From the NCBI RefSeq assembly GCF_003397705.1, contig NZ_QJVB01000003.1, positions 248,001-312,000 on the forward strand: a stretch of 64,000 nucleotides of DNA, given 5' to 3'. Within the stretch, counting starts at the first letter, position 1; each line of letters starts with the position of its first letter. This DNA comes from Gardnerella swidsinskii. Its GTDB lineage: Bacteria > Actinomycetota > Actinomycetes > Actinomycetales > Bifidobacteriaceae. Made by a program: the position numbers and the translations under genes. Below, piece after piece: positions 1-64,000 of the stretch. Below the pieces are notes generated by a model that was not told where the DNA came from, did not search any database, and was given only the letters and a program-made list of their open reading frames with translations.

Positions 1-30
1 GTAGGATAACAGAGTTATTAGTTTTGCATG

Positions 31-81
31 AGCCGTTGTTACTATGCTGTGTTTTACACAAACTAGTATCAACGGCTTTTT
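31..81 (+). terminator. Hairpin ending the gene left of the window
   Basis: Arms at 31-43 and 65-77 pair as a 13-bp stem with one mismatch, and a T run (77-81) follows. The loop holds a smaller inverted repeat (TGTGTTTTACACA). It reads as an intrinsic terminator for a rightward gene that ends before position 1. It could also be part of the leader of the GntR gene that starts 30 bases later. Confidence 0.55.
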
Positions 82-112
82 CATATTAGCGTTTAGCTAG
101 GGGAGAGTGATA

Positions 113-844
113 ATGGTCGAAGGTGTGCCTAAATACATTGCTGTGCGAGATAATCTACGCGCTCGCATTGATTCTATGGAAGCGAACGAACAATTACCTC
201 CTGAAATTGAATTGTGCAAACAATACAATGTGAGCCGTATTACTTTGAGGCATGCAGTCGATAACCTTATTACTGAAGGATTACTTGTTCGTGAGCAGGG
301 TAGAGGAACATTTCGAGCTTCTTCAATTATTCCTAGTTATAGTCAAGAAGTAATTTCTGATCGTGCGCAAGGATTTTACGAGCAGACTTATTCTAATGAT
401 GCAAAAATTAGAATAAAAGTTATTGAAAACGATGTTATTCATGATGAAGATGCTGCTGCTCGTTTAGGCCTTGATCCAGTAGATGAATTGATATGTTTGA
501 AACGCTTGCGTTATGTTGACGATGTTTTATCGCGTTATAGTGTGCTCTATTTGCCTGCTTCTCGTTTTCCTAAAATTTTGACGCATGATTTTTCAGATGA
601 GTCGTTATCTGATTTTTTGCTTAAAGCGTACGCTGTTCAACTTGTAGAAAATGAAGTGTCTGTGCATATAGAAAATCTATGTGACAGGCTTGCAGCAGTA
701 CTTAACCTTGAAGTTGGAACTCCTGCAATTACAGCTTATTCTACTGTAAAAGATAAGTTTGGTACGATTATTGCTTTTGGTGCATCTGTTTATGCGCCAA
801 ATTCTGGTGAGATTCGTTTCCACCTGCATTCAAATGCTGCTTAA
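113..844 (+). CDS. GntR-family transcriptional regulator (HutC/UTRA type)
   Basis: DNA-binding repressor or activator of 243 residues. An N-terminal winged-helix GntR domain spans residues about 5-67; the pattern ...PPEIELCKQYNVSRITLRHA... with the wing GRGTF is typical. It is followed by a UTRA ligand-binding domain (about 90-235). ATG 113 is preferred over the in-frame GTG at 107, because AGGGGAG (99-105) sits 7 bases before 113 and would touch the GTG. The effector and targets cannot be read from the sequence. HutC-type members usually sense sugars, amino sugars or amino acids. No catabolic gene lies to its right, so its regulon may be to the left of the window. Confidence 0.85.
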   Translation: MVEGVPKYIAVRDNLRARIDSMEANEQLPPEIELCKQYNVSRITLRHAVDNLITEGLLVREQGRGTFRASSIIPSYSQEVISDRAQGFYEQTYSNDAKIRIKVIENDVIHDEDAAARLGLDPVDELICLKRLRYVDDVLSRYSVLYLPASRFPKILTHDFSDESLSDFLLKAYAVQLVENEVSVHIENLCDRLAAVLNLEVGTPAITAYSTVKDKFGTIIAFGASVYAPNSGEIRFHLHSNAA

Positions 845-854
845 TTAAACTTTA

Positions 855-889
855 GGGCTAACTAAGAATGTCTTAGCTAGCCCATTTTT
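855..889 (+). terminator. Intrinsic terminator after the GntR gene
   Basis: Arms 855-867 and 871-883 form a 13-bp stem with one mismatch and a 3-base loop, followed by a T-rich tail at 885-889. It lies 11 bases after the stop codon. Confidence 0.8.
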
Positions 890-904
890 GTGTTAAAAAA
901 CAAT

Positions 905-936
905 AAAACCTTGCTGGTTTTCCAGCAAGGTTTTTT
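905..936 (-). terminator. Terminator after tRNA-Leu(GAG), possibly bidirectional
   Basis: A perfect 11-bp stem (907-917 with 922-932) and a TTTT loop are flanked by A residues on the left and T residues on the right. It can therefore stop the leftward tRNA transcript and also act as a second stop for the GntR gene. Confidence 0.8.
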
Positions 937-938
937 CG

Positions 939-1026
939 TGTCCGGAGCGGGAGTTGAACCCGCACGCCTGTAACAAATAGGCACTAGCACCTCAAGCTAG
1001 CGCGTCTACCATTCCGCCACCCGGAC
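939..1026 (-). tRNA. tRNA-Leu (anticodon GAG)
   Basis: 88-nt class II tRNA on the minus strand. The acceptor stem GTCCGGG (1026-1020) pairs with TCCGGAC, with discriminator A at 939. The anticodon stem CTAGC/GCTAG encloses the loop TTGAGGT, giving anticodon GAG, which reads CUC and CUU. A long variable arm and the T-loop GTTCAAC are visible. CCA is not encoded. Confidence 0.95.
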
Positions 1027-1140
1027 AGGTGTTTTAGACAACAGATAAGACTATAACATCTTTTTTTCTTCTTCGCTTCGGCGTGTTGAAAAAATTACGA
1101 ATTTTCAAAATATTTATATATGAAAATAGTAATAATAGTT

Positions 1141-3087
1141 TTAAATTATGCTATTTTCAGTATAAAAATCTCCTTTACTATCTTGTTTAAAATCAATAAT
1201 ATTCACTGACTTTTTTGCCAAGTTTCCATCAAAGTCAATGAACGAGTGTTGTGGCAATGAAGAAATATCATGTTTTGGATAGTCTCTTCTAAAGAAAGCA
1301 CCTCTAGATTCATGTCTAGCAAGTGAAGATTGCAATGCTGCTTTTGCAAGTAGTGACATGTTCTTTATTTCCCATATTGCAGTAATTTCTTGGTTAAAAA
1401 CTAAATTATTGCTATGGATGTGTAATGATTGAATTTTAGGATCTATAAATTCTTGTATGTCATTGAGTGCTTTTTTAATTGATTGTTCGTCACATGATAT
1501 TGCAACAGCGTTTTCCATGATTTTTCCTAAATCTGCAAATAATTTATAAGGATTATCTTCTTCTATTTGTGAAGACTCGTCGTTATAGCTGTTGTTTGTA
1601 AAATCTGTAGCTTGCTTCGCACTTGTTTCCATAAGCTGATTAAGTTCATTATTTCTTTGTTTATATAAGACTTGTAGTGCAGTATTATTTGAGAAAGTTT
1701 TATTGGTTTCGTTGGTTTCGTTGGTTTTGTTACTGTTAGTTTCGTCATCCTTGTTTAAGTTTTTCAATTCTTTTGCTATTGTTGCTCCCGCGCGATTTCC
1801 AAAAAGGCATGCGTCAAGCAAGGAGTTTCCTCCTAATCGATTAGCTCCGTGCACTCCTACGCATGAGCATTCTCCGGCAGCGTATAAACCATAAACAATA
1901 GTTTGGTTGTTATTTTGCCATCTATATACTTTTCCATCCAAAGTTATCGGTATTCCGCCCATTGTGTAGTGAGCTGTAGGACGAATTGGGACTAAATCGC
2001 AAGTTGGGTCAAGATGAGCATATTTTTCAATAGTTTCTGTGACTTGTGGCAAGTATTCTAACATATTTTCTCGGCTGATATGTGTCATATCTAGCCAAAC
2101 GCAATCGTTATGTGAATTGCTTTGTTGCGTAGTTGTTGAATCGTTTACACCTCTGCCTTCGCGAATTTCTTGGGCAATTGCACGAGAAACAACATCTCTT
2201 GGAGCTAAATCTGCATGTGCTTCATCGTATTTTTTCATAAAAGCTTCGCCATTTGAGTTCCTAAGCACGCCGCCTTCAGCTCTTGCTGCTTCTGAAAGCA
2301 GAATACCAGTATGAGCTAGTCCAGTAGGGTGGAATTGAATGAACTCGCAGTCTTCAAGTTGTAATCCTGCTTTTAAAGCTAAAGCCATGCCATCGCCTGT
2401 TAAATCCCACGAATTAGATGTTGTTGCAAATAATCTTCCCGATCCGCCTGTAGCTAAAAGTAGGAATCTAGACTTTATTGCTCGCAAGTCTCCTGCAGAT
2501 AAATCAAATGCAACAATTCCTTCAACGCTCATAGTTTGATCGTTTATAGCAACATCTGTTACGTAACAATCTTCAGCAAATACAATATTCTCGGAAACAC
2601 ATTGTTGCCATAAGCTATGTAAAATTTGGTGACCAATACGATCTGCAGCAAAAGCTGCACGTTCAATTGGATTCTTTCCAAAATCAGCAGTATGTCCACC
2701 AAAACGGCGTTGGTTAATATATCCATTTTGTGTTCGAGAAAATGCTACGCCATCATGTTCAAGCTGAATAACTGTTTTTGGTGCTTCTTTTGCAAGTAGC
2801 TTTGCTGCATCTTGATCGCTTAGCCAATCTCCGCCATGAACTGTGTCATAATAATGCCATTGCCATTTGTCGTGCTCTACATTCCCAAGGCTTGCTGCTA
2901 TACCTCCTTCAGCAGAACCCGTGTGTGAACGCAATGCTGGCACTTTAGAAATCACTAAAATTGATGGTGTTTTTCCTTCTTTTTTCATGCATGCGTATTC
3001 TTCGGATTTAATTAATCCTAGTGCTGCAGATAATCCTGCAGCTCCAGCGCCAACAATAATAACATCGTAGTATTCGCTTGATTGCAT
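1141..3087 (-). CDS. Fumarate reductase / succinate dehydrogenase-type flavoprotein
   Basis: 648-residue FAD oxidoreductase. It has an N-terminal dinucleotide fold (GAGAAG, 13-18), a histidine at residue 55 in [18 protein letters not shown], the substrate loop around [15 protein letters not shown] (His373) and a C-terminal flavoprotein domain with [15 protein letters not shown]. In E. coli FrdA the matching histidine binds FAD covalently. L-aspartate oxidase (NadB) lacks it, so fumarate reductase/succinate dehydrogenase is favoured over NadB. A Thr/Asn/Glu-rich insert (about 450-470) is coded by a 9-bp tandem repeat. No iron-sulfur or membrane-anchor subunit lies next to it. It follows dprA by 40 bases on the same strand, so they are probably cotranscribed. 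Confidence 0.8.
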
Positions 3088-3127
3088 ACTTTTATTTTCT
3101 CACATATCTTGTATTGAGCGCGTTATT

Positions 3128-4672
3128 TTACGCTACTTTTTGCTGTGATAATGTTAAATTTTCTTTATTTTGTACAATAATTCCTTCCAATTCTAGCAAT
3201 GCAATTTTTCCAGAAATTTCAGCAATAGATGGTATGTAATCTAATTGTTTTTCTTTGTAAGAAGTTTTTATTATTTCGTATATTCTGTCAACATTTGCAA
3301 GTTCGTGTTTGCGTTTGCACGTTGTAATTGCGTCGATAATTAGTTTTTGTGTATTGTCATAATTTTTATAGTCTATACTTAATTTTTCTGGTTTAGGTTG
3401 AGAATAAGCAAAGTAGTGATGAGATTGAGGAAACAGAATATCTATATCTTGAGTTGAACACAATATTATAGCTTGTGAATCGTGTATTAGCTTGTTGCAT
3501 CCCGCATTATTAGGCTGATTGATATCTCCTGGTATAGCGTATAGTTCGCGATTTAAATCCGTTGCCCATGTTGCAGTATTTAGCGCTCCGGATTGTAATC
3601 TTGCTTGAGCAACTATAATTTTTGATGCTAGAGCTGCAATAATTCTATTTCGCAATAAAAATCTGTGGCCTACTGGTGTTGTATCTGGGCATAGTTCGCT
3701 AATACACACTCCGCCTTTTGCAATAATTTGTTCAAAAAGCTGATAATTGCATCTGGGGCCCATATGATTTAATCCTCCTGCAAATACAGCAATGGTTTTT
3801 CCTGTAGGCTTATTTTCATCTATATCTTGTGCATCTAATGCGCCCCAATGTGCTGCTGCATCAATTCCGTACGCTCCACCAGAAATAACAGTATGACCTT
3901 TCGAAGCGCAATCATAAGCAAATTGATATGCGAGTTCTCTTCCGTAGTCTGTGCAAGAGCGTGAACCAACAATAGCAAGTGGATTATGACATTGTGTTAA
4001 TGTTTGTGGATTCCCTACGCCCCACAAGCATAAAGGTGGTGAGAAATGACTCTGAAAAGCCAAATCTTGTAATTGTTTCGGCCAATATTTGCTGTGTGGT
4101 GCAATAATCCATTGCTTTCCGCCACAAGTGAACCATTGACATAGTGATTCACTATTCCATGTTGGCAAATGCAATAATCGAACGCACCATGTTGAAATAG
4201 AATTGTGTAGCACTTCTAAAGATTTAGGCGCATTATTGTTGTGATAACCCCACGCTGTTAAGCCCTTCTTGAAATAATTTTCTAAGAGAGCAAGCTCTTT
4301 ATGTTTTTTTATGAAACTTAACATTGTAGATACTAATTCTTGATTTTTGTTACGTTTTCTTGAGGTAAAAGTTTTAGAATTGGCATCGTTTTCTTGATCT
4401 GCTACTTCACTAATAATTGGAAGTTGCATTTGTTGAGCTGAGCATGCTGATTGTTGTTTCGTATAATTTTTCACAATTGTTTTTAATAGAGAAACAATTT
4501 CTTTAGCGCTTTTAGATCCCAATAGTAGTGTGTACATAATTGCATCCGCTCCTTCAAGGCAGAATGTAAGTATTGCACGAGATATTGTTTCTTCGTCTGG
4601 TGAAGAAAAATCGCTAGATGTACTAATGGTTTCTTTAGTGTTATCCGTGTTGTTTATGCTCTTAGTATTCAT
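3128..4672 (-). CDS. dprA: DNA processing protein DprA (Smf)
   Basis: 514 residues. In natural transformation this family loads RecA onto incoming single-stranded DNA. The Rossmann-like DprA core lies in the second half: LAIVGSRSCTDYG, VISGGAYGIDAAAH, AGGLNHMGPRCN, LLRNRIIAALAS and ELYAIPGDIN. The N-terminal part (about 1-200) is long, Ser/Thr/Asn-rich at its start, and poorly conserved; many DprA proteins are nearer 370 residues. A C-terminal winged-helix-like tail follows. The start ATG overlaps the comM stop as ATGA (4669-4672), indicating translational coupling. Confidence 0.92.
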   Translation of the reverse strand: MNTKSINNTDNTKETISTSSDFSSPDEETISRAILTFCLEGADAIMYTLLLGSKSAKEIVSLLKTIVKNYTKQQSACSAQQMQLPIISEVADQENDANSKTFTSRKRNKNQELVSTMLSFIKKHKELALLENYFKKGLTAWGYHNNNAPKSLEVLHNSISTWCVRLLHLPTWNSESLCQWFTCGGKQWIIAPHSKYWPKQLQDLAFQSHFSPPLCLWGVGNPQTLTQCHNPLAIVGSRSCTDYGRELAYQFAYDCASKGHTVISGGAYGIDAAAHWGALDAQDIDENKPTGKTIAVFAGGLNHMGPRCNYQLFEQIIAKGGVCISELCPDTTPVGHRFLLRNRIIAALASKIIVAQARLQSGALNTATWATDLNRELYAIPGDINQPNNAGCNKLIHDSQAIILCSTQDIDILFPQSHHYFAYSQPKPEKLSIDYKNYDNTQKLIIDAITTCKRKHELANVDRIYEIIKTSYKEKQLDYIPSIAEISGKIALLELEGIIVQNKENLTLSQQKVA

Positions 4673-6312
4673 ATTCGTGTCCTTAAACTGATAGCTTGTG
4701 CAATGTCTGTCATGTCTGGTGAAGTGTGTCCAGAAAGATCAGCAAGCGTCCACGCGAGTCGCAATGCTCTATCTGCTCCGCGCAAACTCAGTTGATGCTT
4801 TTCTAATGCACGGTTGATAAGTCCTACAGCTTGCTGTGAAGTGTATTTTCTAAGCCATGTTCCAGATGCTTGTGCGTTGCAATCCCAGCCTTGTTTTATA
4901 AAACGGTCGCGAGCAATTTTACGAGCTTCTATTACGTTATCTCGCATTGTTTTGCTATTCAGATACGTGTTTTTAACTGAGTTTTGTGCATTGTCGTGAT
5001 GATGGTTTGAAATAATAATTCGTTCTACTGGAGGCACATCCATTTGAATATCGATACGGTCAAGAATTGGACCTGAAAGGCGTGAAAAATATCGTGCTCT
5101 TTCGCGCTCTTTGCAAGTGCATCGTTCTCCATTTCCGTATGCGTATCCGCAAGGACAAGGATTTGCAGCAACAACAAGCTGGAATTTAGCTGGATAAAGA
5201 GTTGTCCCTTTTGAACGAGAAATAGCAATATGCCCTGATTCCAATGGTTCTCTTAGGGTTTGCAATACTCTAGGAGAAAACTCTGGAGCCTCATCCATAA
5301 ACAGCACTCCGCAATGTGCTCTAGTAATAATCCCAGGTTTTGCAACTCCTGTTCCTCCTCCAATAAGAGAAGCTGCTGAAGCAGTATGGTGAGGTGCTTC
5401 AAATGGTGGAATATTGCTAATTCCGTAGTAGGGAAGTGTGCCACAAAGTGAACGAATTGAAGCAACCTCAAGCTGTTCTTGTTCGTTAAGTGGACACATA
5501 ATGCTTGGTATTCGTGAAGCTAGCATGGTTTTTCCAGATCCTGGAGGTCCAATCATCATCACGTGATGTCCTCCAGCTGCAGCAACTTGTAGAGCCCATT
5601 TTGTATGTTCTTGCCCTATTACTTCAGACATATCTCCAATTTCATGTTTTGGTTCAATTTGTAGTGGGGAAGTGCTTTCTTCGTGAATTGACGGATTATA
5701 ATCTTCTTCTCCATTGTTATAATTTCCATTTCGTTCAAGAACTTGCATATGTTTATACGCAGGGTCTTCTTCAATAAGCTTTAATGATTCCTCGCTCAAA
5801 CTGCCATGCAATTGCGTCACTAAATCTAAAATATGGTGTATTCCAATAGATTCAATTCCATCTACAAGTTGTGCTTCGGCAAGATTTTCTTGTGGAATAA
5901 TCATTCGTTTAAAATGCATCTTTTTTGCGTAAAGTGCAATAGGAAGAATGCCTTGAATAGGTAATACTGTCCCGTCAAGATTTAGTTCTCCTAAAATAAT
6001 TGTATTTTCTAATTCTGTAAGTGGAATATACTTTTCTGCGCTTAGTATGCTTGCTGCGATAGCTAAATCGTATGATGCTCCGCTTTTTGGCATTGAAGCA
6101 GGTGATAAGTTTACTGTTACCCTTCCTTCAGGCCATTTGCAATGCAACGCAAAATGAGCTGATTTAACGCGCTCTCTTGCTTCGCTTAATGAAGTGTCAG
6201 GTAAGCCGATAATAGAAAAGTTTGGCATATTTCCAGATATAAAAGCTTGCAGCTGAATAGTAAAAGCTTTAAGACCAATAAGCCCTATTGACGTTGCGTT
6301 TCCAATATGCAT
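4669..6312 (-). CDS. comM: ComM/YifB-family AAA+ ATPase (Mg-chelatase-like)
   Basis: 547 residues. ComM-type proteins are hexameric helicases that promote branch migration of DNA taken up in transformation. The N-terminal domain (about 1-170, with NLSPASMPKSGASYDLAIA) resembles the Lon-protease-like fold. A Mg-chelatase AAA+ core follows: Walker A GPPGSGKT (255-262), Walker B LFMDEAPEF, and the cysteine-containing ANPCPCGYAYG and CTCKERE. A C-terminal Mg-chelatase domain closes the protein. Coupled to yraN upstream (TAATG, 1-base overlap) and dprA downstream. Confidence 0.92.
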   Translation of the reverse strand: MHIGNATSIGLIGLKAFTIQLQAFISGNMPNFSIIGLPDTSLSEARERVKSAHFALHCKWPEGRVTVNLSPASMPKSGASYDLAIAASILSAEKYIPLTELENTIILGELNLDGTVLPIQGILPIALYAKKMHFKRMIIPQENLAEAQLVDGIESIGIHHILDLVTQLHGSLSEESLKLIEEDPAYKHMQVLERNGNYNNGEEDYNPSIHEESTSPLQIEPKHEIGDMSEVIGQEHTKWALQVAAAGGHHVMMIGPPGSGKTMLASRIPSIMCPLNEQEQLEVASIRSLCGTLPYYGISNIPPFEAPHHTASAASLIGGGTGVAKPGIITRAHCGVLFMDEAPEFSPRVLQTLREPLESGHIAISRSKGTTLYPAKFQLVVAANPCPCGYAYGNGERCTCKERERARYFSRLSGPILDRIDIQMDVPPVERIIISNHHHDNAQNSVKNTYLNSKTMRDNVIEARKIARDRFIKQGWDCNAQASGTWLRKYTSQQAVGLINRALEKHQLSLRGADRALRLAWTLADLSGHTSPDMTDIAQAISLRTRI

Positions 6313-6998
6313 TAGAATGCTCCTTGAACATGCTTGAATTGGATTGATGAATTATCTTCAATTTCTTCCAAAGATTGCAATTTATATGCAGAATCTGGAT
6401 AAGTGTATTTGTTAATAATAAGAATTGATACAGCGTCAAATCGAATACGGTAATGAGGTATGTCGCTTCCGAATTCTTCCAGCCATTTCATACCAGTTGT
6501 ACGTAATTTGCTACGTTTTTCTTGAGTAATTGCTTCAAGTGGAGTGCCACAACGTACGCTTCTTCGAGTTTTTACTTCCACGAATACCAATTTTTGTTCT
6601 GGAGTAATCATCACCAAATCTAGCTCTCCATTACGGCAATGCCAGTTTTGGTCAATAACGTGCCACCCTTTTTGTATGAGTCGCAAAGCGGCGTATGTTT
6701 CTCCCAGTTTTCCCAACTCTTTACTTTCAAGAGAATCATCTTGAAGCTCGTTGGACACTTGTTCAAGTTTTTCTTGCAAAAATACTTGAGCAGTCTCAGC
6801 GTCGTCAATCTCGTCAAGCGAGATAATTTCATCGTCAATAATGTGTTTTTGTGTAATCATGCTGCTATTTTCTGTGCTTATTGAGCAGTAATCCAGATTT
6901 TTTAAGCATTGTGGATAAAAGCTGCATACGGCGTGTTGTATTAGAAATTCAGTATATTTTCTGTATTTTTCTAAAACAGATTTCGCTATTTTTTGCAA
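6312..6998 (-). CDS. YraN/UPF0102 nuclease-fold protein
   Basis: 228 residues if translated from TTG 6998. The UPF0102 domain is the C-terminal part: LGKLGETYAALRLIQKGW, the Glu-Leu-Asp of NGELDLV, and FVEVKTRRS, which together form a PD-(D/E)xK-like active site. The family is usually about 120 residues, so about 90 extra N-terminal residues are present. No convincing Shine-Dalgarno precedes TTG 6998. ATG 6860 is an alternative start that keeps the domain intact. Biochemical role unknown; the yraN-comM-dprA order is widespread in bacteria. Confidence 0.8.
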   Translation of the reverse strand: MQKIAKSVLEKYRKYTEFLIQHAVCSFYPQCLKNLDYCSISTENSSMITQKHIIDDEIISLDEIDDAETAQVFLQEKLEQVSNELQDDSLESKELGKLGETYAALRLIQKGWHVIDQNWHCRNGELDLVMITPEQKLVFVEVKTRRSVRCGTPLEAITQEKRSKLRTTGMKWLEEFGSDIPHYRIRFDAVSILIINKYTYPDSAYKLQSLEEIEDNSSIQFKHVQGAF

Positions 6999-7180
6999 AC
7001 TGTTAATTCGTTATAGCTAATTTTGATAACCGCAGGTATGTACGAATGAACCATAGTGGCATATTGTCGTTATCACTTAAATAAATATGTAAACAGAAAA
7101 CGGAAAAGTAAGTGGATGCGCAAAGTAAGCTGAAGCAAACTAATCTACTGTTTAAAAAGTCGCAAAACTGGAGGGGTATT

Positions 7181-8503
7181 ATGAGCGATATTGAAGAAAC
7201 GCAAGGAAAGTATCATTTTGAAACCTTGCAATTGCATGTTGGCCAAGAGCAGGCGGATCCGGCAACTGATTCTCGTGCAGTTCCTATTTATCAAACAACA
7301 AGCTACGTGTTCCATGATTTTGATCATGCTGCAGCTCGTTTTGATTTGCGTGACGCTGGGAACATTTATGGTCGTTTAACGAATTCTACTCAAGATGTTT
7401 TTGAGCGCAGAATTGCTGCTCTCGAAGGTGGAACTGCTGCTTTGGCTGTTGCTTCTGGCGCGGCCGCTGTAGACTATGCTATTCGTAACATTACGCAGCA
7501 GGGCGATCATATCGTGTCTTCAAAGAATGTGTATGGCGGCACTTATAACCTGCTTCGTCACACTCTTCCTAGAGATGGTGTAACAACCACTTTTGTTGAT
7601 CCTAAGAATCCTCAAAACTTCGAGGATGCTATTCAACCAAATACAAAGCTTGTGTACTTTGAAACTTTTGGTAATCCTAATGCTGATTTGCCTGATTTTG
7701 AGGCTATTTCAGAGATTGCGCATCGACACAACATTCCTGTTTTTGTTGACAACACTTTTGCAACTCCATATCTTTTCCGTCCGCTTGAGCATGGTGCAGA
7801 TATTGTAGTTGAGTCTGCTACGAAATTTATTGGTGGTCATGGTACAACTCTTGGTGGCATTATTGTTGAAGGCGGCAATTTTGATTGGGCTAAAGTCCCT
7901 GGAAAATTCCCAACTCTTACAGAAGCTGACCCAAGTTACCACGGTTTGAACTTCTATGAAGCTTTAGGACCTGTGGCTTTTGTGACGCGTATTCGTGCGA
8001 TTATTTTGCGCGATACTGGTGCTTGCATTAGCCCATTTGCAGCATTCTTGCTTTTGCAAGGCACGGAAACCTTGAGCTTGCGTGTTGAGCGTCACGTTGA
8101 TAATGCGTTGAAGGTTGTTCAATATTTGCAAACTGTGCCAGAGGTTGAATCTGTAAGTCATCCTTCTATTGAAGGTCGTTCTGATCACGAGCTTTATAAG
8201 CGTTACTTCCCGAATGGTGGAGGCTCTATTTTTACGTTTGATATTAAAGGTGGAAGGGATGCAGCTCGCGTATTTATTGACAATTTACAGCTTTTCTCAT
8301 TGCTTGCAAATGTTGCTGACGTGAAGTCATTGGTTATTCATCCTGCATCTACTACGCACTCTCAGGAAACTCCTGAAGAATTGGAAGATCAAGGCATTCA
8401 TGAAGGCACTATTCGTTTGTCTATTGGAACTGAACATATTGACGATATTCTTGCTGATTTACAGCGCGGGTTTGATGCAGTTCGTAAAGCAGGACTTGCT
8501 TAA
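7181..8503 (+). CDS. metY: O-acetylhomoserine sulfhydrylase (Cys/Met metabolism PLP enzyme)
   Basis: 440 residues. MetY converts O-acetylhomoserine plus sulfide to homocysteine. The Cys/Met-metabolism PLP fold is clear: the N-terminal QTTSYVFHDFDHA, YGRLTNSTQ, and the PLP lysine K215 in ESATKFIGGHGTTLGG. The C-terminal HPASTTHSQ with RLSIGTEHIDDI is also typical. Length and the long insert after the PLP lysine fit MetY rather than cystathionine gamma-synthase or MetB (about 390). ATG 7181 is chosen for GGAGGGG at 7170-7176; an in-frame GTG at 7112 lacks this. The 180-base leader contains no riboswitch I recognise. Confidence 0.9.
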   Translation: MSDIEETQGKYHFETLQLHVGQEQADPATDSRAVPIYQTTSYVFHDFDHAAARFDLRDAGNIYGRLTNSTQDVFERRIAALEGGTAALAVASGAAAVDYAIRNITQQGDHIVSSKNVYGGTYNLLRHTLPRDGVTTTFVDPKNPQNFEDAIQPNTKLVYFETFGNPNADLPDFEAISEIAHRHNIPVFVDNTFATPYLFRPLEHGADIVVESATKFIGGHGTTLGGIIVEGGNFDWAKVPGKFPTLTEADPSYHGLNFYEALGPVAFVTRIRAIILRDTGACISPFAAFLLLQGTETLSLRVERHVDNALKVVQYLQTVPEVESVSHPSIEGRSDHELYKRYFPNGGGSIFTFDIKGGRDAARVFIDNLQLFSLLANVADVKSLVIHPASTTHSQETPEELEDQGIHEGTIRLSIGTEHIDDILADLQRGFDAVRKAGLA

Positions 8504-8572
8504 ATAGAAAAGAGAAAGCAAAGCAAAAATTATTAATTAAAAATATTCCTGAAGATCCATTATCGTTTTATT

Positions 8573-8609
8573 CGGAGCGCATATTGTATTTGTATGTGCT
8601 CCGATTTTT
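8573..8609 (+). terminator. Intrinsic terminator after metY
   Basis: An 11-bp stem (8573-8583 with 8593-8603, one mismatch) is followed by a T run at 8605-8609. Confidence 0.85.
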
Positions 8610-8772
8610 ATACATTTTGTAAATTTGTGCATCATACTTTAGGATGAGATGCTGATTTTTTCTCAATAATTTCCGCCTTACGTACGATGGTAATCAGCTG
8701 TATTTTTCCGTAAATTTAAGTATTAGCAATAGATAACTATGCGATTACTACTTTTTAAGAAAAGGAGCAGTT

Positions 8773-9612
8773 ATGAACAGTCCGTACGAAACAAGCTCAT
8801 ATGAGCAAGAAAATGCTTTAGATTTTAGAGCAGATTTTAATCAAAATTTGATTGGTGAGACTGCGGTTGCAGCTTTGCATGTTGTTAAAGATTTTGGCAA
8901 GGGTGCAGGCATTGTTCACGCTTTGCGAGATGTAAGCGTAAGTTTTGAACGCGGCAAGTTTACGGCGATTATGGGTCCTTCTGGTTCCGGAAAGTCAACT
9001 TTAATGCACTCTTTGGCTGGTCTTGACAGCGTTAATTCTGGAAAAGTTTTGGTAGATGGCCTAGATATTACAGGCATGAGCGATAAGCAGCTTACGCTTA
9101 TGCGACGCGAAATGGTTGGATTTATTTTCCAAAGTTTTAATCTTCTTCCAATGTTTAGTGCTGAGCAAAATATTCTTATGCCTCTTACTTTGGCAGGCAA
9201 AAAGCCAGATAAGCAATGGTTTAATACTTTGGTTAATACTCTTGGCTTGCAAAATCGCTTAAAGCATAGGCCTGCTGAGCTTTCTGGAGGTCAGCGCCAA
9301 CGCGTTGCGATTGCTCGAGCTTTAATCTCTAAGCCTTCCGTAGTTTTTGCAGACGAGCCTACCGGAAATCTTGACTCTGCTTCCAGCTCAGAAGTTTTGC
9401 ATTTCTTGAAGAAGTCCGTAACTGAGCTTGGTCAAACTGTGATTATGGTTACTCACGACGCTGTTGCAGCCTCTTACGCGGATCGAGCAATCGTGTTTGC
9501 AGATGGCCAAATCGTTGAAGATGTGCAAAATCCTACTGCGGAAGGTATGAGCAAGATGCTTATGGAACGCAGCGAGGCTGGTATTAGTAATCAGTCTGCT
9601 CAATTGCAATAA
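8773..9612 (+). CDS. ABC transporter ATP-binding protein (LolD/MacB type)
   Basis: 279 residues. Walker A GPSGSGKST (68-76), a Q-loop glutamine in FIFQSFNLLP, signature LSGGQRQR (from 170) and Walker B VVFADEPTGNLD (D194/E195) define a competent ATPase. It belongs to the subfamily that partners FtsX-like permeases. A 35-residue N-terminal extension precedes the domain. The start has AAAGGAG 6 bases upstream. The permease gene begins 17 bases after the stop, so the two form one unit. Such pairs export antimicrobials or drive envelope processes by mechanotransmission; no substrate can be assigned here. Confidence 0.93.
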   Translation: MNSPYETSSYEQENALDFRADFNQNLIGETAVAALHVVKDFGKGAGIVHALRDVSVSFERGKFTAIMGPSGSGKSTLMHSLAGLDSVNSGKVLVDGLDITGMSDKQLTLMRREMVGFIFQSFNLLPMFSAEQNILMPLTLAGKKPDKQWFNTLVNTLGLQNRLKHRPAELSGGQRQRVAIARALISKPSVVFADEPTGNLDSASSSEVLHFLKKSVTELGQTVIMVTHDAVAASYADRAIVFADGQIVEDVQNPTAEGMSKMLMERSEAGISNQSAQLQ

Positions 9613-9629
9613 AAGGTGGTGAAGTTAGA

Positions 9630-12323
9630 ATGTGGAAAATCGCGCTAAAACTTATGCGTAAAAGCGTGCGCATGCTAATCGCCTCTGGAATTGCAATTCT
9701 TATAGGCAGCATGTTTATGAGCGCTACTTTGCTTTTTGTAAACAGTGTTGACGACTTGATGGTTCGCAATGCAACGGAAGAATTCCATAGCGCAAATTAT
9801 GCAATCTCAGCTAAAAGCTCTAACAGTTCTCCGAATAGTGGAATTCATTATAAAGACCTTCATTTAGACGAAATATCGAAGATGCCTGGTGTCAACGGTA
9901 TTCGTAGTGACGATGCGACTGCGCTTGTAGGAGTAGAAAAAGGTGATAAATCAGTTACAAGTATTGCTTGGTCTAGTGGTTTGTATGGAAATCTTCCTGT
10001 GTATAAATCAACAGAAGGTAGAGATCCGCAAAAAATAGGCGAAATTACGCTTATTAAAAGTATTGCTAAATCCATACATGCAAATATTGGCGATACTATA
10101 ACCTTGGTTAAAGTAGATGAAGCTGGCGGAAATAAAGAAAAATCATACGATGTTCGTGTGGTTGGTCTTGTTGACGATGGAGAACATTCTCAAATACCAA
10201 TTTCAAATCGCGGCACGTATCTTGGTGGCATAACGAATGATTTTTGTGCAAAACTCAACAATCTTAAAAATTTTGACAATCAAGTTGTGCAAAGCAAAGT
10301 ATACATGAGTATTGATGAATCTAAAATAAACGATTTATCTCCTAAGATTAACGCTTTGCTTCCAGAGCAATTTTCTCTTATGTCTAGGCATGAAGTTGGT
10401 GTAAGAGCTGTTCGAAGTGTGTCAAACGGCACAAATTTTGTGACTATGTTCTTGCTATCGTTTGGTGTTCTAGCGTTGCTTATTTCTTCGCTTGTTATAG
10501 CAAACACATTCCAAGTTTTGGTTGCTCAACGCAGACGCACTCTTGCGCTTTTGCGCGTAATCGGTGCACAATCGCATCAGCTTTATACAGCAGTTTTGCT
10601 TGAAGCTGCAATACTTGGAGTTATTTCTGCGGCTATTGGCGTGCTTTGCGCAATCGGATTTATGGGCGCAATTAGTAACGTGAATATTAATTCTGGACCA
10701 TTATCTAAAATTCCTTTGATTGTTTCACTTCCGGCGATTGTGTGGCCAATAGTAATTGGCGCGATTGTAACAGTTCTTGCATCTATGGGTGCTGCGCGAT
10801 CTGCTACAAAAGTAACGCCTATGGAAGCGTTGCGACCAATGGATTTGATGAAAGATAAGCGTGCAAGCATTATTCGCGCTGTTTTTGGCGTTCTATTTAT
10901 TGTTGTAGGTATTTTATTTACGGCTTTAAGTTCTACTTCTTTGGCAAGCATGATTGCTCAGCAGTCACCTAATGCTGGTGCTGACTCTTGGAGGACTTTG
11001 ATTGGAGCAGTTTTTGGATGCGCGCTTGTGTTTATTGGAATTATTATTACAGCAACATTCTGGATGCCGTTTGCTATGAAGGCAACTGGCGCAGTTATGG
11101 CACTTTGTGGGCCTGCTTCTAAAGTTGCTAACGCAAACGTGCAACGAAACCCTAGAAGAGTTGCAGCAACTGGAACAGCTTTGCTTATTGGAGTAACGCT
11201 TGTTTCAACAGTAGTAACTGGCGCAATGTGCGGTAAAGCAACTCTTAAAGGTGTTGTTGATGACCGTTACAGTGTTGACATTATTATTCAAGGCAAGAAT
11301 GTTGATGAGTCTTTAGCTGCAGATATTTCAAAGATTAGTGGAATAAAGCATACTGAGTTGCTTCCTGCAGTTCCTATGACTTTTAAGAACGCTAAGGGCA
11401 AAACTGAGTACGCTATGGCAGCTGGAGTTGATAATGTAAATCAACTTAGAAATGTAATGCACACTGACCTTGATGGCGTTAATATAAACAAAGATTCTGT
11501 GCTTTTGCCTAAGTTTAATGATGAAGGTGGAGAGCCTTTTGATCTTAAAAAAGGAAGTCTTAATCTGCAGGCTTATGTAGAAAAGTACAGTTCTGGTGAA
11601 ACAGACAGTGATAATATTACGCCATTTACTGGCATGAATACAGACTCTAGTAATAACGATAAGAGCATTACTGTAAAGCAAGTTCAGTTTAAGACGTATC
11701 GAAATGTTGGTGTGTATTCAAATAATACTGCTTTTGTGAGCAAATCCTACTTCAATAACTACCTTAAGCCTACAACGCATATTTTGCTCATTTCGGTAGA
11801 CTCTAGCAAAGCTAATCTTGTAGATATTGCTAAAAACATTCGAAATGTTACATCTAGTTATGCGGAGGTTATGTCTACTGGAAGCGTGTTTGAGCGAGCA
11901 AAGTGGGAGAGTACTATCGACGCAATGATGATGGCGCTTGTTGGCTTAATAGCAGTAGCTGTTGTGATTGCTTTAATAGGTGTTGCAAACACATTAAGCT
12001 TGTCTGTTATTGAGCGAACCAAAGAATCTGCAACTTTGCGCGCAATCGGCATGACAAGGGGACAGGTTAGAAGGTCTCTTGCATTGGAAGCAACGTTGAT
12101 TTCCTTAACAAGCACTGTTTCAGGCTTGATTGTTGGAACAGCGTTTGGGTGGATTGGATCCTACATGGTGTTTAGCACAATTGGCAAAGTTCCGTTTGTA
12201 GTTGATTGGACTATTTACGCGGTTCTTGCTCTCATCGCTTTGCTTGCAGCGCTTCTTTCCAGCGTGCTTCCAGCTCGTAGAGCAGTGAAGTCTTCGCCAG
12301 TAGTTGCGCTCGCGGAGGACTAA
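9630..12323 (+). CDS. FtsX-like ABC transporter permease
   Basis: 897 residues. A transmembrane segment at about 12-35 is followed by a large extracytoplasmic MacB-like domain (about 40-260) and three membrane helices of a first FtsX domain (about 265-395). A helix near 410-430, a further helix pair, a second extracellular domain (about 540-760) and a terminal FtsX domain (about 770-890, VIERTKESATLRAIGMTRGQ) complete it. The same ALLRVIGA/TLRAIGM motif appears in both halves. This duplicated layout is usual for actinobacterial members. The partner is the ATPase just upstream. RBS AGGTGGTG precedes the start. Confidence 0.9.
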   Translation: MWKIALKLMRKSVRMLIASGIAILIGSMFMSATLLFVNSVDDLMVRNATEEFHSANYAISAKSSNSSPNSGIHYKDLHLDEISKMPGVNGIRSDDATALVGVEKGDKSVTSIAWSSGLYGNLPVYKSTEGRDPQKIGEITLIKSIAKSIHANIGDTITLVKVDEAGGNKEKSYDVRVVGLVDDGEHSQIPISNRGTYLGGITNDFCAKLNNLKNFDNQVVQSKVYMSIDESKINDLSPKINALLPEQFSLMSRHEVGVRAVRSVSNGTNFVTMFLLSFGVLALLISSLVIANTFQVLVAQRRRTLALLRVIGAQSHQLYTAVLLEAAILGVISAAIGVLCAIGFMGAISNVNINSGPLSKIPLIVSLPAIVWPIVIGAIVTVLASMGAARSATKVTPMEALRPMDLMKDKRASIIRAVFGVLFIVVGILFTALSSTSLASMIAQQSPNAGADSWRTLIGAVFGCALVFIGIIITATFWMPFAMKATGAVMALCGPASKVANANVQRNPRRVAATGTALLIGVTLVSTVVTGAMCGKATLKGVVDDRYSVDIIIQGKNVDESLAADISKISGIKHTELLPAVPMTFKNAKGKTEYAMAAGVDNVNQLRNVMHTDLDGVNINKDSVLLPKFNDEGGEPFDLKKGSLNLQAYVEKYSSGETDSDNITPFTGMNTDSSNNDKSITVKQVQFKTYRNVGVYSNNTAFVSKSYFNNYLKPTTHILLISVDSSKANLVDIAKNIRNVTSSYAEVMSTGSVFERAKWESTIDAMMMALVGLIAVAVVIALIGVANTLSLSVIERTKESATLRAIGMTRGQVRRSLALEATLISLTSTVSGLIVGTAFGWIGSYMVFSTIGKVPFVVDWTIYAVLALIALLAALLSSVLPARRAVKSSPVVALAED

Positions 12324-12383
12324 ATTTCGTAAGAACATATGTGAAAAGATAGTCTGTAGAAGTTAAGTTGCAGAAAAAATAGA

Positions 12384-12427
12384 GATAGTGCCGGTATGTA
12401 AATTTTACTTATCGGCATTATCTTTTT
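12384..12427 (+). terminator. Terminator after the ABC permease gene
   Basis: A 10-bp stem with one G-T pair (12384-12393 with 12413-12422) is followed by a T-rich stretch. It separates the ABC pair from the coiled-coil gene. Confidence 0.7.
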
Positions 12428-12706
12428 CTTAGGCTTTTTCGACACTCTGAAAAAATTTGTAATATTGTTATTATTTTTTTATTAAAACGTGCGTATAATT
12501 ATGCGACTAGCATAATATTATGTAGAAAAAGAGCATTTTTTATTAGTAATATTCAAAAATAATACGATTATTATTCATCATGACAAGTTTTATCGGAAAT
12601 ATTCCGAATAAATGGCATTGAAAATGTATTTATTTCTTTGTTATGCTCAAAATGACTGCTGACATAAGTTAGACATGAAGGCCGCTACGAGCAAGGAGTA
12701 ACAAAT
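12428..12706 (+). promoter_or_regulatory. AT-rich leader with candidate promoter for the coiled-coil gene
   Basis: The 280 bases before the coiled-coil gene are very AT-rich and hold no ORF. A possible promoter is TTGAAA (12618-12623), an 18-base spacer, and TATGCT (12642-12647). The RBS AAGGAG (12693-12698) lies 8 bases before the ATG. I see no other element here. Confidence 0.4.
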
Positions 12707-14677
12707 ATGGTAACGGTCAAGAAAAAATCTGCCGCAGCAATCGCAGGATTTGTTTTGTTCCTGCAAGGTCCAATGCCAGCATGGGCGCAAGAAGCTGCTG
12801 AGGTTGTACAAAATACGCAAGCTCAAACAGAGGTGACTGCAAAAGCATCTACTGAAAATAAATTATTGCAAGTTGAGCATAACATTGAAGAATTAAAGTC
12901 TAAAATTGATGAGCAAACTAAAAATCTTGAAGATGTAGTAAATAAGTTAAATAAGACTATAGAGAATATTAATACTTTTACAAAAGGTATTGCTAAAAAA
13001 GAAAAAGAACTTGATGGAATAAATAAAGTTATTGGAACTGATTTAGCTCAAGCACAAGCTGTTCTAAAAGATCTTAAGAAGAAAAAGCAGCTAAAAGAAG
13101 TAGAACTTAAAAGTCTTGAGATTCAGAAAGAACAGTCTAAAGATAATTATGAAAAATCAAAAAATGAATTAGATTCTCTTATTTCTCTTGAGAGTGAAGA
13201 ATCTTCTAAGAAAGATTCATACGAGAAAATATATAAAAACTATGAGAATAAGATGCAGAATCTTAATTCAGACATTAAAGTTCTTTCTGAAGAAATAGAA
13301 AAGGATAGAGCTGCTCTGCTAAAACTTAGTGCTAAAGTAGATGAAGATGCGAAAGCATTGGAAGATGCAGAGCATCAAGATAATGCAGATTTTGATAAAT
13401 TGCGTTCTAATCTTGAAAATGCTGACAAAGAGTTTAATTCTTTAAATCAGGAAATTGGTGTAAAGAAACTTAAGCTTAGCGATATGAATTCTTCTTTAAC
13501 TCAGCTTGAGCCTAAGTTTAATGAAGCTGTAAAGTCGTTCGAAGAACAATCTAAGCAGCTTGAAAGTATTAAGCAAGATTTAGACATTGCAAAACAAGAT
13601 ACAGAAGATAAGCTTAAAGATTTGAATGATAAGACTAGTTCTATTGAAAACATTAAAGAAGAGCTTTCTGCAATAGAAGTAGATATCAACAGTTATGAGC
13701 TTTCTAATAATGAATCTGAAAGAAATAAAAAGATTGAAGGTTTGCGAACAAATATTGCTGTACTTAAAGATCTTCTAAAAAATTTCCAAGTTCAAAAAGT
13801 AGACAATGAAAAAGCAAAGAAGAATTTAGAAGATACTTTGAATGATCTTAAGAATCAGCATAGTCTTGCATTAGCTGAACTTGACGCTTTGAAAGCTTCT
13901 CAATCGGAAAAGAAGAAGAAGAGCTCTGAAAGTGACTCTACTTCACCTGTTCCTAAAAGAAATAATTCTGATTCTCAAACACAATCTAATGATTCTGAAA
14001 GAAGAATTGCTCCTAATAATCCGCAATCTTCTGTAAATTCAAAAGATAATGCTGATTCTTCTATGCATCCTAAAGTTTCTACTCCTTCTGATGTAGAAAC
14101 TTCGGGAGCGCCTTCTGTAAAGCATTCTGGAACTTCTTCTAAAACTCCTTCTGAAGCGCCTTCAAGTGCGACTAAAGAAACCTCTTCTTCTAGTGAAAGC
14201 TATGTTCCTCCGGTAACTGCTGTTGAAGAACAGAAACAGAATGAGAATATTTCTCAGGAGCAGCCTGCAGCTCAGTCTTCTAATCCTGTTCGTACTGTTG
14301 CAGTAAAGGATATTGTTTCTGAAGATGCTGCAGATAAGCAGTCAAAGCCTGTTGAAAGCAAGACTGTTGAATCTGCAAAGCCTTCTGCAAAGACTTCTGA
14401 ATCTAATGTGGCTAAAGAAAACGCTAAAACTGCAGAAAGTACTGAAACTGCCGAAAATGATGATGTTCAGGATCGTCCTGCTAACGAAACTGACGAAAAG
14501 ATTTCGGATACAGTAAGCGAAAAGCCAAAAACTCAAGCTAGTGCTACAAGCGAGAACAAGTCATCTGGCAATATGCTTAGCAATATAATGTTGGGTGTTT
14601 TGGGTGTGCTAACTATTTCTGGAGCTGCTGCTGCCGGCGTTACTGTTATGCGTCACCGTCGCCTTCCGAGAGCATAA
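12707..14677 (+). CDS. Secreted coiled-coil protein with C-terminal membrane anchor
   Basis: 656 residues, family not recognised. A signal peptide with a basic start (MVTVKKKS) is predicted to be cut after MPAWA (near residue 27). Residues about 45-400 are an almost unbroken Lys/Glu/Leu heptad region, predicted to form a long coiled coil. Residues about 400-620 are low complexity and rich in Ser, Pro, Thr and Glu, like a wall-spanning spacer. A single hydrophobic helix (about 625-645) and a basic tail (MRHRRLPRA) end the protein. There is no LPXTG sorting motif, so it is probably held by the membrane rather than by sortase. It may act with the adjacent ABC pair or as a surface fibre; this is inference. 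Confidence 0.8.
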   Translation: MVTVKKKSAAAIAGFVLFLQGPMPAWAQEAAEVVQNTQAQTEVTAKASTENKLLQVEHNIEELKSKIDEQTKNLEDVVNKLNKTIENINTFTKGIAKKEKELDGINKVIGTDLAQAQAVLKDLKKKKQLKEVELKSLEIQKEQSKDNYEKSKNELDSLISLESEESSKKDSYEKIYKNYENKMQNLNSDIKVLSEEIEKDRAALLKLSAKVDEDAKALEDAEHQDNADFDKLRSNLENADKEFNSLNQEIGVKKLKLSDMNSSLTQLEPKFNEAVKSFEEQSKQLESIKQDLDIAKQDTEDKLKDLNDKTSSIENIKEELSAIEVDINSYELSNNESERNKKIEGLRTNIAVLKDLLKNFQVQKVDNEKAKKNLEDTLNDLKNQHSLALAELDALKASQSEKKKKSSESDSTSPVPKRNNSDSQTQSNDSERRIAPNNPQSSVNSKDNADSSMHPKVSTPSDVETSGAPSVKHSGTSSKTPSEAPSSATKETSSSSESYVPPVTAVEEQKQNENISQEQPAAQSSNPVRTVAVKDIVSEDAADKQSKPVESKTVESAKPSAKTSESNVAKENAKTAESTETAENDDVQDRPANETDEKISDTVSEKPKTQASATSENKSSGNMLSNIMLGVLGVLTISGAAAAGVTVMRHRRLPRA

Positions 14678-14707
14678 ATTAAAAAACTACTCGGTACGTT
14701 GATAATC

Positions 14708-14753
14708 TAAATTTGCGGCTATTTGTGTCTATGCATAAATAGCCGCAAATTTA
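14708..14753. terminator. Bidirectional terminator between convergent genes
   Basis: A perfect 17-bp inverted repeat (14708-14724 with 14737-14753) with A and T residues at its outer ends lies between the coiled-coil gene (+) and the response regulator (-). Confidence 0.9.
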
Positions 14754-14758
14754 TATGC

Positions 14759-15544
14759 TTACGGCTTAACTAAGCCATTTTCATAAGCGAAAACTACAGC
14801 CTGCACGCGGTCTCGAGCACCGATTTTTCCTAAAATATGCGCAACATGAGTTTTAACTGTTGGCAAACTAATAAATAGTTTGTCAGCAATTTCCTGATTT
14901 GAAAGTCCGTGAGCAATTTCAACAAGAACTTCGCGTTCTCTATCAGTAAGTTCTGTAATAGCTGAATTTGTGTACGCGCAGCTTTGTGTTGCTTGCGCAG
15001 CCGGATTTGCTTGTACATCGTAACTTTCTTGTGCAGCGTAATTCGCAGTGTAATTCGCAGCACTGTTTTCTGTAGTATTTGTTGCTACTTTGCCTTGCTG
15101 AATCATATTTTCAATCAAACGCTTCGTAGCAGTCGGAGCAATAATTGCGTTTCCTTGATACACTGTTCGTATTGAATTAAGCAAAGTTTCAGGTTCAGTA
15201 TCTTTCAAAAGGAACCCGGAAGCACCAGCATGAATTGCAGCCATAACATATTCATCTAAATCAAAAGTTGTTAGAATAATAATTTTAGTATTTTCGTTAG
15301 TTTTTTGCTGCAGAATTTTGCGAGTTGCTTCCAATCCGTCCATTACAGGCATGCGAACGTCCATAAGAATAATGTCTGGATTTTGGCTTTTAGAAAGCTC
15401 CACAATTTGTGATCCATTAGAAGCCTGAGATACAACGTGCATATCTTGCTGCGAATTTATTACCATCGCAAATCCTGCTCGCACAAGCTCCTGATCGTCT
15501 GCTATTGCAACGCGAATTACTTCATTGTTTTCCATATTTTCCAT
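14759..15544 (-). CDS. NarL/LuxR-family response regulator
   Basis: 261 residues. Receiver domain (about 9-130) with acidic pocket D16/D17, phospho-acceptor D62 in ILMDVRMP, a conserved Thr (ILTTFD) and Lys (LLKD). The LuxR-type helix-turn-helix is at the C terminus (LTDREREVLVEIAHGLSNQEIADKLF in part). The linker (about 150-195) is long and Ala/Asn/Tyr-rich and contains a tandem DNA repeat of 12 bp. ATG 15544 is used; ATG 15535 is an alternative. It starts 12 bases after the kinase gene ends, so the pair are cotranscribed, kinase first. Confidence 0.92.
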   Translation of the reverse strand: MENMENNEVIRVAIADDQELVRAGFAMVINSQQDMHVVSQASNGSQIVELSKSQNPDIILMDVRMPVMDGLEATRKILQQKTNENTKIIILTTFDLDEYVMAAIHAGASGFLLKDTEPETLLNSIRTVYQGNAIIAPTATKRLIENMIQQGKVATNTTENSAANYTANYAAQESYDVQANPAAQATQSCAYTNSAITELTDREREVLVEIAHGLSNQEIADKLFISLPTVKTHVAHILGKIGARDRVQAVVFAYENGLVKP

Positions 15545-15556
15545 AGTATCAACTTA

Positions 15557-18106
15557 CTATTGCTTATTTAATGCGTTGTGTTGAATTTGCTCATCAAGTG
15601 GGGCAGCAGGGCGAATAGCAATCTCAGTTACATTCGCAGCATTATTTGCTGAATGAACGCTTGAACCTGTTTCTCGCAAAACTCCAAGCAATTTTCGCAT
15701 ATATTTCAGTGCCGAACGACCTTCATCTCCAATATTTTTAAAGGCTTTACTAATTTCTTCACTTTGTTCCTGTGATTGCTTTGGTTCTGATAACTTTCGA
15801 TTTTCTGCATTGCTATTTGTTTTTTCGTATTTATTTAGCATATCAATTCCGCTATTTGCGGCATCGATTACTTTATGCAATGTAATAGCAACTTTTTGCT
15901 GAATATTTGAGCTAAGTCGTTGCCTTTCTGCGTTAGCTGCAAGTACTTCTAGCTGTTTTTGCTCTTGCTCTAATTCTGTTCTGCGCGCTTTTAGAATCAG
16001 CAAATTATTGTCATCGTTTCTGCGGGAATAAGCAAATGCAATGGCCGCAAAACAAATTAACGCAACTATAAAACCAAAAACTAATCCAACGGACGCAAAT
16101 TGCATAAAGTCATAAAAATTGGTTGTGGCAATATTTGATGTAAAGAATCGTATTGGAGTTTCAGTTTGTGGAATATTTTTTGATGAAATACCAATTTTTA
16201 CGGCGAAAATAGCAGATTCGGCAAGCACTACTGCGCTAACCCATTGCCATGCGCGTTTTTTACCGTAGAGCACAGCAGCGTAAATAATATTTGGTATGAA
16301 AAAATTAGCGAATAAAATATTCGGCAAGAGTATAAGCTGTATTGCAGAAAATACTGCTGCAACAATTGCGCATGCGGTTGGAGCTTTTCTGCGAAACATG
16401 AATGGCACCATGGTTGTAAGAGTAAATACTTTATAAAGTATTTGTAATGAAAGCGAGTTGGAATATTGTGAAGACATTCCAACTCCAACAATAAAATCGT
16501 AGGTTGGCAGAAAGAGCATCATAACAACCCAAGGTGATGCATAAATAATGTCTCCAATAAGCCAATGTTGTTCAAACCATTGTGATACTTTCTCAATCCT
16601 ATTTTTTGAAGTATTTGCTTCTGGTAAAACGTATGGCAAAACGTTTGTCGAAACTTCCGATGATGTTGAAACGTTTGCATTTTCCGGTTTTGTTTGTGCT
16701 TCTGCTTGATTATTAACTTTTGCATTCTTATGAGTAACGTTATGAATACTATTTAATACAGAAGCAGTACTGTTTGACTGGTCTGCGCTGTAGGAATATG
16801 GAATAAAAGCAACAATACTAAACGTTCCATCATTCATTTTTCCATAATCAAGCGTTCCGTGAAGATTTTCAATTCGCTCTTTCATGCCAATCAAACCATA
16901 ACCGTTTTTATGTGACGCACCGCTATTTTGCTCTTGATTAGCTTCTAGCTTGTTTATTTCATTTGTAATTTTTAGTGTTAAGCCTTGGTTCTTCCACTGT
17001 TCGTGAATGTTTATTTTAATGCCATCTCCTGCATGCTTTCGAATATTAGTAAGAGACTCCTGAACAACGCGGTATGCAACGGTTTGTGCGTCCGCGTTAA
17101 GCCTATTTTGAGAATTTATGCCATCAACAGTGTGCCAAAAAATATTTTTAGGAGATGCAATTTTTGCTTGCTCAATAAGAGAAGGCACGTGATTGAAGTC
17201 CAATTGACCCGATGGAGCGTCTGTTAAAGCTTCTAGAAGTCGGCGCATATCGTGAACGGCTCGCTCGGCTTCGTTTTTAATAATATGCATTGTTTTTTTA
17301 GCAAGCGAAATATCTTTGGTTGCTGCATAACGACCACCATCTGCTTGCACAATAATAATAGAAAGCGTGTGAGCAACAATATCGTGCATATCTCTGGCAA
17401 TTCTTGCGCGTTCTGCAGTAACAGCAATATGCTGAGCTTTTTTGCGGTATGCGCGAATAGAATTATTGTGATCTTGTAAAAGTTGAATAGTATGCACGTG
17501 AGTGCGCTGCCAGTAGCCAATAATAACCGTAATAGTGGTAGTAATAATCGCAAAAATTATTGAAGGAATTGCAAAATTAAGTATATTTGAAACGCAATTT
17601 TTTATATTGCTGCTATCTATATTTCGTACACTGCAAGTATAACTAGATTTCGAATGATTATTGCCATATATTGGTCCCATTACAACATTCCACGATATTA
17701 ATGCGCAAGATAATACGGTTGTTACGTAAGATGCAATAACAAAAGCTTTTGAATGTTCTGGATTTCCTCGCGCAATAGCGTTAACAAGCAGTACGAAACC
17801 AAAGAAATCAGCAAAAAGTTGAGTAGGACCAAAGATTACTTGCACAATGCAAATAACAATAAAAATAGTAGCCGTTTGTTCAGGCCATAGTTTTCGTACT
17901 GAAAGTAGTAGTGCAACAACAATATTTATAAGCGTTACTGTAATCAGAGAACTTTGTGTCAAAAAACCGTCAACATAGCTTATACTATATCTATCGCTTG
18001 AAAGTATAAAAAGAATAAATGGAATGATACCCCATAATATGTCGTTTAATGAGAGCTCTTTTCGTAAGCACTGTATAACACTTTGAAACATATTAGGTAC
18101 TTTCAT
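15557..18106 (-). CDS. Tandem sensor histidine kinase: active half plus degenerate second half
   Basis: Very long for a NarX/DesK-type kinase. Numbering is from the most upstream TTG (18190, 877 residues). First half: several membrane helices (about 50-235), a HisKA_3 dimerisation helix ERARIARDMHDIVAH with His269, and an HATPase domain with VVQESLTNIRKHA and NGYGLIGMKERI. Second half: about six more membrane helices (about 525-700), then a second coiled helix ERQRLSSNIQQKV in which Gln764 sits where the phospho-acceptor His should be, with no ATPase domain after it. The start is uncertain: no start has a good RBS. ATG 18106 is listed because TTG 18190 would overlap the divergent gene's leader. 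Confidence 0.85.
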   Translation of the reverse strand: MKVPNMFQSVIQCLRKELSLNDILWGIIPFILFILSSDRYSISYVDGFLTQSSLITVTLINIVVALLLSVRKLWPEQTATIFIVICIVQVIFGPTQLFADFFGFVLLVNAIARGNPEHSKAFVIASYVTTVLSCALISWNVVMGPIYGNNHSKSSYTCSVRNIDSSNIKNCVSNILNFAIPSIIFAIITTTITVIIGYWQRTHVHTIQLLQDHNNSIRAYRKKAQHIAVTAERARIARDMHDIVAHTLSIIIVQADGGRYAATKDISLAKKTMHIIKNEAERAVHDMRRLLEALTDAPSGQLDFNHVPSLIEQAKIASPKNIFWHTVDGINSQNRLNADAQTVAYRVVQESLTNIRKHAGDGIKINIHEQWKNQGLTLKITNEINKLEANQEQNSGASHKNGYGLIGMKERIENLHGTLDYGKMNDGTFSIVAFIPYSYSADQSNSTASVLNSIHNVTHKNAKVNNQAEAQTKPENANVSTSSEVSTNVLPYVLPEANTSKNRIEKVSQWFEQHWLIGDIIYASPWVVMMLFLPTYDFIVGVGMSSQYSNSLSLQILYKVFTLTTMVPFMFRRKAPTACAIVAAVFSAIQLILLPNILFANFFIPNIIYAAVLYGKKRAWQWVSAVVLAESAIFAVKIGISSKNIPQTETPIRFFTSNIATTNFYDFMQFASVGLVFGFIVALICFAAIAFAYSRRNDDNNLLILKARRTELEQEQKQLEVLAANAERQRLSSNIQQKVAITLHKVIDAANSGIDMLNKYEKTNSNAENRKLSEPKQSQEQSEEISKAFKNIGDEGRSALKYMRKLLGVLRETGSSVHSANNAANVTEIAIRPAAPLDEQIQHNALNKQ

Positions 18107-18223
18107 AATTACTAGGCTAGTGCATAGCACTTTATAGAACAATCGAACTTGAGTATGATTTATATAAGAGTGTGTAATTTGTAGTTGCAATGTAGCACGC
18201 GAGTACAGAAAGGCAGTATTAAT

Positions 18224-19606
18224 ATGGCATTACTTACAAGCTATTATGTTCCGGGATTGCATATCGAAGAACGCGCAATTGACGTGCCGCTTGATTGGGA
18301 AGGAAACACTCCTGGTGGTGCTATTAAAGGTGAAACAATTCGATTGTTTTGTAGAGTAGTTTGTGCTCCTGAGCATGTACATGATAATTTGCCTTTGTTA
18401 GTATTTTTGCAAGGAGGTCCTGGTGGGCAGTGTCCGCGACCACTTTCGCCTTCTAGTGATGGTTGGATTCAAGAAGCTATTAAACATTTTCGCGTAGTCT
18501 TGCCGGATCAGCGTGGTGTTGGGCGTTCTTCAAGAGTGGACGCTTCAACTATGAAGCGCATGGCAGATGACGGTGTAAGCGTTGAGCGACAAGCATGGTA
18601 TTTAAAGCGTTTCTTGGCTGACTCTATTATTCGTGATTTTGAGCATTTGCGTCTTACTGAGTTTGATGCTAAGCCGTGGGTTTCTTTAGGGCAAAGTTAT
18701 GGCGGATTCTTAACGCTTACTTATTTGTCGCTTTTCCCACAAGGCTTGATTGCAAGCTTTACAACTGGTGGTATTCCTCATGTTCCAGCAAATGCGCGTG
18801 AAGTATACGAGCATACTTTCCCACGCATGGCTCGAAAAACGGAGCAATTCTATGAGCGTTATCCGCAGGATGTTGCTCGTGCTGCTGCTATTGCAGATCG
18901 TATTGCGCAAGGTGATGTTGCGCTTCCAAATGGCGAGAAGCTTACGGTTGAACGATTCCAAATGTTGGGCTCTTCCTTTGGTATGAAACCAAGTTTTGAG
19001 CGAGTGCACTGGCTTCTTGATTCTGCGTTTGCAGATGGTGATGGTTCCTTGAAAGCATTTAAGCACGGCGGAGGAGCTTCTGCAGGTAGCTTAAGTGACG
19101 AATTTGTGTACGGTGTCATGGATTCTACAGCTTCTAGTCCACTTTATTGGCCGCTGCAAGAATTTATTTATGCTGACGGTGAATTGGAACACCCAATTTT
19201 GTGGGCTGCTCAACAGGTTCGAGAAACTATGCCAGAGTTTTCTGGTTCTGCTCGTCCTCTTCTTTTCACTGGCGAAGCAATGTTTCCTTGGATGTATGAT
19301 CAAGAGCTTGCTTTGCAACCATTCCTTCCAGCTGTTGACTGCTTGATGAAAGATAAGCAGTTTGGCAAAATTTACGATCAAGATCAACTTGCTAATAACG
19401 AAGTTCCATTGCAATCTGCAGTTTACTTTGATGACATGTACGTAGATTCTGGTCTTCAGCTTGACACTCTTTCTCATATTGCCAACTCTCACTATTGGAC
19501 GACGAACGAGTTTGAGCATGATGGTTTACATGGAGATATTGTTTTCCGTCATTTGTTTGATGAGGCGTTGAATCGCGGCGATTTAGAGGGAATTTACAAG
19601 AGATAA
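18224..19606 (+). CDS. Proline iminopeptidase-like serine peptidase (family S33)
   Basis: 460 residues, alpha/beta hydrolase fold. The oxyanion-hole motif LQGGPGG, VVLPDQRGVGRSS and the nucleophile Ser158 in GQSYGG are present. A C-terminal HDGLHG supplies the likely catalytic histidine. S33 enzymes release N-terminal proline or other residues from peptides in the cytosol; no signal peptide is seen. The length matches the larger actinobacterial members. ATG 18224 is chosen for AGAAAGG upstream (18208-18214) rather than an earlier in-frame TTG. Divergent from the kinase gene, with which it shares a short intergenic region. Confidence 0.85.
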   Translation: MALLTSYYVPGLHIEERAIDVPLDWEGNTPGGAIKGETIRLFCRVVCAPEHVHDNLPLLVFLQGGPGGQCPRPLSPSSDGWIQEAIKHFRVVLPDQRGVGRSSRVDASTMKRMADDGVSVERQAWYLKRFLADSIIRDFEHLRLTEFDAKPWVSLGQSYGGFLTLTYLSLFPQGLIASFTTGGIPHVPANAREVYEHTFPRMARKTEQFYERYPQDVARAAAIADRIAQGDVALPNGEKLTVERFQMLGSSFGMKPSFERVHWLLDSAFADGDGSLKAFKHGGGASAGSLSDEFVYGVMDSTASSPLYWPLQEFIYADGELEHPILWAAQQVRETMPEFSGSARPLLFTGEAMFPWMYDQELALQPFLPAVDCLMKDKQFGKIYDQDQLANNEVPLQSAVYFDDMYVDSGLQLDTLSHIANSHYWTTNEFEHDGLHGDIVFRHLFDEALNRGDLEGIYKR

Positions 19607-19647
19607 GCCGTATACAAAGGTAATAATTTTAATATGCGCAATGATTA

Positions 19648-19706
19648 TAGTGCACTCTTTGCTATGCTATACATCTGTTTGCTTAGTAATGAGTGCACTA
19701 CTGTTT
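19648..19706 (+). terminator. Possible terminator after the S33 peptidase gene
   Basis: A perfect 10-bp inverted repeat (TAGTGCACTC at 19648-19657, complement at 19691-19700) with a 33-base loop is followed by a T-rich tail. The long loop makes the call moderate, and the repeat could instead be a protein-binding site before proC. Confidence 0.45.
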
Positions 19707-19732
19707 TATCAATGCGCTAAAGGGGGTCATGT

Positions 19733-20536
19733 ATGGGTACTTGTGTATCTGGAACTGTTGGTTTTATAGGCTATGGCAATATGGCACAAGCAATCGCTAA
19801 AGGTGCGCTGAATGCAGGAGTATTGCAAGGTGAAAATATTGTTGCGTGCGCGCATAATTTTGAAAAACTCGAGCGTAATACTTCACTAATTGGCGCTCGC
19901 GCTATGCGTACTGCTCAAGAAGTGTGTGAAGCAAGTGATGTGATTATTATTGCTGTAAAGCCGTATCAGGTTGCTGAAGTGCTTAAGCCAATTTGTGAAG
20001 TTATTAATGAACGAGGTATTGCTGTTATTTCCGTTGCAGCCGGTTGGACGCTTGAGCGTTACATGGAACTGCTTGGCAAGAATGCTCATGTTCAGTGCAT
20101 TATTCCGAATACTCCTATTGCGGTCTGCCAAGGCGTGACTTTAGCTGAAACTACTCATACGCTTAGTGATAGTCAACTTTCAATGTTTAGTGCTTTATTT
20201 GAGCCAATTTCTTTGGTAGAGCGAGTGAATAGTGATCATATGAATATTGCAATGTGTATTTCTAGCTGTGCTCCAGCTTTTACAGCAATGTATATGGAAG
20301 CGTTGGGCGATGCTGGTGTGAAATATGGTTTGCAACGTGATTGTGCTTACCGTTTGGCTGCAAAAATGATTGAAGGAGTAGGTGCGTTATATATGGATTC
20401 GCGCACTCATCCAGGGATTATGAAAGATGCAGTGTGCTCTCCTGGAGGAACAACTATTCGTGGCGTTGCTGAGCTAGAATCTCGCGGATTTAGGGGAGAT
20501 GTGATTGCTGCAGTTGATGCTATTGAAAATAAATAG
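19733..20536 (+). CDS. proC: Pyrroline-5-carboxylate reductase
   Basis: 267 residues. Last step of proline synthesis: reduces pyrroline-5-carboxylate with NAD(P)H. The N-terminal Rossmann motif GFIGYGNMAQAIAKG, VIIIAVKPYQ, and the C-terminal domain with DAVCSPGGTTIRGVAELE are all family signatures, and the length is normal. The start has AGGGGGT upstream. It is transcribed away from the S33 peptidase terminator; that peptidase could release proline from peptides, but a functional link is only inferred. Confidence 0.95.
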   Translation: MGTCVSGTVGFIGYGNMAQAIAKGALNAGVLQGENIVACAHNFEKLERNTSLIGARAMRTAQEVCEASDVIIIAVKPYQVAEVLKPICEVINERGIAVISVAAGWTLERYMELLGKNAHVQCIIPNTPIAVCQGVTLAETTHTLSDSQLSMFSALFEPISLVERVNSDHMNIAMCISSCAPAFTAMYMEALGDAGVKYGLQRDCAYRLAAKMIEGVGALYMDSRTHPGIMKDAVCSPGGTTIRGVAELESRGFRGDVIAAVDAIENK

Positions 20537-20590
20537 TAAATAAAATCAAGTTGTGTCGGCTTTCCCGGCGCTGGTCTAAACTAGGTAAAT

Positions 20591-21679
20591 ATGTCTTTAA
20601 CTATTGGAATTGTTGGATTGCCAAACGTTGGTAAGTCCACTATGTTTAATGCTTTAACTCGCAACAACGTTTTGGCGGAGAATTATCCGTTTGCAACTAT
20701 TGAGCCTAATACTGGTATTGTTCCGCTTCCGGATCATCGTCTTCCAGTTTTAGCTAAATTAGTTAATACTGAAAAGATTGTTCCAGCAACAGTTACTTTC
20801 GTTGATATTGCAGGAATTGTTAAGGGTGCCTCCGAGGGTGAAGGCTTGGGCAATAAGTTCCTTGCTAATATTCGCGAAGCAGACGCTATTTGCGAAGTTG
20901 TTCGCGCGTTTAATGACGACGATATTGTGCATGTTAACGGAAAAGTAGATCCTGCTGACGATATTGACACGATTAATACTGAGCTAATTCTTGCCGATAT
21001 GCAAACTATTGATAATGCTTTGCCAAAGCTTGAAAAAGATTTGCGCGGTAAGAAAGTTACGCAAGAATACGTAGACGCTGTAAATAAAGCTAAGGAAATT
21101 CTTGAATCTGGCAAAACTATTGACCAGGCTCATAACGAAAAGCTTATTGATAAAAACGACGTGTATGATTTGCACTTGCTCACTGCTAAGCCATTTATTT
21201 ACGTGTTTAACGTGGATGATTCGGAGTTGGCTGATGAAGATTTAAAGTCTAAACTTTCTGCATCTGTCGCTCCTGCAAAAGCAATATTCCTTAATGCTCA
21301 ATTTGAGTCCGAACTTACTGAGCTCGACGAAGCAGATGCTCGTGAAATGCTTGAAGATGCTGGTTTGAAGGAATCTGGTTTGGATCAGCTTGCTCGCGTA
21401 GGATTCGATATTTTAGGTCTTCAAACCTATTTAACTGCCGGTGTTAAGGAAGTTCACGCCTGGCAGATTCATAAAGGCTGGACTGCTCCACAAGCTGCTG
21501 GTGTGATTCACACTGATTTTGAGCGTGGATTTATTAAGGCAGAAATTGTGTCATATGATGATTTTGTTGCTGCTGACGGTTCTATGGCAAAAATTAAGGA
21601 AGAAGGAAAGCTTCGTCTTGAAGGTCGCGACTATGTGATGCAAGACGGCGATATTGTTGAATTTAAGTTCAACGTATGA
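20591..21679 (+). CDS. ychF: Redox-regulated ATPase YchF (Obg-like)
   Basis: 362 residues, full length. TRAFAC-class P-loop protein that prefers ATP. The P-loop GLPNVGKST is near residue 8, the switch region [20 protein letters not shown] follows in two parts, and NVDD replaces the usual NKxD. The C-terminal TGS-like domain carries the typical ends [15 protein letters not shown] and [17 protein letters not shown]. Ribosome-associated; universally conserved. Confidence 0.96.
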
Positions 21680-21757
21680 GATTGTTTGCGAAAATAAAAG
21701 CAGTATGATTCATATTTAATATTGCTGAATTAATAAGTGAAAAATATTGCTTTTTGC

Positions 21758-21805
21758 GCGTTGCATCTAATAATTTCCTGCTAAACTATTGGATGCAACG
21801 CTTTT
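21758..21805 (+). terminator. Terminator between ychF and the L,D-transpeptidase gene
   Basis: A perfect 10-bp stem (21758-21767 with 21792-21801) with a 24-base loop and TTTT. It ends only 20 bases before the next start codon, so it may also attenuate read-through into that gene. Confidence 0.7.
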
Positions 21806-21825
21806 GCATTTATATAGGAGACATA

Positions 21826-22611
21826 ATGCAGTTTATTCGTAACATAATGAATGACATTAAAAAGTGCATTCGCATTGCTGCGAAAATGCGCAACTGGTGG
21901 AGGAGAAGCTCTAAAGCTGCTCGTATTACGTCTTCTGTTTTATTAGCTTCTTTGCTGATTGCATGGTTGTGCTTTATTATTTTCGAAACTGTTAATATGG
22001 TTTCTTACTCGTCTAGATACAGCGCAAAATTGCAGAATTCTGTATTAATTCAGCGCGAAAAAAATGCTTATAGTGACAATCTTGGTAATAAAGACAATGA
22101 GGTTGCTGATAATAAGTCGTTTGAAAAATATTTCGATAAATATTGCAAACAAAAGTTAGATAAATCAACGGTTAATCATGTTTTTTGGAAACATCCTACT
22201 GGTGGTGAATATCCAAATCTTTCAGGGGTTAAAGTTTCTGACTTAAAAGTTAATGTGGACTTAAAAAAGCAACGAGTGCATATTCTTGCCAATGGTAAAA
22301 CTGTATATACAATGATTATGAGTTCTGGAATGGATGATTCCACTCCTCATGGTGATTATCACATTAATATGCGCGGAAAACATTTCTTTAATCATGAGGA
22401 AAAAGTTGGTGCTGATTATTGGGTTGGTTTTATTGGTGGAGAATACTTATTCCATTCGGTTCCAACGCGCTACAACTTTGGTGAATATATTCCGTCGGAA
22501 GGCATGAAGCTTGGAAAGCCTGCATCGCATGGCTGTGTGCGTTTAAGTGTTGCGGATGCCAAATGGTTTTATAAAAATATTCCTGATGGAACGGCTGTGC
22601 ATATTAGATAG
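21826..22611 (+). CDS. L,D-transpeptidase (YkuD domain), membrane-anchored
   Basis: 261 residues. A short cytoplasmic basic segment precedes a membrane helix (about 35-60), then a linker and a C-terminal YkuD domain. Catalytic motif SHGCVR gives His235 and Cys237; an upstream HSVPTRYN supports the fold. Such enzymes make 3-3 peptidoglycan crosslinks or attach proteins to the wall, and work outside the membrane. ATG 21826 is chosen for AGGAG at 21816-21820; an earlier in-frame start lies inside the terminator hairpin. Confidence 0.9.
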   Translation: MQFIRNIMNDIKKCIRIAAKMRNWWRRSSKAARITSSVLLASLLIAWLCFIIFETVNMVSYSSRYSAKLQNSVLIQREKNAYSDNLGNKDNEVADNKSFEKYFDKYCKQKLDKSTVNHVFWKHPTGGEYPNLSGVKVSDLKVNVDLKKQRVHILANGKTVYTMIMSSGMDDSTPHGDYHINMRGKHFFNHEEKVGADYWVGFIGGEYLFHSVPTRYNFGEYIPSEGMKLGKPASHGCVRLSVADAKWFYKNIPDGTAVHIR

Positions 22612-22652
22612 ATTTTTCAAGAATACACGAAAATAAATTATCGAGAATATAA

Positions 22653-22682
22653 AATGAGGGTCTTCAAACGAAGACCCTCATT
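22653..22682. terminator. Bidirectional terminator between convergent genes
   Basis: A perfect 13-bp stem (22653-22665 with 22670-22682) with an AAAC loop lies between the L,D-transpeptidase (+) and the YeiH-type gene (-). Confidence 0.9.
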
Positions 22683-22713
22683 TGTTAAGCAAAACTATTT
22701 TGTAATGTTTTAT

Positions 22714-23775
22714 TTAGAAGAACAGTACTGCAGCTGCATAAGCCAAAGCAACTAAAACAATAGAAGCTAGGAAGCTTGCTGCAAATGCTGCGCGACCTTG
22801 CTTGAAAATGGCTCGGAAGTTTACGTTAATTCCAAGTGCAGCCATAGCCATGCCAAGGAAAACGTATCCTGCTTCTACAAGAGTTGATGCGTGTGCTGCT
22901 ACGAAAGGAACGTAAGTTCCAATAACAGATGCTGCAATAAAGCCAAGCATAAACCATGGGAAGCTAATCTTATGCTTTCCGCCATTTTCAACTTTGCTAT
23001 GACGAGCATTCCACCAAATTGCAATAAAGATGGAGGCTGGAACGAGCATAAGAACTCGCGAGAGCTTCATGATTGTTGCAACATCGATACTATTGAACGC
23101 TCCGCCAGCTGCAACAGCATGTGCAATTTCGTGAAGTGATGCACCTGCTGTAATGCCAAGCTGCTGCTTAGTCATGCCAAAGTTAGGCAGGATGAAGATT
23201 TCAGCAAGAGCGTAAATAGTGCCCATAATTGCAACTGTTGCAACAGCCATAACTTCGTTCTGTTCTTTCTCATCTTCCTCTTCTGGAAGAACTGGCATTG
23301 AGCCAGAAAGACCCATAACTGCAGCAGCTCCACAAATACTTGTGCCTCCTGCTGTAAGCATTGCAAGCTGAGGATTTACTTTCAAGAGTTTAGCAATGTT
23401 ATAAGTTACGCAAACCATTATTGCAACTAACACAGCTGCAATAGGCAAGCATTTAATGCCCTTGGTAAACAAATCATGCAAATTCAGCTTAAATCCGAGG
23501 AGAATAATACCTAGGCGAAGAAGTTTGTTTGCAATCAAACCAGCAGCGCTTTTAACGCCTGCTCGCCTTGAATCATTATTCATTTTGTACACGTGCAATG
23601 GCAGCTGCAGAGCCATGCCAACAAGCAACGCAATAATAAGAGCACCAAGTAATTGGAAACCTGGGTACTGCTTAAGCCAGCTGCCAATAAAGGAAGCTAG
23701 AAGTGTCAATACAGCAATAAGAGCCATATCGATGGTGCAGATTTTCTTTTTCCATGTATCAAAGAAATTAACCAT
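22714..23775 (-). CDS. YeiH/UPF0324 family membrane transporter
   Basis: 353 residues with about ten predicted membrane helices. Family features include LGIILLGFKLNL, LTAGGTSICGAAAVMG and the segment TAGASLHEIAHAVAAGG. Members are called putative sulfate exporters, but the substrate is not firmly established. A charged loop (PEEEDEKEQNE) lies in the middle. Monocistronic, facing away from the DUF488 gene. Confidence 0.85.
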   Translation of the reverse strand: MVNFFDTWKKKICTIDMALIAVLTLLASFIGSWLKQYPGFQLLGALIIALLVGMALQLPLHVYKMNNDSRRAGVKSAAGLIANKLLRLGIILLGFKLNLHDLFTKGIKCLPIAAVLVAIMVCVTYNIAKLLKVNPQLAMLTAGGTSICGAAAVMGLSGSMPVLPEEEDEKEQNEVMAVATVAIMGTIYALAEIFILPNFGMTKQQLGITAGASLHEIAHAVAAGGAFNSIDVATIMKLSRVLMLVPASIFIAIWWNARHSKVENGGKHKISFPWFMLGFIAASVIGTYVPFVAAHASTLVEAGYVFLGMAMAALGINVNFRAIFKQGRAAFAASFLASIVLVALAYAAAVLFF

Positions 23776-23996
23776 TTAGCCAAGTATTCTCCCATAATCG
23801 GACAAAAACGAACATAAATTAAAAAAATTAAGCAAATTTTATATAATTTTGCTGCAAATAAACGCGACACGCCGACATAAAATCACATAATCGAACATAA
23901 TAACTCAATTTATATCGCAGATATCTTTTGCTAGTAAATAATTCCTTGAAAAAATAAATAAAGCTGCGATTATGGTAAACGTATAAAGGAGATTTT

Positions 23997-24362
23997 ATGA
24001 ACAAGTGCACTGTGAAGATTAAGCGTGTGTATGAAACGGTTAGTGAAGATGATGGTGTGAGAGTCTTGGTTGATAGACTTTGGCCGCGTGGTATAAGCAA
24101 AGAATATGCTCATATTGACAAATGGCTTAAAGATATTGCTCCTACTTCGCAGTTACGCAAGTGGTTTAATCATGACCCGGAGCATTTTGAAGAATTTTCA
24201 CATCGTTATGTTGAAGAACTTGATTCAAATCATGAAGCTGTTGGTGTGATTATGGATTTGTTTAATAAGTATCAAACTATAACTTTGTTGTATGCTGCAA
24301 AAAATCCAAAAGTAAATCACGCATTAGTTTTGCAAGAATATTTACAAAAATTACTTGCTTGA
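23997..24362 (+). CDS. DUF488 (YeaO-like) protein
   Basis: 121 residues, the normal size. Family signatures are VKIKRVYE, VLVDRLWPRGISKE and LRKWFNHDPEHFEEF, with a C-terminal TLLYAAKNPKVNHA. Soluble and of unknown biochemical function. RBS AAAGGAG precedes ATG 23997. The 220-base gap to the divergent yeiH-type gene is AT-rich, with a loose promoter candidate (TTGAAA near 23945). Confidence 0.88.
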   Translation: MNKCTVKIKRVYETVSEDDGVRVLVDRLWPRGISKEYAHIDKWLKDIAPTSQLRKWFNHDPEHFEEFSHRYVEELDSNHEAVGVIMDLFNKYQTITLLYAAKNPKVNHALVLQEYLQKLLA

Positions 24363-24536
24363 GTATGTGTTTACTAATTTTGCGATTGTTTAACTTTGCC
24401 TAACTTTAATTATTTTATAAACATAAGTTAGTAAGTATCAACTTTCGTTGGTGTTCATTGCATTCTTTTCAACACGCCGACCTTGCTTGATATTCCAACA
24501 AAAATAAAAAACAAAACTGTAATTTTTTTCTTATGC
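24363..24536 (+). other. Intergenic stretch before the uracil permease promoter
   Basis: AT-rich sequence with no ORF, repeat or convincing hairpin that I can support. The interesting part of this 338-base gap begins at 24537. Confidence 0.5.
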
Positions 24537-24565
24537 TCGACACTTTCGTTTTGCGACATTAGAAT
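24537..24565 (+). promoter_or_regulatory. Promoter of the uracil permease leader
   Basis: TCGACA (24537-24542), a 17-base spacer and TAGAAT (24560-24565) match a housekeeping sigma promoter well. Transcription would begin near 24572, giving a leader of about 130 bases. Confidence 0.55.
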
Positions 24566-24571
24566 GTCCCT

Positions 24572-24645
24572 TTGGCATATGGGTCGGTGGTGCAATGGAC
24601 CTCCCAGAAGCTGCCATCCCAGCGCTCAATGAGTGCTTGTTTTTT
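24572..24645 (+). promoter_or_regulatory. Attenuator-like leader of the uracil permease gene
   Basis: The leader ends in an intrinsic terminator (7-bp stem 24621-24627 with 24631-24637, AAT loop, T run to 24645) located 55 bases before the permease start. An upstream segment (GGTC at 24582-24585 with GACC at 24598-24601) can form another hairpin. The layout implies premature termination control, probably by pyrimidines. No known riboswitch or PyrR-site consensus was recognised. Confidence 0.5.
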
Positions 24646-24700
24646 AGCGACACTTGTTTTACACAACATTTTGCATAGCTTGTTTTTGCAAGGAGAAGAA

Positions 24701-25990
24701 ATGAATTCATTATTCACGTGGCAGCTTCACGGTAATGGCAAAACGTTAAAGCCTGGTGAAGTTGTAGAGCCAGACGAGCGTTTGACTTGGACTCGTACTG
24801 CTGGAATTGGTGCTCAGCATGTTATTGCAATGTTTGGTGCTACGTTCTTGGTGCCTATTCTTACGGGCTTTGATCCATCAACAACATTGATGTTCACTGC
24901 TATTTCTACAGCACTGTTCTTACTTATTAACGCAAATAAGCTTCCTAGTTATCTGGGAAGCTCTTTTGGTCTTATAGCACCTGTTATGGCTGTAACAACA
25001 GCTCATAAAGGTATTGCAGTTGCAAGCTTTGGCATTATGTGCACAGGTTTGCTTCTTGCTCTTATAGGTGTGCTTGTACATTTTGCAGGAGCTAAGTGGA
25101 TTGACATTATTATGCCACCTGTTGTAAACGGTGCAATCGTTGCAATTATTGGTTTTAATTTAGGACCTGCAGTTTGGACTAACTTCCAGAAAGCTCCAGA
25201 TACAGCTCTTGTGACATTAGTTGCTGTAATGCTTATTGCTGTAGTATTTCGCGGTCTTCTTGGTCGTTTAAATATTCTTTTAGGTGTTCTCGTTGGTTAC
25301 GCTTATGCATGCTTCCAAGGTCAAGTCGATTTTAAAAAGATTGAAGAAGCTTCTTGGATTGGTTTTCCTAAATTCCACACGCCACAAGTTGATTTCTCTG
25401 TTCTACTTATGTTCTTGCCGGTAGTACTTGTTCTCATTGCAGAAAATGTTGGTCACGTAAAGTCTGTAGCTCAAATGACTGGTCGCGACTATGACTCTAA
25501 GATTGGAACTGCATTATTCGCAGATGGTTTTGGTACAGCTATTGCTGGTTTATTTGGCGGCTGTGGTACCACCACGTACGGTGAAAATATCGGTGTTATG
25601 GCTGCAACAAAGGTTTATTCTACTGCAGCTTATTGGTGTGCTGCAGCTTTTGCTTTTATATTGAGCCTTTGCCCAAAGTTTGGCGCTGTTGTAAATTCAA
25701 TCCCAGCTGGTGTTCTTGGTGGCGTGACCACTTTGCTTTACGGCATGATTGGCATGATTGGCGTAAGAATCTGGGTAGAAAACAAAGTTAACTTCGATAA
25801 GCCAGTGAATATTATGATTGCTGCAATCGTTATGATTATTGGTATTGCTAACTTCCAGTTCGCTATTTCTGGAATTCAGTTCAACGGTATTGCAATCGGA
25901 ACCGTTGTGGTGTTGGTTGTATACCACTTACTGAAGGCTATTGGAAAGCTTACTGGTACGATTGCTAAAGATGATCCTGATGTTGCCTAG
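24701..25990 (+). CDS. NCS2-family uracil permease
   Basis: 429 residues, about 12-14 membrane helices. The family signature TTYGENIGVMAATKVYS is close to that of UraA, and the helix-8 glutamate region LVLIAENVGHVKSV is present. This supports proton-coupled uracil import over purine import. ATG 24701 is chosen for AAGGAGAAG (24690-24698); the longer reading frame back to 24572 runs through the leader terminator and is not used. Monocistronic. Confidence 0.9.
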   Translation: MNSLFTWQLHGNGKTLKPGEVVEPDERLTWTRTAGIGAQHVIAMFGATFLVPILTGFDPSTTLMFTAISTALFLLINANKLPSYLGSSFGLIAPVMAVTTAHKGIAVASFGIMCTGLLLALIGVLVHFAGAKWIDIIMPPVVNGAIVAIIGFNLGPAVWTNFQKAPDTALVTLVAVMLIAVVFRGLLGRLNILLGVLVGYAYACFQGQVDFKKIEEASWIGFPKFHTPQVDFSVLLMFLPVVLVLIAENVGHVKSVAQMTGRDYDSKIGTALFADGFGTAIAGLFGGCGTTTYGENIGVMAATKVYSTAAYWCAAAFAFILSLCPKFGAVVNSIPAGVLGGVTTLLYGMIGMIGVRIWVENKVNFDKPVNIMIAAIVMIIGIANFQFAISGIQFNGIAIGTVVVLVVYHLLKAIGKLTGTIAKDDPDVA

Positions 25991-26026
25991 CTTAAATACT
26001 CCAATTTGATTTAATTTAATCGCTTT

Positions 26027-26061
26027 AAGCGCGTTCGCATTAACTTGCGGGTGCGCTTTTT
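26027..26061 (+). terminator. Terminator after the uracil permease gene
   Basis: A 13-bp imperfect stem (26027-26039 with 26045-26057) is followed by a T run to 26061. Confidence 0.8.
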
Positions 26062-26123
26062 GTAATTAATTTTGATTACATAATATATAGATTGGGAATA
26101 ATTAGTATAGTATCATTAACCTT

Positions 26124-26315
26124 ATGTTGAAGCTCATCATAGAAGTAATTATTGGCATTATGTGGGTTGTTGCTGGTGCATATATGGCTAAAAATAATAA
26201 AAATAGTAAGAGCAGTGCGAGCAATAAAAGTAACAAAAATGTACAGACTATATTCTCAATGATGATGAGAAAGATAACAACAATAAGCTTAAGAATGAAA
26301 GAAATTGTTCTATGA
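26124..26315 (+). CDS. Possible small membrane protein upstream of UPF0182
   Basis: 63 residues. A hydrophobic N-terminal helix (LIIEVIIGIMWVVAGAYM) is followed by a Lys/Asn/Ser-rich tail. The stop overlaps the next start as ATGA (26312-26315), so it may couple translation of the UPF0182 gene, which has no good RBS of its own. No strong RBS precedes this ORF either, and no homologue is recognised. It could be a chance frame. Confidence 0.4.
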   Translation: MLKLIIEVIIGIMWVVAGAYMAKNNKNSKSSASNKSNKNVQTIFSMMMRKITTISLRMKEIVL

Positions 26316-29300
26316 AAGTTAATCTGAATTTTGCAAAATTTACTTATACTGCAAAAAAGTGGAGGTGGATTCTTGCGATAGTAGTGTTAATTGTCGCGTT
26401 TGCTGTAGCTGCAATATTTGCTCTCGCAAGGTTCATAACTGATTGCATGTGGTATTCGCAGCTTGGATTTGAAAGTGTTATTTGGATTCAGCTTGCAGCA
26501 AAAGTGGGCGTTTGGGTGCTTTATGCAATATTAATGTCTGCTTTTGGATACTTGTCTGCAGCTTTGGCAATAAAAGCGCGTCCAAGCAATGCAGATGGAA
26601 CTTATATTCGAATTAAAGGCAATGTTATTGATTTAAAGCAGGGAATTAGTTCAAAGCTTGCTTTGCATGTTGCAGGAATTTTTTCATTGATTGTAGGCGC
26701 AGTATTTGGATTTAAATTCTACAATCATTGGGCGCAAATTTTGTTAATGTTTAACGCCCAACCTTTTGGCATTAAAGATCCACAATTTGGAATTGACAAT
26801 GGCTTCTATGTATTTGTGCTTCCAGGATTAAGGTTATTTATAAGCGCATTTGTGCTTTTATTGGTAATATCTCTTGTTTTCTCTATTATTACGCACATTC
26901 TTATGGGAGCAATTCGTTTTAGTATGCCTATCGATGGTAAAGGCATATTAAGTATTACAAAACGAGCACGTAGACAAATTTCTGTATGGTTTATGCTTGT
27001 GATTTTGACATGGGCACTTCAACAGATTTTAGACATGTTCGCTTTAGTAACTCTTGATGGATCTCGAATTACAGGCGGCTCATACACTGACATGAATGCT
27101 GGTGTTCCTGGAAGCATAGCAATGGCAGTGATAACAGTGTTAGTTGGTTCTGTTATTGCATTTTGGTTTATGAAATCTCATGCTTTATCTGTAGAAGCAC
27201 CAATTTCAGTGCGTTTTAAAACAGCAATTAAGGCATGGAAAACACCAATTATTGCTTTAGCTTTTATGATTGTTTGCTCAATTGTTATATCTTTCGCTTG
27301 GCCGGCACTTGTGCAGCGATTTAAAGTTGCTCCTAATGCTCAGGAATTGGAAGCTACTTATATTCAGCGTAATATCGATGCAACAAAGTTTGCTTACGGG
27401 CTAAATAACGTAAAGAAAGAATCGTATAACGCTACTTCTAAAGGTAAATCAGGTGCATTATCAAAAGAAGCAGAGTCAACTGCGCAAATTCGTTTGTTAG
27501 ATCCACAAGTTACGTCTCCAACGTTCCGTCAATTGCAGCAATCGAAGCAATATTACACTTTCGCAGATACGCTTTCAGTTGATAAATACGATATTGACGG
27601 TGTAAGTCAAGATACGGTTATTGCTGCGCGCGAGCTTGATTTAGCTGGCAACGATAATCGAAACTGGGTTAATGATCATACAGTTTATACGCATGGCTAT
27701 GGAATTGTTGCAGCTTACGGAAATAAAGTAACAACAGATGGACAGCCACAATTTATGGAGTATGGTATTCCTGCTCAAGGCAAACTTACTAAGTCACAAA
27801 AGTATGAACCGCGTATTTACTTCTCACCAAATGCTCCTGAGTATTCTATCGTTGGTTCTCCAAAAGGGACATCTCCATGGGAATTTGATTATCCGACTGG
27901 CTCTCAAGGTGCTTTAACTACTTTCAAAGGCAATGGTGGTCCAAGTTTAGGAAACTTCTTCTCTAAACTTTTGCATGCAATTAGATTTGAGTCTGATCAG
28001 ATTCTTTTTTCTGACCGTGTGACTTCTGAATCTCAAATTTTGTATGATCGTGATCCTAAGACACGCGTGTCTAAGGTTGCTCCTTACTTAACTTTGGATG
28101 GTCGAGTTTATCCTGCAGTAGTAGACGGTCGCGTTAAGTGGATTGTTGATGGCTATACTACTTCTGATTCTTACCCTTATTCTCAAATGACTGATTTTGG
28201 TAAGGTAACTCAAGATTCCACAACAACAACTTCTCATTCTATTAAAGGGTTGACAAATCAGCGCGCAAACTACATTCGTAATTCTGTGAAAGCTACAGTT
28301 GATGCTTATGATGGATCTGTTGATTTGTATGTGTGGGATACGAAAGACCCTGTGATTAAAGCATGGCGTTCAATTTTCCCAGGTCATTATCATGACATTT
28401 CTAAGATTTCTGGCGATTTGATGAAGCATTTGCGTTACCCAGAAAGCTTGTTTAAAGTTCAACGTCACTTATTAGCAAAGTATCACGTCGATACAGCAAG
28501 CCAATTCTTCTCTGGAGAAGACTTCTGGCAGATTCCTGTTGATCCAACTGAATCTCAAAAAGCACAAAAAGAAGATATTTTGCAACCTCCATACTATTTG
28601 ACTTTGCAAACTGGAGACGCAAAGAAACCAGTATTTTCGCTTGTTTCTACTTATATTCCGGCAGGTAAAAGTACTCGTGAAATATTAACTGGTTTCTTGT
28701 CTGTTGATTCAGATGCGGGGGATACTCCTGGAAAGATTGGTCCAAATTACGGTAAGATTCGTTTGCAAGAATTACCTAAGATATCTAATGTTCCAGGACC
28801 TGGTCAAGCTCAGAATAATTTCAACGCTAATGCAAATGTTTCTAAAGAATTGAATTTGCTTGAATCCGGTTCTACTAAAGTTAAGCGCGGCAATTTGATT
28901 ACATTGCCTCTTGGCGGTGGGCTGGTTTATGTAGAGCCTGTTTATGTGCAATCTAGCGGTTCTACTAGCTATCCTTTGCTTAAGAAGGTGTTAGTTGCGT
29001 TTGGAGATCAAGTTGGATTTGCAGATACGTTAGATGAAGCACTTAATCAAGTATTTGGCGGAAACTCAGGCGCTTTGGCTGGAGATGCTTCTAATAATTC
29101 TTCTTCAAACAATGCTGCTGAAAATAATGAATCTAAGGATGCTGATTCTAAAGAAGGTACTTCTAAGGAAAATGAGTCTACGAATTCAGAAAAATCTCAT
29201 TCTATGAGCCAAAAAGCTAAAGAAGCGCTTAAACGTGCGGCTCAAGCATTAAAAGATTCTGATTCTGCTATGCGATCCGGAAACTGGGAAGCTTACGGAA

Positions 29301-29362
29301 AGGCACAAAAAGAGTTGAGCGATGCTATTAATGAAGCAATGAAAGAAGAATCAGGTAAGTAA
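26312..29362 (+). CDS. UPF0182 family large membrane protein
   Basis: 1016 residues. About seven membrane helices lie in the first 350 residues (starting LAIVVLIVAF, then TDCMWYSQLGFESV). A large extracytoplasmic domain (about 350-900) follows, with conserved-looking segments such as NDHTVYTHGYGIVAAYGN, EYGIPAQG, RIYFSPN and LRYPESLFKVQRHLLAKYHV. The C-terminal 100 residues are acidic and Ser/Asn/Lys-rich, ending in a helical KEALKRAAQALKDSD segment. Function unknown. The family is typical of Actinobacteria and cyanobacteria. Confidence 0.9.
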   Translation: MKVNLNFAKFTYTAKKWRWILAIVVLIVAFAVAAIFALARFITDCMWYSQLGFESVIWIQLAAKVGVWVLYAILMSAFGYLSAALAIKARPSNADGTYIRIKGNVIDLKQGISSKLALHVAGIFSLIVGAVFGFKFYNHWAQILLMFNAQPFGIKDPQFGIDNGFYVFVLPGLRLFISAFVLLLVISLVFSIITHILMGAIRFSMPIDGKGILSITKRARRQISVWFMLVILTWALQQILDMFALVTLDGSRITGGSYTDMNAGVPGSIAMAVITVLVGSVIAFWFMKSHALSVEAPISVRFKTAIKAWKTPIIALAFMIVCSIVISFAWPALVQRFKVAPNAQELEATYIQRNIDATKFAYGLNNVKKESYNATSKGKSGALSKEAESTAQIRLLDPQVTSPTFRQLQQSKQYYTFADTLSVDKYDIDGVSQDTVIAARELDLAGNDNRNWVNDHTVYTHGYGIVAAYGNKVTTDGQPQFMEYGIPAQGKLTKSQKYEPRIYFSPNAPEYSIVGSPKGTSPWEFDYPTGSQGALTTFKGNGGPSLGNFFSKLLHAIRFESDQILFSDRVTSESQILYDRDPKTRVSKVAPYLTLDGRVYPAVVDGRVKWIVDGYTTSDSYPYSQMTDFGKVTQDSTTTTSHSIKGLTNQRANYIRNSVKATVDAYDGSVDLYVWDTKDPVIKAWRSIFPGHYHDISKISGDLMKHLRYPESLFKVQRHLLAKYHVDTASQFFSGEDFWQIPVDPTESQKAQKEDILQPPYYLTLQTGDAKKPVFSLVSTYIPAGKSTREILTGFLSVDSDAGDTPGKIGPNYGKIRLQELPKISNVPGPGQAQNNFNANANVSKELNLLESGSTKVKRGNLITLPLGGGLVYVEPVYVQSSGSTSYPLLKKVLVAFGDQVGFADTLDEALNQVFGGNSGALAGDASNNSSSNNAAENNESKDADSKEGTSKENESTNSEKSHSMSQKAKEALKRAAQALKDSDSAMRSGNWEAYGKAQKELSDAINEAMKEESGK

Positions 29363-29388
29363 GTAGGTTTTCGTTAATATATCAGTTT

Positions 29389-29442
29389 GTGAGTTACAAA
29401 AGTAGCGAATGTTACGTTATTTTCGTTACTTTTGTAGCTCAC
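29389..29442. terminator. Inverted repeat between convergent genes
   Basis: Nineteen-base arms (29389-29407 with 29424-29442, two mismatches) form a strong hairpin between the UPF0182 gene (+) and an ABC permease gene (-). It lacks a clear T tract on either side, so termination is likely but not certain. Confidence 0.6.
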
Positions 29443-29462
29443 ATGGGCTGTTTTAATTCATT

Positions 29463-30254
29463 TCACAATTGGTTATCTGGATCCTCATCTTCGTCTGCTG
29501 AGCCAAGCAGAATTCTTTCACAAACGTTAACGATGCACATAAGAAGCGCAGTAAGAATTATTATTACTATTGTTGCAGAAAAAATAAGTGGTGTTCTAAA
29601 TGAGTTATAAGCGAATTGAAGCCAAATTCCTAGCCCATCTTTGGCTCCCAAATATTCTGCAGTTGAAGCAGTTCCAAAAACATAAGCTGCACTAATGCGT
29701 ATGCCACCAAAAATCTGGCGAGCTGCAACCCTTAATTTAACATGCCACAAAGTCCAAGTTCTACTTGCTCCACAAGTTAAAGCAACATCTGTATAAAAAC
29801 TTGGAACAGCGTCAAGACCTCGTATAGTTTGCACAGCAATAGGGAACATGCTGAAAACCATTACGATTACAATTTTCCCCGATATTTCAAAACCAAACCA
29901 AATCAAAAAAATTGGCGCAATAGAAATTAATGGCATAGTTTGCGCTGCGCATAAAAGCGGGAATAAAGCAGATTTAACAAGCTTACAAACATGGAAAATA
30001 ACACCTAAAAGAATTCCAACTACTATTGCAATAGAAAAACCGATAACTGTTTCTTGTGTTGTAATTAATGCTGCAGGTAATAGAGTTGGCAAAGCGTCAG
30101 CTGTTGATTGAGCAATTGAAGATGGTGTTGGAATCAAATTTTCCGAAATTTTATAATATTCGCATGCATACTGCCAAAAAACAAGTAAAACTATTACAGA
30201 AAATACAGTTGGCAGATATTTAATTAGCATACGTTTAAAACGCGATTGCGTCAT
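29463..30254 (-). CDS. ABC transporter permease (thiamine-precursor/sulfonate type)
   Basis: 263 residues from ATG 30254, chosen for AGAAAGGA about 11 bases upstream; an earlier in-frame start (30299) has no RBS. Six membrane helices and the BPD_transp_1 EAA-like loop (ALTCGASRTWTLWHVKLRVAARQIFGG, in part) identify a ThiX/SsuC-type permease. The nearest candidate partner is the divergent NMT1-type binding protein at 30565. No ATPase gene sits in this pair. Confidence 0.88.
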   Translation of the reverse strand: MTQSRFKRMLIKYLPTVFSVIVLLVFWQYACEYYKISENLIPTPSSIAQSTADALPTLLPAALITTQETVIGFSIAIVVGILLGVIFHVCKLVKSALFPLLCAAQTMPLISIAPIFLIWFGFEISGKIVIVMVFSMFPIAVQTIRGLDAVPSFYTDVALTCGASRTWTLWHVKLRVAARQIFGGIRISAAYVFGTASTAEYLGAKDGLGIWLQFAYNSFRTPLIFSATIVIIILTALLMCIVNVCERILLGSADEDEDPDNQL

Positions 30255-30427
30255 GAAAACTCGATTCCTTTCTGTAAACGACTTCGATTGCTGCCCCAAT
30301 CGAATTATTTAAAACTACAAATAGCATGTACATTCTATTAGAAGCGCACAACTTCTGTGAGTTCAATAGTGTACGAGATTTTTTTATTTGTCTATTTAAT
30401 CATGCATAATCTAAATGTTTCGTGAGT
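30255..30427. other. AT-rich divergent spacer
   Basis: Between the leftward permease and the rightward binding-protein leader. It should contain both promoters, but no pair of -35/-10 boxes stands out. The decamer CATGCATAAT at 30401-30410 recurs upstream of argR (52295-52304). Confidence 0.4.
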
Positions 30428-30542
30428 CAATGTGTGGCAAACTGTAGCAGGTTGAATCTGCGCAGGGGCATTGAACGGCGCGGGCTAGGCCCTTTGTTAC
30501 CGTTTTCTGCCGAGTTCGTGTCACTTTCCCAGAAGAACGGTA
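30428..30542 (+). promoter_or_regulatory. Structured 5' leader of unknown class
   Basis: Unusually GC-rich for this window and able to fold extensively. CAATG (30428-30432) pairs with CATTG (30468-30472) around an inner hairpin (CTG..GCAG / CTGC.CAG). AACGG (30474-30478) can pair with CCGTT (30500-30504). That same strand (TACCGTT with TTCT, 30498-30508) can instead pair with AGAA and AACGGTA (30531-30542), forming an 11-bp stem with one bulge. Such mutually exclusive pairing suggests a riboswitch or attenuator. It does not contain the TPP aptamer motifs CTGAGA and ACCTGAT. Confidence 0.5.
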
Positions 30543-30564
30543 CAAGAAACAAAGTAGGGAACTC

Positions 30565-31617
30565 ATGAATATGCGTATTGTAAAGCGTACTCTTGCGTTT
30601 GTTCTTTCTGCGTGCTGCGTATTTTCTTTCTCGGCATGTGGATTTGCAAGTAGTAGTAAGAATGCAAATCTTCGTAAAGTGTCGTTTATGCTATTTTGGG
30701 CACCGGATACTAATCATATTGGTATTTATGTTGCTAAGCATAAAGGATGGTTTAAAGATGCTGGATTAGATGTCAATATACTTGCTGTTGCTCAGACTGG
30801 TTCGGAACACGCAGTTGATAGTGGTGTTGCTGATTTTGCTCTTAGTACTTTGACAAATGCTGCTGATTTTTCAACAAAGGGAGCAAATCTTGAGCAAGTT
30901 ATGCAAGTTCAGCAAAAGCCAAGTGCTATTTGGTGTTCACTTGCTTCGAACAATAAAATTCATTCTCCAAAAGATTTTGATGGTCGTACTTTTGCAACTT
31001 TTGGTTCAGCTGAAGGTGATGCTGTAATTCGTAGGATGATTCAACACGATGGTGGTCAAGGTAAGTTCGACAAAGTTACTGTTGGAACTTCAACTTTTAG
31101 AACTCTTGAATCTGGCAAAGCTGATTTTGGTGGCTTCTATGGCACTTGGGAAGGCGTGCAGTCTGAAATGTTCGGACCAAAGCTTCGCTGCTTCATGGAG
31201 GGCGACTACGGTGTGCCAGGTCAGCCAGATACTATTGGAATAATCGCAAATAAGCGTACTGTAGCTAAAGACCCTAAGCTTGTTCGAGCATTTGTTAAAG
31301 CTGCAAAGCGCGGATATGAATATGCTTATGAACATCCTGATGAGGCTTCTGAAATTCTTGTGAAAGAAGCAAAAGATGCTAATCTCGACATAAAGTTTGT
31401 TAAGCGTAGCATGAAGATGATTGTTGACGGTCAATATTGGGGCAATCGCGCGGATATTAAAAGCGGAAAATTTGTGTTCGGAACCACTGATGTTAAAGGC
31501 GCTCAAGCTTACTTTAACTTCTTAAGTAAGGAAGGTGCTTACACTGATTCTAAAGGCAAAGTAACTCATAAAACTCCGCAAGCAAAAGAATTGTCTACTG
31601 ACGAATTTTTGAAATAA
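30565..31617 (+). CDS. ABC substrate-binding lipoprotein (NMT1/ThiY-like)
   Basis: 350 residues. A lipoprotein signal ends in the lipobox SFSAC, with Cys about residue 25. The mature domain is of the NMT1/THI5 class: FWAPDTNHIGIYVAKHKGWF followed by KDAGLDVNI is the usual start of ThiY proteins that bind formyl-aminopyrimidine or HMP thiamine precursors. Acts outside the membrane and delivers substrate to a permease, presumably the divergent one at 29463-30254. ATG 30571 is an alternative start. It has a long structured leader. Substrate assignment is by family resemblance only. Confidence 0.82.
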   Translation: MNMRIVKRTLAFVLSACCVFSFSACGFASSSKNANLRKVSFMLFWAPDTNHIGIYVAKHKGWFKDAGLDVNILAVAQTGSEHAVDSGVADFALSTLTNAADFSTKGANLEQVMQVQQKPSAIWCSLASNNKIHSPKDFDGRTFATFGSAEGDAVIRRMIQHDGGQGKFDKVTVGTSTFRTLESGKADFGGFYGTWEGVQSEMFGPKLRCFMEGDYGVPGQPDTIGIIANKRTVAKDPKLVRAFVKAAKRGYEYAYEHPDEASEILVKEAKDANLDIKFVKRSMKMIVDGQYWGNRADIKSGKFVFGTTDVKGAQAYFNFLSKEGAYTDSKGKVTHKTPQAKELSTDEFLK

Positions 31618-31663
31618 ATAACATAATGACTTGAGTCTTGATAGAATAGGCTGAAGTATATAA

Positions 31664-31718
31664 GGGCGTATCGAGTAGTTGTGATTTTACGTTCAGCTAC
31701 AATCGATGCGCCCGTTTT
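31664..31718 (+). terminator. Terminator after the ThiY-like gene
   Basis: An 11-bp stem with one mismatch (31664-31674 with 31703-31713) and a further pairing TAG/CTA inside is followed by G and TTTT. It ends 38 bases before pth. Confidence 0.8.
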
Positions 31719-31756
31719 GTTGTTTTGCTAAATATTTGAATGGGGAGTGGTCTGCC

Positions 31757-32356
31757 ATGGCATCGGATTTTTGGCTTATTGCTGGCTTGGGAAATCCTGG
31801 TACAAAATATGAGGGTACTCGACACAACATGGGTTTTATGGTTGCAGACGTTTTGGCACAACGTTGGTCAGTATCTCTTTCGGATCACAAAGGTTTAGCT
31901 AAACTTGGCAAAGGTGTTATGAATCTTGATGGTCGCGTAGCAAAGTTTTTCCTTGCTAAACCGTTGACTTTTATGAATGATTCTGGTGCTGCAGTATCTT
32001 CTATAAGCTCCTATTATCAAATAGAACCGGATCATATTGTGATAATTCACGATGATATGGATTTAGATTTTGGACGCATTAAAGTAAAAGCAGGAGGCTC
32101 TGCGGGAGGACATAACGGTATTCGTTCTATCGATCGCTCTCTTGGTACTCCTCAATATTCTCGAGTGAGAATGGGTGTTGGTCATGCGCAGCGTGGTGCT
32201 CATGCGCACGATAATACTGTCAATTGGGTTCTTGGAGGTTTTGCTGCAGCTCAAAAATCTGATCTTCCAAACTTTTTAGCAGATGGTGCTGATGCTGCAG
32301 AAAGTATTATTTTCCATGGATTAGCAGCAACTCAGGAGAAGTTTAATGGCCGCTGA
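31757..32356 (+). CDS. pth: Peptidyl-tRNA hydrolase
   Basis: 199 residues, normal length. Frees tRNA from peptidyl-tRNA that dropped off ribosomes. N-terminal LIAGLGNPGTKYEGTRHNMGF holds the conserved Asn and catalytic His; FLAKPLTFMNDSG and VIIHDDMDLDFG with GGSAGGHNGIRS complete the signature. ATG 31757 has GGGGAGTGG upstream; the longer frame from 31706 overlaps the terminator. Its 3' end overlaps the mfd start by 11 bases. Confidence 0.96.
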   Translation: MASDFWLIAGLGNPGTKYEGTRHNMGFMVADVLAQRWSVSLSDHKGLAKLGKGVMNLDGRVAKFFLAKPLTFMNDSGAAVSSISSYYQIEPDHIVIIHDDMDLDFGRIKVKAGGSAGGHNGIRSIDRSLGTPQYSRVRMGVGHAQRGAHAHDNTVNWVLGGFAAAQKSDLPNFLADGADAAESIIFHGLAATQEKFNGR

Positions 32357-35300
32357 TAGCAGGTCTAATATCAAAAACAACAAGAATGATAAGACTGATG
32401 ATATTTCAGTAATAAGCTTGAGAGATATTCTTAATGATTTATCAACTAAGGATTCACTTTTTAAAGCTTTATCTGAATATGATCTTGATTCGATATCTGA
32501 TTATTGTTGCGAAAGTGCAAATAAAAATCGTAAAGATTTAGATTCAATAAGTGGAGATTTAACAATTTCTTCTCCTATTGGCATTCGTTCTGCTATTGTT
32601 GCTGCATTAGCTAAAAAAAAGCCGGTTGTTGTTATTGTTCCATCGAGTAGAGATGCTGAAGATTTTATTGCATCTGTACGTGATTGGTACGATGGTGATG
32701 CTCAAGACGTTGCTAAATTAGAAGCGTGGGAAACGTTACCTCATGAAAGGCTTTCGCCTAGAGCAGATACTGTTGCTAGCAGGATTGCAGTGTTTCGTAG
32801 GCTTTGCCATCCTGAAAATAACACATCACTTTTTGGTCCGATTCGCGTGTTGGTTATGCCTGTGCGATCGCTTATTCAGCCTGTAGTTGAAGGCATTGGT
32901 GATATAGATCCTTTGTTATTTGAGTGCGGAAAAGAATTAACTCTTGAATATGCTGTGAAACGTTTGGTAGAAAACGCATATACTCGTGTTGATTTGGTGA
33001 TGGAACGCGGAGAGTTTGCTGTTCGCGGTGGAATTATTGACGTTTTTGCGCCAACGATGACACATCCTGTGAGAATTGAATTTTTTGGTGATGAAATTGA
33101 TACTATAAAGCAATTTCATGCTTCTGATCAGCGCACTTATGGCAATAATATTGCAAGTATTTGGGCTACGCCTTGTCGTGAGCTTCAGATTACAGAAAAA
33201 ATTTGCAAGCGTGCGCGTTCTCTTATTGGAGCAATTCCAAATGCTGACGATATGCTTGAATCAATCGCAAATTCTATACCTGTAGAAGGTATGGAGTCTT
33301 TGTTGCCTGCACTAGTGGATCGCATGGAATCAGTGCAAAATATGCTTCCAAAGGAATCTGTTATTATTCTATCTGATTCCGAAAAATGCCGTAGAGCTGC
33401 AGATGACGTAACTGCTACAGCTAACGAATTCTTAGCAGCTAGTTGGCATGTTGCTGCTTCTGGTCACGGTTCTGGAGCTCCAATAACATTCGATCAAGCT
33501 AATTTCTTGGATTTTGATGAAACGATTTCATCGTTAGAATTGTCTAATCATGACGTATGGAAATTAACATCTTTTGGTGTTGACAATCAAATTTATGGAA
33601 ATATTGCTTTGCCAGCATCGGCGCCACAAGAGTTTCGAGGAGATGAATCGAAAGTTTCTGGCGGCATCACTTCTCTTGTTGACAATGGTTTTGCTGTAAC
33701 TATTACTGCAGCGGCTTCTGGTACTCTTGCACGCTTGAGGCGCGCTATATATGCGACTGGTGTACATGAATTTACTACAGTGCGCTCAAGTATTTCGGAT
33801 GGCTTCATTGATAATGTTGCGCGTATCGCGATTCTTACAGAGCGTGATCTGACAGGTAAATCTTCTGCATCAGCTCAACTAAAAACTCCAAAACGCAGGC
33901 GCAAAGCAATCGACCTAATGGAACTAAAGCCTGGTGATTTCGTTGTGCACGAGCAGCATGGTATTGGACGTTTTGTTGGCATGAAACAACGTAATATTGC
34001 TGTTTCGGGTGGTAGTGCAACTCGCGAATATTTAGTCATTGAATATGCTCCTAGCAAACGTAACGCTCCTAACGATAAGCTTTTTATTCCAACTGATCAG
34101 CTTGATTTAGTGAGTAAATATATAGGTGCAGAAATACCAAAGCTTAACAAGCTCGGAGGTTCTGACTGGGCTCAAACTAAAGCAAAGGCTAAAAAGCATG
34201 TTCATGAAATTGCTGAAAATCTTATTAAACTTTATTCAGCAAGGCAGCAATCTCGCGGATTTGCATTTAGTAAAGATACTCCTTGGCAAAAAGAGTTGGA
34301 AGACGCATTTCCTTATCAAGAAACTGCTGATCAGCTTACAACTATTGATGAAGTAAAAGCAGATATGGAAAACCCAATCCCAATGGATCGCTTAATTTGT
34401 GGAGATGTTGGTTTTGGTAAAACTGAAATTGCGTTACGTGCAGCTTTTAAAGCTGTGCAGGATTCCAAGCAAGTTGTTGTTTTAGTTCCAACGACCTTGC
34501 TTGTTCAGCAGCATTACGAGACTTTTACAAATCGCTTTGAAGGATTCCCTGTAAAAGTTGCTGCAATGAGTAGATTCCAAACTTCTAAAGAGATTGAAGA
34601 AACTTTAGCTGGATTGCAAGATGGAAGCATTGACGTTGTTATTGGAACGCATAAGCTTTTGAATCCTAGTATAAAGTTCAAAGATTTAGGTTTGGTTATT
34701 ATTGACGAAGAGCAGCGTTTTGGTGTGGAACATAAGGAAACGCTTAAAGCTTTGCGCACAAACGTTGACGTATTAAGTCTTTCGGCAACGCCAATTCCTA
34801 GAACTCTTGAAATGGCTGTAACTGGTATTCGTGAAATGTCTACTCTTGCAACTCCTCCAGAAGATAGGCTTCCAGTGCTTACATACGTTGGTGCGTATGA
34901 TAATTCTCAAGTTGCTGCATGCATTAAGCGTGAATTGTTGCGTGGGGGTCAGGTTTTTTACGTCCATAATCGCGTTGAAGATATTAGTTCTGTTGCAAGT
35001 AAGATTCAGGAGCTTGTGCCAGATGTTCGTGTTGCTATTGCTCATGGAAAAATGGGTGAGAAGCAGCTCGATGCTGTTATTCGTGATTTTTGGCATAGAG
35101 ATATTGATGTGCTTGTTTGTACAACGATTATTGAAACAGGTCTTGATATTTCTAATGCGAATACACTTATTGTCGATCACGCAGATAGATTCGGTTTAAG
35201 CCAGTTGCATCAGCTTCGTGGTCGAGTAGGTAGAGGTCATGAGCGTGCTTACGCTTACTTTTTGTATGATCCGTCTAAGCCTATGACACAACAATCTCAC

Positions 35301-35954
35301 GATAGGCTCTCAACAATTGCTCAGCATACTGCGCTTGGTTCTGGTTTTGATGTTGCGATGAAAGATTTGGAATTGCGCGGAACTGGAAATTTGCTTGGAG
35401 ATGAGCAAAGTGGACACATTGAGGGTGTTGGATTTGATTTGTATGTTCGTATGGTTTCTGAAGCTGTTGAAAAATATAAGGAACCTGAAAGAGTTGAGCC
35501 TGTTTGTGTAACTATTGATCTTCCTGTTGAAGCTTCTCTTCCAGTTGATTATATTGCCTCTGACAAGCTTCGTTTGGAAGCGTACAGGAAGCTTGCTGCT
35601 GCTAAGGATAATAGTGATTTGCAAGAACTTCACGATGAGCTTCTTGATCGCTTTGGTAATCCACCTGAAGAGTTTGAGTCTTTGTGTGATGTTGCTCGTT
35701 TGCGTTTTAAAGCACGCGAGATTGGTATTACGCAAATCAGCTCTCAAGGAAAATCAGTGCGAGTTGTTGGCATCGATCCAAAAGAGTCTGTGATGATGCG
35801 TTTGAAGCGTATTTATAGAGGATTGCAGTATCGTCCTCTTACTCATATGCTTATTGTTCCAGCTCCTTTTGAATCTTCACTCGGTGCTGGTTCAATGAGT
35901 GAATCAGATATTCTTAAGTGGTCTAAGCAATTACTTGAAGACTTAGCGTGGTGA
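32346..35954 (+). CDS. mfd: Transcription-repair coupling factor Mfd
   Basis: 1202 residues. Removes RNA polymerase stalled at DNA lesions and recruits UvrA. The UvrB-like N-terminal module comes first, with LEAWETLPHERLSPRADTV in part. The RNA-polymerase-binding CarD-like domain follows (LKPGDFVVHEQHGIGRF). Then comes the RecG-like helicase: Walker A GDVGFGKT (686-693), DEEQ box (787-790), SATPIPRTLEM and QLRGRVGRG. A C-terminal TRCF domain ends the protein. RBS AGGAG lies inside the end of pth. Confidence 0.97.
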   Translation: MAADSRSNIKNNKNDKTDDISVISLRDILNDLSTKDSLFKALSEYDLDSISDYCCESANKNRKDLDSISGDLTISSPIGIRSAIVAALAKKKPVVVIVPSSRDAEDFIASVRDWYDGDAQDVAKLEAWETLPHERLSPRADTVASRIAVFRRLCHPENNTSLFGPIRVLVMPVRSLIQPVVEGIGDIDPLLFECGKELTLEYAVKRLVENAYTRVDLVMERGEFAVRGGIIDVFAPTMTHPVRIEFFGDEIDTIKQFHASDQRTYGNNIASIWATPCRELQITEKICKRARSLIGAIPNADDMLESIANSIPVEGMESLLPALVDRMESVQNMLPKESVIILSDSEKCRRAADDVTATANEFLAASWHVAASGHGSGAPITFDQANFLDFDETISSLELSNHDVWKLTSFGVDNQIYGNIALPASAPQEFRGDESKVSGGITSLVDNGFAVTITAAASGTLARLRRAIYATGVHEFTTVRSSISDGFIDNVARIAILTERDLTGKSSASAQLKTPKRRRKAIDLMELKPGDFVVHEQHGIGRFVGMKQRNIAVSGGSATREYLVIEYAPSKRNAPNDKLFIPTDQLDLVSKYIGAEIPKLNKLGGSDWAQTKAKAKKHVHEIAENLIKLYSARQQSRGFAFSKDTPWQKELEDAFPYQETADQLTTIDEVKADMENPIPMDRLICGDVGFGKTEIALRAAFKAVQDSKQVVVLVPTTLLVQQHYETFTNRFEGFPVKVAAMSRFQTSKEIEETLAGLQDGSIDVVIGTHKLLNPSIKFKDLGLVIIDEEQRFGVEHKETLKALRTNVDVLSLSATPIPRTLEMAVTGIREMSTLATPPEDRLPVLTYVGAYDNSQVAACIKRELLRGGQVFYVHNRVEDISSVASKIQELVPDVRVAIAHGKMGEKQLDAVIRDFWHRDIDVLVCTTIIETGLDISNANTLIVDHADRFGLSQLHQLRGRVGRGHERAYAYFLYDPSKPMTQQSHDRLSTIAQHTALGSGFDVAMKDLELRGTGNLLGDEQSGHIEGVGFDLYVRMVSEAVEKYKEPERVEPVCVTIDLPVEASLPVDYIASDKLRLEAYRKLAAAKDNSDLQELHDELLDRFGNPPEEFESLCDVARLRFKAREIGITQISSQGKSVRVVGIDPKESVMMRLKRIYRGLQYRPLTHMLIVPAPFESSLGAGSMSESDILKWSKQLLEDLAW

Positions 35955-35991
35955 TTTGTAATATCTGTTGCAATATAAGTGTTAAAAATAT

Positions 35992-36729
35992 TTATTGCAA
36001 TGCCATGCGTAGTTCATCTTCTATTTCAACGTGATTATTTGGACGCTTTTGTGCATCAAGTTGGCTTCGATCAATATTCCAGTTTTTCTCGATGATTCCG
36101 TCTTTAATCATAAGAATTCTGTCAGAAAGTCTTACTGCTTCGGAAATATCGTGCGTGACCATTATCGTGGTCCAGCCATGTTTCTGTCTTAGATTATCAA
36201 GCAAATCTTGCATGTCTAAACGAGTTAAAGCGTCTAATGCTCCGAAAGGCTCGTCTAAAAGTAGTAATTCAGGATTATGAACTAAAGCTCTAGCTAATGA
36301 GACTCGTTGTGCTTGACCACCTGAAAGTTCTGATGGCCATTTCGAACCGCAATTATTAAGTTGCATATCGTTAAGAGCTTTTTCTGCAATAGATTTTAGT
36401 TCTGATTTGTTTCCTTGCATGCCGAAAACTACGTTCTTACTTACTGTTAGCCATGGTATTAATCTTGCATCTTGGAAACCTATTGCTTGATGTTGTGTGA
36501 CGTTTATTGTTCCAGAATCAGGTTTGATTAATCCTGAAATAACTTTAAGAAGAGTGGTTTTTCCGCATCCTGAGCGTCCTATTAGAGATACGAATTCGCC
36601 TTTTTTAATATTTAGATTTATATCTCGTAATATTTTAGCGTTATTTTTAAAAGTCACGCCAATATGTTCTAGAGTAACGCAGTAAGAGTTATCTTTAGTC
36701 TCATAGTTTTCTTCTATTTGAGTGTTCAT
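35992..36729 (-). CDS. ABC transporter ATPase (SsuB/ThiZ type)
   Basis: 245 residues. Walker A GRSGCGKTT, Q-loop GFQDARLIPW, signature LSGGQAQR, Walker B LLLLDEPFGALD and the switch His in MVTHDISEA are intact. The subfamily serves nitrate/sulfonate/thiamine-precursor importers. Third gene of a leftward operon (permease, binding protein, ATPase) behind a TPP riboswitch. RBS AGGAGT precedes ATG 36729. It is the only ATPase gene near either transporter set in this window. Confidence 0.9.
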   Translation of the reverse strand: MNTQIEENYETKDNSYCVTLEHIGVTFKNNAKILRDINLNIKKGEFVSLIGRSGCGKTTLLKVISGLIKPDSGTINVTQHQAIGFQDARLIPWLTVSKNVVFGMQGNKSELKSIAEKALNDMQLNNCGSKWPSELSGGQAQRVSLARALVHNPELLLLDEPFGALDALTRLDMQDLLDNLRQKHGWTTIMVTHDISEAVRLSDRILMIKDGIIEKNWNIDRSQLDAQKRPNNHVEIEDELRMALQ

Positions 36730-36879
36730 ATTTACTCCTACTGCGTTGCTCTAAATCATGTTTATATAATCTTGTTATATAACTTTGTTTTAATTTTGAT
36801 TAATCAGTTATATATTATTTTATTTTGATATTTAATTTTGTTTTTTATGAATATGTGTTTTATGGATAAATGAATTAAT

Positions 36880-37878
36880 TTACTTTGTGCAATCCATTAC
36901 AGAATCTTTCAAATTCTTTGGAGCTTGCTTAATTAAACCATATTTCACGTATTCTTTAGCCTGAGTTTCCATCATTTTCAAACCTTTTTCATCGATTGGA
37001 CGAATAGTTGGATTGTCAAACTTTTCAATTTGCTTAATAATAGTTTCGCTTGCTCCGAGCTGCTTGTATGCGTTTCCAATAACATTGTTTTCTTTATGAG
37101 ACTTTTCTGCTTCGCGAACAAGAGCCTTGTACATCTTCTTAACAAGATCTGGATGCTTTTGTGCAAAGCTCTTAGAAACAATGTGAATAGTAACGTTCAT
37201 ATTGCCGTACTTTTTAGCATTTACAAGCAATTTTGCGCCTGGAGTTGTCATTGCTGCAGCAAGATTCTGATCAAATGAAGAAATGGCATCAATCTGCCCA
37301 GATGTAAATGCTGCTTGGAAGTTTTTAGGGCTCATCTCAACTTTGTTAACTTTAGAAACGTCTAAACCGCTTTTATCGAATGCACGGTGAAGCATGTAAT
37401 CGCCAGTATCACCGTTGTGAATAATAGCAACTTTTTTGCCGTATAAGTCTTTTAGTGTTTTTACGCCGCTTTTTGCGGACGCAACGATTCCTTGAGAATC
37501 ACCGTTGTAATATTCGAGTGCAAAAGCTACCCATGGCTGTCCTTCTGCAATCAAATCAATGAAGCGTCCAGTTCCAGTAGTTGTAGCATCTGCATTTCCG
37601 CTCATCACAGCAGTAAGACCGTCAACTGGAGTGTAAGGACCAGTGTAAACTACTTTAGATTTGCCAAATTCGTCTTGAAGGAATTTCTCATTTTTCAAAG
37701 TAGTTAAATAATTTGCTGTAGAAAGATAAGCAACTCTCATAGTTCCAGCATCTTCTTTTGAAGAAGCGTTTGATGATTTTTGTGAGCTTCCGCAAGCTGC
37801 AAGAGATACAGTTGCACAAGCAGCGCAGATTAATGCAATAATGCTCTTTTTAGAAAATCGCATTTTTAAATTAGCCAT
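36880..37878 (-). CDS. ABC substrate-binding lipoprotein (SsuA/TauA-like), TPP-riboswitch operon
   Basis: 332 residues. Lipobox SLAAC with the acylated Cys near residue 29. The mature domain resembles SsuA/TauA/NMT1 binding proteins (MRVAYLSTANYLTTLKNE, GNADATTTGTGRF, LKDLYGKKVAIIHNG, AAFTSGQIDAISSFDQN). By sequence alone it would be called a sulfonate or nitrate binder. Its operon is under a thiamine pyrophosphate riboswitch, which points to thiamine or a precursor. It lies 154 bases after the permease gene, across an A/C-rich leader; AAAGGAG precedes the ATG. Confidence 0.85.
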   Translation of the reverse strand: MANLKMRFSKKSIIALICAACATVSLAACGSSQKSSNASSKEDAGTMRVAYLSTANYLTTLKNEKFLQDEFGKSKVVYTGPYTPVDGLTAVMSGNADATTTGTGRFIDLIAEGQPWVAFALEYYNGDSQGIVASAKSGVKTLKDLYGKKVAIIHNGDTGDYMLHRAFDKSGLDVSKVNKVEMSPKNFQAAFTSGQIDAISSFDQNLAAAMTTPGAKLLVNAKKYGNMNVTIHIVSKSFAQKHPDLVKKMYKALVREAEKSHKENNVIGNAYKQLGASETIIKQIEKFDNPTIRPIDEKGLKMMETQAKEYVKYGLIKQAPKNLKDSVMDCTK

Positions 37879-38032
37879 GATATACAGCTCCTTTTGTTTG
37901 TTGTTTTGTTTATCTGTTGTTTGTTTGGTTGTTATTATTTGGTTGTTGAATCTAAATATTGACTAATTCTTAAAAGCAATTTAATGCATTTTAAAAAGTA
38001 GTTAACTTTAGAAAAATGTTGATATTACTAGA
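37879..38032 (-). promoter_or_regulatory. A/C-rich unstructured leader before the binding-protein gene
   Basis: On the minus strand about 60 bases before the RBS (37893-37950) consist of AACAAC, AAACAAAC and similar units with almost no G. Such unstructured CA-rich leaders can enhance translation or transcript stability. This would suit a binding protein that is needed in excess over its permease. No terminator or promoter stands out. Confidence 0.35.
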
Positions 38033-38848
38033 TTATTGGCGTGATTTTTTATCTAATCTGCGTTCAGGTATAAGAAGATACTCTAATATGTTTGCAGTAA
38101 GCTCAGATCCAAGACCTGCAATTGCGTACATAATAACGCATGCCATCATTTGATCTGGTCTAAAGAATTCTTGTGCTCTTGAAAGAATGTATCCAATTCC
38201 AATAGAAGAATTAACTGTTTCGCAAGTCACTAATGCAACCCATGCTACAGATATTGCAAATCGCAAACCTGTCATAAAACTTGGAAGTGTGCCGCGAAGC
38301 AAAATAGATATAAAAATAGTAGATTTTTTAACGTGATAAACCTGCGCTAATTCAAGAAGTTTTGAATCAATATTACGAACTCCGTCGCGAATATTAACGT
38401 ACATAGGTCCAAAAACACCGACAGCTATAAGTGCTATTTTCATCGTTTCATCTATTCCGAGGAAAATTATTAATATTGGAGCTAAAGCCGGGAATGGAAT
38501 TGACCTCAACATGTGGCTTGGTTTATCAACTACAATATTGCCAAGCTTACTGCCTCCTGCAAGTATTCCTGCTGGAACAGCAAAAATAATTCCTAACAAA
38601 AGTCCTAAAAGAACTCGTAAAATACTTATTCCTAAGGATTTTAATAATATGCCTTCGTTGTTTAAATCAATAAAAGCTTGTATTACTTCATATGGGGATG
38701 GCAAAGAACGGTCTTCGGTTGGAGAAAGAGTTGTGAAAAACCACAAAACCAAAATGAGGATAGTTGAAATCCACACTTTACATGAAGATACCGCTTTAAA
38801 TGCAATCTTCAATATGTTCTTCGCTTTATTAGGCGAACTGTAAGTCAT
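38033..38848 (-). CDS. ABC transporter permease of the TPP-regulated operon
   Basis: 271 residues, six predicted membrane helices; the loop ELAQVYHVKKSTIF and RGTLPSFMTGLRFAISVAWV match the BPD_transp_1 EAA region. SsuC/ThiX type. First gene of the operon. Its ATG (38848) is 7 bases after AAGGGA, which forms the 3' conserved strand of the TPP aptamer, so translation should fall directly under the riboswitch. Confidence 0.9.
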   Translation of the reverse strand: MTYSSPNKAKNILKIAFKAVSSCKVWISTILILVLWFFTTLSPTEDRSLPSPYEVIQAFIDLNNEGILLKSLGISILRVLLGLLLGIIFAVPAGILAGGSKLGNIVVDKPSHMLRSIPFPALAPILIIFLGIDETMKIALIAVGVFGPMYVNIRDGVRNIDSKLLELAQVYHVKKSTIFISILLRGTLPSFMTGLRFAISVAWVALVTCETVNSSIGIGYILSRAQEFFRPDQMMACVIMYAIAGLGSELTANILEYLLIPERRLDKKSRQ

Positions 38849-38850
38849 GC

Positions 38851-38957
38851 GACAATCCCTTCGATAGTTTTAGCTATATCAGGTTCAACGAGTGTATTCT
38901 CAGCGCAACACTATATGTATTGTTGTTTGGCACGATGTAGTTGCGCACCCCGTGTCT
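38851..38957 (-). promoter_or_regulatory. TPP (THI-box) riboswitch
   Basis: Read on the minus strand: GACACGGGGTGC, then GCGCTGAGAATAC (the conserved CTGAGA), then TTGAACCTGATATAGC and GAAGGGA, followed by TGTC, which closes the P1 helix with the first GACA. These are the invariant parts of the thiamine pyrophosphate aptamer in the right order and spacing. There is no separate expression platform before the ATG at 38848. Confidence 0.95.
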
Positions 38958-39049
38958 GAGGTCATTATCACTTAAGGGTATGGACAAGTATATTTTAAAT
39001 CGATATTTATAAACGATATTACTTAAAAATATACAATTGGCTCATATGA

Positions 39050-40468
<1,419 letters not shown>

Positions 40469-40514
40469 CTTTTAGTTTTAAGTAACTTAGTGGCTTCTTG
40501 AGTCTTTGAGTTTT

Positions 40515-40547
40515 AACGGTCAGTCGTGTTTACGGCTGACCGTTTTT
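40515..40547 (+). terminator. Terminator after eno
   Basis: A 13-bp stem with one G-T pair (40515-40527 with 40532-40544), a GTTT loop and a T run. Confidence 0.92.
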
Positions 40548-40662
40548 CGTATATTTTAGCGATTTTTTGAAAAAATATATAAATTTTTCTAACATTACTT
40601 TTATTCTCATCAAAATAGTGCTATTTTTTATGGAAAACTAAAAACGGAAGGAGATGTTTCAT

Positions 40663-41577
40663 ATGAGAAAAGTCGCAGTTATAGGCATGGGAAACGTTGG
40701 TGCAGCAGTAGCGCATCAACTTGTTGTTGGCGGTCACGCTGATGATTTGTACCTTTATGATACAAACGAGGCAAAGGTGAATGCCGACGCATTGGATTTT
40801 GAAGATTCAATGGATAATGTGCCTTTTAACGTTAATATTACGGTTAATGATTATGAAGCATTAAAAGACGTAGAGGTAATCGTAAGCGCCTTGGGTCACA
40901 TAAAGCTTTTAGACGTTCCTCATCCAGATCGTTTTGCAGAGCTTAAGTATAATCGTAAGGAAGTTGCAGAAGTTGGTGCAAAGATTAAGGCTTCTGGATT
41001 CCACGGTGTTTTAATCGACATAACAAATCCTTGCGACGCTATTTGCCAGCTTTACAAGGAAGCTACTGGTCTTCCTTACGAAAAGATTATTGGAACTGGC
41101 ACTTTGCTTGATTCTGCGCGCTTGCATCGTGCAGTAGGCAAGTTCTTTGGCGTGCATCCAAAGGCTGTTAAGGGATATAGCTTAGGAGAGCACGGTGATT
41201 CGCAATTCGTTGCGTGGTCTACTGTTAAAGTCTTTGAGCAGCCTATAACAGAGCTTATTAAAGAAAAGAACATGAATTTAGACGCTATTGATGAGGAAAC
41301 TCGTGAAGGCGGTTTTACTGTGTTCTACGGAAAGAAGTACACAAACTACGGTATTGCTGCTGCTGCAGTTCGTTTAGTGGATGCAGTTCTTTCGGATTCT
41401 AAAGAGCAAATGCCTGTTTCAAACTATCGCGAAGAATACCATTCTTATCTTTCATACCCAGCAATTGTTGGTAGAGAAGGAATTGTTAAGCAATGCCAGC
41501 TTGATTTGACTCAAGAAGAGTTGCAAAAGTTGCAGCATTCTGCAGATACAATTTTGAGTAAAGCTCAAGCAGAATAG
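40663..41577 (+). CDS. L-2-hydroxyisocaproate-type dehydrogenase (LDH/MDH family)
   Basis: 304 residues. NAD-dependent reduction of a 2-keto acid. The Rossmann motif is GMGNVG with Asp in YLYDTNE (NAD preference). The active site has Asn in DITNPCD, Arg in TLLDSARL and His in SLGEHGDSQFVAWSTVKV. The substrate loop (LGHIKLLDVPHPDRFAELKYN) and GFTVFYGKKYTNYG resemble L-2-hydroxyisocaproate dehydrogenase of Weissella/Lactobacillus more than classical lactate dehydrogenase. It may reduce branched-chain keto acids. ATG 40663 has AAGGAG at 9 bases; ATG 40654 is too close to it. Confidence 0.85.
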   Translation: MRKVAVIGMGNVGAAVAHQLVVGGHADDLYLYDTNEAKVNADALDFEDSMDNVPFNVNITVNDYEALKDVEVIVSALGHIKLLDVPHPDRFAELKYNRKEVAEVGAKIKASGFHGVLIDITNPCDAICQLYKEATGLPYEKIIGTGTLLDSARLHRAVGKFFGVHPKAVKGYSLGEHGDSQFVAWSTVKVFEQPITELIKEKNMNLDAIDEETREGGFTVFYGKKYTNYGIAAAAVRLVDAVLSDSKEQMPVSNYREEYHSYLSYPAIVGREGIVKQCQLDLTQEELQKLQHSADTILSKAQAE

Positions 41578-41660
41578 ATAAGTCAAAAATAAAATAACTA
41601 AAAAATACTACTTTTGAATCTAAAATATTTTTACAGATTTTAGATAAAAGCGTATTGGAA

Positions 41661-41717
41661 AATGTCGTTGTAGGTTTGATTGCTCTTCAAGAGTATTGAA
41701 TTTACAGCGACATTTTT
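41661..41717 (+). terminator. Terminator after the hydroxyacid dehydrogenase gene
   Basis: A 12-bp stem with one G-T pair (41661-41672 with 41703-41714), an inner CTCTTCAAGAG hairpin and a T run to 41717. Confidence 0.8.
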
Positions 41718-41835
41718 GTTATAAAAATTTTTGATATTAGATTATTTATTGTTTGAATTCATAAAGTTGGCTAGTCCTAACTGTTCATGATATATACTTT
41801 TAACTATAAATTGAATTATTTTTTTTGGGGGAAAT

Positions 41836-42336
41836 ATGATTTCTAGTGCATACATAAGTGTTGGAAGTAATATAGGTGATAGATTACTTAATTTGCGTCA
41901 AGCTGTTTCGCTATTGAAGCAAAATTCGCATATAAGCAATATTATCGTTTCTTCAGTGTATGAAACTGAACCAGTTGGTGACGTAGTGCAAGACAGTTTT
42001 TATAACATTGCTTTACGCTTGGACACTGATTTAACAGCTTTTGAATTGCTTGATTTTATTCATGATATTGAACAGCGTCTTCACAGAAAGCGCATAGTTC
42101 GTTGGGGTCCTCGAACAATCGATTTGGATATTATTGATTTTGGTGGTCAAACTATAAAAAGTGAAAATCTTACGATTCCGCACAAAGAAAGAGATAATCG
42201 CAGATTTGTATTAGTTCCTTTGCTTGAAATAAGCGCAGACGATGCAAATTATCATGAACTTATACAAGATAAGCTTAATAAAACTAGCGACACTAATTGG
42301 ATTAATATTATTGAAAGTAGCGAAGTTTTTAATTAG
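41836..42336 (+). CDS. folK: HPPK, 6-hydroxymethyl-dihydropterin pyrophosphokinase
   Basis: 166 residues, normal length. Transfers pyrophosphate from ATP to the pterin in folate synthesis. Motifs: SVGSNIGDRLLNL, YETEPVGDVVQDSFYN, RWGPRTIDLDIIDFG with the metal-binding aspartates, and IPHKERDNRRFVLVPL. Followed by folP after 53 bases. No folE or folB lies nearby, so the upstream part of the pathway is elsewhere or absent. Preceded by TTGGGGGAA as RBS. Confidence 0.93.
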   Translation: MISSAYISVGSNIGDRLLNLRQAVSLLKQNSHISNIIVSSVYETEPVGDVVQDSFYNIALRLDTDLTAFELLDFIHDIEQRLHRKRIVRWGPRTIDLDIIDFGGQTIKSENLTIPHKERDNRRFVLVPLLEISADDANYHELIQDKLNKTSDTNWINIIESSEVFN

Positions 42337-42389
42337 TTTGGAATATAAATTTAGTTTTAAATATGAGGTTTTAGAAAGAAAGAATACAA

Positions 42390-43529
42390 ATGCGAATTAT
42401 TGAAAGCAATTTGGAGAATGCGTCTTCTAAAAATATTGCAGATATAGCGTTACTGCAGGATCTTTGCGTAAATCAAAAAATTTTATGCACGTGGGAAAAT
42501 ATTAGTGAAAACGATTTAAACAAAGTAGCTGATTTTCTCGATCATTTTGATACAGCTATCAAAGTTTCCGAGTCTTCTATTGACTTTATTTTGCCGCTTA
42601 TTGCTCTTAAACCTTTTATGCAAGAGTGCGAAAAAGCATGGTACGAAGATCAAGAATTACTTGCAAGTTTGCGCTCGCTATTAAAGCAAAAAGCAATTGT
42701 GTGGAATGCAGGGCGATTCTGCTTTGATACACTTGACAAGCCGATAGTTTACGCGATTTTGAATATTACTCCTGACTCATTCTATGATGGCGGCAAGTAC
42801 CAAAGTGAAGACGAAGTAAATAGCCATATTAAAGAAATAGTTGAAGCTGGTGCTGATGTTATAGAAGTAGGCGGTCAAACTACAAAACCTGGCGGTTATT
42901 TAGAAATTACTCCAGAAGAGGAAATAAGTCGCGTTATACCTGCTATTAAGTATATTCACAAAAATTATCCTCAAATTGCTGTAGCAGTAGACACTTACAA
43001 GTTACCTGTAATGGAAGCTGCAATTGAAGCTGGCGTAGATATTATAAATGATGTTCGTGCGTTTGATTCTCCAGAAAAAGTAAAGCTTATGGCAGATTCT
43101 AACGTTGGATTAGTAACAATGCATAGCAATAGAGATACAGAATATGACAATTTAACAAAGGTTATGTGTCAATTCTTTAGCGATAATTTAAAAATGCTTG
43201 TTGATGGAGGAGTTGACTTAAATAGGATTATTCTTGATCAAGGAATTGGCTATGCAAAGGTTGCTGATGGTGAACAAGATTATGCAATGATGCGCAATAT
43301 TAATCAATTGCATCGTTTTGGTCGACCAATACTGGTTGCGATTTCTAGAAAAGGCTTTGGTAAGAAGCTTTTTAATTTAGATAAAGAAGATCGTTTGCCT
43401 GTCACTTTAGTTGCAGAAACAGCGATGTTTATGGCTGGTGGACGTGTAATACGTGCTCATGATATTGCAGAAACAAAGCAATTAGTTGAAATGATCGATG
43501 TTATTAATAGAAATTACTGGTTTAAGTAG
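42390..43529 (+). CDS. folP: Dihydropteroate synthase-like protein, divergent, with N-terminal extension
   Basis: 379 residues; the TIM-barrel DHPS domain begins near residue 115 after an extension I do not recognise. DHPS landmarks are present but altered: ILNITPDSFYDGG is nearly canonical, EVGGQTTKPG replaces the usual IGGESTRPG, DVRAFDS replaces NDVSG, TMHSN replaces MHMRG, DQGIGYAK replaces DPGIGFGK, and AISRKGFGKKLF replaces SRKSMIG. The location after folK supports a folate role. Altered pABA/sulfonamide-site loops could change substrate or drug affinity, or the protein may have another pterin-related role. Confidence 0.75.
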   Translation: MRIIESNLENASSKNIADIALLQDLCVNQKILCTWENISENDLNKVADFLDHFDTAIKVSESSIDFILPLIALKPFMQECEKAWYEDQELLASLRSLLKQKAIVWNAGRFCFDTLDKPIVYAILNITPDSFYDGGKYQSEDEVNSHIKEIVEAGADVIEVGGQTTKPGGYLEITPEEEISRVIPAIKYIHKNYPQIAVAVDTYKLPVMEAAIEAGVDIINDVRAFDSPEKVKLMADSNVGLVTMHSNRDTEYDNLTKVMCQFFSDNLKMLVDGGVDLNRIILDQGIGYAKVADGEQDYAMMRNINQLHRFGRPILVAISRKGFGKKLFNLDKEDRLPVTLVAETAMFMAGGRVIRAHDIAETKQLVEMIDVINRNYWFK

Positions 43530-43719
43530 AAAAATTTGAATATTTTTTTTGCAGTTTTGTTCGTCAGTTTTTTTAATTTTAATAACGAATAAATGTGAGT
43601 TACTGTAAATGTAGCGTGACTGTAAATGTGGCACAACAGCATTTTGCATCTAAAGCACGTAAGATATTAGCGGAATACATGATGTTTTCACGTCGAATAC
43701 ATCAAGTAATTTAGAGAGT

Positions 43720-44193
43720 ATGGTTATGAAAAAGCGTCGTAAAACAGCATTAGGTGAAGATGTAGCACCATTGCAACAGCGTCGACTACTTTCAGGACCG
43801 CTCGTGTTTTTATTTATGGTTTTTGTAGTTACCGTTAGTTCAATTGAATGCATTTCAACAGTTAGAAATTATGCGTTAAGCTTGTCTGAGCTTCATGCAC
43901 TTCAGCGTGAAGAAAGTGATTTACGTGAACAAAAACGTACGTTGGATAATAATATTGACCGATGGAAAGACAAAGCATACGTTACCGCTCAAGCTAGAGA
44001 TCGTCTCGGCTTTATTTTTCCCGGTGAGCAGGCTGTTCGCGTAGAGCATCCTGAAGCAGTAACTGGAAAAGTTCCGAATGAATTTGCTCAAGAAAATAGC
44101 GAAACTAAGACTCATTCAGTCTTGCCTTGGTATAGTGACTTAATGTATGCAATACATAAAGCAGACAAACCAGATACTGTGCCATCCTTATAA
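43720..44193 (+). CDS. FtsB/DivIC-like septum formation initiator
   Basis: 157 residues, bitopic. A basic cytoplasmic N terminus (MKKRRKTALGED) is followed by one membrane helix (about 30-48), then a coiled coil (about 52-85, SELHALQREESDLREQK in part), then the conserved ARDRLGFIFPGEQAVRV. Part of the divisome (FtsQ-FtsB-FtsL). ATG 43726 is an equally good start. The usual actinobacterial order eno-ftsB-DUF501-ppx is kept except for the genes inserted after eno. Confidence 0.85.
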   Translation: MVMKKRRKTALGEDVAPLQQRRLLSGPLVFLFMVFVVTVSSIECISTVRNYALSLSELHALQREESDLREQKRTLDNNIDRWKDKAYVTAQARDRLGFIFPGEQAVRVEHPEAVTGKVPNEFAQENSETKTHSVLPWYSDLMYAIHKADKPDTVPSL

Positions 44194-44274
44194 CATATAA
44201 ACTGATAAAATATATAAACTGATAAAGTAAAAGATTATTTATTTGTAAAACAGCTTTAACAGGAGTAGAAACGC

Positions 44275-45981
44275 ATGGCTAACAGCCAAGAAAGTTCAGA
44301 TAAAATGCAGAACAGTAATAAGAAATATATTCCAGAAGAAGCTGTGAAACGTTTATTTACTACACCTGCAAGTGATGCTGAGCGTACAATTGTTGAAAAG
44401 CAACTTGGAAGATTCCCTAGAGGAATGGTAGCTGTTGGTGCGCGTTGCGTTTGTGGTAGACCTCTTGCTGTTATTACTAGACCATGCTTAGAAGATGGCA
44501 CACCATTCCCAACTACATGCTACCTTACCAGTCCTGAAGCTGTAAAAGCGGTGTCTCGCGTAGAAGCAGACGGTATTATGCGAGAATATAACGAGCTATT
44601 ACAATCGGACGAAGATCTGAAGAAACAATATGAGCGTGCGCATAAGTATTATTTGGAATTCCGTCATGAATTAGCTGTGTCTTTGGGGGATAGTGAAGAG
44701 CATATTAGTCAGATGAGCGCTGGTGGAATGCCAGTTCGTGTTAAATGCTTGCATGCTTTGCTCGCGCAAACATTGGTAATGGGCAAAGGTGTAAATCCGA
44801 TTGGTGACATGGTGCTAGAGCGCATTAAAGATGAGTTTGATCCTAACGTGTGCCGTTGTACTACTCCGTGGAGCGATGATGCATATGCTACTGAAACGGA
44901 AGTTGTTGTGGAAGACGAAACGATTGCAAAAGATAAAACTGCAGAGGGTGAAGCTGTGAAAAGCGACACGACTACTTGTGCAGAAAAAACAGTACAGGTT
45001 GCCGCAATTGACTGTGGTACGAATTCTATTCGACTAAAAATTGCGCAAGTTTCTGAGCATGGAATGAAAGATATTGTACCTCGTATGCTTCGCGTTGTTA
45101 GACTAGGTCAGGGAATTGACGAAACTCATCGTTTCGCAGATGACGCTTTGGAGCGAGTGAGGGATGCTGCGCACGAATTTGCGCAAGTTTTGAAAGAACA
45201 TCCAGTTGATGCGATTCGTTTTGTGGCAACTTCAGCTACACGAGATGCTGAAAATCGTGAGATTTTTGAACAAATGATGATTGATGAGCTTGGTGTTCGT
45301 CCTGAAGTTATTAGTGGTACTGAAGAAGCAGCTCTTAGCTTCCTTGGTGCAACAAGCGTTGTGTCTCGCGATGAGTTGCAGCCACCGTATCTCGTAGTTG
45401 ATTTAGGTGGAGGTTCTACTGAGTTAGTGCTTGGAGGGGATGGGGACTGCTTGCCGGCGCACAAGGTTTCTGCAGCATACTCCATGAATGTTGGTTCTGT
45501 TAGAATGACTGAAAGGCATTTGCATACTGATCCTCCTACGGAAGAGGAAATTCAAGCTGCGATTGAAGATATTGACAAGCATATTGATGATGCTTTCAAA
45601 GTTGTCCCTGCAGGGCGAGCTCGTACTATTATTGGCGTTTCTGGAACTGTGACAACTATGGCTGCTTTGACTATGGGATTGCAGCATTATGATCATACTG
45701 CTGTCGATGGTGTGCATATTGGATTAGAGCAGGCTTATGCTGTTAATAATCGCTTTTTGCGTATGCCTAGGGACTGCAGGCGCACGTATGCGACGATTCA
45801 CCCAGGGCGTGTGGATGTTGTCGGCGGTGGAGCAGTGATTTGGAGCCGTGTGTTGGAGAGATTAGCAAAAGCTGCGTATGAGGATCACGGTGGGGTTTTG
45901 GATACGTTTGTTGCAAGTGAGCATGGTTTGCTTGACGGAATTACGCTTGATTTGGGAAGAAAGTTACTCGCCACACGCTGA
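44275..45981 (+). CDS. DUF501-exopolyphosphatase (Ppx/GppA) fusion protein
   Basis: 568 residues with two domains that are separate neighbouring genes in many Actinobacteria. Residues about 20-200 are DUF501 (FPRGMVAVGARCVCGRPLAVITRP begins it in part; the end has CLHALLAQTLVMGKGVNPIGD, DPNVCRC), with several cysteines. An acidic, Lys/Thr-rich linker (about 205-240) follows. Residues 240-568 are Ppx/GppA: AAIDCGTNSIRLKIAQV (Asp246), FVATSATRDAENRE, VISGTEEAALSFLGA, VVDLGGGSTEL and GVSGTVTTMAA. It should degrade polyphosphate and/or pppGpp. RBS AGGAG precedes the ATG. Confidence 0.88.
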   Translation: MANSQESSDKMQNSNKKYIPEEAVKRLFTTPASDAERTIVEKQLGRFPRGMVAVGARCVCGRPLAVITRPCLEDGTPFPTTCYLTSPEAVKAVSRVEADGIMREYNELLQSDEDLKKQYERAHKYYLEFRHELAVSLGDSEEHISQMSAGGMPVRVKCLHALLAQTLVMGKGVNPIGDMVLERIKDEFDPNVCRCTTPWSDDAYATETEVVVEDETIAKDKTAEGEAVKSDTTTCAEKTVQVAAIDCGTNSIRLKIAQVSEHGMKDIVPRMLRVVRLGQGIDETHRFADDALERVRDAAHEFAQVLKEHPVDAIRFVATSATRDAENREIFEQMMIDELGVRPEVISGTEEAALSFLGATSVVSRDELQPPYLVVDLGGGSTELVLGGDGDCLPAHKVSAAYSMNVGSVRMTERHLHTDPPTEEEIQAAIEDIDKHIDDAFKVVPAGRARTIIGVSGTVTTMAALTMGLQHYDHTAVDGVHIGLEQAYAVNNRFLRMPRDCRRTYATIHPGRVDVVGGGAVIWSRVLERLAKAAYEDHGGVLDTFVASEHGLLDGITLDLGRKLLATR

Positions 45982-46023
45982 GCTTGTTCTTTGCTTAGAT
46001 ATATGGCATAATAAGTGATTGCT

Positions 46024-46107
46024 GCCTCTGTGGCGGAATTGGCATACGCATCAGACTTAAAATCTGACGCCCTTACGGGCTTGTGGGTCCGAGTCCCACC
46101 GGAGGCA
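46024..46107 (+). tRNA. tRNA-Leu (anticodon UAA)
   Basis: 84-nt class II tRNA. The acceptor GCCTCTG pairs with CGGAGGC and discriminator A is at 46107. The anticodon stem TCAGA/TCTGA encloses CTTAAAA, so the anticodon is UAA (reads UUA/UUG). A variable arm (CGCCCTTACGGGC) and a T-arm with loop TCCGAGT are present. CCA is not encoded. Confidence 0.95.
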
Positions 46108-46114
46108 CAAACAA

Positions 46115-46149
46115 AGCGCTGCACAGTTTTTAGCTGTGTGGCGCCTTTT
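46115..46149 (+). terminator. Terminator after tRNA-Leu(UAA)
   Basis: An 11-bp stem with two G-T pairs (46116-46126 with 46134-46144) and a T run at 46146-46149. Confidence 0.75.
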
Positions 46150-46239
46150 GCTTTTCTGTTGGTTTTACCTATAACCCATAATGCGTGCATGTCGACAGCT
46201 TGTGATTACATAGTTATAGACAAAGTAATTGATAATAGT

Positions 46240-46263
46240 GAACCCCGGCTTAGGCTGGGGTTC
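46240..46263. repeat. GC-rich hairpin before the CDF gene
   Basis: A 10-bp stem with one G-T pair (46240-46249 with 46254-46263) and a TTAG loop. No T tract follows, so it may be a transcript-stability or leader element of the CDF transporter mRNA rather than a terminator. Confidence 0.5.
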
Positions 46264-46341
46264 ATTGCGTATAAGGCAAAATGCGAATGATATTGAGAAA
46301 CGATATCGCCCAAATATTTTAATATTTTAGGAGGTTGGAAA

Positions 46342-47373
46342 GTGCATAATCATAACGATGTAATTCAAACTAACGGCACTGGTTCACGCTCAAGCAGTGT
46401 GAATGCAAATGTCAACTCTTCCGATACTAATTACAATAACGCCAACGCAGCTTCCCAAGCAGAAGCAATTCACGCAAGTCATGCACATCAGCATCGTTTG
46501 CTTCTTACGCTTTCTCTTACTGCAACTGTGTTCTTTGCTGAGGTAATTGGTTCTTTCATAACCAATTCCTTGTCGCTTCTTATAGACGCAGGTCATATGC
46601 TTACAGACATTTCGGTTCTTGCAGCTTCAACAGTTACTGCAATTCTTATGCGTCGTCGTCCAAATAGTAAGCGCACGTGGGGTTGGGCGCGTCTTGAGGT
46701 TATTACAGCTGCTGCGGGAGCTCTTATTTTACTGCTTGTAGGAGTGTATGCTCTTGTTGAAGCTGGAATGCGTCTTTTTGGTAGTGGCCATCAAGGCATT
46801 CACGATGTAAATCAGCTGCTATTCTTTGGTATCCTTGGTTTAGCTGCGAATTTAGGTTCTCTTGTAATTCTTATGTCTCAATCGCAAGACAATATGAATA
46901 TGCGTGCTGCTTTTCTTGAGGTTATGAACGATGCTCTTGGATCTGTTGCAGTTGTAGTCTCAGCTATTGTAATGATGAGTACAGGTTGGGCAGGTTTTGA
47001 TGCTTTAGCTGGCGGTATTATTGCGCTTCTTATGATTCCTCGTGCGTTAAAGCTTCTTAAGAATGCTGTTAAGGTTCTTCTTGAGCAGACTCCTGAAGGT
47101 CTTGATTTAAACAAAGTTCGTGAACATCTAGAGCATGTTCCTCATGTTCTTGCAGTTCATGATTTGCACGCTAGTACTGTCTCTACTGGTATGCCGATTT
47201 TTATGGCACATGTTGTTGTGGATCCTAATATGACAATGACTCAATGCTCTCAGGTGCTTTCCCAGCTTCAGGACTGCTTGCGCGAGCATTTTCCTGTTTC
47301 TGTCTCTCACACTACTTTCCAGCTTGAGCCTAAGGGTTATACCACTTCTAGTGCTTCAGAGCATCATGAATAG
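46342..47373 (+). CDS. Cation diffusion facilitator (CzcD/ZitB-like metal exporter)
   Basis: 343 residues. The N terminus is Asn/Ser-rich with a His cluster (HASHAHQH). Six membrane helices follow; the helix-2 site AGHMLTD gives His85 and Asp89. In helix 5 the usual HxxxD is ExxxD (Glu193, Asp197 in FLEVMNDALGS). A cytoplasmic C-terminal domain (about 255-335) follows with HVPHVLAVHDLHA. Exports a divalent metal (Zn, Co, Mn or similar) in exchange for protons. GTG start with GGAGGTTGG upstream. Confidence 0.9.
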   Translation: MHNHNDVIQTNGTGSRSSSVNANVNSSDTNYNNANAASQAEAIHASHAHQHRLLLTLSLTATVFFAEVIGSFITNSLSLLIDAGHMLTDISVLAASTVTAILMRRRPNSKRTWGWARLEVITAAAGALILLLVGVYALVEAGMRLFGSGHQGIHDVNQLLFFGILGLAANLGSLVILMSQSQDNMNMRAAFLEVMNDALGSVAVVVSAIVMMSTGWAGFDALAGGIIALLMIPRALKLLKNAVKVLLEQTPEGLDLNKVREHLEHVPHVLAVHDLHASTVSTGMPIFMAHVVVDPNMTMTQCSQVLSQLQDCLREHFPVSVSHTTFQLEPKGYTTSSASEHHE

Positions 47374-47485
47374 AGTTTATAAGGTTTTGCTTATAAGTCT
47401 TGTTGTAAAGAACGTGACAAGTTTGCATAAATACGTGAATGCGTATTTCCTGTGTCGTAATTGTTTTTGAAGTAAAGTTATATTT

Positions 47486-48394
47486 ATGCCGTTAAAAGAA
47501 CTAATTGATAATACTCACAGTGAGCGCGTGCGCAGACTCGTTTCTTTAGGTCGCGCAAAGTCGCATGATTTGCAGCGTTTTTTAGTTGAAGGTCCGCAAA
47601 GTGTGCGCGAAGCTGTACGTTATGTCACAGATTCGTTATGTGATATTTATGTTACTAAAGATGCTTGTGAAGGTAATGAAAAGGAAAGTTCCCAATTTTC
47701 TTCTTTGCGGGAAATAGTTAAAGAAGCTTTATCTCAATCTTGTTATGTTCATCCTGTTGAGTCGAATATTATGCAAAAAATTAGTGCTGATTCACAGGGA
47801 ATTGTTGCGGTTGTTAATTCGAAATCTTTGGACGATATTTATTTTAGTGAGTTTAAAAATTTGCAACAATCAGCACAAGTGAAAGTAAAAAACGATTTTA
47901 AGCCTCTTCGTATTGCAGCTTGCTGGCAGGTAAGAGATCCTGGCAACGCTGGTGCTATTATTCGTGTTGCAGATGTTGCTGGATGCGATGCTGTTGTTTT
48001 TGTTGATGATTGCGTAAGTCGGTGGAATTCTAAGCTTGTGCGTTCGACTGCTGGCTCACTATTTCATCTTCCTGTAGTGCAATTAAGCGTTCAAGACTGG
48101 TTCGAATGCGCTGCAAAATCAAATATTCGAGTTATTGCAGCTGATATTTACGGAACTGACAAGATTAAACCTGTGCCATTTCCAAAAATTTTAGTCAATT
48201 CCGAGGTTATTAGCAGTTCTTTGGCTATTTTATTTGGCAATGAAGCTAGAGGCTTACCTAAAGAAGTATTGCAACAGGTTGACGATATTTCAATAATTCC
48301 AATATATGGAAAAGCGGAATCAATGAACCTTGCAACAAGTGCAGCAGTAATGCTTATGGGCTTGGCTATGTCGAGTCATGAGCGAAAAATATAA
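47486..48394 (+). CDS. SpoU/TrmH-family 2'-O-ribose RNA methyltransferase
   Basis: 302 residues. An N-terminal substrate-binding domain (about 1-110) begins with RVRRLVSLGRAKSH and FLVEGPQSVREA. The C-terminal knotted SPOUT domain has motif 1 (VRDPGNAGAIIRVADV), motif 2 (LFGNEARGL) and motif 3 (PIYGKAESMNLATSAAV). It probably methylates 23S rRNA; the exact site cannot be read. Upstream of pheS, the usual actinobacterial order. Confidence 0.92.
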   Translation: MPLKELIDNTHSERVRRLVSLGRAKSHDLQRFLVEGPQSVREAVRYVTDSLCDIYVTKDACEGNEKESSQFSSLREIVKEALSQSCYVHPVESNIMQKISADSQGIVAVVNSKSLDDIYFSEFKNLQQSAQVKVKNDFKPLRIAACWQVRDPGNAGAIIRVADVAGCDAVVFVDDCVSRWNSKLVRSTAGSLFHLPVVQLSVQDWFECAAKSNIRVIAADIYGTDKIKPVPFPKILVNSEVISSSLAILFGNEARGLPKEVLQQVDDISIIPIYGKAESMNLATSAAVMLMGLAMSSHERKI

Positions 48395-48464
48395 CTTTGG
48401 GCAATATTTTGCAATATCGTATATAAACAATGAATATACGTATAACACAGATAGGAAGGGTGCT

Positions 48465-49532
48465 GTGACCGATAATAAGCCATTCGATATTAAAGCTGTA
48501 ACTAAAGCAGTAAAAGAAGGTATTGCTAGCGTTACAGCTGCTCAAACTATGGAAGAGCTGAAGGCTGTTAAAACTAAGTATGCTGGCGCGCAGTCAGTGA
48601 TGACTGTTGCAAGTAAAGCAATTGGTTCTTTGCCTGCGGATCAAAAGAAGGAAGTTGGCAAGGTGATGTCAACTTTGCGAGCTGATTTTGGTCGAGCTTT
48701 TGCAGAAGCTACAGAGCGAATTAAAGCTGTTGAAGAGGCTAACATGCTTTCTGCAGAAACTGTAGATATGACTCTTCCAATTAATCGTAAGCCTTTAGGT
48801 GCTCGTCATCCTATTGCTCGTATTATTGAGGATTTTGAAGACTTCTTTGTGTCTATGGGTTGGCAGATTTCTGCGGGTCCAGAAGTTGAAACTGAATGGT
48901 TTGATTTCGATGCATTGAACTTTGGTCCGGATCATCCTGCGCGTCAAATGCAAGATACTTTCTACGTTCAGGGTAATCAAGCTAAGGATGCTGCAGGCTT
49001 TGTCGGTTCAAATATGGTTTTGCGCACGCAAACTTCTTCTGATCAAGTACGTGCGTTAATTGAGCGTGGAGTTCCTCTGTATATTGCTTCTCCTGGTAGA
49101 GTGTTCCGCACTGATGAACTGGATGCAACGCATACTCCAGTTTTCCATCAATGTGAAGCTTTGGCTGTAGATAAGCATTTAACAATGGCTGATTTAAAGG
49201 GTGTTCTCGATCGTTTAGCTGTTGCGATGTTTGGTCCAGATGCAAAGAGCCGCTTGCGACCAAGCTACTTCCCATTTACTGAGCCTAGTGCTGAGCTGGA
49301 TCTTTGGTTCCCAGATAAAAAGGGCGGTCCAGGCTGGATTGAATGGGGCGGTTGCGGAATGGTTAACCCTAATGTGTTGAAGTCTGCAGGTTTAGATCCA
49401 CAAGTGTATACCGGTTTTGCTTTTGGTGTCGGCTTGGAGAGGACTCTGCTTCTTCGCCACGATATTAACGATATGCATGATTTGGTTGAAGGCGATAAGC
49501 GCTTCAGTGAACAGTTTGTAATGGGGGAGTAA
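48465..49532 (+). CDS. pheS: Phenylalanyl-tRNA synthetase alpha subunit
   Basis: 355 residues. A helical N-terminal tRNA-binding arm precedes the class II catalytic core: RHPIARIIEDFEDFFVSMGW in part, TDELDATHTPVFHQCE (motif 2), GWIEWGGCGMV and GFAFGVGLERTLLLRH (motif 3). GTG 48465 is chosen for AGGAAGGG (48453-48460); an upstream in-frame ATG (48378) overlaps the methyltransferase end and lacks an RBS. PheT follows after 5 bases. Confidence 0.96.
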   Translation: MTDNKPFDIKAVTKAVKEGIASVTAAQTMEELKAVKTKYAGAQSVMTVASKAIGSLPADQKKEVGKVMSTLRADFGRAFAEATERIKAVEEANMLSAETVDMTLPINRKPLGARHPIARIIEDFEDFFVSMGWQISAGPEVETEWFDFDALNFGPDHPARQMQDTFYVQGNQAKDAAGFVGSNMVLRTQTSSDQVRALIERGVPLYIASPGRVFRTDELDATHTPVFHQCEALAVDKHLTMADLKGVLDRLAVAMFGPDAKSRLRPSYFPFTEPSAELDLWFPDKKGGPGWIEWGGCGMVNPNVLKSAGLDPQVYTGFAFGVGLERTLLLRHDINDMHDLVEGDKRFSEQFVMGE

Positions 49533-49537
49533 AACTC

Positions 49538-52159
49538 ATGCCAATGGTAGATATTGACTGGCTCAAAGATCATGTTGAAGTGCCAGAAGGTTTAACTTAC
49601 GAACAGCTTGCTAAAGATTTAGTTCGTGTTGGTCTAGAGGAAGAAGAAATTCATACTTCTCAAGTTACCGGTCCAATTGTTGTCGGTTACGTAGTTGACG
49701 CTACTCCTGAACCGCAGAAAAATGGCAAAACTATTAATTGGTGCCATGTTGATGTTGGAGATAAATACAACGATGTTGACGAGAACGGCAAGAAAGTTCC
49801 TCGTGGCATTGTTTGCGGTGCTCCTAATATGGCTGCCGGTGAAAAGGTTGTTGTAACTCTTCCTGGTGCTGTTCTGCCTGGAGATTTTAAGATTGAGCCG
49901 CGTAAGACTTACGGTCATATTTCTGACGGTATGTGTGCTTCAGAGCGTGAGCTTGGTTTGGGAGATAGCCACAATGGCATTATTTTGTTGCGTGAATATG
50001 GCTTCTCTAAGGCTGAATACGATGAGTTGAAGCCTGGCGACGACGTAATGGAGTTGTTGCATCTTAATAAGCCGATTTTGGAGATTAACATAACGCCTGA
50101 TCGTGGATATGCTTTCTCTTATCGTGGTGTTGCTCGCGAATATCATCATTCAACTGGTGCTGTTTATACGGATCCTGTTTCAAAGTTGAATGAGCAGGTA
50201 TCGCAAATTAATGATGAAGGTCACAAGACTTCAGATATTGACGTGAGTATTGAAGATACTAATCCAATTCATGGTGTACCTGGTTGTGATCGATATTATG
50301 CGCGTGCTGTACACGGTTTTGACTCCACTTGTGCAAGCCCACGTTGGATGCAGCGTCGTTTAACGCGTGCAGGTATGCGCAGTATCTCTCTTGCTGTTGA
50401 TATCACTAATTATGTCATGCTTGATTTGGGTCAACCTCTTCATGCTTATGATTTAGACAAAATTGAAGGTCCAATTGTAGTTCGTCGTGCACATGAGGGC
50501 GAACATCTTACGACTTTGGATGGCAAAGATCATGAATTGCATGTTGAGGATTTAGTTATTTGCGATTCTCCTCGTGGAAACCATGGTTCACGCGTGCTTG
50601 GCTTAGCAGGTGTTATGGGCGGCATGTATGGCGAAGTTACGAGTGAAACGAAAAATATTTTGATTGAGGCAGCGCACTTTGATCCCGTTTCAATTGCTCG
50701 TACTGCTCGTCGACATAAGATTCCTTCTGAGGCTTCTCGTCGTTTTGAGCGTGGCGTTGATACCCAATTGCAGCCAGCAGCTGCACAAATGGCTGCAAAT
50801 CTTTTGGAACAGTTTGGTGGAGCTAAGCCATCTACATCGCCGTGTGATGTCAATAATACTCAGTCGCGAAATGTGATTGTGTTTAAAGCTAATGAAGTGC
50901 AGCGAGTTGCCGGTTTGGATGTTGATTTGAATCGCATTAGCGATATTCTTACCGATATTGGTTGCTCTGTTGCTGGTGGTGGAAATGGATCCTTCTCCGT
51001 TCTTCCTCCAACTTGGCGTCCTGATTTGAATGAGCCTTGCGATCTAGTAGAGGAAATTGCTCGACTTGTTGGATATGATGAGATTCCTGTTAAGGTTCCT
51101 GCTGTTCCTGTTACTGGTCGAACTGGCTTAACTGCGCAACAGCAAACTAGACGAGCTATTGCTTATGAGTTAGCGGAAACTGGTTTTGTTGAATCTTTAA
51201 GCTATCCATTTGTTGGTGAGGAAGATATTAAAGCTTTCCGTCAAAATGTGGATGAAGTTGCTGAAGTAAGTGTTCGTATTGCTAATCCTTTAGCTGGAGA
51301 CAGGCCTTGGCTTCGTCGTTCTGTTTTGATGACTTTGGCTGGTACTGTTCGACGCAATCTTCATCGTGGTTTAACAGATATTTCCATGTATGAGCTTGGT
51401 CATGTGTACTTTAGCGATCCAAATGCTCCTGCAATTCCTGCATTACCTGGTTCTGTTAGACCTTCTAATGCTGAGCTTGCTGCGTTGGATGCTGGATTAC
51501 CGGAACAACCTTTGCATGTTGCTGCTTTGCTAACTGGTCATGCTGAAGAAACTGGTTGGCTTGGTACTCATAGAGATGTTGATTGGAGCGATGCTGTTGA
51601 AGCACTCCAGCGAGTTGGTAAGAGAATTGGTGTTAAGTTCATTCTCGAACAGTTTAAAGCTCAAGATGCTCCATCTTCTTGGCATCCTGGTCGTAGTGCT
51701 CAAGTTTGTGTTCTTGCTGAAGATGGTTCAAGCGTCAATCTCGGTGTTGTTGGCGAATTGCATCCACATGTTTGTGAAGCGCTAGATTTACCTAAGCATT
51801 CTGCAGCATTCGAGCTTGATTTAACTGAATTGTTTAAGAATATGATTATGAAGCCTGTTCAAGCTAAACCAATTTCGACTTTCCCTCCTGTAAAGCAAGA
51901 TTTCGCTTTCACTGCACCAATTGAGTTGAAAGCGAATGAATTGCAGTCTGCTATTGAAAAGTCTGCTGGAGATTTGCTTGAATCTGTTGAGTTGTTCGAT
52001 GTGTATGAGGGTGAGCAGCTTGGAGAAGGTTTGCGTTCTCTTGCTTATTCCGTAACGTTCCGAGCAAATGATAGAACACTTTCTGGCGAAGAGATGGAAG
52101 AAGTTCGTAAGAAGATTACGGATGCTGCTGAAGTCTTGCACGCAACTTTGCGAGTGTAA
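49538..52159 (+). CDS. pheT: Phenylalanyl-tRNA synthetase beta subunit
   Basis: 873 residues. tRNA-binding OB domain (about 40-155), B3/B4 editing domain with SIDITPDRGYAF-like text (here EINITPDRGYAFSYRG) and RAVHGFDST, B5 domain (about 420-495), a pseudo-catalytic core, and a C-terminal ferredoxin-fold anticodon-binding domain ending RKKITDAAEVLHATLRV. Works as an alpha2-beta2 tetramer with PheS. GGGGGAG precedes the ATG. Confidence 0.96.
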   Translation: MPMVDIDWLKDHVEVPEGLTYEQLAKDLVRVGLEEEEIHTSQVTGPIVVGYVVDATPEPQKNGKTINWCHVDVGDKYNDVDENGKKVPRGIVCGAPNMAAGEKVVVTLPGAVLPGDFKIEPRKTYGHISDGMCASERELGLGDSHNGIILLREYGFSKAEYDELKPGDDVMELLHLNKPILEINITPDRGYAFSYRGVAREYHHSTGAVYTDPVSKLNEQVSQINDEGHKTSDIDVSIEDTNPIHGVPGCDRYYARAVHGFDSTCASPRWMQRRLTRAGMRSISLAVDITNYVMLDLGQPLHAYDLDKIEGPIVVRRAHEGEHLTTLDGKDHELHVEDLVICDSPRGNHGSRVLGLAGVMGGMYGEVTSETKNILIEAAHFDPVSIARTARRHKIPSEASRRFERGVDTQLQPAAAQMAANLLEQFGGAKPSTSPCDVNNTQSRNVIVFKANEVQRVAGLDVDLNRISDILTDIGCSVAGGGNGSFSVLPPTWRPDLNEPCDLVEEIARLVGYDEIPVKVPAVPVTGRTGLTAQQQTRRAIAYELAETGFVESLSYPFVGEEDIKAFRQNVDEVAEVSVRIANPLAGDRPWLRRSVLMTLAGTVRRNLHRGLTDISMYELGHVYFSDPNAPAIPALPGSVRPSNAELAALDAGLPEQPLHVAALLTGHAEETGWLGTHRDVDWSDAVEALQRVGKRIGVKFILEQFKAQDAPSSWHPGRSAQVCVLAEDGSSVNLGVVGELHPHVCEALDLPKHSAAFELDLTELFKNMIMKPVQAKPISTFPPVKQDFAFTAPIELKANELQSAIEKSAGDLLESVELFDVYEGEQLGEGLRSLAYSVTFRANDRTLSGEEMEEVRKKITDAAEVLHATLRV

Positions 52160-52178
52160 AATATAATATATTTTAGTT

Positions 52179-52229
52179 AATGCGATTGTGCATACGTTCT
52201 AATAGTAGTATGCATAATCGCATTTATTG
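52179..52229 (+). terminator. Terminator after pheST
   Basis: A 17-bp stem with one mismatch (52179-52195 with 52208-52224) and a 12-base loop is followed by a T-rich tail. Confidence 0.8.
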
Positions 52230-52415
52230 TATTATTAGCTCTTTTTCTTTTTATGTAAAGTAACATCTATTTTTTAAATAAAATATAGCATTTTCATGCA
52301 TAATAGATATGTGTGACGAAGAACACATAAATAATTTTTTATGCATGTAGATATGTATACACATATTCGTATATATTTAATTGAAAATATGTTTATGAAA
52401 GGTTTTGATAAAATT

Positions 52416-52955
52416 ATGATGAATCCAGAAACGGATGCAGAATCAAATAACGAAGTGTCAATAAAACAGCAACGTCCTGCAACAAAAGCAGCGCGTTTAA
52501 ACGCTATTGAACAAGCGTTACTGGCAGAAGTGATTACTTCTCAATCTCAACTCGCTAAAGTGTTGGCGCGTCATGGTTTTAATGTTACTCAAGCTACTTT
52601 GAGCCGAGATTTAGATGAGTTAAATGCCGTTAAAATTCGATTAACGGATGGCAGGATTGCGTATGTGCTTGGCGATGGTACTGGCAATCGTCATGCTATG
52701 GATACTGTGCGAATTGATCAGCAAGTTGCTCGCACTTTAGCAGGTCTTGTCACTGAAGTTGGACATGCAAATAATATTGTTGTTATTCACACTCCATCAG
52801 GCGCTGCACAATATGTTGCAAGTGTTATAGATCGTCAGCCTTTGAAAGGTATTTTAGGATCAGTTGCTGGAGATGATACAGTTATTATGGTTTGCGTTTC
52901 AAATGAAGAAGCTGAAAATCGAGCAAATTGGATGCTTTCAGTAGCTTCTCGTTAA
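52416..52955 (+). CDS. argR: Arginine repressor
   Basis: About 179 residues. The N-terminal winged helix (TKAARLNAIEQALL, SQSQLAKVLARHGFNVTQATLSRDL in part) recognises ARG boxes. The C-terminal oligomerisation and arginine-binding domain has VIHTPSGAAQYVASVID and GSVAGDDTVIMVC. The start is uncertain: ATG 52416 or 52419 gives a normal-length protein with AAAGG 12 bases upstream, while ATG 52395 and an ORF back to 52341 add unconserved residues. Directly follows pheT, with no argC, argJ, argB, argD or argF before it. Confidence 0.9.
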   Translation: MMNPETDAESNNEVSIKQQRPATKAARLNAIEQALLAEVITSQSQLAKVLARHGFNVTQATLSRDLDELNAVKIRLTDGRIAYVLGDGTGNRHAMDTVRIDQQVARTLAGLVTEVGHANNIVVIHTPSGAAQYVASVIDRQPLKGILGSVAGDDTVIMVCVSNEEAENRANWMLSVASR

Positions 52956-53035
52956 ACAATTTATTAAAAAATATTGTGGCTATTTAATTAAATATTGCAT
53001 TAAAAAAATAATTTTGCAGTAACGAAAAGATTTAT

Positions 53036-53071
53036 ACGCGTGCAGTGCATTGTTGAGCTGCGCGCGTTTTT
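53036..53071 (+). terminator. Terminator after argR
   Basis: A 10-bp stem with one G-T pair (53036-53045 with 53058-53067) and T run to 53071. argR and argG are therefore separate transcription units. Confidence 0.85.
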
Positions 53072-53178
53072 ATATGTATAACTATAATTGATATATTTTT
53101 TTATATTTTATAATAACTCTTCGAAGATGATAAAAATATAATAATTTTTTGGCGCATCTGTTGATTTTATTTTAGATG

Positions 53179-53184
53179 TATAAT
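53179..53184 (+). promoter_or_regulatory. Candidate -10 box for argG
   Basis: A perfect TATAAT lies 48 bases before the argG start. The best -35-like match (TTGATT, 53161-53166) is only 12 bases away, and at 17 bases there is only ATCTGT, so the promoter assignment is tentative. The following ATTTATTCAATA could hold an ArgR half-site. Confidence 0.35.
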
Positions 53185-53231
53185 ATGCTCTTTATTGTTT
53201 ATTTATTCAATACATGACCTGGGAGGTCACA

Positions 53232-54446
53232 ATGACTAATAAAAAACGTATTGTCTTGGCGTATTCAGGTGGCCTCGATACTTCGGTAGCAATTCCATAC
53301 CTTAAAGAGCAAACAGGTCAAGACGTTGTAGCTGTGTCGCTAAACGTTGGTCAAGGCGGTGAAGCGCTTGAAGTAATTAAGAATCGTGCTTTGGCTTGTG
53401 GTGCAGTTGAGGCATATGTTGTCGATGCTCGCGAAGAATTCGCAGATAATTATTGCATGCTTGCATTAAAAGCTAACGCAATGTATGAAGACGTGTATCC
53501 ATTGGTTTCTGCTCTTTCTAGGCCTTTGATTACTCGCCACTTAGTGAATGCAGCTCATCAATTTGATGCAGACACAATTGCGCATGGTTGCACCGGCAAA
53601 GGAAACGATCAGGTTCGTTTTGAAGTTGCAATCCAATCTTTGGATCCAGAATTAAAAGCTATTAGCCCAATTCGAGACTTGTCACTTACTCGTGATGTTG
53701 AAATAGAATTCGCTAATGAGCACAAGCTTCCAATTGAACAAAGCAAGAAAAGCCCATATTCGATTGACCAAAACGTGTGGGGTCGTGCAATTGAAACCGG
53801 TTTCCTAGAAGATCCATGGAATGCTCCGACTGAAGAGTGCTATTCTTATACGCAAAATCCTCTTGAATCTCAAGAACCGGATGAAGTTAGAATTACTTTT
53901 GAAAAAGGTATTCCAGTCGCAATTGACGGTCATAGTGTAACGCCTTTGCAAGCAATTGAAGAAATGAATGCAAGAGCTGGAGCGCAAGGAATTGGACGAA
54001 TCGATATTATTGAAGATCGTCTTGTAGGAATTAAATCTCGTGAATTGTACGAAGTTCCAGGTGCTCAATCTCTAATTGTTGCACACCAAGAGCTTGAAAA
54101 TTGCTGCCTGGAGCGTGAGCAGCATAGGTTAAAGCGTGCTCTTGATAAAAAGTGGGCTGAATTTGTCTATGATGGTCAGTGGTTCTCTCCAGTTGTGTGT
54201 TCTCTTAACGCATTTATTAATGAAACTCAAGAGCATGTTTCTGGAGAGATTCGAATGACTATGTATGCTGGCAAAGCTGTAGTTACTGGACGTCGTTCTG
54301 AGGAATCATTGTATGACTTTAATTTAGCAACGTATGATTCTTCAGATACATTTGATCAGCGTGCTTCCAATGGATTCATTGAAATCTACGGATTGTCTAG
54401 CAAGGTTGCAGCAGCAAGAGATATGCGCGTTGCAAACAACAACTAA
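53232..54446 (+). CDS. argG: Argininosuccinate synthase
   Basis: 404 residues. Joins citrulline and aspartate using ATP. ATP pyrophosphatase motif [16 protein letters not shown] at the N terminus, then [16 protein letters not shown], and [15 protein letters not shown] in the central domain, with [13 protein letters not shown] text (here [11 protein letters not shown]). ATG 53232 has GGGAGGT (53221-53227). argH follows after 37 bases. Confidence 0.96.
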
Positions 54447-54483
54447 TACGATATATATAAAAAAGATATAAAGGTAATAAACT

Positions 54484-56001
54484 ATGCACGATGCAACAAA
54501 AGCAGCAGCCGCAGAACTAGAAAATAATGAAAGTAATAATACTAATCACCCTATTGCATTGTGGGGTGGACGATTTAGTTCAGGTCCTTCAGCAGAGCTG
54601 GCGAAACTAAGCAAGTCCACACAATTTGATTGGCGATTAGCGGATGATGATATTGCTGGTTCTAGAGCTCATGCGCATGCGTTGCATCGTGCAGGTCTTC
54701 TTAACGAAAAAGAGTATGCTGATTTATCTTGTGCATTAGATGAATTGCAAAAGCGTGTAGATGATGAAACTTTTGCACCCATTGAGGAAGATGAAGATGA
54801 AGCTACAGCATTAGAGCGCGGTTTACTTGAAATTGCTGGAAATGAGCTTGGTGGAAAGCTTCGTGCAGGTCGATCTAGGAATGATCAAATTGCAGCTTTA
54901 ATACGTATGTTTTTGCGTAGGCATGCGCGCGTTATTGCATCATTATTGTTGTCAGTTTGCCAAGCGTTGCTGAATCAATCAAAAAATGCAAAAGACGCAG
55001 TGATGCCTGGTCGCACTCACATGCAACATGCTCAACCAATTTTGCTTGCGCATCAGTTAATGGCACATGTTTGGCCGCTTTTACGAGATGTAAATCGCTT
55101 CATAGATTGGGATTTGCGTGCAGATGAAAGCCCTTATGGAGCAGGAGCTTTGGCAGGCAATACTCTTGGTCTTAATTCAGAAGAAGTAGCTAAAGAGCTT
55201 GGTTTTTCTAAAGTTTGCGCTAATTCTATAGACGCAACTGCAAGTAGAGACTTAGTCGCAGAATTTTCATTCATCGCAGCAATGATTGGCGTTGATATAT
55301 CACGATTAAGTGAAGAAATTATTATTTGGAATACTCAAGAATTTGCATTTGTTCGTTTAGATGATGCTTATTCAACTGGCTCATCGATTATGCCTCAAAA
55401 AAAGAATCCAGATATTGCTGAACTTGCTCGCGGTAAAGCTGGTAGATTAATAGGCGATTTAACTGGTTTAATGGCAACTCTTAAAGGTCTTCCTACTGCT
55501 TATGCTCGCGATTTGCAAGAAGATAAAGAAGCTGTTTTTGATCAAATTGACACTTTAGAAGTGCTTCTTCCAGCCTTTGCTGGAATGGTAGAAACTATGA
55601 AATTTGATCTAAATAGACTTTATGAACAGTCTTCTACTGGTTTCGCTCTTGCTACAGATATTGCAGAATGGCTTGTAAAAAAGGGTGTTCCATTCCGTAA
55701 TGCTCATACTTTGTCTGGTTTGTGTGTAAAGCGAGCTGAGGAAATTGGGGGAGATCTTGCTGATTTAAGCGATGATGATTTTTCAAATATTCTAAGCGGT
55801 TTTGTTGATAGCGCAGAAATTGCGAATATCAGAACAATATTGACTAGTGCTGGATCTGTGTCTGCCAGATGCGGTCGTGGCGGTACAGCCTTCGCGCGAG
55901 TTAAAGAGCAAATTGTAGAGGCTGAAAATGCAATGGATAATTATTATAAATTTGCAAATTCAAAAAGCGATGGTTCTGCTTATATCTCGCCTATAAAATA
56001 A
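54484..56001 (+). CDS. argH: Argininosuccinate lyase
   Basis: 505 residues, slightly longer than the usual 460-475, with an Ala/Asn-rich first 20 residues. Splits argininosuccinate into arginine and fumarate. Motifs: [32 protein letters not shown], and the superfamily signature [20 protein letters not shown] precedes the start. The fumarate released could feed the FrdA-like flavoprotein, but that is speculation. Confidence 0.96.
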
Positions 56002-56033
56002 TTTTAAAATTAGATTATTAGCTGTCACGTTAT

Positions 56034-56073
56034 AGTGCCAAATATTGTACTTTACAATATTTGGCACTTTTTT
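56034..56073 (+). terminator. Terminator after argGH
   Basis: A perfect 16-bp stem (56034-56049 with 56053-56068), a 3-base loop and a six-T tail. Confidence 0.95.
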
Positions 56074-56167
56074 ATTATGCGTGTCGCCATGTGCTGCAAA
56101 AATTGAAAGGCTTGTGGACGCGCAAAGCGCCCGATATTTATCGGTATTCTGTATTAAGGAGATACGA

Positions 56168-57487
56168 ATGGCTCAGGTCAGGAACTACAAGGAAGCAGGT
56201 TTTGCTTCTTTGTTTGAAGAGCTTAAGTGGCGTGGATTAATTTCACAATCTACTGATGAGCAGCAGCTTGCTCAAGCGCTTGACGGAGAACCATTAACGT
56301 ATTATTGCGGTTACGATCCTACTGCTGCTTCATTGCATATTGGTAATCTTGTGCAGCTTATTAATATGCGTCACTTGCAGGCTGCAGGTCATCATCCTAT
56401 TGCTTTAGTTGGTGGTGCTACTGGTTTGATTGGTGACCCTCGTCAAAGCGGAGAACGCACTCTTAATTCTAAGGATATTGTGGCTGGCTGGGCTGAACGC
56501 TTGCGTAAGCAGATTGGTCGAATTTTGCCTCTTGATGGTGAAAATCCTGTTCGTTTTGTCAGCAATTACGACTGGGTTTCTAAGATGTCTGCTATCGACT
56601 TTTTGCGCGATGTTGGTAAGAACTTCCGAGTTGGAACAATGCTTTCTAAGGATATTGTGGCTCGTCGCTTAAATTCCGATGAAGGTATTTCTTTTGCTGA
56701 GTTTAGCTATCAAGTTTTGCAAGGCAACGACTTCTTGTACTTGTTTGATAATTACGACGTAACTTTGCAACTTGGCGGTTCGGATCAGTGGGGTAATCTC
56801 ACTTCCGGCATGGATTTGATTCGTAAGGTTCGTGGCGCATCCGTAAACGTGTTTACTAGCCCAATTATTACAGATAATCAAGGTCGTAAGTTTGGTAAGT
56901 CAGAAGGTAATGCCATGTGGCTTGATCCTTCTATGCTTAGCCCTTATCGCTTCTACCAGTTCTGGTTCAATCAGCCTGATGATGAAGTTGTTAAGTTGCT
57001 TAAGGTGTTCACTTTCTTGCCAAAAGATGAAATTGAGCGTTTAGCTCAGCAAATTCAGGATGATCCTGGAAGTCGTGAAGCTCAGCGCGTGCTTGCGTGG
57101 GAAGTTACAAGTTTCGTTCACGGTGAAGATTTAACAAACCAGGCTATTGAAGCTTCTTCCGCTTTGTTTGGACGTGGTGATCTTTGCAATATTGATGAGC
57201 AGACTCTTGAAGCTGCTTTAGATGGTGTTAAGGTTAAGGCTGAAGACGGTAGTTTAGATTTCGCTAAGGCTAAAGTTGCAGATCGTGTTGTTGAGGCTGC
57301 AGTTGCCGCTGGTTTGTTCCGCACTGTTTCTGAAGCTCGTCGTGCTATTGAAGCAGGCGGTTTGTATCTGAATAATGAACGTGTAAGTGGTGTCGACGAT
57401 GTGTTAAGTGAGGGCTCTTTCTTGCACGGTCGTTTCGCTTTGCTTCGCCGTGGCAAGAAAGCTATCGGTGCCGTAGAGCGCGCTTAA
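56168..57487 (+). CDS. tyrS: Tyrosyl-tRNA synthetase
   Basis: 439 residues, class [18 protein letters not shown] contains the HIGH-like [15 protein letters not shown] is the tyrosine-site region; KFGKSEG is the KMSKS equivalent. A C-terminal S4 RNA-binding domain ([16 protein letters not shown] in part) ends the protein. ATG 56168 is chosen for AAGGAGA; the longer frame begins inside the argH terminator. No T-box leader is visible. Confidence 0.96.
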
Positions 57488-57513
57488 TAAATGTTTGTGA
57501 TGTATTAAAAAAT

Positions 57514-57570
57514 ACATCTGTTGTAAGCTTGCTGCTTGATGTATGCTATAGCTTGCTTCAGCAGATGTTT
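57514..57570 (+). terminator. Weak terminator candidate after tyrS
   Basis: A 10-bp stem with one G-T pair (57514-57523 with 57559-57568) around an AAGC/GCTT inner pairing; the T tract is poor. Partial termination before the TPR gene is possible. Confidence 0.4.
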
Positions 57571-57640
57571 AGTTGTTTTATGAATATAATTAAAATGTGA
57601 TTTTGTAATAAAATTGCACATAGATGAGAGGTATGCCAGA

Positions 57641-59269
57641 ATGGGCGAAGAACGCGAACACTCGCGGAGTGGTAAGAAATCTTTTGGTGAACGTGGTGGA
57701 TTTGGTCATCGCAATGGTGGTAAAAGTAGCGAGCGTCGCGGTGGTTTCCATAAGGATGGTTTCCATAAAGGCGGTTTTAAGAAGGGTGGTTTCCGCCGTA
57801 ATGATGATGACCGTGAAGAGAGCTTCCACTCTGACGTAAAGCGTGATGGTGATCGTCGTTTTAACCGTCATGACGATCGTAAAGATGACCGTCGCGGTGG
57901 TTTTAAGAAGAATGGTTTTAAGAAGGACGGATTCCGCTCAGAGAATCGCGATAATGATCGTCGCTTTGATCGTAACCGTCATTTTGATCGTATAGATGAT
58001 CGTCGCGATGATCGTCGCTCTAGAGATTTTGAACATTCTGGTGAAGAAGGTGGCAACCCACGCTACAAGAAGTTTGATGGTGAACATCGTTTTAACCATC
58101 GTGACGATCGCAGGGATAATCGTCGTGAGAACCATCGCAATGGCGATTTCCATAAAGGCTCTAAGGGTGGCTTCCGTGATGACCGCAGAGACGATCGTCG
58201 CGATGAGCGCAGAGATACTGAGCGTCGTTTTGATCGTCGTGACGATCGCAGAGATAATCGTAGCGCAAATTCGCGTAGTAACTTCCGCTTTGAAGATGGT
58301 CCACGCCGCAATTCTGACGGAACTGTTTCTTATCCATCTCAAAATCCTTATACAGCACGTCGCCCTGGTGAGCCTAAGATGCCAAAAGGTTTGGAATGGG
58401 CAATGCTTTCTAAAGAAGATCGCGAGCGTTTGCGCGGTCTTTCAAAGGAGCATGCTGAAAATATTGGTCTTCATATTCTTGCAGCTTATACTTTGCAAGA
58501 AGAAAATCCTGAACTTGCATTAGAACATGCAAAGTGGGCTGCTAAGCAAGCTTCTCGTATTGATTTTGCTCGCGAAACTTTAGCTTTTGTGGCCTATCGT
58601 CAGGGCGATTACAAGCTTGCTTCTAAGGAATTCCGCACTGCAATGCGAATGAATGGTTACCTTGATTATTTGCCATTTATTGCCGATTGCGAGCGCGGTA
58701 TGGGAAATCTAGATAAGGCTTTAGAAATTTGCATGTCAGATGAAGCAAAAACCTTAAGGGGAGAAGTAAAAGCCGAAATGTTCCTCGTTTATGCAGGTGT
58801 TTTGGCTGATACTGGTCATGCTGATAAGGCTATTGAATTGGTTCATGCAATGGGTCGTTCAAAGGGTCTTCCTGGGGAGTATCGTATGCGTGCAGTTCAA
58901 GCAGAACAATACTTCTTGGAAGAAGCCGGGCGTAGTGACGAAGCAATTGAATTAGAGTCTTTGCTTGATAAGCTTGAGCAACAGTATGCTGATGTTGATG
59001 ACGAAGATATAAATCCTGATGATATTGTTATCGACTATGATTTAGAGCATTTGAATGATGACATGATGGATGAAATTGGCATGAGTGAAGATGATGCTCA
59101 ATTTGCTCCTGATGAAGAATCTGATGAATATGCTGGTGAAGAATCTGAAGCAACTGAAGATTCTGAAGATTTAGAAGACTCAGAAGACTCAGAAGAGACA
59201 AGTAACTCTGAGAATGCGGATAATACGGATACAATCGAGATGAGTGCTGTTCACGCTGACGAAGAGTAG
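57641..59269 (+). CDS. TPR-containing protein with long Arg/Asp/Gly/Phe repeat N terminus
   Basis: 542 residues in three parts. Residues 1-225 are low complexity: FHKGGF/FKKGGF units, then DDRRDDRR-like stretches broken by RRF and HRD, highly charged and probably disordered. Residues about 245-455 are helical and resemble tetratricopeptide repeats (AAYTLQEENPELALEHAKWAA in part, YRQGDYKLASKEFRTAMRM, GMGNLDKALEI). The last 90 are very acidic (Glu/Asp/Ser). It sits where mycobacteria have a TPR protein between tyrS and a HAD phosphatase. RGG-like tracts suggest RNA or ribosome binding. ATG 57641 has GAGAGG upstream. Confidence 0.8.
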   Translation: MGEEREHSRSGKKSFGERGGFGHRNGGKSSERRGGFHKDGFHKGGFKKGGFRRNDDDREESFHSDVKRDGDRRFNRHDDRKDDRRGGFKKNGFKKDGFRSENRDNDRRFDRNRHFDRIDDRRDDRRSRDFEHSGEEGGNPRYKKFDGEHRFNHRDDRRDNRRENHRNGDFHKGSKGGFRDDRRDDRRDERRDTERRFDRRDDRRDNRSANSRSNFRFEDGPRRNSDGTVSYPSQNPYTARRPGEPKMPKGLEWAMLSKEDRERLRGLSKEHAENIGLHILAAYTLQEENPELALEHAKWAAKQASRIDFARETLAFVAYRQGDYKLASKEFRTAMRMNGYLDYLPFIADCERGMGNLDKALEICMSDEAKTLRGEVKAEMFLVYAGVLADTGHADKAIELVHAMGRSKGLPGEYRMRAVQAEQYFLEEAGRSDEAIELESLLDKLEQQYADVDDEDINPDDIVIDYDLEHLNDDMMDEIGMSEDDAQFAPDEESDEYAGEESEATEDSEDLEDSEDSEETSNSENADNTDTIEMSAVHADEE

Positions 59270-59291
59270 TTCGTAACATTTGAATATTTGC

Positions 59292-59318
59292 GCCCGGCTG
59301 CTTTTAAGTAAGCCGGGC
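59292..59318. repeat. GC-rich hairpin after the TPR gene
   Basis: A perfect 8-bp stem GCCCGGCT/AGCCGGGC with an 11-base loop, 22 bases after the stop. No T tract, so termination is uncertain; it may protect the 3' end. Confidence 0.5.
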
Positions 59319-59413
59319 ACTTGCTGCTTCGAGAGTTGATATTTATAAAATATATTTGAAAAATTTGAATCTAAATTAAGTGCAGTGTTTAGCAAACTTA
59401 AATGAGGTATAGT

Positions 59414-60514
59414 ATGCAAGTTGAAACGAAAAAGAATTTTTCTTCATGTAATCGTCCGTTAAGCGATGCATTTCGTTTAGCACTGCTTGATTTAGATGGT
59501 GTTGTATATCGTGGTGGAAATGCTGTTGAATATGCGTCTGATTCCATTTTGTTTGCGCAAAAAAATGGAATGGCAATTGAATATACAACTAATAATTCTT
59601 CGCGTTTCCAATCTGTTGTTGCAAAACAACTGGAAAGTTTTGGCTTAAAAGTAGAACCATGGCAGATTATAACGTCTTCTGTTGTTGCAGCAAGGATGGT
59701 AGCTCACAATGTTGAGAAAGGATCTAAAGTTCTTGTTCTCGGCACTGAACATTTGCGTCAAGAAGTGCAACGCGTAGGATTACAACTCGTAGATTCGTGC
59801 GAAGATAATCCTAAAGCTGTTATTCAAGGCTGGTATCCTCAAATGACTTGGCAAGAAATGGCGGAAGTTTCTTTCGCTGTTGAGCATGGTGCAAAATATT
59901 TCGTTACTAACCGCGACTTAACTATTCCAAGAGAGCATGGTATTGCTCCTGGATGCGGTTCCATGATTCAAGCTGTTATTAATGCTACGGGTGTAGAGCC
60001 TATTTCGTCTGCTGGAAAACCAGAATCTGCAATGTATGATGAAGCAAGGTTTTTGGTTGCTGCTAATGCTAAGCATGATGATTCTGAATGTGAAGAATAC
60101 ACTGAAAAAGACGAGTATGGGAATCCTGTAATTAGTATTGAGTATTCATTAGCAGTTGGAGATCGTTTAGATACTGATATTGAGGCTGGAACAAGAGGAG
60201 GCTATGCTTCTCTACTTGTTCTTACTGGAGTTACAGATCCTCGCATGCTTATGCTTGCGCCAAAACATTTGCGTCCAAGTTTTGTTTCTAAAGACTTGCG
60301 AGGATTAAACGAATCTCACAACGCTCCTGAACGAGTTAACGGTAGTACTTTTACTTGTGAAGATGCTATAGCAAGAGTTGTGAATAATAATATTATTGAA
60401 GTTAACAACACTAACGATTGCAATGCTTTAAGAGCTGCTTGTGCGCTGGCATGGAGCTTGCAAGATTGCGGTGAAAATATGGAAAATTATACTCTTCCGG
60501 AGTTTTCCTTATGA
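59414..60514 (+). CDS. HAD-superfamily hydrolase (NagD/PGP-like phosphatase)
   Basis: 366 residues. Motif I LLDLDGVVYRGG with the nucleophile Asp near residue 24, motif II TTNNSSR, the lysine in SSAGKPESAMYDEA, and motif IV VGDRLDTDIEAGTRGG; a C2 cap lies between. Acts on small phosphates such as nucleotides, glycolate phosphate or sugar phosphates; the substrate is unknown. ATG 59414 has GAGGT 5 bases upstream. Overlaps tlyA by 4 bases (ATGA). Confidence 0.9.
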   Translation: MQVETKKNFSSCNRPLSDAFRLALLDLDGVVYRGGNAVEYASDSILFAQKNGMAIEYTTNNSSRFQSVVAKQLESFGLKVEPWQIITSSVVAARMVAHNVEKGSKVLVLGTEHLRQEVQRVGLQLVDSCEDNPKAVIQGWYPQMTWQEMAEVSFAVEHGAKYFVTNRDLTIPREHGIAPGCGSMIQAVINATGVEPISSAGKPESAMYDEARFLVAANAKHDDSECEEYTEKDEYGNPVISIEYSLAVGDRLDTDIEAGTRGGYASLLVLTGVTDPRMLMLAPKHLRPSFVSKDLRGLNESHNAPERVNGSTFTCEDAIARVVNNNIIEVNNTNDCNALRAACALAWSLQDCGENMENYTLPEFSL

Positions 60515-61314
60515 CTGTGAATGAGGATTTAAGTAAACTTTCAAATAGCAATATTTCACAACGCTTAGATTGCGCTTTGGTTAGTCGTGGTTTAGCAGAA
60601 AGTAGGACAACTGCTCAGCGTTTAATTCATGCTGGCGTAGTGAGTGTTGACAATCGAAATATTACGAAATCCTCATTTTTAGTAAACAATTCACATACAA
60701 TAACAATCGACGAATCAAAAACTACGCAATTTTGTATTAGATACGTTTCTCGTGGAGCACTTAAGTTAGAAGGTGCTTTCGAAGCGTTTTCTAAAAATGG
60801 TTTAACTACTTCCAAATCAACTAAAGCTCTAGATATAGGTGCATCAACGGGCGGTTTTTGCGACGTTCTTTTGCAAAGAGGTGTTCATTCTGTAATAGCT
60901 TTAGATGTTGGTCATGGTCAATTGCATCCAAAAATAGCTAACAATTCACATGTAATTGAAATGAGTGGAGTAAATATTCGAGATGTGTACGAAGAGAACT
61001 TGCCATATAAGCCAAATCTTATAGTTTCGGATGTTTCTTTTATTTCTCTAACGCTTGTTATTCCAGTAATTTCTAGAATAGCTCAATTGCATGCAGATAT
61101 TGTGCTTTTAGTTAAGCCGCAATTTGAAGTAGGAAAAGGAAACCTTGGAAAAGGTGGAATAGTAACTGACGAAACTTTAAGAATTAAAGCTTTAGAAACA
61201 ATAAAAAGTTGTGCAAACCAAAACGGTCTAAAGGTTATCTCCTCTTGCGAATCTCCTATTGAAGGAACGCATGGCAATACGGAGTATCTTCTTTATGCGC
61301 GTTACGAGAAATAA
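60511..61314 (+). CDS. tlyA: TlyA-family rRNA 2'-O-methyltransferase
   Basis: 267 residues. An N-terminal S4 domain (RLDCALVSRGLAESRTTAQR in part, VSVDNRNITKSS) precedes an FtsJ-like methyltransferase: SRGALKLEGAFEAF, SAM site ALDIGASTGGFCDVLLQRG and VSDVSFISLTL, KPQFEVGKG. In mycobacteria TlyA methylates 16S and 23S rRNA, and its loss gives capreomycin resistance. Translationally coupled to the HAD gene. Confidence 0.93.
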   Translation: MTVNEDLSKLSNSNISQRLDCALVSRGLAESRTTAQRLIHAGVVSVDNRNITKSSFLVNNSHTITIDESKTTQFCIRYVSRGALKLEGAFEAFSKNGLTTSKSTKALDIGASTGGFCDVLLQRGVHSVIALDVGHGQLHPKIANNSHVIEMSGVNIRDVYEENLPYKPNLIVSDVSFISLTLVIPVISRIAQLHADIVLLVKPQFEVGKGNLGKGGIVTDETLRIKALETIKSCANQNGLKVISSCESPIEGTHGNTEYLLYARYEK

Positions 61315-61404
61315 ATTAATCATTGAATGTTTAGCATTCTTCAATATGTATCCTAACAATTACAATAGTAGTAGTTGTGTTTAAACAGTACGAAGGGGCT
61401 GTAT

Positions 61405-62328
61405 ATGCAGGAACATTTCGATACTAATTCCGCTTCGGCGGCTCGTCGTGCTCTTGTAGTTACTCACGCTAGGATTGATGTTCACAGTGATGTGGTAAAT
61501 CAAGTCAAGACTCAACTTATTAAAGCTGGATTCGTTGTTGATGTATTCAACAGTGCGTCTGTGTCTGATTTTGCTAAAAAAACTACTCGTATAGTTGACG
61601 AAAATACGGAAATAGTTGTGGTGCTTGGGGGAGATGGCACCATGCTTCAGGCTGCTGAGTTAGTGCATTGTACTACTGTTCCAATTATCGGCATAAATCT
61701 TGGTCATGTTGGTTTTTTGGCAGAATTTGAAAGTTTTCAAATTAACGATGCAATTCGTAGGATTGCAAACAAGGATTACACTATTGACAGGAGAATGGAA
61801 GCTCATGTAGATGTGTGGCTTCCTGGCGAAAGTAAGCCTTTAAGTGATTGGGCGTTGAACGATATAACTCTTGATCGCGAAGACAGAGGTCGAATGGTAG
61901 AACTTTCAATACGAGTAGACGATGTTGAAATGTCATCTTTTGGTTGCGATGGTATAATAGTTTCAACTCCTACTGGTTCCACAGCTTACGCATTTTCAGC
62001 AGGTGGATCAATCATGTGGCCAAATGTAGAAGCGTTACAACTAGTGCCATTAGCTGCTCATGCTCTTTTTGCGCGTCCTCTAATTATTGGTGCCGGTTCT
62101 ACTTTTACTATTGATATTCTTAATGAATCGTCTTCTGGAGGTTGGATTTGTTGCGACGGTAGAAGACAGCGCGCTCTTCCTCAAGGATCAAGGATTCAAG
62201 TTCGTCAATCAAAAGATGACCTATTATTAGCTAGACTTTCTGGTGCTCCTTTTACGAAGCGTTTAGTTACAAAATTTGATTTGCCAATAGTTGGATGGCG
62301 TGAGCACAATAATAATTCTTTAAAATGA
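61405..62328 (+). CDS. nadK: NAD kinase
   Basis: 307 residues. Makes NADP from NAD and ATP or polyphosphate. Motifs: VVLGGDGTMLQAAEL, GINLGHVGFLAEFE, ALNDITLDRE and SFGCDGIIVSTPTGSTAYAFSAGG. ATG 61405 has AAGGGGCT upstream; an earlier in-frame TTG at 61375 is not used. Position between tlyA and recN is conserved in Actinobacteria. Confidence 0.96.
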   Translation: MQEHFDTNSASAARRALVVTHARIDVHSDVVNQVKTQLIKAGFVVDVFNSASVSDFAKKTTRIVDENTEIVVVLGGDGTMLQAAELVHCTTVPIIGINLGHVGFLAEFESFQINDAIRRIANKDYTIDRRMEAHVDVWLPGESKPLSDWALNDITLDREDRGRMVELSIRVDDVEMSSFGCDGIIVSTPTGSTAYAFSAGGSIMWPNVEALQLVPLAAHALFARPLIIGAGSTFTIDILNESSSGGWICCDGRRQRALPQGSRIQVRQSKDDLLLARLSGAPFTKRLVTKFDLPIVGWREHNNNSLK

Positions 62329-62382
62329 ATTATTTAAGTAGAAAATAATATTAAATATAGCATTTATAAAACGAGGTACAGC

Positions 62383-64000
62383 GTGCTTGAAGAGTTAGAA
62401 ATACGTAATCTTGGGCCAATTTCACATGCGCTTATTACTCCTTCGTCTCACATGACAGCTATTACGGGTGAAACAGGCGCTGGAAAGTCAATGCTTTTAA
62501 GTGCTATCAAGCTTATTTCTGGATCCAAAGCAGAAGTTGCAAGGATTTCTCCAAATGCTAAAGAAGCATGGGTTCAAGGCATATTTAGTATTCCTAAAAC
62601 AAGTGAATTAGTAGATGCTGTTGGAAAATCCGGTATTGAATTAGAGCCTTCAGAAAATAACGAAAATAAATCAGATATGTATGTTTCTAGAACAGTACCG
62701 CAAGAAGGTCGTTCAAGAGCAACAATTTCTGGTTTCGCAGTACCAAAAACAGTTCTTGAACAAGTATGCTCTCGATTGATAGTTATTCATGGACAAAGTG
62801 ACCAATTACGTATAGCAACAAATTCAAAACAACGCGAATTGCTTGATACTGTATCTAAAAATAGTGAATTACTTAAGCAATACGCATGTGCGTATCAAGC
62901 GTGGAAAGATGCTAAAGAAACATGTAATCGACTAGAAAATCAAGCGTCTTCTTCGCGGCAACGTGCAGATTACCTTAGAGAATCGTTAGCGCGAATACGA
63001 GATGTGAATCCGCTTCCTAATGAAGATAAGGAATTGCGTGCAAAAAGAGAAAGAATTGAGAATTCTGCTCAAATTGTTAAAGCAGTGAGCATTGCGCTCG
63101 CATCCCTTGATTCCAGTCAAATAGATTATGGTGCTTCAGAATCATCTGAAGATGCTTGTTTTCTTGTAGATAAAGCTTCTCAAGCATTACGAAATATTCG
63201 TGTAGATGATTCTTTCAATTCTATTGCAAATCAACTTGACGATATTCATGCTCAACTTGACGATATTGTAATGCAGCTTGCTCAACAGTTGGATATCGAT
63301 GTAAGTGAAAAAGATTTAGATGATTTAAATTCTCGTATTCATGATCTTACTGATTTAACTCGTAGGTGGGGTCCAACATTAGATGACGTACTTGATTGGT
63401 CCGAAAAAGCTCAGTTTGAACTTGAAGATTTAGATGATTCTCCTGAAGCTATTGCCAAAGCGCGTGCTAAGTGTGCTCAACGATATGATGATGCTCTTAA
63501 ACTTGCTGAAGAATTATATAAAACTCGTTTAAATGCAGCTCATGATTTTGGCACTTTAGTTAGTGAAGAATTACATTCTTTGGCTATGCCAGGTGCTCAA
63601 TTAATTATCAGTGTAAATAGGCGTTGCGAAGATTTATCTGGTTCTATTCCGCTTGATTCTAACGGATGTGATGATGTAGAGTTTTTGTTCCGACCATTTC
63701 CTGCTTCTTCAGATTTGCCGATGAGCAAAAGTGCTTCTGGTGGTGAATTAAGTAGGCTTATGCTTGCAATTGAGCTTGTTGTTGCGAAGTTGACAGATTG
63801 CGACGAAGAAAATATGACATTTGTTTTCGACGAAGTAGATTCTGGTGTTGGTGGTGTTGCGGCAGTAGAACTCGGTAAACGTTTGGCTCAACTTTCTCAA
63901 CATGCTCAAGTTATTGTTGTTACTCATTTAGCTCAGGTTGCTTCTTTTGCAGATGCACAATTTGCAGTACAAAAAAATCTTGTTGAGAATAGTGAGAATA
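62383..64000 (+). CDS. recN: DNA repair protein RecN (cut by window end)
   Basis: The first 539 residues of an SMC-like ATPase that acts in double-strand break repair. GTG 62383 with GAGGT upstream, reading MLEELEIRNLGPI. Walker A GETGAGKS (29-36), a central coiled coil (about 155-370), signature SASGGELSRLMLAIE, Walker B FVFDEVDSGVGG (D483/E484) and the His of VVTHLAQVASFAD. Full RecN is about 560-600 residues, so only the tail is missing. Confidence 0.95.
   Translation, partial: MLEELEIRNLGPISHALITPSSHMTAITGETGAGKSMLLSAIKLISGSKAEVARISPNAKEAWVQGIFSIPKTSELVDAVGKSGIELEPSENNENKSDMYVSRTVPQEGRSRATISGFAVPKTVLEQVCSRLIVIHGQSDQLRIATNSKQRELLDTVSKNSELLKQYACAYQAWKDAKETCNRLENQASSSRQRADYLRESLARIRDVNPLPNEDKELRAKRERIENSAQIVKAVSIALASLDSSQIDYGASESSEDACFLVDKASQALRNIRVDDSFNSIANQLDDIHAQLDDIVMQLAQQLDIDVSEKDLDDLNSRIHDLTDLTRRWGPTLDDVLDWSEKAQFELEDLDDSPEAIAKARAKCAQRYDDALKLAEELYKTRLNAAHDFGTLVSEELHSLAMPGAQLIISVNRRCEDLSGSIPLDSNGCDDVEFLFRPFPASSDLPMSKSASGGELSRLMLAIELVVAKLTDCDEENMTFVFDEVDSGVGGVAAVELGKRLAQLSQHAQVIVVTHLAQVASFADAQFAVQKNLVENSEN

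Follow-up and report, generated by a model that had tools for sequence, protein, structure and literature searches.

What kind of regulatory RNA, if any, lies in front of the gene for an NMT1/THI5-like ABC substrate-binding protein in Gardnerella swidsinskii? The window analysed here, a stretch of 64,000 nucleotides, holds a leader between this gene (30565-31617) and a divergent ABC permease gene on the minus strand, and an earlier note, made from the letters alone, had described it as GC-rich and highly structured, a candidate for an unclassified riboswitch or attenuator. Position and GC-richness were given correctly: the covariance-model match runs from 30424 to 30542, and the leader (30428-30542) has 53.9% GC compared with 39.3% in the whole window, a richness that only 0.67% of all 115-base stretches equal. 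The description as highly structured is borne out by comparison of related leaders and not by energy, as the single-sequence minimum-energy fold is no stabler than dinucleotide shuffles (z = -0.21). Because this fold energy is ordinary, chance was judged by comparison, and stability was not used as evidence.

Of 53 leaders, 49 have a -10 like hexamer (Table 1) whose end lies 1-15 nt upstream of the matched RNA (9-15 nt in 48 of these 49; shuffled rate 5%), which suggests that the RNA probably opens its own transcript, even where it lies behind the permease gene. A stricter two-hexamer consensus scan gives no plus-strand promoter at the window's leader, and the transcript start is deduced from the sequence.

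Conserved architecture of the leader

A leader of the same architecture is present in 16 of the first 30 loci, the window's included. In a MAFFT alignment of 16 leaders, RNAalifold found the helices P1, P2 and P4 unaided, with 98.2% of the cells paired and substitutions in both partners at 12 of 21 pairs; slid registers of this alignment are only 37-57% paired. Four of five covariation measures were equalled by none of 500 shuffles, and the fifth, the count of further pair types, by 7 of 500. A covariance model of P1, P2 and P4 built from 16 leaders (R1) aligns 53 distinct leaders with 98.3% of the cells paired and two-sided changes in 15 of 21 base pairs, in an alignment that leans to the model. 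Two matches described below, L103 and L104, are kept in this 53-leader test and in the covariation test of the upstream alternative pairing; they are left out of the P4 and P3 pairing, strand-count, partition-function and -10 hexamer counts. Each position of P4 is paired in 49 to 51 of 51 distinct leaders, with compensatory changes.

The three helices are hence supported by compensatory changes across leaders, as the alignments read, and the changes on which the earlier note had made its reading depend do occur in related leaders. P2 has a loop that differs in length and sequence among them. In the unpaired core a near-invariant UGUGGCAAA faces GGR, and about a dozen of the unpaired bases are invariant. 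Judged by this comparison, the leader is a real new RNA family and no chance hairpin.

Table 1. Features of the leader and its neighbouring genes, with positions in the window
Feature	Positions	Strand	Basis
Divergent permease gene	29463-30254	-	PF00528, E 2.9e-24
Hairpin in permease leader, loop UUGGGGCAGCA	30283-30304	-	also in five further loci
CATAAT, -10 like hexamer, possible leader promoter	30405-30410	+	hexamer scan
Class A leader RNA (extent of covariance-model match)	30424-30542	+	covariance model
P1 5' strand (UCAAUG)	30427-30432	+	pairs in 50-51 of 51 leaders; two-sided changes in 4 of 6 pairs
J1/2, near-invariant UGUGGCAAA, candidate ligand-binding core	30433-30441	+	invariant or near-invariant alignment columns
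P2 hairpin	30442-30465	+	first three base pairs kept in 49-51 of 51 leaders, fourth in 42 of 51
J2/1, conserved GGR	30466-30468	+	alignment columns
P1 3' strand (CAUUGA)	30469-30474	+	same pairing test in 51 leaders
P3 5' strand (putative)	30476-30491	+	duplex with 30509-30523, -20.6 kcal/mol
P4 5' strand (ACCGUUUUCUG)	30499-30509	+	pairing and compensatory changes
P3 3' strand (putative), within P4 loop; base 30509 common to P4	30509-30523	+	duplex, shuffle test
Anti-Shine-Dalgarno UCCC; last C is first base of P4 3' strand	30527-30530	+	comparison of leaders
P4 3' strand (CAGAAGAACGGU, one bulged G)	30530-30541	+	pairing and compensatory changes
Shine-Dalgarno AGGGA of binding-protein gene	30556-30560	+	comparison of leaders
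NMT1/THI5-like ABC substrate-binding protein, 350 aa, regulated gene	30565-31617	+	PF09084, E 1.3e-57

A further helix, P3, would be formed by the strand after P1 and the loop of P4. Its own arms give a mean duplex energy of -21.0 kcal/mol, compared with -14.0 for dissimilar foreign arms and -14.6 for shuffled arms, and 113 of 1532 foreign arm combinations are stronger than the own ones. The shuffle test of the own 3' arm covered 51 leaders of the genus and five of the 11 leaders from other genera (L219, L221, L226, L227 and L229); p <= 0.05 was reached in 33 of these 56 leaders (22 of 38 distinct arm pairs), and the 23 that fail include L221 (p = 0.17) and L227 (p = 0.27) from other genera. 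In the distant leader L229, also of another genus, the P3 and P4 sequences have been replaced and are still complementary, with a P3 of about a dozen bases (p = 0.006). There is hence moderate support for P3 pairing with the P4 loop as a pseudoknot. The fold of P1, UGUGGCAAA/GGR loop, P2 and P3/P4 pseudoknot appears well established by comparison, P3 less firmly than the rest; P3 and P4 together could give an H-type pseudoknot, and an alternation of the two is also conceivable.

Distribution and gene linkage

With R1, 54 of the 112 genomes searched in the genus show the leader (E < 1e-6; one place in each), and three more genomes have weak matches only. A sample of the family, 151 genomes from 16 genera, shows it in 48 genomes and three genera, namely this genus and two others. 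At the level of the order (297 genomes) our search gave a single weak match outside the genus (G453, E = 0.0025), which we treat as chance. Weak second places of R1 were also noted in six genomes of the genus (E = 0.007-0.07), one of them being L104, described below. An exact scan for the core pattern in named genomes gave 83 stretches, 80 of which were taken as loci (L136-L215). R1 matches 20 of these 80, all of them Bifidobacteriaceae (Gardnerella greenwoodii, vaginalis and piotii, and several Bifidobacterium), and has no match at E <= 0.01 in the other 60, which come from unrelated taxa.

In 54 of the 55 loci of the genus the leader is succeeded on its own strand by the same NMT1/THI5-like gene, which also comes after it in all 11 loci from other genera. 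The one exception, L104 (G098:C39), is a chance hairpin of 22 bits in a stretch of repeated similar hairpin sequence, with no binding-protein gene behind it. L103 (positions 1423-1513, G102; 38 bits) precedes the binding protein and keeps a P3/P4-like sequence, and its P1/P2 core is not recognised by eye; it is counted among the 54 leaders in the gene-linkage, Shine-Dalgarno and T-run counts. Orthologs of the binding protein are present in 110 of the 112 genomes, and the leader thus points to a nutrient whose supply is evidently under tight control in bifidobacteria and Gardnerella. The window's protein is 93% identical to that of G079. In another genome (G112:C6:83261-85003) the binding-protein match, with 98% identity to the protein of the window, falls into two parts separated by about 750 bases.

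Regulation of the binding-protein gene

The Shine-Dalgarno sequence lies 13-60 bases past the end of the model match and reads AGGGA in 49 of the 54 leaders, AGGGG in one and AGGAC in four. In these four, UCC replaces CCC in the anti-Shine-Dalgarno; as the four leaders are alike, this is probably one compensatory event. The helix between UCCC and the Shine-Dalgarno sequence is short, and in partition functions without pseudoknots it has a probability above 0.5 in 17 of 51 leaders and of 0.19 in the window's leader. The conserved anti-Shine-Dalgarno points to control of translation.

The leader shows the conserved structure with compensatory changes and the invariant unpaired core that are general marks of riboswitches, and it stands in what appears from its deduced transcript start to be the 5' UTR of a transport gene. 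Its sequence comparisons place it as a new family within a known kind, the cis-regulating leader RNAs, and as a candidate for a riboswitch in the strict sense. We consider it fairly likely that the leader is an orphan riboswitch, in which the UGUGGCAAA/GGR internal loop and the P3/P4 pseudoknot would bind a small molecule related to the cargo of the transporter. Binding of this ligand may alter the pairing of UCCC with the AGGGA Shine-Dalgarno, and a plentiful supply of the compound would probably lower translation of the binding protein. Less uptake protein when the compound is plentiful is the usual arrangement for uptake genes. Orphan riboswitches lead directly to undescribed metabolism, and the covariance models supply dozens of natural variants for ligand testing.

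A leader tied closely to one gene and seen in one bacterial family could also be a regulatory RNA bound by a protein. A bifidobacterial translational repressor or RNA chaperone might bind the UGUGGCAAA/GGR loop, with no direct binding of a small molecule. Firm matches were found in one family only among the samples searched, and before one gene; about a dozen unpaired bases are invariant and no more, and the motif GNGGCAR turns up again in other leaders of this transporter, which would fit a short binding site for a protein. However, a pseudoknot of two interlocking helices, preserved in three genera, goes beyond what a protein site usually requires, and we hold this second explanation to be rather unlikely.

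The attenuator that the earlier note had offered beside the riboswitch, with P4 as intrinsic terminator and P3 or the upstream AACGG as antiterminator, is improbable. P4 is a strong conserved stem close 5' of the gene, and the upstream alternative forms in many leaders, but the GC stem followed by a U run that marks an intrinsic transcription attenuator is not found: five consecutive T after P4 occur in only one leader of 54 (L055), the terminator scan gives no terminator-like site at the window's P4, and the Shine-Dalgarno sequence has a conserved partner.

The strands of the proposed switch, CCGTT (30500-30504), AACGG upstream (30474-30478) and AACGGTA downstream (30536-30542), all lie where the earlier note had placed them, and the downstream stem is P4. 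An exchange of CCGTT between the two AACGG copies holds for its downstream half, where the pairing is solid and the covariation clear, whereas the upstream partner covaries weakly and is missing in some leaders. The upstream AACGG:CCGTT pairing has 4 or 5 of its 5 pairs in 40 of 51 leaders. Its cells are 79.5% paired against a shuffled mean of 76.9% (79.5% is reached by 3 of 500 shuffles), and its covariation score of 0.247, reached by 1 of 500 shuffles, is near that of slid registers (up to 0.225). The central G-C is missing in 16 of 53 leaders. Because of this weak covariation, and because the upstream AACGG bases also belong to P3, we regard the alternative pairing as possible and partly supported rather than established; the UCCC:AGGGA pairing appears to be the more consistent regulatory feature.

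A leader peptide, in which AUG UGU GGC AAA at the end of P1 would open a short frame whose translation controls the gene, is very improbable: 40 of the 54 leaders, that of the window among them, have the ATG at this place, but 14 have none, including leaders with P1 changed by compensation (CCGGCG), the frame enters P2, which varies in length and sequence, no Shine-Dalgarno sequence is seen before it in the window, and its third codon positions vary no more than the first two.

Comparison with known RNA families

None of the 4227 families of Rfam 15 gave a covariance match to the window's leader at E <= 10, and the leader is hence unclassified, as the earlier note had it. A scan of 14 related loci at E <= 1 gave two microRNA families only, outside the leaders, and L031 had matches of 12-17 bits to two microRNA families and a viral one, far short of the gathering scores of these families. 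That the leader is no TPP aptamer also agrees with our scan. The TPP riboswitch (RF00059) regulates thiamin-related genes, and its only match in the window is at 38838-38962 on the minus strand, near a second ThiY-like region (weak protein match at 37093-37866, minus strand). As this other ThiY-like locus adjoins the TPP aptamer, the gene behind the leader seems to answer to something other than TPP.

The Actino-ugpB motif (RF02927), which the earlier note had wanted ruled in or out, is ruled out as the identity of the leader. Its model has 61 positions and does not match there; the single match in the genome is on another contig (C6:25773-25833, L255), with 82.5 bits and above the cut-off of the family.

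Several riboswitches share features with the leader. The NMT1 motif is, by its name, associated with NMT1-type genes, and like the leader it is found as a 5' leader RNA; the Rfam-wide scan, with no family matching at the leader, would set the two apart if it covers this motif. The preQ1-II and SAM-II riboswitches are pseudoknotted and translational, with a compact pseudoknot beside or including the Shine-Dalgarno sequence. The leader shares with them the probable compact pseudoknot near the Shine-Dalgarno sequence, and the Rfam-wide scan would set it apart from both if it covers their families. The HMP-PP riboswitch senses a thiamin pyrimidine; it is terminator-embedded by the title of its description, which the leader is not, and the Rfam-wide scan would likewise separate the two if it covers that family.

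Descent of the leader from TPP or another known Rfam riboswitch by divergence has hardly any likelihood in our estimate. The resemblance of the gene to thiamin-pyrimidine binders speaks for it, and NMT1-type genes are known riboswitch targets, the NMT1 motif being a xanthine riboswitch (PMC7373994), but against it stand the empty scan of the leader, the related loci with matches off their leaders only, and a TPP aptamer elsewhere in the window.

Our literature search, covering titles and the starts of abstracts with few subscription journals, gave no description of the leader RNA. A survey of 2017 reportedly described 224 motifs. Passage searches in the main texts of PMC11109978, PMC8632094 and PMC2864571 gave neither Gardnerella nor NMT1, and Bifidobacterium in one reference title only, in PMC2864571.

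The transporter and its cargo

The gene behind the leader is ThiY-like, as had been proposed. The solved chains closest to its product are 4nmy (E = 5.2e-35) and 3ix1, a formylaminopyrimidine binder (E = 5.1e-21), a resemblance that suggests a cargo of the thiamin-pyrimidine type. Mapping of the neighbour genes of relatives by tblastn points to another kind of cargo. A nucleoside-hydrolase-like gene (PF01156, as scanned in the single example L070) comes next on the same strand in 11 of the 15 regions mapped for the ortholog group (9 of the 12 that bear the class A leader) and in 6 of 11 regions from other genera, and its occurrence downstream in many relatives suggests a nucleobase or nucleoside. 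No match to this gene was found in any of five mapped class B regions or in G009, a close relative of the window; the next open reading frame of the window (31706-32356) belongs to the same cluster as the gene after the binding protein of G009. The cargo is probably a small heterocycle, either a thiamin-type pyrimidine or a nucleobase or nucleoside.

The divergent permease probably belongs to the same transporter as the binding protein, and the orthologous permease adjoins the binding protein in relatives. The list of open reading frames extends the permease to a TTG at 30299; a start at the ATG at 30254 agrees with the relatives.

Another leader RNA family of the transporter

The binding protein is more distant from the window's (44-51% identity) in 43 of the 110 genomes that have it. 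These distant genes are preceded by another leader, class B, in nine of the ten loci read (L021-L030), the contig of the tenth ending too early. A relative of class B, termed class C, lies before the permease gene in many genomes. Both classes read CUCCUCACCUU ... AAGGUG, of which the last part is the Shine-Dalgarno sequence and the first part its complement, so that CACCUU can pair with AAGGUG (for instance L005:198-299, L026:1272-1430 and L106-L135). In class C this helix is invariant in 26 aligned sequences and therefore gives no support by covariation.

The exact pattern of class B/C is present in 40 of the 112 genomes of the genus, with none in the reversed control. Of the first 30 elements inspected, 25 precede the permease and five the binding protein; eight of 10 further places precede one of these two genes, giving 38 of 40 across the genus. 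Of the remaining two places, one has neither gene behind it (L245, described below) and the other is a weak match, probably due to chance. A covariance model of class B/C (R2) matches 95 of the 112 genomes, including 40 of the 54 with class A; it has no match in the 12 genomes with a binding protein at least 80% identical to the window's. At the level of the class, R2 gave weak matches in 4 of 296 genomes (E = 0.001-0.006), which are treated as chance. Rfam gave no family on class B/C in six class B and two class C bearing loci at E <= 1, and none on one class C leader at E <= 10.

It is a possible, though doubtful, arrangement that one bifidobacterial transporter stands under two unrelated and undescribed riboswitch classes answering to the same compound, one for which there is no described riboswitch: class A would control the binding-protein gene, and class B/C the permease gene or, as class B in the more distant part of the genus, the binding-protein gene, each hiding the Shine-Dalgarno sequence in its own way. 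A transporter with two uncatalogued leader families would be an unusual instance of RNA meeting the same regulatory need in independent ways.

A class B like RNA of 54 bits was also seen without a recognised transporter gene behind it (L245:3054-3138; G110:C1:2732553-2732637), possibly a relic. In place of a class B/C leader, the window's own permease has the small hairpin with the loop UUGGGGCAGCA. This hairpin is close to the 5' hairpin of class B, whose loop is UUGGUGGCAGCA, and it is terminator-like when read on the plus strand.
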